DNA of 36,165 nucleotides, from IMG/VR virus record IMGVR_UViG_3300002053_000009, positions 1 through 36,165 of that record. One strand, given 5' to 3'. A model generated the notes under the pieces. The model saw only the letters and a list, made by a program, of their open reading frames with translations, had not been told where the DNA came from and did not search any database. Source of the stretch: a virus. Within the stretch, counting starts at the first letter, position 1. Each line of letters begins with the position of its first letter. Below are positions 1-36,165 of the stretch, piece by piece. The position numbers were made by a program, and so were the translations under genes.

Positions 1-104
1 AGTATTAGTTTCAAGTGTTACTTTCAAATCTACAAAATAATTTCCACTTACCGTAGGTTCAAATTTACCGTAATCCCCTTCTATCGTCCATTCTGATCTA
101 ATAT
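1..104. repeat. Terminal direct repeat, left copy
   Basis: These 104 bases are identical to the last 104 bases of the window (36062-36165). The repeat lies inside a tail-fibre reading frame that continues without interruption when the ends are joined. The simplest reading is that a circular or circularly permuted genome was opened at an arbitrary point, leaving an assembly overlap. A true packaged terminal repeat is less likely because the repeat is wholly coding. Confidence 0.95.
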
Positions 105-729
105 CTCGAACTACATCTGTAACATATTTTATTAAATAATAATTATTTTCAGAGGATGGTACTAAATGAAACGCAGTTGCTTTTACAAAAATATCAGTAA
201 CATTTGGGAAATCGACAACTCCACCGGTAGATATTCCTATTGCATCATTTTCGGAAGTCGATTTTATAGAAGATGTATCAAAATTAGATACAGAAATTGT
301 GTCAACATTTAAATCACCACTAACATTTAAATCTACACATTCTGTATGCGATGTAATTGAGAAAGATTGCCCGATCAATTCTGTATTAATAGTTAAACTA
401 TCTAAATTCAAACCATCAACTACCAAAGATCCAGTAACTTCAAAATAATCAGCTATAAGAGTATTATATAATATAACTCTTCCTACTGTTGCAGATGGCG
501 CTACCATACCAGGTGCAGTATAAGTATCAGATATATTAATAATATCAGAATCTAATACATTAAGATGCACATTCACAAAAATAGCGTCTTCTGTTGGGTT
601 ATCTAAAATAACAACGGATAAATTATCTATAGTGATCTTGTTTAATCTATCAATAGTTGGATATCCAACAACAGTAATATTATCTCCTGTAAAATAACTA
701 TATAATAAATCTTTATAAAATTTTCCCAT
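1..729 (-). CDS. Tail fibre paralogue C, N-terminal part (continues across the circular join)
   Basis: The gene starts at ATG 729 (MGKFYKDLLYS...) and is still open at base 1. Joined to the other window end it continues in frame to the stop at 35813, giving 325 aa. Its short N-terminal segment (GK-x-YKDLL, then about 40 residues) resembles those of the three neighbouring fibres and is probably the attachment part. The middle is beta-rich with short repeated strands (LNVSGDLNVDTISVSN). The part after the join starts within a C1q-like jelly-roll signature (residues about 212-233, EWTIEG...FEPTVSGNYFV). It lies 27 nt after fibre B, with only a weak ribosome site (ACGAGAAATTTC). The likely role is receptor binding at the tail tip. 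This is inferred from family resemblance and position. Confidence 0.8.
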   Translation of the reverse strand, partial: MGKFYKDLLYSYFTGDNITVVGYPTIDRLNKITIDNLSVVILDNPTEDAIFVNVHLNVLDSDIINISDTYTAPGMVAPSATVGRVILYNTLIADYFEVTGSLVVDGLNLDSLTINTELIGQSFSITSHTECVDLNVSGDLNVDTISVSNFDTSSIKSTSENDAIGISTGGVVDFPNVTDIFVKATAFHLVPSSENNYYLIKYVTDVVRDIRSEWTIEGDYGKFEPTVSGNYFVDLKVTLETNT

Positions 730-756
730 GAAATTTCTCGTTATAACATCTTAAAA

Positions 757-1836
757 TTAGACATACCGGGGCAATAATCTATAAATTATTAACCTAGTAG
801 TAGGATATCCAAAATATCCAGCTTCTACTTTTTTTAATTTTACATCTGTTTCAGAACCATCTTTCCCATGTATAACTGGAGCATAAAATGCTCCAGCAGT
901 TGTGCATTCAACTATAAAGTTACTAGATAACACAGCATAATTGCCTGGTAGATCAAAATCATAAGTCCCTACCCAATTTCCACATGAAACCCATTGAGAC
1001 CTTTGTGCTACTACTGTTTCATATTTTCTACATATCCCTAGCATATATCTTGTATCATGTGTTCTTTCTTCATGAAGCAAGACTTGGAATGTAAACATAA
1101 AATATCCACTTTTTTTAGGTGCAAAATATGCGTAATCAGGATTAGGAGGTTGATCAATAACCCACTCATTTAAATTATCTTGAATAACAGAATCAAAATT
1201 TTCTATATAATTCCAAGTATTTTGAAAAGGTACTATAGCATCATCAGTCAATTGCACACAAATATACGTTGAATTAGATTGAACTACTGTCCCATCAGAT
1301 AATATTTGTAACGCATGCTTCTCATCTACTTTTGAGCTAATTATAGAAGCAGTACAAATCTCAGCTGCAAATACCGAAGAAGTCGTAGTTAAAGAATCAG
1401 CTTCAAAATCTATCCCTACAGTAAGTAAATTGGTAATATTAATATTTGGACCTTCATATCCAAATAATAAATTAACATCTCCAGAAGAAATTAAATCCCC
1501 AAAATCCCATTCATCAGGCAAATTTAATGCATCAATTTTACATTTGCTACCACATAGAACTTCTGCTGAAGTTTCAAATATAGTTCCATTTATTATACCA
1601 GGAGGATCAAACGTAAAAAATTCTGTGACTTGAAGTGTTTCTGTAGTGTATATATCACATGTCAATTTATTAAAATTAGCATTATATCCGCCTAAATTAA
1701 TATAAGACTTCAAATCTGCTATTGTTGTTGTATATGCAAGAGTTCCCTCTAGATATCCTATACTCAATAATTGATCAGTAGTTACAGTAGTAACTTCTAA
1801 TAACTCTCGATATCTAGCTTTTCCTTCTTCCCTCAT
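757..1836 (-). CDS. Tail fibre paralogue B, C1q-like C-terminus
   Basis: A 359-aa protein, probably a receptor-binding tail fibre. The N-terminal 45 residues (MREEGKARYRELLEV...) align with the starts of the adjacent fibres. Residues about 60-200 are beta-rich with no motif I recognise. From about residue 215 there is a C1q/TNF-like jelly roll with the usual EW...F-x-P-x-x-SGYF pattern, ending in a short basic strand. It lies 23 nt after fibre A and 27 nt before fibre C in one fibre operon. There is no strong ribosome site, only a GGGGCGG run upstream, so translation may depend on the upstream gene. The fibre role is inferred from domain layout and context; the receptor is unknown. Confidence 0.75.
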   Translation of the reverse strand: MREEGKARYRELLEVTTVTTDQLLSIGYLEGTLAYTTTIADLKSYINLGGYNANFNKLTCDIYTTETLQVTEFFTFDPPGIINGTIFETSAEVLCGSKCKIDALNLPDEWDFGDLISSGDVNLLFGYEGPNINITNLLTVGIDFEADSLTTTSSVFAAEICTASIISSKVDEKHALQILSDGTVVQSNSTYICVQLTDDAIVPFQNTWNYIENFDSVIQDNLNEWVIDQPPNPDYAYFAPKKSGYFMFTFQVLLHEERTHDTRYMLGICRKYETVVAQRSQWVSCGNWVGTYDFDLPGNYAVLSSNFIVECTTAGAFYAPVIHGKDGSETDVKLKKVEAGYFGYPTTRLIIYRLLPRYV

Positions 1837-1859
1837 TTTAAAATTTTACCGCCCCAAAA

Positions 1860-3323
1860 CTAAAGTAATCGTTGCACCGAGAAAAAACTACCTGATTGAC
1901 CACTACTGCTAATTCCCTTCGAAACAATCGCAGTTGCTGGCATATTAGAATGATATTTAATATCTAGCTCAAGTCCAGCTGTTACTGAAGTTGTAAGATA
2001 TATAACCCCACTATACCAAAACAAATTATAAAATTCTGATGCGTGGGTCCCTGCTTCTTGTGTAAATTCTACAGAAGTACCTATATCCCAATCGGCAAAT
2101 AATCTAAAATATACATATGTATTACTTATTGCTTTATATCTTACACAAAGATTATATAAATAATATCCACTTTCTTTAGGAATAAACCACCCATGAGTTG
2201 CATCCCACTCATTTTGAGGATCCCCTATTACTGTATCAAACTCGATAGCATAATAATCGCCTCCTGTCGTAATTTCTTGATCAGCGCTCATCCAAACTTT
2301 AGCCCATGAATTAGTTGTACTTGTAAGAATACCATTTAATGATGATTTAAAACTATTCCCAGCTGGCGAAAATATATTTACATTTTGAGCTTCAATATCA
2401 ACAGTATGGTCAGTATTTAAATATATATTCCCCTCAGAAATTAGTTCCATTCTCGAAGACTCACCATCAAAAACTAAACTTCCTACTGGACAACCTAAAT
2501 TAACAGTACCAGCAGTACTAGTCCCATCAAAAATTAAATGCCCTTTCTCAAACCCATCAAGATCATAACATTGTACTTTAGAAATAGGAAATCCAGCAAC
2601 GATATTACCTTCGGGGTTTATCCATCCAGATGTATTTTGATCTTCATCATAAAAGCTAATTAAAGATGTTAAATAACTAAATGGTTCATAGTCCCATGTC
2701 TTAGCAGAATCAATCTTTACACCCCTTGGCATCATATATTCGAATGGTTGTTGTGGTTTAGTTCCAGTAGGTATATTTACTGTAGCTATATAATTTCCTT
2801 CGACCATACTTGTACTTACTACAATATATACAGTCGCATCTATTTCTATAATAGTACCAGGTGTCATCCTAACCCAATCTTCATAAGAAGAACCTTCAAT
2901 AGTAAAATCATTTGGGCCCTGATCACCAGAATGCAGATTGCCTTGAGATGGAATCGCATCAGTATGATCTTTTTTCTCAATAATTATATAATCAACTGCT
3001 AAAACTGTTATTTTTGCTCCAACTCCTATTTTATCAAAATCAATTTGGCTTGTTAAAAATGCTTTTCTAGTATCAGGATCAGGTGGAATATTAACAGTTG
3101 TAATAGTTCCATCGCCACTTGTAGTGCCATCTAATTGTATTGCAGTATGAGAAAATAACGTATTTCTACGCTCAGTTATTAATATCTCTTTTGCTAATGT
3201 ATCGAGAGTTACTTTAAATGCTTCATTAGTAGCATCATAACTACTAGCTAAAATTGTATCCTCATTTACATTAGCTGCATCAATATCATATAATTCCCTT
3301 AGAAATTTCCCCTGCTCAACCAT
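1860..3323 (-). CDS. Tail fibre paralogue A, C1q-like C-terminus
   Basis: A 487-aa tail fibre, the longest of four paralogues. The N-terminus (MVEQGKFLRELYDID...) matches the family start. Residues about 60-200 hold two copies of a small beta domain also seen in the J-like protein (pattern: IGVGAKITV...Y.II and TPGTIIEI...Y.VV...P..PFEY). A beta-helical middle follows. The C-terminal 120 residues form a C1q-like jelly roll (W-x-x-x-HGWFIPKESGYYLY). The start codon directly follows the previous stop (TAAATG), which suggests translational coupling. It is the first of the four-fibre series and probably determines adsorption or host range. Confidence 0.75.
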   Translation of the reverse strand: MVEQGKFLRELYDIDAANVNEDTILASSYDATNEAFKVTLDTLAKEILITERRNTLFSHTAIQLDGTTSGDGTITTVNIPPDPDTRKAFLTSQIDFDKIGVGAKITVLAVDYIIIEKKDHTDAIPSQGNLHSGDQGPNDFTIEGSSYEDWVRMTPGTIIEIDATVYIVVSTSMVEGNYIATVNIPTGTKPQQPFEYMMPRGVKIDSAKTWDYEPFSYLTSLISFYDEDQNTSGWINPEGNIVAGFPISKVQCYDLDGFEKGHLIFDGTSTAGTVNLGCPVGSLVFDGESSRMELISEGNIYLNTDHTVDIEAQNVNIFSPAGNSFKSSLNGILTSTTNSWAKVWMSADQEITTGGDYYAIEFDTVIGDPQNEWDATHGWFIPKESGYYLYNLCVRYKAISNTYVYFRLFADWDIGTSVEFTQEAGTHASEFYNLFWYSGVIYLTTSVTAGLELDIKYHSNMPATAIVSKGISSSGQSGSFFSVQRLL

Positions 3324-3650
3324 TTAACAATCCTCTATCCATCTGATTCTAAGAAATCCCATAAATAACCCATCATCATATAATTCATCATATATAATAA
3401 ATTCTGTGGTATTTACAGCATCAGTCCAAATAACACGCCCAAGATATAACTCAACTACCCCTTTTGGAATACCTGTGATATTACCCCATCTAAAAACAGT
3501 AGGATACGTAACAGAATCAATTACATGAGAATCAAATTTGATCGCAATTTTAGTAACTTCACTCAAATCCAATGGCATATCGCCGTCTAATAACCTAACT
3601 CTATTACGGTTATCAGACGGCGTATAAATTATAATTGTTGGAATTTCCAT
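3324..3650 (-). CDS. Small tail/baseplate-associated protein, unknown function
   Basis: A 108-aa protein from ATG 3650 (MEIPTIIIYTPS...). An upstream in-frame TTG at 3665 is possible but has no better ribosome site. It is predicted beta-rich, with a conserved-looking W-G-N-x-T-G-I-P-K-G turn and a C-terminal FLRIRWIEDC. It lies between a fibre-associated protein and the first of the four fibres and shares its stop/start junction with that fibre. A fibre-attachment or baseplate accessory role is plausible from position alone. I do not recognise the family. Confidence 0.6.
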   Translation of the reverse strand: MEIPTIIIYTPSDNRNRVRLLDGDMPLDLSEVTKIAIKFDSHVIDSVTYPTVFRWGNITGIPKGVVELYLGRVIWTDAVNTTEFIIYDELYDDGLFMGFLRIRWIEDC

Positions 3651-3687
3651 ATAATTTAAAACCAAAAAATTATAAGATCAAATATCA

Positions 3688-4137
3688 TTACGGAACAACA
3701 GCATTTGTACTAGTGATTGACAAATCATTCGTTTGGAAAATAGCAATAGTATCCGCTTCAATTGTTTTAGGCGTCTCTAATACTCCTCCCCAAAGCATGT
3801 CATCTAATGTAACTCCACTTACAGTCCGCATAACAGCAAATGCTACAATAGTACCCCAAGATGCTGTAGATTTAGTAAATACAATATCTTGCATATTTTC
3901 TACACGAGCTTCACTTGAATCAGCAAGAGTCCACCAAGCTGTAGTAGTAGGAACTTCTTTCCTAATGTAAGCTCCACCAGTAGGTTCAGTCATTGTAGCT
4001 GGATTATCCCAATCAATTAATGATGTAGATAATGCAATATATACTGACACAGCTGGTTTAGTAAATTCTCCATAGTTAAACATCATATTTTGAAATGTCT
4101 GCGCAGTTAATAAGCCATAACCATTAAGTGTTGCCAT
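3688..4137 (-). CDS. Tail fibre/structural protein, small beta-rich
   Basis: A 149-aa protein with a good ribosome site (AAAGGAGAAGTATT before the ATG). It follows a pattern common in small phage tail proteins: an N-terminal helix, then YIALSTS, a GGAYIRKEVP segment, an N-x-x-D-IVFTKSTASWGTI-x-AFAVM core and a final beta segment ending SITSTNAVVP. Such proteins usually accompany tail fibres and may be adaptors or short fibres. It is separated by 75 nt from the repeat fibre upstream and by 37 nt from the next gene. The exact role is inferred from family pattern and context. Confidence 0.65.
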   Translation of the reverse strand: MATLNGYGLLTAQTFQNMMFNYGEFTKPAVSVYIALSTSLIDWDNPATMTEPTGGAYIRKEVPTTTAWWTLADSSEARVENMQDIVFTKSTASWGTIVAFAVMRTVSGVTLDDMLWGGVLETPKTIEADTIAIFQTNDLSITSTNAVVP

Positions 4138-4177
4138 AATACTTCTCCTTTGTCATTTAAAGTTACCTTAAAATATT

Positions 4178-4200
4178 TTACTTTTGTACAAAGTAAAAAC
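4178..4200. other. Imperfect inverted repeat in a fibre intergenic gap
   Basis: Arms TTTTACTTT and AAAGTAAAA surround GTAC, with one bulged T. This sits in the 75-nt gap between the repeat fibre and the small fibre-associated protein, about 40 nt before the latter's start. On the minus-strand transcript the hairpin is followed by TATTTT, so it could be a weak terminator or an RNA-processing stem. It is AT-rich and could be chance. Confidence 0.35.
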
Positions 4201-4212
4201 ACAAGTTAAAAT

Positions 4213-6258
4213 TTAACTTCCATCATAATATAAAACAATATTTGGCCTGTCAATATATCCTATTTTAGAACGTCGAAGTTTTCCAAATCCTTCAGAAACT
4301 TCTCCATCAGGTTTTATCTCCAAATACTCAGGAAATCCACAATCCCCATCCCCAGTCGTTATCTGATTAGCAGGAGATTTTATATCAGTAATTTTGTTCA
4401 ATTTTGATATCCCATTCGTTTTATGTACCGCGGTACATCTAAGAACTTGACTTTCGTGTAAATACGCATACGCTCCACCAATTTGGCCAGAAATAGATGT
4501 TAACGCGTATCCAAGTGTAGTTATACATATACTAGCAGTTACATGTTGCGCAGCGCAATGTAAATCTATCCCATTATCGCTTAAAATTGTTGAGGTATTT
4601 GTAACATTATTAGAAACAGCTCTCAACAAATTTTCTTCAGATGTTACAAGATATCCAGCAGTCTTTTGTTTAGCTTCAACTTGTATATAATTCTCTTCAC
4701 TTAAATAACCATCAGCTGTAGATATTTGATTTGATGTAGAACTAATATAAGTTTGCTCATTTAAAATAGAAGTACTCGCATCAGTTTTTTGCCCCAGATC
4801 AGTAACAGATTTTAACGCAGGGCCTTTTGATAAAAGAGATAACCCAGATGTAATATGAGATGCAGCACCTATTCCTATTTGTGTAGTTTCATTTATATCA
4901 GCAAATATATCTGTTATTGTTGAACTACTCGCGCTAAGCTCTGCAAACCTAGCTAAATGTGTATCAGGATATGTATTAGTAATTTGTCCACTTATTGATT
5001 TTATAAAATATTCTTCTGATAATTTAGCATATGTACCTGTTAAATGATCAGATTTAGCATCTTTAAAAGCTTTTCCAGTTAATTTAGATCCAGTAGCGCT
5101 TGGAACATGCTCTGCTTTCGCTCTTAAAGCATGACCAAGAATCATATGCTCATACGATTTAGTTTGTTGGGCTATAAATGCTTTTATAAGTTGAATTTCA
5201 GTTAAAATAATTTCTGGAGCTTCAGTAATTTGGTTTAATATTTCCTTACTAGTGAAATATACATTTGGAGTTAACCGTGAAATTGCTACTTCAGTTTTTT
5301 GAGAAATAGGAGCATGCGCATCTAAAAATTGCTTTGATATTAATACAGATTTCGTAACAGAAGTAATCTCACCAATGTGTGTTACAAGAGGAATAAGCTC
5401 AGGTAACATTACCGCAGAAGAAGCACTAATTTCCTGCGAAACATGACCATAAAAGAATGTTTTTCTTAAAATATGTGCTAACGCTAAACTAGTTTGCTGC
5501 CCAAATCTAGATTCTAAACATGGTGCCTTAGTAAGAACAACGATTGGTGTACTAATTTGGCCAACATGCGCAATTAATCCTACAGAATATATTACATAGT
5601 TGCCATATGCTTCCGTAATTTGGCTACTATGTGCTTCAATTGGGATCCCATCCCCTATTTTTACTAAATTACCATGAGTAATTTGTGAGGAAACCGCAGC
5701 TAAATGACGTCCCCCAATAAGATACCCTCGAGATCCAGTATATTGATTAATATCTGCTTTTATATAGTGCAGACCTGCTAATATACTTATACCTGATGTT
5801 TCTTGATGAGAAACACTGGCAAAACTTTTACCTCTCCATAGTTTACCAGTAACATCAGAAACCTGACCAGCACCTTCTGGTGTTAGAACTACTCTTGTTG
5901 TAAAAACATTAGGAGCTTCAGAATTTTGATTAGATCTACCGCGAAGAAGATTAGGATATACTAGTTCTCTTGTATAAAGACTATATTCTGCACCATCTGT
6001 GAATGTTCGGAGGTAATTATTTGAAGAATATAATAATAGCTCGTTCTTATAATATACGCCAAAAATACCAATAAATTTACTTTCTTGTTCAGAGATACCC
6101 TCTATATACTTTTTTATTTCCCCAAAATTAGGGTTATCTACAGCAGATTCTTGTGAAGCACTCCCTCTCAAAATAATATATTGAGATTGAAGCGCAAGTT
6201 CATTCGAACCACTTAGTAATTCATCTTCACTACTATATAAAACTGTATCAAGTGCCAT
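4213..6258 (-). CDS. Tail fibre-like protein built of about 22 short repeats
   Basis: A 681-aa protein starting two bases after the J-like gene stop. Residues about 145-640 are a long series of degenerate 20-23-residue repeats with the pattern Q-I-T-x-x-x-(G)-x-L-x-x-x-x-x-L-x-(A/S), for example SNQISTADGYLSEENYIQV and SGQITNTYPDTHLARFAEL. I count roughly 22 units. The regular period, with a small/polar start and hydrophobic i/i+7 positions, suggests a solenoid or elongated fibre. The C-terminal 40 residues differ (EYLEIKPDGEVSEGFG...). A related repeat ends the tail terminator protein at 15113-15844. A structural fibre or tip-associated role is inferred from its place directly after J. Confidence 0.7.
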   Translation of the reverse strand: MALDTVLYSSEDELLSGSNELALQSQYIILRGSASQESAVDNPNFGEIKKYIEGISEQESKFIGIFGVYYKNELLLYSSNNYLRTFTDGAEYSLYTRELVYPNLLRGRSNQNSEAPNVFTTRVVLTPEGAGQVSDVTGKLWRGKSFASVSHQETSGISILAGLHYIKADINQYTGSRGYLIGGRHLAAVSSQITHGNLVKIGDGIPIEAHSSQITEAYGNYVIYSVGLIAHVGQISTPIVVLTKAPCLESRFGQQTSLALAHILRKTFFYGHVSQEISASSAVMLPELIPLVTHIGEITSVTKSVLISKQFLDAHAPISQKTEVAISRLTPNVYFTSKEILNQITEAPEIILTEIQLIKAFIAQQTKSYEHMILGHALRAKAEHVPSATGSKLTGKAFKDAKSDHLTGTYAKLSEEYFIKSISGQITNTYPDTHLARFAELSASSSTITDIFADINETTQIGIGAASHITSGLSLLSKGPALKSVTDLGQKTDASTSILNEQTYISSTSNQISTADGYLSEENYIQVEAKQKTAGYLVTSEENLLRAVSNNVTNTSTILSDNGIDLHCAAQHVTASICITTLGYALTSISGQIGGAYAYLHESQVLRCTAVHKTNGISKLNKITDIKSPANQITTGDGDCGFPEYLEIKPDGEVSEGFGKLRRSKIGYIDRPNIVLYYDGS

Positions 6259-6260
6259 AG

Positions 6261-9200
6261 CTAAATTCTAAGCCCACATTTTAACATAGATTGTGGCCTA
6301 ACTTGTAAATGTACCGCAATATTTGGATCTATTATCTCAAATTTAACCTTAATATATAATCCCGTAGTAATCGCATAAAAAATTTCTACACCTTCAGCTA
6401 AATCATATGGCCCACCACTTGTAGTAGAATAATATATAATTATTTTAAAATTACCAAAAGTTTGATATGGCTCCATAGGGCCATCAAATACATAATTATA
6501 ATTAACATATGTTAACAAATCGTTAGGCTCTAGTGAATATTGAAATGGTTTTCTATACCATGAACCTATAGAATCAACAGTAATAGACAATGGGTACTTA
6601 ATATAAAAATATTTAAATACGGTTTCATCAGTATCTCCATCTAATTCAAGGTAACTAGTTGGTCCAACATAGGTTTTTGATCGAACAAAATAAGTATCAG
6701 TTGCTCCTTCAAATTTAAATTCAGCCCCAATCGGTACACGAGCCCAATTAGCAAGACTACCTATTTCTACCAGACTCGGCGCTCCAACAACTGTTCGTGC
6801 CTCATCTGTAATCACCCAAAATGAGTATAAACTTTTATCTATAACATTTACAATATCAGAATCTACTTTTATTTTTGCCCCTACTTGAATTTTTTCCCAA
6901 TCACCAAAATCACTTAAATAATGAGTAAGTCCAACCACACATGATAATTTCCCACCAGCATCTTGCCATAAACGATCTAAAGTTATTTCATCAGAAGTCC
7001 AACTCCCTTCCAACACCCCACCAGTGTGAGCACATTGTAATCTATATTCTCCACCAACTTCTATTAATTCTGTATTATCATGTACCCCAGTACTATAATC
7101 TAATTCTACACTATCATATAATATACTCCCAAACGGTGGATCAATTAAATTAATCGTCCGCCATACTGGAGTTTCTCCATAAAGGTTATTTGTTCCTAAA
7201 GTATTTAGCCAAATTTTATGACTTCCTGGTATTATATTAGTATAAACTACAGATGGTTCTTTTTCTAAAGATAAATAAAGAGCCCCCCACCAATCTACAT
7301 CTACTAAAGGACTCATTCTAAATTCCCACCCGGAAAGATCTGGAAGTATAGGATCATATATATCATTTGTATATGCGTATACAGTCCCTTCAGATTCTGA
7401 AACAGTTAAATCTTTAGGAGATTGAGGATGAGATTCTGAAAGCCCAGTTACTTCATACGAAGTATATATTGGAGTTGAAAATAATCGTTGGTAAGATACC
7501 GCCACAATTTTAAAATAATAAGTAGTCCCTTCTTCAGCAGGATCCATCTGAAATCGTATATCCCCAAATCCTATTATAGTGTATGGTCCTTCTACTGATT
7601 CAGACACAGATACTTCTGAATAATCATACCAACTAAAATAACTAGGAAGGTTATATTCAAACGATTGAAGTGGGTGACCAGTACAATCTCTATCCACAGT
7701 AAGAACCCAAATCCCAGGAGAAACTTCTTGTTTCGCAATTACACGATAAGTTTGATATCCTGGAAGAGATACTTTAACTTTTGAATTTATAACAATATTA
7801 GTAAAATCTAATTCAGATGTTAATGTAAATTGATTATCTTCAGGCCCACTAGAAATATCCCCTGACGAAGCAACATAACTCCCCTCCGTATATGGCGGGG
7901 ACCATTTAATAAGTAATCTAACGTAAGAGCGTTCTCTATATGTATATGTACTTTCTTCAAATTCTATATTAGATACTGGAGGCGGTGTTGAATAAAAATT
8001 ATCTACATCAACAACATACGAGATAGAAGTATCTTGGTATGAATAATCATATAAGGTTGGACTTTCTTCTACTAAATTAATTTGTACCAACCCATTTTGC
8101 ATCATTGTACTAGATTTAACTCTAGTTAAAATATTACTCACTAATAATTCAGAACATGTAAATCTTATTACATCATTTATATCTAGAACTACTGTATCTG
8201 GCCTTAATGTCACAGAAAATGACTTATTTAATCTTGCTCTTTCTAAAATATATGCCCCCATATTCAGAGCTAATCCTCTATCTGTAAACGCAGGAAATTC
8301 TAGAGGCAAAATTTGGCCATATTTTTCTCCTATTGGGATATCATCATATGTCCATCTTCCATGTTCAGCATTTACATATTTTATAACTGCTCCTTCAGGT
8401 AGACTATATCTACTTGGTTCTGAAACAGAAACTAATGCTTTACCACTTTCATCTCTAGCAATATGTTCATCCTTTATAGTAAAAACTTCTGGTTCATATC
8501 CCAAATCAGAAACATAAAGATAAAATTTCCCTCCATAATAAGATAAAGTTCCTCTAAAATGGCCTAAGATATTTTCAATTACTGTTTGAGATTTAACTTG
8601 AGCACCTATTTCATAATCAATTTTCCATCCTCTTGAGTCACAATAATTAGCAGCTGCTATCCAGGAATTAATATCTAAATTAGCCGCATCCCAATTTAAG
8701 CCATATCTAGAATTTGTTAAGTAATCATATAAAATAATAGCTGGATTCCGGGACCATATAGTAGTTTCTGTTCGAACATCATATATTTTCAGTCCTTTTA
8801 AAACTACTTCTCTTCTAGGAACTACTCCGGGGAATTTATTTGTATTTATTTTATAAACCAAATACACAGTATTTATTAAAGGATCAGTATATTTAGATAT
8901 TGCCTCATGAATATGAGAATCAACTACTTGGTTGTTAGTCCCATTATGAAAATAATAAATTATATCTTCTGGATCATATTCTGATATTAATTTACCATTT
9001 ACATAAATTTCATCTACTAATTCAGGTGGATCTCCATATTCTATTTGATTTATAGAATCACATTCTCCTTCAGCTAAACAACTAACCAACCATAAATAAT
9101 GTTCTTCTTCTTCAATATCTGACATTTCAAAAAAAATATCATTACTCCCAACTAACCTTTTCCCATAAATGACACTAATAGTCCTTTGTGTATCAATAGT

Positions 9201-9395
9201 ATTAAATCTAGTGGATTGCTCTTGTTTATTTAAATCAGTTATAGATATATCAGAACCGGCTACAAGGCCTCCTACTAAAGCAGAACCACCAATAATAGCA
9301 GCAGCTAAAATTCCTCCAACTCCAAACGTCATAACCCCAAGCGCTGCTACAACTGGTAATAATCCTCCAACTACTCTTCTTGTAGTCCCACCCAT
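6261..9395 (-). CDS. Tail tip / host-specificity protein, J-like
   Basis: A 1,044-aa central tail-tip protein of the lambda gpJ / GTA baseplate type. Residues 1-50 are glycine-rich and hydrophobic. Residues about 60-480 are the tip core, including VNGKLISEYD near 132 and RNPAIILYDYLTNSRYGL at 216-233, a strong family signature. Fibronectin type III-like segments follow (about 480-690), then beta domains. Three segments resemble the small beta domain of fibre A. The ATG lies 25 nt inside the upstream NlpC-like gene, with AAAAGG before it. It would close the distal tail tube and carry the fibres; the order NlpC-like, J, fibres fits. Confidence 0.9.
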   Translation of the reverse strand: MGGTTRRVVGGLLPVVAALGVMTFGVGGILAAAIIGGSALVGGLVAGSDISITDLNKQEQSTRFNTIDTQRTISVIYGKRLVGSNDIFFEMSDIEEEEHYLWLVSCLAEGECDSINQIEYGDPPELVDEIYVNGKLISEYDPEDIIYYFHNGTNNQVVDSHIHEAISKYTDPLINTVYLVYKINTNKFPGVVPRREVVLKGLKIYDVRTETTIWSRNPAIILYDYLTNSRYGLNWDAANLDINSWIAAANYCDSRGWKIDYEIGAQVKSQTVIENILGHFRGTLSYYGGKFYLYVSDLGYEPEVFTIKDEHIARDESGKALVSVSEPSRYSLPEGAVIKYVNAEHGRWTYDDIPIGEKYGQILPLEFPAFTDRGLALNMGAYILERARLNKSFSVTLRPDTVVLDINDVIRFTCSELLVSNILTRVKSSTMMQNGLVQINLVEESPTLYDYSYQDTSISYVVDVDNFYSTPPPVSNIEFEESTYTYRERSYVRLLIKWSPPYTEGSYVASSGDISSGPEDNQFTLTSELDFTNIVINSKVKVSLPGYQTYRVIAKQEVSPGIWVLTVDRDCTGHPLQSFEYNLPSYFSWYDYSEVSVSESVEGPYTIIGFGDIRFQMDPAEEGTTYYFKIVAVSYQRLFSTPIYTSYEVTGLSESHPQSPKDLTVSESEGTVYAYTNDIYDPILPDLSGWEFRMSPLVDVDWWGALYLSLEKEPSVVYTNIIPGSHKIWLNTLGTNNLYGETPVWRTINLIDPPFGSILYDSVELDYSTGVHDNTELIEVGGEYRLQCAHTGGVLEGSWTSDEITLDRLWQDAGGKLSCVVGLTHYLSDFGDWEKIQVGAKIKVDSDIVNVIDKSLYSFWVITDEARTVVGAPSLVEIGSLANWARVPIGAEFKFEGATDTYFVRSKTYVGPTSYLELDGDTDETVFKYFYIKYPLSITVDSIGSWYRKPFQYSLEPNDLLTYVNYNYVFDGPMEPYQTFGNFKIIIYYSTTSGGPYDLAEGVEIFYAITTGLYIKVKFEIIDPNIAVHLQVRPQSMLKCGLRI

Positions 9396-9805
9396 TTATA
9401 GACCTTTTCTACTTTATAATCTGATAAAGGAACTAATATACTCCCAATTTTGGGGAAAGCTGATAACATCAGCCCATTACCACTACAAATTCCTATTGTG
9501 CATATATTATGTGTCTCAACTTCAAATTTATATTTAGTCCATAAAATATCCCCTACATCGAAAAAATTACCAAAGTTAATCTCAAAATTTTTATCTAAAT
9601 ATTCTTCCAGAATTATCAATGCTTTTTCTTTATCTTTTAAATATAACTCTTTATAATTTGAAAAATCATACCCTTTATATGAAAATGGTAACTGGATTGA
9701 ATATCTACATTCGACATAACCTTTAATTAAAGATAAACAATCATTCTCTCCTAATTCATATTTTTTATTAATAAGTTTTCCTATAATCTCACTATGTAAA
9801 AGCAT
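9371..9805 (-). CDS. NlpC/P60-like tail assembly protein
   Basis: A 144-aa protein of the type found just before J in many siphoviruses (lambda gpK-like peptidase position). The candidate catalytic cysteine is Cys23 in GENDCLSL and the candidate histidine is His99 in VETHNICTIGI. The place of the usual second histidine (..MLHA..) is occupied by Ser115 (MLSAFP), so hydrolase activity is uncertain. It may cut peptidoglycan during entry or act only in tip assembly. It overlaps J by 25 nt. The assignment rests on the Cys/His spacing, the length and the neighbourhood. DUF6950-type tail proteins are an alternative. Confidence 0.65.
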   Translation of the reverse strand: MLLHSEIIGKLINKKYELGENDCLSLIKGYVECRYSIQLPFSYKGYDFSNYKELYLKDKEKALIILEEYLDKNFEINFGNFFDVGDILWTKYKFEVETHNICTIGICSGNGLMLSAFPKIGSILVPLSDYKVEKVYKWVGLQEE

Positions 9806-9815
9806 TTTACTTAAA

Positions 9816-10439
9816 CTATTTTTCTTCTGCCTTTAATGTTTTATTAACTAAATCTGGTAACCACCTAAACCCACCAAAATTATCAGTGTTTCCATAATCA
9901 GAGCATGTTTTATAAGTTCTATCACATTCTTCTTCAGGAAGCGGAGTATATTTACATTCAGAACCTCCAAATATATGCCATCGACAACTAGCAGAATATC
10001 TAGAAGTACTAACTCTTCCCCATTGTGCTAAAATAGACGTTACTTGAATTCTTACTACCCCTGGCGAATATGACCACGAATTTATTATTCCTCTATAAAT
10101 ATTTGTATCTGCATCCGGAACTATAATTCCAAATCCATCTAATGCACATAAATATATATTAACTGTTATTAAACTAGTTCCTTTATTTGATAAAGCAGCA
10201 TATATTGTTCTATCAATATCATCTATATTTAAATTAACAGAATCAATTATGGTTGAAGTGGAATAAGTTATATTATCAATATTAAATCCTCGACTATTAT
10301 AAACATGCCCATCAAAAACAACATCTTGAGTACAATCTGTTATAAAAATAGATGTTGTGAAATCAAAATGGATTAATATAGCTAATCTGTAAGATTCAGA
10401 TTTTAATTTATCTAATAAGTCTTGATCTATCTGCCGCAT
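9816..10439 (-). CDS. Minor tail tip protein, DUF2163/BR0599 family (gpL-like)
   Basis: A 207-aa tail-tip hub protein. The N-terminal domain has the DUF2163 beta pattern (LAILIHFDFTTS...ITDCTQDVVFDGHVY). The C-terminal part has four cysteines at 152, 162, 172 and 179 in the order expected for the BR0599/gpL C-terminus (CRWHIFGGSEC...C...C) followed by NTDNFGGFRWLPD. In lambda gpL such cysteines hold an iron-sulfur cluster; that is known for the family and not shown here. It lies between the small Cys protein and the NlpC-like gene, matching the usual DUF2460, DUF2163, NlpC, J order. No strong ribosome site is visible. Confidence 0.85.
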   Translation of the reverse strand: MRQIDQDLLDKLKSESYRLAILIHFDFTTSIFITDCTQDVVFDGHVYNSRGFNIDNITYSTSTIIDSVNLNIDDIDRTIYAALSNKGTSLITVNIYLCALDGFGIIVPDADTNIYRGIINSWSYSPGVVRIQVTSILAQWGRVSTSRYSASCRWHIFGGSECKYTPLPEEECDRTYKTCSDYGNTDNFGGFRWLPDLVNKTLKAEEK

Positions 10440-10444
10440 CTTAA

Positions 10445-10687
10445 TTATACTTTTTTAAGAGTGAGTTTTCCTCTACTAGACCCAGTAAAATTAGCCTCTA
10501 AAAAAGACTTTTGTTTTTTTGTTAAATTATTTCCAAGAATTGGGTTATCTAATAGACATTTATACATCCCATGAAATTTACATTTATAATACCCAGTATC
10601 TTTAAAGTTTATACAAACCCCTTCAACCCCAAGAAATGGGCAATCAGAAGGGTTATGTAAGTTATATAGAATATTTTTATTATTCAT
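10445..10687 (-). CDS. Small cysteine-rich protein, unknown function
   Basis: An 80-aa protein with a good ribosome site (TAGGAGAATATT before ATG). Cysteines at 16, 25, 36 and 44 plus His39 (KCKFHGMYKC) could bind zinc or an iron-sulfur cluster. The C-terminus is basic (KKQKSF...SSRGKLTLKKV). It is wedged between DUF2460 and the Cys-rich DUF2163 protein. An accessory role in tip assembly or metal loading of that protein is a guess from context. I do not recognise a named family. Confidence 0.65.
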   Translation of the reverse strand: MNNKNILYNLHNPSDCPFLGVEGVCINFKDTGYYKCKFHGMYKCLLDNPILGNNLTKKQKSFLEANFTGSSRGKLTLKKV

Positions 10688-10734
10688 AATATTCTCCTAT
10701 TGTATAATAATATTATTAAGACTAATTTTTTATT

Positions 10735-11328
10735 CTATTCAAGAGTATTTTGGACAGAAACCAAATCTACAGTTAATGATGAAGTAAAATTTTTGATATC
10801 AGAAAATGTTAACGCACCTTCAGCAAATCTAGCACGTATTATTAATCTTCCTACAAATGTCCAATGGAATACATCCCCAATATTAGCTGCAAAATTCAAA
10901 CTAACTAAATCAGTAGGACCTGAATATGGGTATGAATAAAAAGTATAATTTGTAGTAACTACTCCATTTCTTTTTAACCCATGATAAGTAGCATATCTAG
11001 ATGGAACTTTAAGTTGACTTTGTCCTATATAAGTACATCTACCAGCTAATTCATCCACAATAGTTTTCTCTTGCGGGAACACGAAATAAAAAGATTCAAG
11101 GGTCCCATATGTTCCTCGATAAAATGTATGTAATGTTTGCGCTTGCGCTTGCGTAATCGCTGTGTAATATAATTTTACATTTCGTCTAGGAGAAATATCT
11201 ATCAATCGTCTTTGTTCAGATCCATTTTCAAAATGGGTAACAAGAGATCGTTGTTCCACCCCAAATTCAAATGGAATAGTCCCCGGAACTTCAGAGATTA
11301 TATCAGGATATACCTCAAATAAACTCAT
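10735..11328 (-). CDS. Distal tail-tip protein, DUF2460 family
   Basis: A 197-aa protein with the DUF2460 layout: an early F-E-V-Y-P-D segment, FGVEQRSLVTHFENGSEQRR near residues 22-41, R-R-N-V-K-L-Y-Y, and a central F-Y-R-G-T-Y-G-T-L-E-S-F-Y-F segment. These proteins form the hub linking the tail tube to the J-like tip, and GTA homologues sit in the same place. The ATG directly follows the tape-measure stop (TAAATG). The assignment is from sequence pattern and position. Confidence 0.85.
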   Translation of the reverse strand: MSLFEVYPDIISEVPGTIPFEFGVEQRSLVTHFENGSEQRRLIDISPRRNVKLYYTAITQAQAQTLHTFYRGTYGTLESFYFVFPQEKTIVDELAGRCTYIGQSQLKVPSRYATYHGLKRNGVVTTNYTFYSYPYSGPTDLVSLNFAANIGDVFHWTFVGRLIIRARFAEGALTFSDIKNFTSSLTVDLVSVQNTLE

Positions 11329-13308
11329 TTAAGCTAAAACTCCCCTCATAGACGCCATCAATCCACGATCTCCTGAAAGTAATGCTTCAATAATTGGAGC
11401 TGTTATAGCCTGTGGATTTCTTCGTAATAATTCAGTAAGACTCATACTATCAACTGCACTAATACTAATATTTATATTATTTGTTGCTCCAAGAGAGGTT
11501 CTACCTTCAGAAATTTCATGATTACTTTTTGTTTTTTCTAGATCAAAATTTTTAGTTTCTTTAGGATAAACTATTCTAGGTTCTTTAACAGTATCTTGTA
11601 ATGGAGTCACAATTTCAGGGCCTTTTTCCCCTAATGAATATGATTTACCTGATTTCAAACCAAATCCTACAATCGGTTCTTTTATAATCCCTCCTTGTGC
11701 GAATCTAAATGCTTTCCCCAAAGAGCCTATAATTCCACCTAAAAGTCCACCGCCTCCTCCAGGAATCCCAGAAATTGCACTTTTAAGCTGTTCAATTAAT
11801 GGTATCACTATAGCCATTTTCAAAACAAGCTTAGTTAAATCTTCTACCATTGAAAGCATTAATTCTTTAAAACTAACTTTAGCTCCCATAGCAAACTTAG
11901 CTAATACTCCAACAAAATTATCTAATTCAGCAGTAGCAAATGCAACAAATCCAGAAAATTGTTGATCAAAAGCTTCTTGTTGCGCCCTTAAATTTTCTTC
12001 ATTTGTTTGTTTTAATAATAAACCTTGTTCTTCTGCTGCTTCTCTTCTAATTTGATCAATTTGTACTTGCGCAGCATTTTCAGCTAATGCTCTTAAATCA
12101 TTATATTCTTTAGTTAGAGCTAATTCTGCTTCACTACCTTTCTCAATTATCTTTAACCGCATATTATAATAATCACTCAAAGTAGTTAATTGCTTATTAA
12201 GAGTAGCTTCTATATCTAAAATATGCGCTTCCCATTTAGAAAGACCTACTTTCCCTATTGTAACTTCTAATGCTGCTCTTAAATCTCTAAATCTTGTCCT
12301 AAATTCAGTTATCATCCCTTTTAATCTATTTTGCATCATATCTGTTTTTTTAGATGCACTTTCTACAGCTCCAGCAAATTCAGTAATAGCTTCAGTAGAT
12401 TCTTTTACAGGCATAGGTAATGTGACAAATCCCTCAAATAAATCAACAGAAGGAGCTTTTATAAATTCATCCACAAATTTTAAAAATTTAGTTCCAAATG
12501 CAAGTAAAGCAGTAGTAGCTCTACCTACAAATCCTTCTATGACAGTTTTCTGTAATTCAAACCAAGCTGATGACATCCTTGCTACAGCACTAGTTGTTGA
12601 ATTAGCTAAATTTTCTAATTCAGGAGCAAATGTATGACGCATTTCAGATGCCATACGTGGCAAAACATCTTCTGCCATTAACATCCCCTGCTCCATCATT
12701 TTGTTTAATTCTGTAGTACTAATCCCTAATGCTCGACTCAACATCTGTATAGCACCAGGTAATTTTTCTCCTAATTGTAGTTTTAATTCCTGTGACGCAA
12801 TAACTCCTTTACTCATCATCTGACGTACTGCCAAAAATACTCTAGACATCGTCTCCATATCGAAGCCCATAACAGCAGATGCTTCAGATAAAGCTAAAAA
12901 TATCTCTTTTACACCTTCACCTTCTAATGTAGTATTTCTAGCTGCGGCAGCTAATCCAGCGTATTCTTCTGCAGCAACTTGTAATGAAATACCTAATCTT
13001 TCCGAAGTCGCCTGTATAAAACTAAATGCTTCTTGCGCCGCTCTTGTAGAACCAGTGGAAAATCGAAGCATTCTATCTAAACGTTCTAGATTAGTAGCAG
13101 TTGCAACTATAGATTTTCCAAATGCAACTACCCTATCAATAGAAAAAGCAGCTAGGCCTGCCGCCATAGCTGCTTCTATTCTAGAACCTAATCTACTAAC
13201 AGTAGAAGATACAGATTTAGTTTGCTGTTCTACTTGCTGGACAGCCGCTGTAAAACTACTCGCATCTAACGCAAATTTTGCGACTAACTCTCCAACATTT
13301 AATGCCAT
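11329..13308 (-). CDS. Tape measure protein
   Basis: A 659-aa protein that sets tail length and helps DNA ejection. Residues about 60-260 are the conserved tape-measure domain (TNLERLDRMLRFSTGSTRAAQEA... SKGVIASQELKLQLGEKLPGAIQML). A coiled-coil, alanine-rich middle follows (about 320-470). A glycine-rich hydrophobic stretch (GIPGGGGGLLGGIIGSLG) precedes the typical C-terminal GGII...LGEKGPEIVTPL. Its start overlaps the end of the T-like chaperone by 10 nt. The length suggests a tail of roughly 100 nm by the usual length rule, which is an inference. Confidence 0.95.
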   Translation of the reverse strand: MALNVGELVAKFALDASSFTAAVQQVEQQTKSVSSTVSRLGSRIEAAMAAGLAAFSIDRVVAFGKSIVATATNLERLDRMLRFSTGSTRAAQEAFSFIQATSERLGISLQVAAEEYAGLAAAARNTTLEGEGVKEIFLALSEASAVMGFDMETMSRVFLAVRQMMSKGVIASQELKLQLGEKLPGAIQMLSRALGISTTELNKMMEQGMLMAEDVLPRMASEMRHTFAPELENLANSTTSAVARMSSAWFELQKTVIEGFVGRATTALLAFGTKFLKFVDEFIKAPSVDLFEGFVTLPMPVKESTEAITEFAGAVESASKKTDMMQNRLKGMITEFRTRFRDLRAALEVTIGKVGLSKWEAHILDIEATLNKQLTTLSDYYNMRLKIIEKGSEAELALTKEYNDLRALAENAAQVQIDQIRREAAEEQGLLLKQTNEENLRAQQEAFDQQFSGFVAFATAELDNFVGVLAKFAMGAKVSFKELMLSMVEDLTKLVLKMAIVIPLIEQLKSAISGIPGGGGGLLGGIIGSLGKAFRFAQGGIIKEPIVGFGLKSGKSYSLGEKGPEIVTPLQDTVKEPRIVYPKETKNFDLEKTKSNHEISEGRTSLGATNNINISISAVDSMSLTELLRRNPQAITAPIIEALLSGDRGLMASMRGVLA

Positions 13309-13598
13309 TTGTTAGCCTTTTGTGCCACAATCGCCATAATCCGCTTTTGCTCCTCCCAAGTTTGATCTTTAAAGTATTTACCTCTATTAGATTCAATTTT
13401 TAACTCAAACTGATCTGGAACAAATGGCCGAAATCTTAATTGTTTAGGATTAGATATCATCAATCCTACATTAGCAATAGTTGAACCTATTATCGCATGC
13501 CTTTTACTCTCAATTGGATTTCCCCATGGTTCTAATTCATAAAAAGCTAACCATTCAGTTAATTCAGCTGAACTAAGTTTTTCACATAGTTCATTCAC
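13299..13598 (-). CDS. Tail assembly chaperone T-like part, made by -1 frameshift
   Basis: A 99-residue open frame whose only upstream in-frame candidate start here is GTG 13598. The same frame runs open upstream to 13661, so it is better read as the C-terminal half of a G-GT type fusion. Residues LAFYELEPWGNPIE are a hallmark of DUF4035/T-like chaperones (…EL.EW.A...EPWG). The 21 residues encoded upstream of the GTG (...RFLYRLALKLGKT) also fit the family (LAL-x-LG-x-T). The fusion would be 238 aa. It overlaps the tape-measure start by 10 nt, as in lambda. It probably helps assemble the tail around the tape measure. Confidence 0.8.
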   Translation of the reverse strand: MNELCEKLSSAELTEWLAFYELEPWGNPIESKRHAIIGSTIANVGLMISNPKQLRFRPFVPDQFELKIESNRGKYFKDQTWEEQKRIMAIVAQKANKWH

Positions 13599-13654
13599 AG
13601 TTTTTCCTAATTTTAAAGCTAACCTATATAGAAATCTTTTTGTGTAATTATTAA

Positions 13655-13667
13655 TTAATTTTTTTTT
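13655..13667 (-). promoter_or_regulatory. Programmed -1 ribosomal frameshift site (A AAA AAA)
   Basis: The G-like frame ends GCA AAA AAA AAT TAA. The slippery heptamer A_AAA_AAA occupies 13667-13661 and lies five bases before the stop codon at 13655-13657. Slipping back one base gives AAA TTA ATT..., which stays open through 13598 to the stop at 13299. The frame offset between the two ORFs is exactly -1. Nine consecutive A's also allow transcriptional slippage. I did not find an obvious pseudoknot downstream. Confidence 0.8.
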
Positions 13668-14014
13668 GCTTCTAATAATGTATCATCACCTAATGCATTA
13701 ATCTGCATACATTTTTCAGCTAATTTCTTAATAACTTTTCCATTCTTTTTACCAAGCTCTTTTACTTCATCTCCAGAAAATAATATATCACCTGCTTCAT
13801 CACGTAAACATAATGCTATCAAATTCAAAATTACACTTGCATCAAATGTATTATTACTGCCAAGTTTAGATCTACTTACCATATTTTCAAAATTCAATCT
13901 TTCACCCGCAGTTAACATATAAATATAAACTTCTCCACCCCATTCTGGGACTTGAATTTTTTCATAATAAGTATCTTTTACTTCTATTATATCATGTTTT
14001 GATAAAAATCCCAT
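13655..14014 (-). CDS. Tail assembly chaperone, G-like
   Basis: A 119-aa tail assembly chaperone. The start MGFLSKHDIIEVKDTYYEKI, the VPEWGGEVYIYMLTAGERLNFE motif (about residues 22-43) and the helical C-terminus match a common family located before the tape measure. The ribosome site is CGAGG before the ATG. The frame ends at the slippery A run, so most ribosomes would make this protein and a minority the GT fusion, as in lambda G/GT. It is not expected in the mature virion. Confidence 0.85.
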   Translation of the reverse strand: MGFLSKHDIIEVKDTYYEKIQVPEWGGEVYIYMLTAGERLNFENMVSRSKLGSNNTFDASVILNLIALCLRDEAGDILFSGDEVKELGKKNGKVIKKLAEKCMQINALGDDTLLEAKKN

Positions 14015-14084
14015 ATATATTAACCTCGTTTTATTAACTTATATTAATATGATCAAACCACATAATTTTACCATTATAATATTA

Positions 14085-14615
14085 TTATTCTACTACTTCT
14101 TCTTTTTTATCAGTACAAATAATTTTACCACTTCCTTTCACACATTGCCACTTAGTTATAATTTCATCTAAATTTTTACGCACTTCATGAAGTCTAGGGT
14201 ACCTATCAAAAAGTATATAACATGCTTTCCCTTCCCACATTAAACAATTATTCTCCAAAAAGACATCTATATTAGCTTTCGCTACAAGAATATTTGCACT
14301 TAAAGTCACACGTGGCTTTTGAATTGTGATTTTTTGACAAATAACATCTTGGCTTAAAAACCTGAAACAAACTTCTGCAGATTTAATAACTTCACCAGTA
14401 GAATCCTCAACAACACAATATGAAATACCAATAACACCATTTACCAGCCATATAACTCCTTCTCTTTTAATGTCATCATCAGTTTTTAGTTTAGCTGCTT
14501 CAAGTTTTCTAAAAATATGTCTTATATTATTTGTCAAATAAAATTGTGTAGAAAAAGCATCAGTAAAATTTATTTGCTTATCATTATCTTCATTGTAAAA
14601 TTCTCTAAATCCCAT
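14085..14615 (-). CDS. Unknown protein between tail tube and tail chaperone
   Basis: A 176-aa protein from ATG 14615 (MGFREFYNEDNDK...), chosen because GGAGGATAATT precedes it. An upstream in-frame TTG is poorer. It has a mixed alpha/beta look, four or five scattered cysteines (e.g. CVVEDSTGEVIKSAEVCF) and a basic/acidic tail (CTDKKEEVVE). The position between tail tube and G-like chaperone is often held by small tail assembly or cement proteins. I cannot assign a family. Confidence 0.6.
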   Translation of the reverse strand: MGFREFYNEDNDKQINFTDAFSTQFYLTNNIRHIFRKLEAAKLKTDDDIKREGVIWLVNGVIGISYCVVEDSTGEVIKSAEVCFRFLSQDVICQKITIQKPRVTLSANILVAKANIDVFLENNCLMWEGKACYILFDRYPRLHEVRKNLDEIITKWQCVKGSGKIICTDKKEEVVE

Positions 14616-14644
14616 AATTATCCTCCAAATCACCAAACTTTAAT

Positions 14645-15067
14645 TTATGGAGCTGCAAAAGTAATAGAACCATCAATTGTTAAAATTACCGAATAAGTAA
14701 TTCTATCATCTAATGGTGTTTTAGGAGAACATTCTGTTACATAAGCTTGAAATGTATGAGTACTATCATCTTGATATTTTAATCTCCACCAAGCGGGGAC
14801 TCTACTATCCGCATATCCTTTAAAATCTTCATATTGCTCCCAAAGATAATTCATTTCCAAAGTTACTTCGATCAAATCATACAAACCTGGCAAAATTTCT
14901 CTATAAGAACTAGGCCCATGACTAGTAACATCATAAACTGAAAATCTTTGTGTTAAATCACCAATAGAAAAAACTTCCTCAACAACAGTCCATGTTACTG
15001 GAGGTGTTGGAGGCGTTTCAGTAGCTTTTTCAAGCACAGCATATTTTCCAGCAATTGCATCACTCAT
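14645..15067 (-). CDS. Major tail tube protein
   Basis: A 140-aa protein from ATG 15067, chosen because GGAAAAGGAGTATAAT lies directly before it. An ATG seven codons upstream lacks a site. It has the tail-tube pattern: N-terminal VEEVFSIGDLTQRFSVYDVTSHG, central GLYDLIEVTLEMNYLWEQY, and a C-terminal beta domain (HTFQAYVTECSPKTPLDDRI...IDGSITF). It would polymerise into the tail tube around the tape measure. Its place between tail terminator and chaperones fits. Confidence 0.85.
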   Translation of the reverse strand: MSDAIAGKYAVLEKATETPPTPPVTWTVVEEVFSIGDLTQRFSVYDVTSHGPSSYREILPGLYDLIEVTLEMNYLWEQYEDFKGYADSRVPAWWRLKYQDDSTHTFQAYVTECSPKTPLDDRITYSVILTIDGSITFAAP

Positions 15068-15112
15068 ATTATACTCCTTTTCCTCCATTATGGAGTAAAT
15101 GATTCACTAAAA

Positions 15113-15844
15113 CTAACCCTCTCCTAATACCCCATTAGCTTTAGTCAAACTATTAGAACTACCAACTATATCAAAAATAAACTCAGCAGTTTCTAACGCC
15201 CCATATCCAGAAGTTATATTATCAGAACTCCCAGACATATTTAAAATAAATTTAGCAGTCTCCAATCTACCATACACAGAAGTTATATTCCTAGAATTTC
15301 CTGCCATATTTAAAATAAATTTAGCAGTTTCTAATTCTCCAACTCCAGAAGTTATATTATTTACAGGTTCCTCTTTTAAATCCTTTAATGTTGTTAAAGT
15401 AGGTACAGATTCTACCTTTTGATTTGCTAAAAGTTTCCGTAATAATGCTTTTTTGAATGTTCTTAATGTTCTAAAATTAACAGAAAACCTAGGTCTATCA
15501 CTTTCATCATAACCTATATCAACAGGTCCAGATACTGTAAAAAAATATATATATTTAGTCGCATCCCCAGTTACATAAGAATGCCCATGAAACCAATTTC
15601 TTATTTGATAAATTTTTTCATAACAATTTTGATAAGCTCCATGTTGTGTTCTAACTATTACCTGAAATGTAGGAGAAGTATAATATAAATTAGGACTATC
15701 AGTATCGTACGTGCCTGTATCTACTATTATAATAACATTATCTGGATCTTCTGGTAAATCTCTTCCAACAAATAGATCTTTACCTAAAGTGCCAATTTTA
15801 GCTAAATCCAGAATTATTGCTACATCGGTCGCTACAGATTTCAC
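15113..15844 (-). CDS. Tail terminator-like protein with C-terminal 23-aa repeats
   Basis: A 243-aa protein. Residues 1-140 resemble phage tail terminator/minor capsid proteins (FVGRDLPEDPDNVIIIVDTG, then FQVIVRTQHGAYQNCYEKIYQIRNWFHG). The usual family is about 130-150 aa, so the rest is an extension. Residues 163-231 are three near-identical 23-residue repeats (NITSGxGxLETAKFILNM...) plus a partial fourth. The start is GTG overlapping the previous stop (GTGA). The extension resembles the repeats of the 681-aa fibre and may decorate the head-tail joint. The terminator role is inferred from sequence pattern and order. Confidence 0.75.
   Translation of the reverse strand: MKSVATDVAIILDLAKIGTLGKDLFVGRDLPEDPDNVIIIVDTGTYDTDSPNLYYTSPTFQVIVRTQHGAYQNCYEKIYQIRNWFHGHSYVTGDATKYIYFFTVSGPVDIGYDESDRPRFSVNFRTLRTFKKALLRKLLANQKVESVPTLTTLKDLKEEPVNNITSGVGELETAKFILNMAGNSRNITSVYGRLETAKFILNMSGSSDNITSGYGALETAEFIFDIVGSSNSLTKANGVLGEG
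15152..15358 (-). repeat. Three tandem 69-bp coding repeats
   Basis: Three in-frame 69-bp units encode NITS(G/V)xGxLETA(K/E)FI(L/F)(N/D)(M/I).. with the third more diverged, followed by a partial fourth (SLTKANGVL). The nucleotide sequence is conserved among units, which suggests recent duplication or gene conversion. Confidence 0.9.
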
Positions 15845-16212
15845 TTAAGTCCTGCATGTTTGATATAATGAGCAAATATATCATTTACTTTTTTAGATAC
15901 AATTTTTACTGCATTCTCCAGAAATTTAGCTTCCCCAACTACATGCTTCTTCCATGTATGTTCATGTACATATATAGCATATTTAGCTATATAACCAACA
16001 ATACCTTTAACTCCTAACTTATTAACTCCAATAATATTGGAATACGCAGAACTTTTTAAATACCCAGTATCTACTGGAGTTCTCTTCTGCGATTCTCCTT
16101 TTACCATCAAAGTTATAGCTGTCATCGCACTAGAATATGCTTTTGGTAAATCTTTTGACGTTATTTTATTTAATTTTATTCTTATCTTATGTTGTCCAAT
16201 CACTGTTGCCAT
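15841..16212 (-). CDS. Tail completion/neck protein, HK97 gp10-like
   Basis: A 123-aa protein with the HK97 gp10 signature: an N-terminal I-K-x-x-L segment, then KGESQKRTPVDTGYLKSSAYSN (residues about 37-58), VGYIAKYAIYVHEHTW and AKFLENAVK. The family joins the neck to the tail. It overlaps the genes on both sides by 1-4 nt, so the four connector genes are translationally coupled. Confidence 0.85.
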   Translation of the reverse strand: MATVIGQHKIRIKLNKITSKDLPKAYSSAMTAITLMVKGESQKRTPVDTGYLKSSAYSNIIGVNKLGVKGIVGYIAKYAIYVHEHTWKKHVVGEAKFLENAVKIVSKKVNDIFAHYIKHAGLK

Positions 16213-16613
16213 TATTTTAATAATAATTGATTATATAAAACATTAGAATCAATCATAGAGACTGAAAAAATAACATTAACTACTTTTTTTGCCCATCTTC
16301 TTGCGCGATATTCCCCAGGGATAATAGAAGAATCACCAAATTCATCTTCTTTAATTGGAGGAATTTTAGGATATTTAATTTCTTTCCATGTACCTTGCAT
16401 AACATATCCCCCAATAAAAAAAGGTAACGTCGCCCATACAACAGTATCTGCAATAATATTTTTCCCAGTTTCATCAGTTGTTTCTGTTTGTCTATGTTCC
16501 CATCTAGTAAGAAATTCTACTGGGATACCCCAAGAATAGCCTCCTAACCCATCCCGAATAGGAGGTTCCCAATATAAAGCAGGTTCTTTGAGTAAATTCC
16601 CAAACCAACTCAT
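16212..16613 (-). CDS. Head closure / head-tail adaptor protein
   Basis: A 133-aa protein, tryptophan-rich at its start (MSWFGNLLKEPALYWEPPIRDGLGGYSWG), with a beta core (DTVVWATLPFFIGGYVMQG...) and a YRARRWAKKVVNVIFSVSMID segment. This matches small head-tail stopper proteins by length, pattern and position between connector and gp10-like protein. Its ATG overlaps the upstream TGA (ATGA). Confidence 0.7.
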   Translation of the reverse strand: MSWFGNLLKEPALYWEPPIRDGLGGYSWGIPVEFLTRWEHRQTETTDETGKNIIADTVVWATLPFFIGGYVMQGTWKEIKYPKIPPIKEDEFGDSSIIPGEYRARRWAKKVVNVIFSVSMIDSNVLYNQLLLK

Positions 16614-16987
16614 AGCGCATATAATCTAGGACTATGGCCATATAATTTAGTTAATGCCCCAGTTGGATCTAATGAGGCCGCAGTTCTTCCCCATCTGGTA
16701 GACATAATTCCATCATTATTTGCATTATCTATAGATGAATAACTTACTGAAGCTTCACTTATTTTTTCAGTTTCTACTCTAGTACTAGGATCTGTAAGCG
16801 AACAAAAATGAGCTGCTAACCACCGTTGTATTTCTATCATTAACTTTCTATCAATCGAAGTATTCTGTAATCTATTCTCTGTTAATACAATAGCAGTAGA
16901 TATAGCCCCCTCTACCTGGCCATCAGTCAAATTAGTATTAATTATCTCTCTTACAAGTAAAACAGAAATATCTCGATCATCAGGCAT
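16610..16987 (-). CDS. Head-tail connector protein, gp6-like
   Basis: A 125-aa, mostly helical protein (LTDGQVEGAISTAIVLTENRL..., EIQRWLAAHFCSLTDPS) with a C-terminal loop. This is the usual pattern of the adaptor that stacks under the portal. It lies 22 nt after the major capsid gene and overlaps the next gene by 4 nt. The family call is by helix pattern, size and order. Confidence 0.75.
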   Translation of the reverse strand: MPDDRDISVLLVREIINTNLTDGQVEGAISTAIVLTENRLQNTSIDRKLMIEIQRWLAAHFCSLTDPSTRVETEKISEASVSYSSIDNANNDGIMSTRWGRTAASLDPTGALTKLYGHSPRLYAL

Positions 16988-17009
16988 AATTTAATTATGT
17001 CCACTCTAA

Positions 17010-18032
17010 TTAAACACTACCATGAACAATCCCACAATTCCCATCATAATCAGCCATTAAAAACGGCACAGAAATCGTGAACACCTTAAATAAATGTTGC
17101 CAATTCGGCGACCCAGCCGGTTCCCAATCAGCAACTGTCATCGGCATCCCAGTAATAAGCTGGACAGTGCTTGAACTCATTTCAGCGAGGATAACATTAT
17201 CAATAGCCAAATTCTTAGAAACTCTAATATCTTCTAAGCCAGCGATCTGTAAAAGTCGATCTCTAATAGTTCCATTTACCGGGTATGCTGATGCATCACC
17301 AGTAGTATAATCCAAATTCAATCTAACTTGATATTCCCACGGAATATACAAAACATATGGTCCGAAATGATTAGCTTGGAAAGCCTTGGTAACCATTTCA
17401 TTCACATCTCGCATAATCTCATTCGGGTAACAAGTAGCCGCAGTCCATGATTCAGGAATAGTATATGTCTTCCTGCTAGGGAATTTCGTGTACCCATAAA
17501 TGGTAGATCCAGCAGCAACATACTCACCATTGAACAAAAGTTCCTCAAGTGTTCTAGAAACCGCACGAGTAGCTTCAGCCACTAACTGAGTTCTAAGCGG
17601 TAATCCTACTCTCTCAGCCATCGCGATTTGCTTAGTATTCACTAAAAAATCTTTATACGTGACTGCCAACGGAACTCCGATGGAATCAAACGCTAATGTT
17701 CCTGCTTCTCCTCTAGTATCAGGAGTCATAGCAATATTAGCATCTGCCATTTCGGAAATACGATCACGTGTATACACACTCGCAGTCATTCCATCAAATG
17801 TTACGTTAGTTTCAGCGCGTTTAGCAAGATCAGCAATCCCAACTAATTCTCGCTTAGCAACTGCAATTAATACATCATCAAAATACTTCCATGCCCGTTC
17901 TGGCAAACTAGCTAACGATCTGAAATTTTGCATACTAAAAGAAATACCATCATACACATTCATCAGAGCTTCAGAAACGGGACCAGACGGTGTACCGTTT
18001 GTGATAAGTTCAGTTTTCGTGTTAGTATCCAT
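17010..18032 (-). CDS. Major capsid protein
   Basis: A 340-aa HK97-fold capsid protein of the encapsulin-like/DUF6260 group. It has a short N-terminal arm, MPERAWKYFDD-like segment (LPERAWKYFDDVLIAVAKREL, about 43-63), E-loop region with RDRISEMADANIAMTP, and the conserved core (EEATRAVSRTLEELLFNGEY..., QIAGLEDIRVSKNLAIDNVILAEM, VAPFLMADY-like end). No N-terminal delta domain is seen; scaffolding is supplied by the protease gene upstream. The ribosome site is AAAGGGAGATAAA. Codon use is less AT-biased than its neighbours, as expected for the most abundant protein. Confidence 0.9.
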   Translation of the reverse strand: MDTNTKTELITNGTPSGPVSEALMNVYDGISFSMQNFRSLASLPERAWKYFDDVLIAVAKRELVGIADLAKRAETNVTFDGMTASVYTRDRISEMADANIAMTPDTRGEAGTLAFDSIGVPLAVTYKDFLVNTKQIAMAERVGLPLRTQLVAEATRAVSRTLEELLFNGEYVAAGSTIYGYTKFPSRKTYTIPESWTAATCYPNEIMRDVNEMVTKAFQANHFGPYVLYIPWEYQVRLNLDYTTGDASAYPVNGTIRDRLLQIAGLEDIRVSKNLAIDNVILAEMSSSTVQLITGMPMTVADWEPAGSPNWQHLFKVFTISVPFLMADYDGNCGIVHGSV

Positions 18033-18048
18033 TTTATCTCCCTTTATT

Positions 18049-18492
18049 TTATTTAAAAATCTCTACCCTTATTCTAGCAGGAGAAGCTACAGTAGTTATA
18101 GCTTCTAATGCACCACCAATTATACAGCCAGACACTGGTGTTGGCCCAATCTTTTTCAATCTTCCATCTGCATTACTAGTTAAAAAATCACCTATTACAA
18201 TTGATTGAGACGCAGCTAACCACGCCCAAATAACATCACCACCACTAGCATAAATAAGATAAATTTTCTCCCCGGCAGCATACGTATCTTCAATACCTTT
18301 CCCATACCAAATATCAGCTACAGCAAATATAGGTGAGCATGCTCCTCCAAGAACATTATGAGGTCTCCATCTCCCAGCAGTATTCCTTTTTACTACCATA
18401 CCTGGTGATATTGTAACCCCACTAGCTACTTTTCCTTCTAAATGTTTAGAAGCAGATGAAGTATGTATTTGAATTTGATCATCTATACCCAT
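18049..18492 (-). CDS. Capsid decoration-like protein, copy 4
   Basis: A 147-aa member of a four-gene tandem family. It shares the core ..SPIFAVADIWYGKGIEDTYAAG..., GGDVIWAWL and the C-terminal ITTVASPARIRVEI. It is the most diverged copy: the N-terminus MGIDDQIQIHTSS and YASGGD replace HC(V/I)KGD. It lies 16 nt before the capsid gene. Small beta-barrel proteins at this position are usually capsid decoration or cement proteins (DUF2190-like). That role is inferred. Confidence 0.7.
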   Translation of the reverse strand: MGIDDQIQIHTSSASKHLEGKVASGVTISPGMVVKRNTAGRWRPHNVLGGACSPIFAVADIWYGKGIEDTYAAGEKIYLIYASGGDVIWAWLAASQSIVIGDFLTSNADGRLKKIGPTPVSGCIIGGALEAITTVASPARIRVEIFK

Positions 18493-18504
18493 AATAAATA
18501 ACCT

Positions 18505-18942
18505 TTACATTATAGCAAGCCTAAATCTTTTAGGCTCAGCTGTTGTTGTGACATCATCCAAAGATATCCCCATACGAAAATCACCTGCCTCAGCAAATTT
18601 AAAATAACCATCGCTTCCTACAGATATCGATACAGCTTCAGCAAATCCAATAGTTTTAACTACATCTAACCATGCCCACACTATATCTCCTTTTATACAA
18701 TGCACCAAATATACTGTATCATCGTCAGCATAATAATCATCGATCCCTTTACCTTGCCAGATATTCTCGATTGCAAATAAAGGTGATATTCTGACATCCG
18801 ATACAGAAGCACATGTAACTTCATTAGCAGGATTTAATATTAACATCGCTCCAGGACGGATAATACCAGAACCTTTATAATCTAAAATTTTAGCACCTGG
18901 TGAGACATCAATTCTGATTGTATTATTGCTTGTATTAGCCAT
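18505..18942 (-). CDS. Capsid decoration-like protein, copy 3
   Basis: A 145-aa paralogue with core VRISPLFAIENIWQGKGIDDYY, VHCIKGDIVWAWL and C-terminal TTTAEPKRFRLAIM. Its ribosome site (GAGGTTCTT before ATG) is nearly the same as that of copy 2, which supports duplication of gene plus leader. It is separated by 8-12 nt from its neighbours. Function is inferred from position between protease/scaffold and major capsid. Confidence 0.7.
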   Translation of the reverse strand: MANTSNNTIRIDVSPGAKILDYKGSGIIRPGAMLILNPANEVTCASVSDVRISPLFAIENIWQGKGIDDYYADDDTVYLVHCIKGDIVWAWLDVVKTIGFAEAVSISVGSDGYFKFAEAGDFRMGISLDDVTTTAEPKRFRLAIM

Positions 18943-18950
18943 AAGAACCT

Positions 18951-19388
18951 CTATACAATAATAACTTTAATTCTTGCAGGTTCACCAATAGTTGCCACAT
19001 ATTCTGCCGCTATAGCAACTGTGAAATCAACTCCAACAACTGCAGATTTTAAATAACCATTTGCACCAGTAGCTGCCAAAGCGTATCCAATCAAAACGGT
19101 TTGTGCTGTGGTTAACCACGCCCATACCATATCACCTTTTACACAATGAACTGCATGTACTTTATCAGTCACTGCGTAAGTGCCATCAATGTCTTTGCCT
19201 TGCCAAATATTTTCAATGGCAAAAATCGGAGATATTCTGGCAGTTGAAAGGCTAGGAAATTCAAAACCTCCAGCTTCATCTAATTGCAATATTTCTCCAG
19301 GGGTAATATTACCACCTGCTGCATTTTTATCCTCTAGAATTTTAGAATCACGAGAAAGATGCAATCTAATAGTATTATTACTAGCCAT
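18951..19388 (-). CDS. Capsid decoration-like protein, copy 2
   Basis: A 145-aa paralogue. ATG 19388 (MASNNTIRLHLSR) is preferred over an ATG four codons upstream because GGGGGTTCTT directly precedes it and aligns with copy 3. It has core ARISPIFAIENIWQGKDIDG, VHCVKGDMVWAWL and the C-terminal GEPARIKVIIV. It is most similar to copy 3 over the central 40 residues. Confidence 0.7.
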   Translation of the reverse strand: MASNNTIRLHLSRDSKILEDKNAAGGNITPGEILQLDEAGGFEFPSLSTARISPIFAIENIWQGKDIDGTYAVTDKVHAVHCVKGDMVWAWLTTAQTVLIGYALAATGANGYLKSAVVGVDFTVAIAAEYVATIGEPARIKVIIV

Positions 19389-19408
19389 AAGAACCCCCAT
19401 TAAACAAA

Positions 19409-19837
19409 TTACAACACCGCAATTTTAATCCTTGCAGGTTCAGCAACAGTTGTAACATCTTCCATCGCATAACCAACAACATAATCAGTAGCACCAGCTA
19501 TTTTTAGCTTACCATTAACTGCAGAAGATGTTAAATAATAACCATACGCAACAGTTTGCGTTGTAGTTAACCAAGCCCAAACAACATCTCCTCTTAAACA
19601 ATGAACATAATGTATTGTTTCTCCATCTGCATAGTCATCTCCAATACCTTTGCCTTCAAAAGTATTTTCAATAGCAAAAAGAGGAGCAGCAGTACCACCT
19701 TCATTATAATGTGATTTAATAACAGGGCCTGTATCATGTTCTAGTAAATCTCCAGGAGTAATAACACCAGAGCCTTTCATCTCTAAAATTTTAGCTTCAG
19801 AAGAAACATGAAGTTTAATTGTATTATAAATTGCCAT
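19409..19837 (-). CDS. Capsid decoration-like protein, copy 1
   Basis: A 142-aa paralogue starting at ATG 19837 (MAIYNTIKLHVSS), which has AAGGAGATTTTAT before it. An upstream in-frame TTG would overlap the protease gene and is unlikely. It has core TAAPLFAIENTFEGKGIGDDYADGE, VHCLRGDVVWAWL and C-terminal VAEPARIKIAVL. It is the first of four copies after the protease/scaffold gene. Confidence 0.7.
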   Translation of the reverse strand: MAIYNTIKLHVSSEAKILEMKGSGVITPGDLLEHDTGPVIKSHYNEGGTAAPLFAIENTFEGKGIGDDYADGETIHYVHCLRGDVVWAWLTTTQTVAYGYYLTSSAVNGKLKIAGATDYVVGYAMEDVTTVAEPARIKIAVL

Positions 19838-19848
19838 ATAAAATCTCC

Positions 19849-21636
19849 TTATGCCCAACTAATTGGTGTAATAGGAACATATTTTCTAGTTTTATTAATC
19901 TGTTCCTGATTATAACCTTTTAAACTAAAATCTACATTGTTTTCAGCATTAACTCTTGTTTCATTTGCGTTTTGAATTTTATCTATCAAACAAGCAATAC
20001 CTTTTAGAACATTGGTATCAGAAGAAGCTAAAAATCCATCTGAAAATTTAACTTCATCATACGCTGAAATAAAATTAATCAATTTATCACGCTGTAGATT
20101 TCGTTCCCTAACTGCATCAACAAGCGCTCCTTTGATATCATCTGGAGCATTATTAAGATATTCTTCCAAAGTTACTTGCGATTTTTTATTAGTAATGGTA
20201 TTACTTTCAATATTTTCAACAGCACTTTCATTTTTTGCAATCTGCTTAGTCTCTCGCTCTCCCATACCAAACTCCTTTTCTAATAGATCTCTTGCTTTAT
20301 TTTGAGCCGATGTTTTGGCTGCTTCTGGGATATCAGCTTGCGCGCCCCTCCCAGAAATAACTGCTTTTAACGCAAATTCATTTAATTTATTCGTGTTCGG
20401 GTTAACGACCGGGAAGAATAATAAGTCCTCAGCCATATCAGATTTTGGATCGCCAAGTAATGACTTCGACGCAATCCAACTTTTAACAGCTTGAGGAAAA
20501 TCTTGAACACGACCAGGAAAATCTTCAGGCTTTGATTTGCCAGTAGCTTTAAAATATCCATTAACGTAATCTCCGATTTCTTTTTTTACCTCACCCCAAT
20601 CTATACTTTCTTTCCCAGTATAACTAGGTGTTCTTGAAGTCCCTAAAATATTATCAACTAATTCAGCATTAACATCGACATTTTCTTTAATCCATTCTTT
20701 AGCTTCACTCATTGTCCACCCCCCAGGGTTATCTTCTGTCTTTTTTTCAAATCTATAACTTTGTACTACCGCTGATTCAGGATCATGCCCTTTAGGAACT
20801 TTTGAAGCTTTTAATCTGCCAATAACGATTGAAATACCTTTAACTCCACTTAATTTTTTAGTTCTAAAGGTATCAGGTCTAAAATCATCTGGATCCCGTA
20901 ATCTAAATCTAATTTGATTCTCTGTTTCATCCCAAATTGCTAATACTGATTCTGCTAATATTAAAACAGGCTCATTGTTTAATGTACAATGACAAGAACC
21001 ATTTATGCAAACAATTTCATCATTCATAATATCACCATCTCGTTCATTATTTGTTCTGATTCCACATCCATCTTCCCAATTACATGCCCCAATATTATCT
21101 GGTAATATTGCTAAATGATCACCTATAATATTTACCATCGCATTTTCATATTTAACACCATTTATTTCTCCAGTATTATTTACGATATCTCCGTATGCTC
21201 CTATGCTAACATCTATGTTTTTCCCGGAATCTAATTCTTTAACTATTTTTTCACCTCGTTGCTCATGCAACCACAAGTCAGAAATTAATTTCTTACCTGG
21301 GGTATCATAACGTACATTAAAAACAAAACCAATCCATTGATTGTCAAAGATTTGAGGGCTATTAAAGGATTCACTATCGGTAGGATGATTTAACGCAGCA
21401 GGACGTCCGCGCCAACTATTCAAGCTTTTTTTTAATTCTGCTCCAGGAAAATATAATGCATATTTATCACTAGCGTTTTCAATAGAAGGATAATATGCTC
21501 CTTCTTTTATCATAATTACTGGGTAAACAAAATATCTTTCCCCTAATAAATTCTCCTTTTTAGGTTTAATTTTTGAATTATTAACATTAATACTGGATAT
21601 GGAATTGGTTATAAAAATATGACTTTTCTCTGACAT
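19849..21636 (-). CDS. Prohead protease (DUF2213) fused to scaffold
   Basis: About 595 aa from ATG 21636 (MSEKSHIFITN); AAAAGGAG lies upstream, and a TTG at 21690 would fall inside a promoter-like stretch. Residues about 35-195 are a DUF2213-type capsid maturation protease (ERYFVYPVIMIKEGAYYP, RPAALNHPTD, DVSIGAYGD, GDHLAILPDNIGACNWEDGCG). His84 and Ser144 are candidate catalytic residues. A second domain (about 225-330, IRFRLRDPDDFRPDTFRTKKL...QSYRFEK...W) is often found in such proteases. The helical, charged C-terminus is probably scaffold. It would cut scaffold and itself during capsid maturation. Confidence 0.85.
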   Translation of the reverse strand: MSEKSHIFITNSISSINVNNSKIKPKKENLLGERYFVYPVIMIKEGAYYPSIENASDKYALYFPGAELKKSLNSWRGRPAALNHPTDSESFNSPQIFDNQWIGFVFNVRYDTPGKKLISDLWLHEQRGEKIVKELDSGKNIDVSIGAYGDIVNNTGEINGVKYENAMVNIIGDHLAILPDNIGACNWEDGCGIRTNNERDGDIMNDEIVCINGSCHCTLNNEPVLILAESVLAIWDETENQIRFRLRDPDDFRPDTFRTKKLSGVKGISIVIGRLKASKVPKGHDPESAVVQSYRFEKKTEDNPGGWTMSEAKEWIKENVDVNAELVDNILGTSRTPSYTGKESIDWGEVKKEIGDYVNGYFKATGKSKPEDFPGRVQDFPQAVKSWIASKSLLGDPKSDMAEDLLFFPVVNPNTNKLNEFALKAVISGRGAQADIPEAAKTSAQNKARDLLEKEFGMGERETKQIAKNESAVENIESNTITNKKSQVTLEEYLNNAPDDIKGALVDAVRERNLQRDKLINFISAYDEVKFSDGFLASSDTNVLKGIACLIDKIQNANETRVNAENNVDFSLKGYNQEQINKTRKYVPITPISWA

Positions 21637-21674
21637 ATTTCTTATTAAAACTCCTTTTGCCGCAAGCATGAAAT

Positions 21675-21703
21675 ACAGTAGGACATCCAATAATCCTTGT
21701 CAA
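21675..21703 (-). promoter_or_regulatory. Possible promoter before protease/scaffold gene
   Basis: A perfect -35 hexamer TTGACA (21703-21698) is followed after 17 bases by a weak -10 TACTGT (21680-21675). Transcription would begin near 21668, 30 nt before ATG 21636. The poor -10 makes this tentative. Confidence 0.35.
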
Positions 21704-21894
21704 GTTAAAATTTGGTGGCCTTACACAGACTCAGATTATAGGCCTAATTAAAAATCAAAATATTAAATCCAGTTAAAATCAAAAAATGGGAAACCCTTTT
21801 TTTTTCTTTCTTTAATATAATACGAAGTATTATATTTTCTTTCTTTTTTTTATATATATATTATATATTATATATTATACTTTTCTTTTCTTTG
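21704..21894. other. AT-rich non-coding stretch with pyrimidine tracts
   Basis: No gene is seen. The plus strand shows long CTTT/TTTC tracts, a run of alternating TA (about 21850-21880) and one strong palindrome (separate entry). Such base composition can mark an easily melted region, but I see no clear origin signature. Confidence 0.5.
21814..21836. promoter_or_regulatory. Perfect 10-bp palindrome with GAA centre
   Basis: Arms AATATAATAC (21814-21823) and GTATTATATT (21827-21836) are perfectly complementary around GAA. The inner part, TAATAC-GAA-GTATTA, is nearly the same as the palindrome at 30272-30287 before the early operon. It may be an operator for a shared regulator. On the plus strand it could also form a weak hairpin before a T-rich run. 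Confidence 0.45.
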
Positions 21895-21972
21895 CTACTT
21901 TCTTTTCTTTGTAATTTTTTTCTGAATAATCTTTGGAGTTTTCTTTTTTTTCTTTTTCGATTTTTTCGACAT
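21895..21972 (-). CDS. 25-aa lysine-rich peptide
   Basis: A very short ORF from ATG 21972 to TAG 21895. About 14 of its 25 residues are lysine (it starts MSKKSKKKKKKTPKIIQ). It is supported by a strong ribosome site, GGGAGGGGGATTTTAA, between the stop of the 70-aa ORF and this ATG. A small DNA- or membrane-binding peptide is possible. Because the DNA is a purine run, a chance ORF cannot be excluded. Confidence 0.45.
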   Translation of the reverse strand: MSKKSKKKKKKTPKIIQKKITKKRK

Positions 21973-21990
21973 TTAAAATCCCCCTCCCAA

Positions 21991-22203
21991 TTAAACACCT
22001 GAAAATAAAATTTTCATTTTATTAATGTAATAAATTAAATATTTAACATAACTACCGGAACATTCTATTAAATCTTCAGATGGAAGAAGCTTACAGAAAA
22101 CATATGTAACTGAAAAAATAATTACCGCAAAAATAATCCATAAAAATATAATTTCAAAAATACATTGGTTTCTCTTAAATATTTCATACACAATGTTTCT
22201 CAT
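21991..22203 (-). CDS. Small single-span membrane protein, unknown (holin candidate)
   Basis: A 70-aa ORF with a basic N-terminus (MRNIVYEIFKRNQ), one hydrophobic span of about 25 residues (IFEIIFLWIIFAVIIFSVTY) and a mixed tail containing two cysteines. It has no clear ribosome site, which lowers confidence. However, the next ORF has a strong site immediately after this stop. No other lysis candidate is visible, so a holin-like role is a possibility based only on size and topology. Confidence 0.4.
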   Translation of the reverse strand: MRNIVYEIFKRNQCIFEIIFLWIIFAVIIFSVTYVFCKLLPSEDLIECSGSYVKYLIYYINKMKILFSGV

Positions 22204-22223
22204 TTTAACAATATCTAATATAA

Positions 22224-22313
22224 CAAAAAATTAAAAGCATTTTTTTAACTAAACTAAAAATTAAAAATATTTTTTAACCTGAATCAAAAATTAAAAGCAT
22301 TTTTTTAACTAAC
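22224..22313. repeat. Three 30-bp tandem repeats at the end of the MuF gene
   Basis: Units begin at 22226, 22256 and 22286, exactly 30 bp apart, each with AAAAATTAAAA followed by a T run and TTAAC. The first and third are almost identical; the middle one is diverged. Each unit contains a TTAAAA/TTTTAA dyad. The last unit overlaps the stop codon of the MuF gene. They may be iterons or weak terminator-like stems. Confidence 0.75.
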
Positions 22314-23321
22314 TTCTGGTAAAGAAGGTAATGCAGCGCATCTACACTGTGGATGGACAGGAATCATCCCTTCAATTTTATCAAGATCAAAAATCTTACC
22401 TTCTAATGGCCTACATAATTCACATACTCTATAATCACCTGCAGTGCTCCATTCAGCCTTTACTTGAACGGCGGTAATACCAGCATTTCGATATTCTTGG
22501 ATAGCAGCTAAATGATTAGCTCTAATAACTTCGGTTCTAGCCAAAATAGTTGCTCTAGTAATTCCTATTTTATTTACTCGATCAACAATATTCCTTGCTA
22601 TCTCCCTTGGATTTAACCCACGCACCAATCCATCAGCTAACTCTCTACTAATTTGTGCATCCATTGCTTTAGTTATACCTTCTAAGTCTGTGAATACTCT
22701 AGTATATACAGTTCCTATTCTATCAGAATGAAACGCACTCCCAAGGGTATCATTCACTGATATATCATCAGTAGGAAAATCATTTTTAGTTTTATTTATA
22801 AATGAAAGAAGTTCTTTATTAGCTTTGATATGTTGGCGTGCAAATATAATCCCACCTGAATATGCGCGCCTAATAAATGTATTTGTCCAGATTGGCTCTA
22901 TCCCTACGCCTATCTGTGGAAAATATACCCGTTGTGCCACAGATTTATTTTCCATATCAGATAGCCATTCCATAAAAGAATTTATCTTTTCTGGATCAGT
23001 TCTAAATTTGAACCTATTTATTCCAATAGGGAATAAATCTTTTAACCAATCATTTTTTTGTGCACTCACCGTAGATTGATTTTTTACTAACCCAAAGCAA
23101 TCATTATTTATAATACTTTCATTTATTATTTTTTTGAGCGCAGAAAATCTCTTAGAAAACTGCGTACTAAATTGTTTTCTTAAAGTTGTTGTTTTAGTAG
23201 GATCGCTAGATTTTAATAAATATAATATCCTATTTGGAGAAGTACTATCCCCTCTTTCTAATAAATTTGAGCGTATTGATTTCATAATTTGATTTCCTTT
23301 GATTGCATTAGACCAATGCAT
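22305..23321 (-). CDS. MuF-like head morphogenesis protein
   Basis: A 338-aa minor head protein of the phage Mu gpF family. The C-terminal domain has ATILARTEVIRANHLAAIQEYRNAG, then W-x-T-x-x-D-x-x-VCELC (Cys300/Cys303) and HPQCRC (His323, Cys326, Cys328), the expected metal-binding set. The N-terminal 200 residues are helical and divergent. The ATG is 7 nt after the ThyX-like stop with GAGG upstream; a second good start is M13. Portal-MuF order is standard, here interrupted by the ThyX-like gene. Confidence 0.9.
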   Translation of the reverse strand: MHWSNAIKGNQIMKSIRSNLLERGDSTSPNRILYLLKSSDPTKTTTLRKQFSTQFSKRFSALKKIINESIINNDCFGLVKNQSTVSAQKNDWLKDLFPIGINRFKFRTDPEKINSFMEWLSDMENKSVAQRVYFPQIGVGIEPIWTNTFIRRAYSGGIIFARQHIKANKELLSFINKTKNDFPTDDISVNDTLGSAFHSDRIGTVYTRVFTDLEGITKAMDAQISRELADGLVRGLNPREIARNIVDRVNKIGITRATILARTEVIRANHLAAIQEYRNAGITAVQVKAEWSTAGDYRVCELCRPLEGKIFDLDKIEGMIPVHPQCRCAALPSLPEVS

Positions 23322-23330
23322 ATCTTAACC

Positions 23331-24149
23331 TCAACAAGAATCTTCTTCTAATTGTTCAGCATTTGGAATATTTTTAATATAATCTTTTGTTACCTCTTTT
23401 TCAGGAGAATAGACATTCATGCTTTCTTTATCTTTAAATTTGGAAAATGGAGTATCCTCTTCAGGCCCTGGCCATGATGGCTTAGATTTAGCTTTATCTG
23501 ATTGGCTATTTTCAGTCTTTATATACTTATTATGAAGAGATTCAAATAATTCCGGGTAATCTTTAAATAAATTCTTTAAAAGTGGTAAAATAAGTAATAA
23601 CAAGTTCAAGTTTGATTTTCTAGAACATTCTATATCTATAATTTCTCTCAAATTTTTTAAAGTAGCCGTCATAATTAATTCTGTTTTTAGGCATAACGGC
23701 AACAAAGTATCAACAAATGAATAAGGTATCCCTTTCTTCACTAATTGAAAATAAAGTTCCTCAACTTTTGAAATAGCTGCTACCCAATCATTGCATGCTT
23801 GTTCATGATAAAATTTAGTATCCTTTTTACAGAATAAAGGAGCTATAACAATAAATTCTTCTTTATTTTCTAAATTAAGTTTTTCTTGGCTAAATAAAAT
23901 ATTTTGATGTGTTCTAATTTGCTGGCTAGTTTTTAAATCGCAGGTAAAATGTATAGAAGTTAAAATATGATCTAAAGCAGAATAATCATTCCCTTTCATT
24001 AAATTAGGTAAAAAACTTTTATAAGATTTTTCATTAATATTCTTATAAGATAAATCTTTTACACGTTCATTAAATTCAATAAATTTCAATTCACTTTCTT
24101 TATTTTCATTATGAGAAATTATAGTAACTTTAGATTTAATAGCTTTCAT
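23331..24149 (-). CDS. ThyX-like protein with degenerate active site
   Basis: A 272-aa protein. Residues about 50-205 follow the flavin-dependent thymidylate synthase (ThyX) fold pattern: the LDH...F motif, the signature helix, Y-x-x-L-x-x-x-GIP, LLP...T, and a final P-x-L-F. The hallmark RHRxxSxxxxSxRY is replaced by THQNILFSQEKLNL (residues 80-93), so both RHR arginines and the second Ser/Arg are gone. The conserved Arg of the ..AR.VLP motif is Asp147. It is therefore unlikely to make dTMP. A 65-residue charged, acidic tail follows. It starts at the portal stop (TAATAATG, site GGGGAG), so it is made with head proteins. Function unknown. Confidence 0.75.
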   Translation of the reverse strand: MKAIKSKVTIISHNENKESELKFIEFNERVKDLSYKNINEKSYKSFLPNLMKGNDYSALDHILTSIHFTCDLKTSQQIRTHQNILFSQEKLNLENKEEFIVIAPLFCKKDTKFYHEQACNDWVAAISKVEELYFQLVKKGIPYSFVDTLLPLCLKTELIMTATLKNLREIIDIECSRKSNLNLLLLILPLLKNLFKDYPELFESLHNKYIKTENSQSDKAKSKPSWPGPEEDTPFSKFKDKESMNVYSPEKEVTKDYIKNIPNAEQLEEDSC

Positions 24150-24151
24150 TA

Positions 24152-25705
24152 TTATCTCCCCTCATCTTCTTTAGTAATTTCCTCTTCTATAATATTAGTA
24201 GCCAATTCTATTTCTGCGTCACTCATCCCAAGTTCACGCTTTAAAAATACTTCTGGTGGGACTAAATCAGATGCCCCAATAGAATTTACATACATAGATA
24301 ATGCTTCTGTATGTATTTTGCCTATTTCGGCTTTATCCTTCTCAGATAATACTACCGCAGCGGGCCATTCTACATGGTAGCCATCTTTAGGCGTACTTAA
24401 AACATTTACTGAGATCAATCTATCTATTAATGGCCTTAATAAAGATCGTTCCCCTACTTCTTCCCTTCGTTCGTCAATATATGATAGCCATGCTCGTTCA
24501 TCTTGATTAGATGATAATTCTCCTCTTTCCGAGCCGATTAAAATTCTTATTGGAATCCTACTAGCTGCACTAATTAATTGAAGTTGTACATCAACATGAT
24601 CTTTTGGCGATACCACTTGTGGAGAAAGTGATTGAATATTAAGACCTTCCACATATAACCATCTTTGTAAATTATTTACAAAATCTGATAATTGTTCTTT
24701 CAATTCATTAAGTTGAGTTTCATTAACAATACCATTATCTATAGCCTGCGCAGTATATCCAGGTCTAGCACCACGCCAATACATCTCAGGTGATCCACCA
24801 GCAAGCTTTTCTAAGCCTATTAGACGATTATAAACTGCCTCTAATCTAGGTAATCCATAAATCTCATTATCTAAACTATTCTCAGCTAAATGGATTAATC
24901 TACTCCAATGAACAATCTTTGTAGAAATTTGATTTGATCCAGCAGATAAATTAATTTGATACAACTCAGGTAATCCATACCTAGGGGATTTTATATCTTT
25001 ATCCCAAGTTAGAATATTAGCTTTAGGTTCAACGATTGGAGAAACATATAAAAGATTATTCGCGCGTTTAACTTCTTTTGAAACATCTTCTGCATCATCA
25101 AATCCTAAAAATAGTACTCCATATCGCCCAATATTAGCAATTAAATCTACCTTATACAGATAATAAAATAAATTAAGTTTATTCTTTAACTCATCAAAAT
25201 CTTTTTCAAACTTAGTATCTTCTTCAGTAGATTCATAAATATCTGGCTCATATCTCCATGTAGCAGCAACCGGAGCCTTAATAACTCTATGCGCCAAATC
25301 TTGACGTTTATATCTGTGAAGATAATCATAATAAGTTATCTCAACAGGATAATCTAAAGCTTCATCGATATCAGTATAAGTTGAATTATTTAATCCCCTT
25401 CTAAAATTATTAATACCAAATTTGTTTAATAAAACATTAGCACTTGAAACTAACCCACGCATTGATGAATCTTTATTACTCCAGTGAGGGTCAGAAGAAT
25501 CTCCTAGATTTACACCTAAATAAGATGCAACTTTTTTAGATTTATCTTTATTTTGCATACCCTTAATCTTGCCATTCTCCAACATTGAAATATATGCTGG
25601 GCTAACATTAGTTTCTTTTGCTAGTTGTCTAATTGTTAATGAACGCTTTGCTCTTTGCGTTTTAATCTTTGACGCAAACTCATTGAAATTACTCATAGTT
25701 ATCAT
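24152..25705 (-). CDS. Portal protein (DUF1073-like) with N-terminal Xre DNA-binding domain
   Basis: A 517-aa single reading frame. Residues about 10-66 are a Cro/C1-type helix-turn-helix (RQLAKETNVSPAYISMLENG at 26-45). From about residue 85 the protein is a DUF1073-type portal (YYDYLHRYKRQDLAHRVIKAP, LIANIGRYGVLFLGFDD, RGARPGYTAQ, AASRIPIRILIGSERGELSSNQDERAW). Known portals of this type start near the second part, so the first 80 residues are an added domain. A consensus promoter lies just upstream, with AAGAAGG before ATG 25705. The fused HTH might bind phage DNA for packaging or repress its own promoter; both are inferences. Confidence 0.85.
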   Translation of the reverse strand: MITMSNFNEFASKIKTQRAKRSLTIRQLAKETNVSPAYISMLENGKIKGMQNKDKSKKVASYLGVNLGDSSDPHWSNKDSSMRGLVSSANVLLNKFGINNFRRGLNNSTYTDIDEALDYPVEITYYDYLHRYKRQDLAHRVIKAPVAATWRYEPDIYESTEEDTKFEKDFDELKNKLNLFYYLYKVDLIANIGRYGVLFLGFDDAEDVSKEVKRANNLLYVSPIVEPKANILTWDKDIKSPRYGLPELYQINLSAGSNQISTKIVHWSRLIHLAENSLDNEIYGLPRLEAVYNRLIGLEKLAGGSPEMYWRGARPGYTAQAIDNGIVNETQLNELKEQLSDFVNNLQRWLYVEGLNIQSLSPQVVSPKDHVDVQLQLISAASRIPIRILIGSERGELSSNQDERAWLSYIDERREEVGERSLLRPLIDRLISVNVLSTPKDGYHVEWPAAVVLSEKDKAEIGKIHTEALSMYVNSIGASDLVPPEVFLKRELGMSDAEIELATNIIEEEITKEDEGR

Positions 25706-25727
25706 ACCTTCTTAATGTGTTAAATTG

Positions 25728-25755
25728 ATTATAAACATTTATTAAACAATGTCAA
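25728..25755 (-). promoter_or_regulatory. Consensus sigma70 promoter before the Xre-portal gene
   Basis: TTGACA (25755-25750), a 16-base spacer and TATAAT (25733-25728) all match consensus. The pair sits in the 53-nt gap after the terminase nuclease stop. Start of transcription would be near 25721, leaving a leader of about 16 nt before ATG 25705. Confidence 0.8.
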
Positions 25756-25758
25756 TAA

Positions 25759-26364
25759 TTAATTGCCACCTATTATACGAACATTAGATCCACTTTTATT
25801 TCTATTTTCTCCATACCATAATGCAATCCCAATACTCATAATAATATCGTCATGTAATCCAGAAACAGCAGAATAACTATCTCTTCCATTCGCTGCTATT
25901 TTGACTTTAAATCCTAAAAATTCTCTATTTAAATCTGCTAATAAAGGTAAATCAGAAGCAATCTTTAATCTATTATTTTGCATTACTACTTGGATAGAAG
26001 ATACAATATCCCTTTTGGGAACATTTGCTTCTAATCTAGATGCCCAAATAGATTTATTGCCACCTGTGATGTTTATTGAAATAATTTTCATATTCCTTTT
26101 TTTGAATAAATCCACCACAGGATGGCCAACACCAGTATAATCAATAACCAAGATATAATCATTCTTTATATATAGCTTATTTTCTATAAATTTAGAAATA
26201 GAATTAACTATATCTGGGTATGGAGTTTTTAATGGAAATTTATGGATAAAAGGAAGTGAATAGTTTAATTCATTATCTATAAATACTGTTTCTAAAGCAC
26301 TTATTACTGTGTAATCATTTTGTTGCCCTAGATCTAACCCAAAAATATACTTATTTATAAGCAT
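25759..26364 (-). CDS. terL: Terminase large subunit, nuclease domain
   Basis: A 201-aa RNase H-fold nuclease, the C-terminal half of TerL as a separate ORF. Acidic residues typical of the site are visible: Asp11 in IFGLDLGQQNDYT, Asp75 in LVIDYTGVG and Asp172/173 in GLHDDIIMSIGIALW. It cuts the DNA concatemer during packaging. It begins right at the catalytic domain and lacks an ATPase part; the ATPase half lies upstream at 27942-28730. Its ATG overlaps the stop of the 65-aa cargo gene (TAATG) and has no strong ribosome site, so translation is probably coupled. Confidence 0.9.
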   Translation of the reverse strand: MLINKYIFGLDLGQQNDYTVISALETVFIDNELNYSLPFIHKFPLKTPYPDIVNSISKFIENKLYIKNDYILVIDYTGVGHPVVDLFKKRNMKIISINITGGNKSIWASRLEANVPKRDIVSSIQVVMQNNRLKIASDLPLLADLNREFLGFKVKIAANGRDSYSAVSGLHDDIIMSIGIALWYGENRNKSGSNVRIIGGN

Positions 26365-26561
26365 TACCTATCTTTCATAGGAGGGATACGTATTTTCCTT
26401 CCTAGCGGGAATCTCCATTCTAAAGGTCCTTGAATATATCCTCTCCCATAACCTCTACCATCCCTTGGGGCAACTCCATTGCTACCAGGCGGGCAGTTCC
26501 CTTGCCCACGACCTGTTCTAGATCCTTTTCCTCTAGGACCTGTCCCATCTCTTGCTGGCAT
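26364..26561 (-). CDS. DUF5320-like small glycine/arginine-rich protein
   Basis: A 65-aa protein starting MPARDGTGPRGKGSRTGRG, close to the MPRGDGTGPxGxGPxTGRG start typical of DUF5320 proteins of bacteria and archaea. The remainder is rich in Gly, Pro and Arg and ends KIRIPPMKDR. The family's function is not established. It has a strong site (AAAAGGAGGTAATTATT) and lies 15 nt after gdhA. Its GC content is much higher than the phage average. It is probably co-transferred cellular cargo. Confidence 0.65.
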   Translation of the reverse strand: MPARDGTGPRGKGSRTGRGQGNCPPGSNGVAPRDGRGYGRGYIQGPLEWRFPLGRKIRIPPMKDR

Positions 26562-26576
26562 AATAATTACCTCCTT

Positions 26577-27926
26577 TTAAATTAATCCTTGGTCAATCAT
26601 AGCATTTGCTACTTTAAGAAATCCTGCTATATTCGCACCAGCTATATAGTTCCCAGGAACACCATATTTATCTGCAGCTTCCAAACAAGATTCATGAATA
26701 CTCTTCATAATACGTTTGAGGTGATTATCTACTTCTCCATAAGACCAGCTTAATCTTGTACTATTTTGAGCCATCTCAAGGCCAGAAACAGCAACGCCTC
26801 CTGCGTTAGATGCTTTACCTGGGGCATACAAAATCTTTTTATCCAAAAAATGATGGATCGCTTTAGGTGTAGAAGACATATTAGATCCTTCTACAACAAG
26901 TAAAATATCATTGTTTAAAAGATTTCGAGCATCTTTTGCATTGATTTCATTTTGAGTAGCACATGGAAAAGCACAATCTGCTTTATGATTCCAAATAGGA
27001 TTATAATCTAAGGAAGAATCCACTTCAGTATATACCGCATGAGGATAATTATTTATATATTCTTTAATTCTCCCTCTTTGCACATTTTTAAGCTTTTTCA
27101 CAAAATTTAATTTCTCTTTATTAATCCCCTCTTCGTCATAGATACAACCAGAAGAATCAGAAAGCGTAACCACTTTGGCGTCTAATTCAATCAATTTTTC
27201 TACAGCGAATTGAGCTACATTTCCAGACCCTGAGACTAGACATATTTTATCTCTTAATGTTTGATTACGTGTATTAAGCATCCAAAAAGAAAAATAAATA
27301 CATCCATACCCTGTTGCTTCTGGACGAATAAGACTTCCACCCCAATCCAGGTTTTTACCAGTCAAAACGCCAGTGAATTCATTTGCCAGCTTCCGGTACA
27401 TGCCGAAGAGATATCCAATCTCTCTTGCCCCTACACCAATATCTCCTGCAGGGACATCCGTATTAGGCCCAATATGCCTGAAGAGTTCCATCATGAAGCT
27501 TTGGCAGAATCGCATCACCTCGTTGTCAGATTTGCCCTTAGGATCAAAATCAGAGCCTCCCTTACCTCCTCCCATAGGTAAAGTAGTAAGAGCATTTTTA
27601 AAGGTTTGTTCGAATGCGAGGAATTTAAGAATACTGAGATTTACAGATGGATGAAATCGCAGTCCACCTTTATAAGGCCCTATGGAACTGTTCATCTGGA
27701 CTCTGTATCCTCGATTCACATGCACATGTGCTTCATCATCCATCCAAGGGACCCGAAACATAATTACTCGCTCAGGTTCCACTAGCCTCTCCAGAATGCC
27801 ATTTTTTCGGTATTGTGGGTTGCTATCCAAAACGGGCTTTATAGATTCTATAACTTCTTCTACCGCTTGATGGAATTCTTTTTCATGTGGGTTACGTACT
27901 TTAATCGTTTCTAGTATTTTTGACAT
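26577..27926 (-). CDS. gdhA: Glutamate dehydrogenase (auxiliary metabolic gene)
   Basis: A complete 449-aa hexameric-type glutamate dehydrogenase, the same length as cellular enzymes (about 450). It interconverts 2-oxoglutarate plus ammonia and glutamate. Key residues are present at positions matching the Clostridium symbiosum enzyme: Lys86 (GPYKGGLR), Lys110, Lys122 (PMGGGKGGSDFDPKG) and Asp162 (PAGDIGVGAREIG). The Rossmann motif is GSGNVA at 233-238, and SDSSG at 256-260 favours NADP(H). It has a good site (AAAAAAAGGAGAAAATT). It sits between the two halves of the terminase. The 5' half (about 27300-27880) is near 45% GC, the 3' half near 33%. Confidence 0.97.
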   Translation of the reverse strand: MSKILETIKVRNPHEKEFHQAVEEVIESIKPVLDSNPQYRKNGILERLVEPERVIMFRVPWMDDEAHVHVNRGYRVQMNSSIGPYKGGLRFHPSVNLSILKFLAFEQTFKNALTTLPMGGGKGGSDFDPKGKSDNEVMRFCQSFMMELFRHIGPNTDVPAGDIGVGAREIGYLFGMYRKLANEFTGVLTGKNLDWGGSLIRPEATGYGCIYFSFWMLNTRNQTLRDKICLVSGSGNVAQFAVEKLIELDAKVVTLSDSSGCIYDEEGINKEKLNFVKKLKNVQRGRIKEYINNYPHAVYTEVDSSLDYNPIWNHKADCAFPCATQNEINAKDARNLLNNDILLVVEGSNMSSTPKAIHHFLDKKILYAPGKASNAGGVAVSGLEMAQNSTRLSWSYGEVDNHLKRIMKSIHESCLEAADKYGVPGNYIAGANIAGFLKVANAMIDQGLI

Positions 27927-27941
27927 AATTTTCTCCTTTTT

Positions 27942-28730
27942 TTAATTAATAGAAAAATTCCATGCTTTTACATTTTGGTCAACTGAATTAACTACTAAAT
28001 CGTGCGTAAATATTTGGTCTTCAGTATCAACAAATTGACAAAAATATTCTTGATTCACCCACCAATCTCCAACTTCACGTCTTTCGTTTTCTATAAATTC
28101 ATCACTAATCCTAGGGCATTCATCAGCAGTCACTTTTATTTTATGCCAATCATTATCAGTTATCCATGCTTTAAAAAACCAACCTCGCTTTCCAAAAGGG
28201 GTAGATAAAGCTAAAATTTTACCTAAAGAAATAGCAAGCATCGGACGAATTGTAGCATATAACTCATCAGAAACTTGTGCAGCTTCATCTATAATTAAAA
28301 GTGAAACCTTTGAAAAAGATCGGATCGTATCTTCTTTACCAGGCAAAGAAATAATTCTACTACCGTTCGAAAATTCCGCCATAGATTGATTTTCCCTGAT
28401 AATAGTCCTGATAGAAGCTGCTTTATTAATTCCATATTTTACCTTTCTAAATAATTCCTCAGCTTGTCGTAATGATTTTGAAATAATTAAAACTAATGAA
28501 TCTTCTTCATACAAAGCTTTATGCAACGCGATAGTTGCGCTTATTGTAGATTTACCTGATTGTCTAGAGCATAATAACAAAGCTGATTGTGGGCGATCCC
28601 ATAATAAATCACGTTGCCATTTATCTGGGCTTATATCAAATACATACATAGCAAATAATTCTGGGTTTATTGCATATGCAAGCTCATTAGCTATAGAACC
28701 AATATTACTATATATTCTTCGATGTTTCAT
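27942..28730 (-). CDS. terL: Terminase large subunit, ATPase domain
   Basis: A 262-aa packaging motor ATPase, the N-terminal half of TerL. Walker A is CSRQSGKS (54-61), Walker B LLIIDEA (144-150) and the coupling motif STPFGKRG (176-183). It ends ...EDQIFTHDLVVNSVDQNVKAWNFSIN just where a normal TerL would pass into the nuclease domain, which is encoded 1.6 kb further on. The ATG overlaps the small-subunit stop (TAATG). Both halves look intact, so the motor may work as two subunits. Alternatively this is a broken gene. Confidence 0.93.
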   Translation of the reverse strand: MKHRRIYSNIGSIANELAYAINPELFAMYVFDISPDKWQRDLLWDRPQSALLLCSRQSGKSTISATIALHKALYEEDSLVLIISKSLRQAEELFRKVKYGINKAASIRTIIRENQSMAEFSNGSRIISLPGKEDTIRSFSKVSLLIIDEAAQVSDELYATIRPMLAISLGKILALSTPFGKRGWFFKAWITDNDWHKIKVTADECPRISDEFIENERREVGDWWVNQEYFCQFVDTEDQIFTHDLVVNSVDQNVKAWNFSIN

Positions 28731-29359
28731 TAGCCATTTAATAATCTTAATTCATTAGCTACAGCAATACTAGCATCTCTATATGGTAGTAAAGCTTTAG
28801 TTACTGTTTCAATTAATGTTTTAGATTCAGTTTTAGCTTCTTGTTCTAGCATAAGTTCAGAAGCTCGTAGCATCAGTTCTATACTATTTCTTAATTCTCT
28901 TACAGCTAATAATGTTAAATGATCAGCTCCTTTACGTTCGCATCTAATTATAAATTTCACTAAATAATTACGAATATATTCTATCCATTCACCTACTGCA
29001 TTAGTTTTTGGAATTCCTTCATCTAATTCATGGATATCTATATAAGAGCTTGGGATATACGAACTATTAGTCGCTCCTATTATTGGGTTGTTTACTTCTG
29101 GGGTTTTTTTATCCGTATGTTTAGGTAAATTAATCTTCGCAGGACGAATAGGTAACTCAAAAATATTGCTGTATAATTTCTTCCGCTCTAGCTCATGTTT
29201 CAATGCCATATTTAGGCATCTATGTTTATGCCTACGTACAGTAGGTTCAGCAAAATTATATCTCTTAGCTACTTTCCTAACAGAAAGTCCTTCAAGTAAA
29301 TCACTATCAATTAATCCTCTATCATTGCTATTGCAGATCTTGCATCCTAAACGACTCAT
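28730..29359 (-). CDS. Terminase small subunit-like DNA-binding protein
   Basis: A 209-aa protein. The N-terminus has a CKIC pair (Cys6, Cys9) followed by a helix-turn-helix (GLSVRKVAKRYNFAEPTVRRHKHRCL, about 25-50). This pattern is common in proteins encoded directly before TerL. The middle is flexible; the C-terminus is helical and probably oligomerises. It would recognise the packaging site. Sequence repeats (GACGCA clusters) lie in its leader and are candidate targets. The ribosome site is AAAGGATTG, 11 nt before the ATG. Confidence 0.8.
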   Translation of the reverse strand: MSRLGCKICNSNDRGLIDSDLLEGLSVRKVAKRYNFAEPTVRRHKHRCLNMALKHELERKKLYSNIFELPIRPAKINLPKHTDKKTPEVNNPIIGATNSSYIPSSYIDIHELDEGIPKTNAVGEWIEYIRNYLVKFIIRCERKGADHLTLLAVRELRNSIELMLRASELMLEQEAKTESKTLIETVTKALLPYRDASIAVANELRLLNG

Positions 29360-29413
29360 GTCAAATCAATCCTTTTATATTAATTCTATTTCATTATAAC
29401 CACATTTATAAAC

Positions 29414-29456
29414 TGCGTCAAAAAAAATGCGTCGCCATTTTACGACGCGCGACGCA
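29414..29456. promoter_or_regulatory. GCGTC repeat cluster 2 (four sites, two orientations)
   Basis: TGCGTC occurs at 29414 and 29428 and its complement GACGC at 29444 and 29451, giving an inverted array just upstream of the small terminase gene. On the minus strand it reads GACGCA-T7-TGACGCA then TATAAA. It is a candidate binding site for the small terminase (packaging) or a late activator. Confidence 0.55.
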
Positions 29457-29564
29457 AAATTGAAACCTTTTATTTTTCAAAAATCTTATTTATTTATTTC
29501 TTTCCTCTTATAACATAGCGAAGGTACTAAATATTATCTTAATAAGCTGATATATTTAGATGAT

Positions 29565-29600
29565 ATTATATTCAACAATTTGCGTCATTAAAATGCGTCA
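29565..29600 (-). promoter_or_regulatory. GCGTC repeat cluster 1 with TATAAT: activator-type promoter
   Basis: On the minus strand TGACGCA (29600-29594), six bases, TGACGCA (29587-29581), ten bases, then TATAAT (29570-29565). No good -35 hexamer is present, and the direct repeats cover the -35 zone, as at activator-dependent phage promoters. The protein that binds is unknown. Confidence 0.45.
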
Positions 29601-29610
29601 TGAACAGACA

Positions 29611-29648
29611 AAAAAATAGGTGCTAAGATGTGCAGGTCCTAGCACCTA
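29611..29648 (-). terminator. Intrinsic terminator/attenuator in the late leader
   Basis: On the minus strand a perfect 9-bp stem TAGGTGCTA / TAGCACCTA (29648-29640 with 29625-29617) with a 14-nt loop is followed directly by seven T's. It lies downstream of the promoter at 29708-29735 and upstream of the small terminase gene. It would stop late transcription unless an antiterminator acts. Confidence 0.65.
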
Positions 29649-29707
29649 GGAGGGACATACCATCTTCCTTCGTGGAAAGAAAGGAGGTAAGAAACGAAGA
29701 TACATTT

Positions 29708-29735
29708 ATAATATACCTATATTATGAAATGTCAA
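29708..29735 (-). promoter_or_regulatory. Strong promoter for the late operon
   Basis: TTGACA (29735-29730), 16-base spacer and TATTAT (29713-29708), matching consensus at 11 of 12 positions. It points toward the terminase genes. The predicted start is near 29701, giving a leader of about 340 nt that contains the hairpin and the repeat clusters. Confidence 0.65.
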
Positions 29736-29750
29736 GAAAAAAAATAGATA

Positions 29751-29798
29751 ATAAAAAAAAGTAGGTAATTAAGATTATAGTATCTATATTACCTACTT
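29751..29798 (-). terminator. Intrinsic terminator after the AlpA-like regulator gene
   Basis: On the minus strand a perfect 11-bp stem AAGTAGGTAAT / ATTACCTACTT (arms at 29788-29798 and 29759-29769) with an 18-nt loop is followed by eight T's. It lies about 80 nt after the stop of the regulator gene and insulates it from the late promoter. Confidence 0.75.
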
Positions 29799-29875
29799 CT
29801 GCCAAGCTAAGGCAATGTCAGAGCATTTGGTTAATAACTATATTAACTTTATATCACATAATGTCAAGGTAAAAA

Positions 29876-30106
29876 TTAGATTTCTGTTGAAATAATGCAT
29901 TTTTCAATAAATTCATCTAGGAATTTTTTGAAGTACCGAATTCTGCCCCCCAACTTTAAATATTTAGGTCCTCTTTTACGATACCGCATCGAGGCTAAAC
30001 TATAAGGTGACAATCCCAAATAATCTGCTGCTTGTTGAGGTGTTAGACATTCACTACCGTTAAACAATTTATTACTTTCACGTGTACTTTCAACTGCTAT
30101 ATCCAT
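29876..30106 (-). CDS. AlpA/excisionase-type helix-turn-helix regulator
   Basis: A 76-aa DNA-binding protein from ATG 30106 (MDIAVESTRESN), chosen because ATTGGAGGATAAT precedes it. The HTH_17/MerR-like domain is clear: CLTPQQAADYLGLSPYSLASMRYRKRGPKYLKLGGRIRYFKKFLDEFI. Such proteins act as excisionases or as small transcription regulators. There is no integrase, so a regulator of the divergent early operon is more likely. It lies opposite that operon with a palindrome in between. Confidence 0.8.
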   Translation of the reverse strand: MDIAVESTRESNKLFNGSECLTPQQAADYLGLSPYSLASMRYRKRGPKYLKLGGRIRYFKKFLDEFIEKCIISTEI

Positions 30107-30143
30107 ATTATCCTCCAATTTGTATTGTAATAACATTAATTTA

Positions 30144-30156
30144 TCTTAACTTAAGA
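30144..30156. promoter_or_regulatory. 13-bp palindrome upstream of the regulator gene
   Basis: TCTTAACTTAAGA is a perfect dyad about 38 nt before the regulator start. On the minus strand it overlaps the -10 position (TAAGTT) of a possible promoter whose -35 TTGACA is at 30176-30171. It is a candidate autoregulatory operator. Confidence 0.4.
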
Positions 30157-30231
30157 CTTTATACAAGCTTTGTCAATATTAATGTGGAAATATTTTTAAG
30201 AACAAAAATTTATATATTTTTAAAAAACATC

Positions 30232-30260
30232 TTGACATCTATTATTCCGCATATTAATTT
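30232..30260 (+). promoter_or_regulatory. Likely early promoter
   Basis: Perfect -35 TTGACA at 30232-30237. The -10 is weaker: TATTAA after 14 bases or TAATTT after 17. Transcription would start near 30265, about 65 nt before the nuclease gene. Confidence 0.5.
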
Positions 30261-30271
30261 AGCATTAAAGC

Positions 30272-30287
30272 TAATACTGAAGTATTA
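30272..30287. promoter_or_regulatory. Palindrome at the early transcript start
   Basis: TAATACT-GA-AGTATTA, perfect 7-bp arms, directly downstream of the early promoter. It closely matches the core of the palindrome at 21814-21836. Its position suggests an operator that blocks early transcription. Confidence 0.45.
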
Positions 30288-30331
30288 TAGCAACAAAAAC
30301 AGAAGTAAATCTAACAGGAAGGAGGGAATTT

Positions 30332-30886
30332 ATGGATATAGAAACTGATATGTATCCTCATGTGACAGAAATTATCTCACCATATGTTGACACAAGATGG
30401 TTTTTACCTGAGCACAAGGAACGTGGGCGATTAATTCATAATGTTTGCAATATTTATTTTGAAACAAAATGGATCCCACCTTATGAAGAAAAATTCCAAT
30501 TTTACATAGATAGTTATATTAGATGGTTTGAAATTTTTACTCCAGAAAAGATTGCTGGAGAAACTGAAATGTATGACCACGAACTAAAATTTAAAGGTAT
30601 CCCTGATTTTGTTGGAAAAATCAAAGGGTCAGATGAGATTGGTATCATTGATTGGAAAACATCTCAACAAACATACAAACATTGGATACTTCAATTAGCT
30701 GCATACAAACATTTAGTTGAACATACTCTTAAACTTAAGATTAAATGGATTGCTACATTACGACTTAAAAAAGATGGCAGCAACGCTTTATTTAATGATT
30801 GGTCTGATAGAGAATATAAAGCCACTACATTATTTCTTAACGCGCTTGAATTATACAAATATTTCAACCCTGAACCCAAAAAATAA
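30332..30886 (+). CDS. PD-(D/E)XK exonuclease, RecB/Cas4-like
   Basis: A 184-aa nuclease. The active-site pattern is present: His36 (RGRLIHNVC), Glu77/Glu79, Asp92 in KGIPDFVG, Asp107-x-Lys109 in GIIDWKTS, and the Q-x-x-x-Y motif at 121-125 (QLAAY). It lacks Cas4-type cysteines. Phage enzymes of this sort resect DNA ends for a RecT-type annealing protein, which is encoded two genes downstream. Strong site AGGAAGGAGGGAATTT. First gene of the early operon. Confidence 0.85.
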   Translation: MDIETDMYPHVTEIISPYVDTRWFLPEHKERGRLIHNVCNIYFETKWIPPYEEKFQFYIDSYIRWFEIFTPEKIAGETEMYDHELKFKGIPDFVGKIKGSDEIGIIDWKTSQQTYKHWILQLAAYKHLVEHTLKLKIKWIATLRLKKDGSNALFNDWSDREYKATTLFLNALELYKYFNPEPKK

Positions 30887-30903
30887 TATAAAAGGAGTCC
30901 AAA

Positions 30904-31260
30904 ATGATAAAAAAAAAATATTTCCACGATGACTATGATCTAAAAGCGAAAGTAATTAGTGAAACTAGGGCTAAATTAAGAACGGAAGAACCATTTAAAT
31001 CATTCCATTTAAAACTTGTGCAAGATGCACAACCTACCGATGAATACCATGTTATTTATTATAAAAATCTTATTAATGAACAACTTGGGAAAACATTAAA
31101 ATTAGATGCCACTATAACATGTAATGGAGATACAACATTAGAAGAAATTATAGAAATATTAATTGATCTAAAAGCTATTGCAATACGTAGAAGACTTTGT
31201 AAACAAAATGATTACGCTACAAAAGACTATACTATAGAAAGGAAACATAAAAATGAATGA
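30904..31260 (+). CDS. Unknown protein in the recombination operon
   Basis: A 118-aa protein with site AAAAGGAG before ATG. It is lysine-rich at both ends, with a central beta/alpha segment (KLDATITCNGDTTLEEIIEILIDLKAIAIRRRLC). It overlaps the next gene by 8 nt. Its constant neighbours would be the exonuclease and RecT-like protein, so a role with them is plausible. I do not recognise it. Confidence 0.65.
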   Translation: MIKKKYFHDDYDLKAKVISETRAKLRTEEPFKSFHLKLVQDAQPTDEYHVIYYKNLINEQLGKTLKLDATITCNGDTTLEEIIEILIDLKAIAIRRRLCKQNDYATKDYTIERKHKNE

Positions 31261-32329
31261 TATACCTAAACTACTGCCACAATTAGATAGCACACCAATG
31301 GGGTTAGTCCCTAAAACTTTTGATGAATTATGGAAAATATCAAAGATATTGGCTAGTTCTTCTATGATCCCTAGAGGCTTAAATAAAGCAGAAGATATCT
31401 TTGTAGCTACACAAATGGGGCTTGAATTAAATTTATACCCAATCCAAGCTATCCAAAATATAGCTGTCATAAATGGAAGGCCAGCATTATGGGGAGATGC
31501 AGTAATAGGTTTAGTTCTAAGATCCGGCTTACTAGAATCTTTCGAAGAATACTTTGAAGGTGATTTCCCAAATGATAATTTTATGGCAATTTGCAAAGCA
31601 AAACGAAAAGGATTAAATAACATTTTTAGAAAAGAATTTTCTATTGCTGACGCAAAAAAGGCTAGATTATGGCCTTCAAGCCATGATGACTATAGAAATC
31701 AATCTCCATGGGCAAAATACCCTAAACGAATGCTTCAAATGCGCGCCAGATCATGGACTCTTAGAGATTCATTTGCAGATATTCTTAAAGGATTTTACCC
31801 TGTTGAAGAAGCTATTGATATCCCACCAGTAGAAGAAAAACAAAGAACAGATCCAAGTATAATTACTAAAGCATTCGAGGCAAATGGTAATTCTGTTTCA
31901 GAAGATGAAATTATGCCTCAAATAGAATTAACCACAGAAATTATAGATTCTACAAAAGAAAACAATAATATTAAAGATGAGCAAAAAGAACAAATTATTT
32001 CAGAACCACCACGACGTGGTAGACCATCTAAATCAAAAAAAATTACAGAATCTAAATCAGAACCATTTGATTCTATAAACTCTTTACTCTCACAATTAGA
32101 TGAAAGAATAAACGAGAAATATTTTTCATATGAAACTCCGCCAGAATTTCTTGAAAATTTACTTTTCACTCAAACAAACGCTAAAGAATATTTAAATATT
32201 ATCCATACAACTACAAATAAACCAACTAAAGAAGTGATTACTGCAGCATTAGCTAATTTTGAAGGTTTTTGGACTGCATTAATTTCATGGATACAAAATC
32301 GATCAAAAACACAAAATAATATTACATAG
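31253..32329 (+). CDS. RecT-like single-strand annealing protein with AT-hook
   Basis: A 358-aa protein. Residues 20-190 fit the RecT superfamily as seen in many phages: SSSMIPRGL, ATQMGLELNLYPIQAIQNI, INGRPALWGDA, PWAKYPKRMLQMRARSWTLRDSFAD and GFYPVEEA. It would anneal resected DNA strands. Residues about 252-262 (PPRRGRPSKSK) form an AT-hook, unusual in RecT proteins, followed by a helical C-terminal extension of about 90 residues. It works with the upstream exonuclease. Confidence 0.8.
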   Translation: MNDIPKLLPQLDSTPMGLVPKTFDELWKISKILASSSMIPRGLNKAEDIFVATQMGLELNLYPIQAIQNIAVINGRPALWGDAVIGLVLRSGLLESFEEYFEGDFPNDNFMAICKAKRKGLNNIFRKEFSIADAKKARLWPSSHDDYRNQSPWAKYPKRMLQMRARSWTLRDSFADILKGFYPVEEAIDIPPVEEKQRTDPSIITKAFEANGNSVSEDEIMPQIELTTEIIDSTKENNNIKDEQKEQIISEPPRRGRPSKSKKITESKSEPFDSINSLLSQLDERINEKYFSYETPPEFLENLLFTQTNAKEYLNIIHTTTNKPTKEVITAALANFEGFWTALISWIQNRSKTQNNIT

Positions 32330-32353
32330 CTTCCCAAATCTATAGGGTACAAT

Positions 32354-33031
32354 ATGGATTCTATTACAGCATCACAGTTAAAAAGTTTTTTTACAAGTTG
32401 GAAGCTTCAAATGAATGGACATCCACCAGATGTGATAGGCTGGTGGAGCATTTTAGTAGCTAATTTATATATAAATTCTATCAATGGGAAAATAGAATTA
32501 CCATTAGGGGAATTGGCTAACTTACTAAATACTACACCAGCTAAAACAAAATATTTGATTGAATATTTGCAAAATAAAGAAATAGCTTGCGTCACAACCA
32601 AAGAAAAAATATATGGCACACAAAGAATATTATTAATTACCATCACAAGCAACCAAAAATACTTTTCAGAAAATAACTGTAAATCTACTAGGATTCGAAG
32701 AGAAGAATGGTTTGATGAAATAAAACAAACTTACCACCCAGCAAAAGCCACTAAACAACCACGAATAGCAATTAAAGAATACTTAAGACTATTAATCAAC
32801 GCAAGCAAAAATACCACAACACGAAAAGATGCAATCTCAGCAGAACTAAGATTACATAAGAAAATATTAGATTATATAGATTTCTTAAAACATACACCAG
32901 AATGGGAAAACGGCGGGAAATTCCTATTAGGGTTAGGTAATTTCTTAATATCAAAGCAATGGGAAATTCAAACAATACCTGAAAACAATAGAGATATTTT
33001 AACACTAAGAAAAGAGGTAAATAATGGATAA
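32354..33031 (+). CDS. Replication initiator / replisome organiser-like protein
   Basis: A 225-aa protein. The N-terminal 90 residues look like a winged helix (GELANLLNTTPAKTKYLIEYLQNKE). The C-terminus has the W-x-x-G-G-K-F-L-L-G-L-G-N-F-L-x-x-x-x-W pattern seen in phage replication initiators next to helicase loaders. It overlaps the DnaC-like gene by 8 nt. It likely binds the origin and recruits the loader. No origin repeats are obvious inside the gene. Confidence 0.7.
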   Translation: MDSITASQLKSFFTSWKLQMNGHPPDVIGWWSILVANLYINSINGKIELPLGELANLLNTTPAKTKYLIEYLQNKEIACVTTKEKIYGTQRILLITITSNQKYFSENNCKSTRIRREEWFDEIKQTYHPAKATKQPRIAIKEYLRLLINASKNTTTRKDAISAELRLHKKILDYIDFLKHTPEWENGGKFLLGLGNFLISKQWEIQTIPENNRDILTLRKEVNNG

Positions 33032-33872
33032 AAAAACAAACTCATCGAAAATATCCTATTGCCCTATTTGCAATCGCAGTTTTGATACTAAATTAGAACC
33101 TATAAAAGTTTTAGGAATCAACATCACTCCCAAAAAAAGATTATGTGAACAATGTTCAAATAAGAAAAACTTGGAGGTTATACATAATGAAAACAAATTA
33201 AAAATACTTGAACTACAAAAAAAATCTAATATACCAAAGTTCTTCTATAACACAGATATAACAAATATCTCTTTACAATGGAAATGGCAAACCAAAATAA
33301 TAAACTTTATTAAAAATTGGTCCCCTAATTATAGTAATAACTGGAGATTACCATTTTTATTCGGCGTATCTGGAACTGGTAAAACTTTGATGTCATATTG
33401 TCTTATAAATAAGGCTATAAAAGAATATCAAATAGACGCAGCAATTTTAGATATAGCTAGCTTAATAGCAAACAATAAAGAAACAGATACTAATTCATAT
33501 GGGAAATTTGGTATCCAAAATATAAATCTTTTAATTATAGATTCATTTGGATGTCATAGAATCAATCCATGGATATTAGATACATTATATACTATCATTG
33601 ATAATCGACTCAAAAAGCAATTACCAACTATGATAACAAGCAATGTAGACCCAACAGCTATAGGAAAATATTTTTTAGAATTAGCTGGCAATGTAAACCT
33701 AAAACATATATGTTCAGCGCTAGAAGATAGAATATTTGAATTATGCTTACTTATGAAGTTAAATGGAACTAGCATTAGATTAGAAAAAGCTTTAAAATCA
33801 ATTAAAGATGACAAACAATCAAATACTGATTATAATTTACAATGGATAACAAAGAAGAATCTACCCAATTAA
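33024..33872 (+). CDS. DnaC-like helicase loader ATPase with zinc finger
   Basis: A 282-aa AAA+ protein. The N-terminus has four cysteines at 13, 16, 41 and 44 (CPIC...CEQC). Walker A is GVSGTGKT (114-121), Walker B LLIID (169-173) and sensor 1 TSN near 205. The residue after the Walker B Asp is Ser174, not the usual acidic residue, so hydrolysis may be weak. It would load the host helicase; the phage encodes none. Site AAGAGGTAAATA. Confidence 0.85.
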   Translation: MDKKTNSSKISYCPICNRSFDTKLEPIKVLGINITPKKRLCEQCSNKKNLEVIHNENKLKILELQKKSNIPKFFYNTDITNISLQWKWQTKIINFIKNWSPNYSNNWRLPFLFGVSGTGKTLMSYCLINKAIKEYQIDAAILDIASLIANNKETDTNSYGKFGIQNINLLIIDSFGCHRINPWILDTLYTIIDNRLKKQLPTMITSNVDPTAIGKYFLELAGNVNLKHICSALEDRIFELCLLMKLNGTSIRLEKALKSIKDDKQSNTDYNLQWITKKNLPN

Positions 33873-34279
33873 TACAAACATTTTTTATCCCTTGGATATT
33901 ACCTGGTGCAAATGAAATTATTAAATCAGCACGCCGTACTTACAAACCTAATATTAGATCTGGTAGTCAATATAGCACAATAAAAAAACAACAAACAAAA
34001 GAGATAGCTAAAATTATATTGGCTACCAGAATAAAAAAAATAGACAAAGTTTTCTTAAACATTATTTGGATAGAACAAAATAGAAAGAGGGATCCAGATA
34101 ATATAGCAGCTGGAATAAAATTTATATTAGATGCGCTTCAATTAGCAAATGTGATAGAAAATGATGGGTGGAATAATATATTAGGTTGGACAAACGAATT
34201 TAAAACAGCATCTCCAATAGGAGTACATATAACTTTATTATCGCCTGGGTGGCGAAATTGGTATACGCAAGGGACTTAA
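33842..34279 (+). CDS. rusA: RusA-like Holliday junction resolvase
   Basis: A 145-aa resolvase. Acidic residues match RusA: Asp84 and Asp86 in KRDPDNI, Asp97 in FILDALQ, Asp108 in ENDGW, with Lys93. It cuts branched DNA before packaging. The normal end would be near GVHITLL (residues 127-133). The last 12 residues (SPGWRNWYTQGT) are encoded by the 5' half of the overlapping tRNA-Leu gene, and the stop TAA at 34277-34279 is its anticodon. It overlaps the loader gene by 31 nt without its own ribosome site. Confidence 0.87.
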   Translation: MDNKEESTQLIQTFFIPWILPGANEIIKSARRTYKPNIRSGSQYSTIKKQQTKEIAKIILATRIKKIDKVFLNIIWIEQNRKRDPDNIAAGIKFILDALQLANVIENDGWNNILGWTNEFKTASPIGVHITLLSPGWRNWYTQGT

Positions 34280-34329
34280 AATCCCTCGATATAAATGTCA
34301 TGTCGGTTCGATTCCGATCCCAGGCACCA
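34243..34329 (+). tRNA. tRNA-Leu (anticodon TAA), CCA encoded
   Basis: Acceptor arms GCCTGGG (34243-34249) and CCCAGGC (34319-34325), discriminator A, then CCA (34327-34329). D stem GCG/CGC; anticodon stem AGGGA/TCCCT around CTTAAAA with anticodon TAA at 34277-34279; long variable arm as in leucine tRNAs; T stem GTCGG/CCGAT with loop TTCGATT. It reads UUA, the leucine codon used most in this AT-rich genome. It begins inside the resolvase ORF and ends three bases before the convergent ssb stop. Confidence 0.95.
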
Positions 34330-34332
34330 TTA

Positions 34333-34749
34333 TTAATCTACATTTTCAAGAAGTTCTTCTTGAAAAACACCATCTGTATCATCTAATAGAGATTTTTGCT
34401 TTAAATTCTTATTTTTTCTATCTAAGAAAATTAAACTAGTAACATGAATTTCTATATTATAAATATACGTTTGAGTAATTTTATTCAACTCACTTTTCTT
34501 CTTAATTTTCCCTTCCAAATAAACTGCACTACCTTTACGTAAATGCTCATAGGCAATATTAGCTAGATTCTTCCATACAACAATTCTATGCCATTCTGTG
34601 ACATGTTTTTTTTCTCCAGATTTTTTATCAGTCCATTCCTCAGATGTAGCAATAGAAAAATTACAAACAGGAGTTCCATCCGATGTATTATTTAGCGTTG
34701 GATCTTGTCCTAATCGCCCAATGAGAATAACTTTATTTACTCCTAACAT
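34333..34749 (-). CDS. ssb: Single-stranded DNA-binding protein
   Basis: A 138-aa OB-fold SSB (VNKVILIGRLGQDPTLN, VCNFSIATSEEW, TEWHRIVVWKNLANIAYEHLRKGSAVYLEGKI). It protects single-stranded DNA in replication and annealing. The C-terminus is acidic (LLDDTDGVFQEELLENVD) but lacks the usual D-D-I-P-F tip. It is the last gene of the minus-strand late run, directly after the fibres, and is convergent with the early replication genes. Its own site is AAGGATATAAA. A separate promoter is likely if it is needed early, but I do not see a convincing one. Confidence 0.95.
   Translation of the reverse strand: MLGVNKVILIGRLGQDPTLNNTSDGTPVCNFSIATSEEWTDKKSGEKKHVTEWHRIVVWKNLANIAYEHLRKGSAVYLEGKIKKKSELNKITQTYIYNIEIHVTSLIFLDRKNKNLKQKSLLDDTDGVFQEELLENVD
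34343..34366. other. Perfect 11-bp inverted repeat in the ssb 3' end
   Basis: TTTTCAAGAAG - TT - CTTCTTGAAAA lies between the convergent early and late operons, 14 nt past the tRNA. It codes for the QEELLEN segment of SSB. It could form a hairpin in both transcripts (3'-end processing or bidirectional termination), though no T run follows. Confidence 0.5.
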
Positions 34750-34758
34750 TTTATATCC

Positions 34759-35805
34759 TTACTTTATCCTAAGTATTTCAACTAATGTTGCAAATTTTCC
34801 ATAATATGCGGGAAGAAGATCAATATAATAAATTCCTCCAGAATATTGAGTCGCACCTCTTACAGCAATCCTATATTTTTTAGTAGGATCACATTTTATC
34901 ATATTACTCTGCCTTATAGGGATCATATTTACCAGACCATAAGTAGTATCAATAGCAAATCTCTCCCAAAACCCACGTACTTTGGTAGTTTGTGAAACTA
35001 TAAGACTATCTTCAAAAATAGCAGTTTCAATACATTCAAATTCAACTGGCGGGTAAGTTCCTATGATATTTAGGCAAACAGAATAAGAAATTACATATAC
35101 CCCCCAATTCAATGGCTGAAAATAAGTATCAGCTCCATTTATATGCCATTCCGAATGTCTGTCTTTAGAAACATCAGTAAAAGTTAAATTATACCATGAT
35201 GTAGTATCACTTATTATTTGTTTGTATAAATCTGTAATTCCAGTATCAATTACAGTATATTGATCAATTTCAGCTACCCCATCATCTAAAAATACTGCTG
35301 GAGTCTCAGTATAAGATCGTATAATATCAACATCTACAGTTTGAAAATTTGACTTTCCTGTTATATTGATTATTCCAGAAATATTGCAAGAATCTGTATT
35401 AAAGTTTCCTGTAGAGCTACAATCAGGAGTAGCTATCGGAAGAACAACATTTAGATCCTCATTAACAGTCACTGATCCTGCAGTATTTGGATTTGTGGAT
35501 GAAAAAGAATTAAAAAATGAATTAACCCCATTTGTAATTTCAAGTTGCCCAGTAAATTCAACTTCTATGTCCCCTATATCAAAATAATAAGCAGTCAAAA
35601 GATTTGTAATAATGTTCTCATCAATTATTGTAGAGTCAGCTGCAACATTGTACCTTACAACTTCATCACCATGCGCTAATATATATGTAACTAATCCTCC
35701 TATTGTATTACGATAAACAACTTCATTATCTTCACTAGAAAATGTGAAAATTCTGGAACTATTTAATGATAAATGGTCTAAATCTTTATATCCTATTTTT
35801 GCCAT
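34759..35805 (-). CDS. Tail fibre paralogue D, C1q-like C-terminus
   Basis: A 348-aa protein, last of the four fibre paralogues. The N-terminus (MAKIGYKDLDHLSLNSS...) matches the series. Residues about 60-190 are beta-rich with short repeats. From about residue 215 there is a C1q-like jelly roll (SEWHINGADTYFQPLNWGVYVISYSVCLN), ending in YYGKFATLVEILRIK. It starts 7 nt after fibre C and ends 10 nt before ssb. It is a likely receptor-binding protein. Confidence 0.75.
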   Translation of the reverse strand: MAKIGYKDLDHLSLNSSRIFTFSSEDNEVVYRNTIGGLVTYILAHGDEVVRYNVAADSTIIDENIITNLLTAYYFDIGDIEVEFTGQLEITNGVNSFFNSFSSTNPNTAGSVTVNEDLNVVLPIATPDCSSTGNFNTDSCNISGIINITGKSNFQTVDVDIIRSYTETPAVFLDDGVAEIDQYTVIDTGITDLYKQIISDTTSWYNLTFTDVSKDRHSEWHINGADTYFQPLNWGVYVISYSVCLNIIGTYPPVEFECIETAIFEDSLIVSQTTKVRGFWERFAIDTTYGLVNMIPIRQSNMIKCDPTKKYRIAVRGATQYSGGIYYIDLLPAYYGKFATLVEILRIK

Positions 35806-35812
35806 AATTATA

Positions 35813-36165
35813 TTATATCGCTTTACAAATTTTTAAGTATTCACCTTTAATATTTCTAGCTTTATTAGGTGTTTTTTTCACTACTGGATAATAAGACAAC
35901 CCTTCTTGACAATATATAATTCCTTGGAAAAAAACCGAAAGAGGATCATTTATATCCTCACCGTATAAATGTGTTAAAGCTATTTCTGAAGTAGTTATAA
36001 ACATAGCAGAAACTTGACACATCCCACATATAACTAAATCCTCAAAAAATGTTCCACCTTCAGTATTAGTTTCAAGTGTTACTTTCAAATCTACAAAATA
36101 ATTTCCACTTACCGTAGGTTCAAATTTACCGTAATCCCCTTCTATCGTCCATTCTGATCTAATAT
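35813..36165 (-). CDS. Tail fibre paralogue C, C-terminal part (continues from window base 1)
   Basis: This is the 3' part of the fibre whose start is at 729. The coding frame enters at the right window end, passes through the 104-bp repeat and stops at 35813, after ...EYLKICKAI. It includes most of the C1q-like domain (FEPTVSGNYFVDLKVTLET, then VICGMCQVSAMFIT). It has four cysteines, two in a C-G-M-C motif. The complete protein is 325 aa. A short ORF starting at TTG 36088 would be an artefact of the linear cut. Confidence 0.8.
   Translation of the reverse strand, partial: IRSEWTIEGDYGKFEPTVSGNYFVDLKVTLETNTEGGTFFEDLVICGMCQVSAMFITTSEIALTHLYGEDINDPLSVFFQGIIYCQEGLSYYPVVKKTPNKARNIKGEYLKICKAI
36062..36165. 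repeat. Terminal direct repeat, right copy
   Basis: Identical to bases 1-104. See the left copy: the overlap closes the genome into a circle of 36,061 bp. Confidence 0.95.

Follow-up and report, generated by a model that had tools for sequence, protein, structure and literature searches.

The window, the whole stretch of 36,165 nucleotides analysed here, carries on its minus strand a single open frame of 517 amino acids (24152..25705), which begins with an ATG at 25705, ends with a stop codon at 24152 and has no internal stops. The preliminary description had read it as one uninterrupted frame in which a helix-turn-helix (HTH) is followed by a DUF1073-type portal, and this reading holds, as both domains lie above their Pfam cut-offs: HTH_3 (PF01381) scores 42.7 bits on residues 14-68 (E 5.9e-11) against a cut-off of 23, and Phage_portal_3 scores 119.8 bits on residues 127-469 (E 1.5e-34) against one of 33.8. 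PHROG 146, annotated as "portal protein", covers residues 81-511 (8.4e-57), and the PHROG matches of the N-terminus are repressor families. The protein can be divided into an Xre/HTH_3 domain (residues 10-68; 25502..25678, minus strand), delimited by Pfam and by helices predicted with AlphaFold2, which also place the recognition helix at residues 36-44 (25574-25600, minus strand); a linker (residues 69-115; 25361..25501, minus strand), recognized by its low pLDDT and by alignment with the relatives L007-L009; and a DUF1073 portal core (residues 116-517; 24155..25360, minus strand), assigned from Pfam, PHROG and a fold match to the Sf11 portal. Within the linker lies a helix (79-103) at which, in the alignment with L007-L009, the HTH-less relatives begin.

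The gene neighbours are typical of a portal, with terminase halves upstream and Mu F-like head (22305..23321, minus strand; Phage_Mu_F) and head-protease-like proteins downstream. TerC, the nuclease half of the terminase large subunit (25759..26364, minus strand; PHROG 27743), conserves the nuclease-type motifs LDLGQQ, DxTGVG and HDD and is homologous to part of the single-gene terminase of Meiothermus phage MMP17. TerN, the ATPase half (27942..28730, minus strand), was identified by Terminase_6N and by alignment A3. The gene before it (28730..29359, minus strand) probably encodes the small subunit, TerS, with an HTH-like N-terminus of its own, as judged from its position and from weak HTH matches; it is conserved in L002, L003, L005, L008, L009 and L020. 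Division of the large terminase into TerN and TerC genes is seen in the window (25759-28730), in L002-L006, L008, L009 and L020, and also in the majority of IMG/VR loci that were retrieved through the two halves, whereas MMP17 has one gene; no description of such a split was found in the literature searched.

The space between the two halves varies in content. In the window (26364-27926) it holds a gene for NADP-specific glutamate dehydrogenase, full-length and above the NCBIfam cut-off (739 bits), and a DUF5320 gene, with GC contents of 0.38 and 0.49, respectively, against 0.32 for the window, and relatives carry different genes in this slot. A weak ThyX-like protein (24.6 bits; cut-off 87.9), whose RHR motif appears to be lost, lies at 23331-24149 of the window, and a clear ThyX (131 bits) occupies the equivalent place after the portal in L002 (6757-7380). 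The L007 contig has a frame of 1995 codons or more between TerC and the portal gene (L033, 6604-12591), and a 1725-residue part of it gave no Pfam match. A cytidylate kinase-like gene is found just upstream of terN in L003 (2269-3036) and, by sequence, in L004 likewise. The rightward early genes of the window end with a tRNA-Leu (taa) at 34243-34329, the only hit of an Rfam scan.

A domain search for the same fusion in other phages, as had been proposed, recovered it in four IMG/VR contigs from different samples (L003, L004, L005 and L006), which share 48-50% identity with the window protein over its full length, so that HTH and portal stay in cis in 5/5 fused phages. The canonical HTH sequence is kept in all five, although scores differ: L005 and L006 exceed the HTH_3 cut-off, L004 does so only with in-frame neighbours and L003 falls just below. 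From two close pairs (dS ~1-1.6; the remaining pairs being saturated), dN/dS was 0.10 and 0.09 for the HTH, compared with 0.06 and 0.05 for the portal; at about 0.1, these sequence-based estimates indicate that the HTH of the fused portals is under purifying selection.

It could be argued that the HTH was joined to the portal by a sequencing or assembly error, or that residues 1-80 are not made, and the start of the HTH-less sisters, L002 included, near the equivalent of window residues 77-82 would suit such an artefact or dead leader. Four independent relatives with the same fusion exclude a sequencing frameshift joining two genes. A Shine-Dalgarno-like AAGAAGG ahead of the first ATG (25707..25713, minus strand) supports translation from the start of the HTH. 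A virion portal starting near Met82, the other outcome that would undo the proposal, is disfavoured by the sequence: the sole candidate ribosome site there is a badly spaced GGAG 16 bases off, Met82 itself is not conserved among relatives, and no internal start with a ribosome site common to L003-L006 was found; we thus rejected it. Given the four fused contigs, the start-site evidence and the HTH dN/dS, frameshift, misassembly or an untranslated leader is very unlikely, to the point that we give this explanation hardly any weight. The HTH-portal fusion is real, conserved and under selection.

The fused phages belong to a small, uncultured family. No HTH was seen on the portals of L002, L007, L008, L009 and L020 or on ten portals from bacterial genome contigs; L002 is the closest relative (63% identity in the portal core). 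No other portal-HTH fusion was detected in 50,697 phage records, in 72,556 plasmids or in 991 sampled genomes (398, 296 and 297 from three phyla); scans of IMG/VR showed it in only the five contigs described here, and an IMG/VR scan using the HTH alone gave no confirmed relative. One apparent case was discarded: a Klebsiella phage match over residues 4-459 (H107) was spurious, the frame before the portal being that of the terminase and the HTH being absent. By eye, neither a Vibrio phage portal matching from residue 47 (H16) nor a plasmid copy matching from residue 51 (H98) has an HTH-like stretch.

The portals of L007-L009 begin near the helix that comes after the linker in the window protein, so some 75 residues were gained at the ancestral start or close to it. 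How many such events there were depends on the tree: with L010 included, the fusion needs two changes, while without it the five fused phages group together with low support (75/44), and a tree test does not reject a pairing of the window with L002 (p 0.43).

The added domain resembles repressors. The nearest solved sequences to the window HTH are the phage immunity repressor 8BNY and ClgR (3F51), both at E of about 0.001, and the best fold matches of the modelled HTH are CapH, ClgR, SinR, HipB and similar proteins, with Foldseek E values of only 0.003 and above. A 141-amino-acid Xre protein of a bacterial locus (L195) also matches the fused N-termini; it adjoins an M78 (ImmA-like) peptidase, the neighbour on which our name "ImmR-like" rests, and what looks like a serine recombinase. 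The sister phage L008, whose portal has no HTH, carries a separate Xre gene of 133 amino acids (3827-4228), the end of which overlaps terN by 4 bases and the product of which is homologous to the L195 protein over its full length (84 bits). On the L007 contig, a small HTH gene overlaps terC likewise, without belonging clearly to the same subfamily. The packaging cluster of this phage family thus repeatedly contains repressor-type HTH proteins, and in five members the domain is built into the portal, a pattern consistent with fusion of a once-separate gene.

The earlier statement that the genome lacks a second lambda-type repressor is right as regards HTH_3, of which the 36,165-base record has a single match, on the portal; two further HTH-type proteins of other kinds are present, namely the terS product (weak matches) and an HTH_17/excisionase-like protein at 29876-30136. 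Among ten records, several of them fragments, we found no integrase or resolvase (PF00589, PF00239) and no ImmA-type peptidase (PF06114). Their absence disfavours lysogeny control, and a role of the fusion protein as a lysogeny repressor is unsupported; with no integrase found, the fusion protein more likely works during phage growth than in lysogeny.

Regulation of another kind is the main rival to DNA binding at the vertex. Free HTH-portal protein, before it enters the prohead, might occupy an operator within the late or packaging operon, adjust its transcription and so sense and limit the level of portal. The similarity of the HTH to immunity repressors and the ImmR-like protein would fit such an autoregulator, as would the separate Xre genes overlapping terN or terC in two sisters. 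The portal gene of the window has its own promoter, TTGACA-16-TATAAT (25728..25755, minus strand; 12/12 consensus matches), within the 53-base gap upstream of the ATG, and this sequence occurs once in the window against 0.12 expected in shuffles. In L003-L006, however, no promoter-sized gap precedes the portal gene and the consensus promoter is absent. Nor is the dyad at the window portal promoter significant, as 232/400 shuffles were as good; a related 16-base pattern with 10 matches versus 4.6 expected, a count reached by 5/100 shuffles, was not convincing either.

In the control region of the window, upstream of terS (29360-29875), a first promoter is followed by a short leader, then by a terminator-like hairpin and a second promoter. 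The arrangement is reminiscent of the antitermination leaders of late genes, or of a small RNA, and by eye a similar order of promoter, leader and hairpin is found in L003-L006. Perfect dyads overlap the window promoters at 29735 and 29867, and only 7/400 and 19/400 shuffles reach the dyads at these two promoters, which speaks for autoregulation. On the other hand, the control regions of the fused phages have no dyad or motif in common, and the HTH protein encoded at 29876-30136 could use the window dyads instead. Overall, we regard autoregulation as a possible but rather unlikely function. The earlier interpretation is thus supported in part: the fusion is real and selected, and of the two readings offered, that of a repressor which is also a structural protein is the weaker one, for want of an integrase, resolvase or ImmA, a significant operator at the portal promoter of the window and a promoter gap in L003-L006.

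The reading we favour as the most likely is the one first put forward, a DNA binder at the packaging vertex. An AlphaFold2 model built on a 22-row alignment of the fusion protein predicts HTH helices at residues 4-20, 25-32, 36-44 and 53-63 with pLDDT mostly about 90, and a portal core in which much of the chain likewise scores about 90 and some stretches are weaker. Between them, residues 69-110 are mostly below 60, being low at 69-80 and 96-110, with the linker helix predicted at 79-103. The portal core model matches the Sf11 portal 9YIN with a Z of 28.1 over residues 108-456, and many other solved portals match it as well. Residues 46..428 of the P23-45 portal (6QJT) align to window residues 119..501. 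The first ordered N-terminal residue of that portal, Leu26, is directed to the capsid interior, although its authors allow that the missing N-terminal segment might fold back towards the capsid (PMC7234808). By simple offset from the pair 46 and 119, Leu26 would correspond to about window residue 99.

From this, a mechanism can be proposed in which the DNA-binding domain of an Xre repressor became joined to the N-terminus of the portal at or near its ancestral start codon. Since the portal, the ring by which DNA passes into the phage head, supplies the oligomer, each complete ring would display 12 basic, DNA-binding heads held by linkers, and because the P23-45 N-terminus points inward at a position equivalent to about residue 99, the heads would most likely face the head interior near the wing. 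In 5/5 fused proteins the HTH has a net charge of +3 to +7 and the portal one of -20 to -33. The heads may bind phage DNA while it is being packaged or once it lies in the virion, and so guide or retain it at a portal that is otherwise acidic, as a supplement to TerS and not a substitute for it. We infer the DNA binding, the inward location and the role of the heads, and the explanation as a whole, an ImmR-like Xre domain joined to a DUF1073 portal whose tethered heads act at the vertex, is put forward as plausible yet tentative.

Several points count against action at the vertex. The linker has the length to put the heads elsewhere, recognition of pac needs no extra reader since TerS is present, the HTH-less sister phages manage without the domain, and the repressor ancestry together with the separate Xre genes of two sisters would fit regulation too.

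The HTH could also be a protein-protein module that does not bind DNA and instead docks the terminase, the scaffold or the capsid, or shields the portal from a host defence that detects portals. HTH folds are sometimes reused for protein contacts, and the recognition-helix residues of the window differ from those of L003-L006. Portals are moreover known targets of host defences, an example being SpbK and the SPbeta protein YonE (PMC12847820). The basic charge and the canonical HTH sequence, kept in 5/5 fused proteins, argue against a domain of this sort, and we consider it improbable.

A bolder version of the favoured vertex model can also be entertained. Sequence recognition in packaging normally falls to the small terminase, the portal being regarded as a channel. 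It can be speculated that in these phages the portal ring is itself a DNA reader, whose heads recognise specific phage sequences, so that the vertex helps to select, anchor or time the handling of the genome and possibly switches its own operon until heads are built; we rate this as unlikely. With a conserved repressor-type domain on the portal, a role of the portal in genome selection, DNA retention or assembly-coupled gene control would become testable. The locus also shows how an essential machine of the virion has recruited a transcription-factor domain, at the native start codon or close to it.

The HTH and the portal each belong to known families, and no description of their combination was found in the literature searched, where titles and abstracts, with few subscription journals covered, returned nothing relevant. 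Among solved structures, the nearest DUF1073/Phage_portal_3 (PF06381) protein is Sf11 gp42 (9YIN), with 23% identity over 344 residues, and its gene, like that of the window, lies between terminase and head morphogenesis genes (PMC12724387). The Sf11 portal has 470 amino acids of which just the first 28 are unmodelled (PMC12724387), and it therefore has no room for a separate HTH of this size. The best BFVD match, A0A6J5NR05, is a portal-domain protein of 619 amino acids named "Acb1-like N-terminal domain-containing"; its extra part is not described as an HTH, and it hints that portals of this type can form part of longer proteins as well. On the side of the regulators, 8BNY and ClgR are free-standing transcription factors and not virion proteins, unlike the window HTH. 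The ImmR-like Xre of L195 is homologous to the fused HTHs through the AGY motif (42 bits with L006, 32 bits with the window) and has an M78 peptidase beside it, whereas neither an M78 peptidase nor an integrase was found in the fused phages and their sisters. The Xre of L008 belongs to the same HTH subfamily as the fused domain and is likewise encoded in the packaging cluster, but as a separate protein with a C-terminal region. An ImmR-type repressor also has a C-terminal part, and in the fused phages a portal stands in its place.
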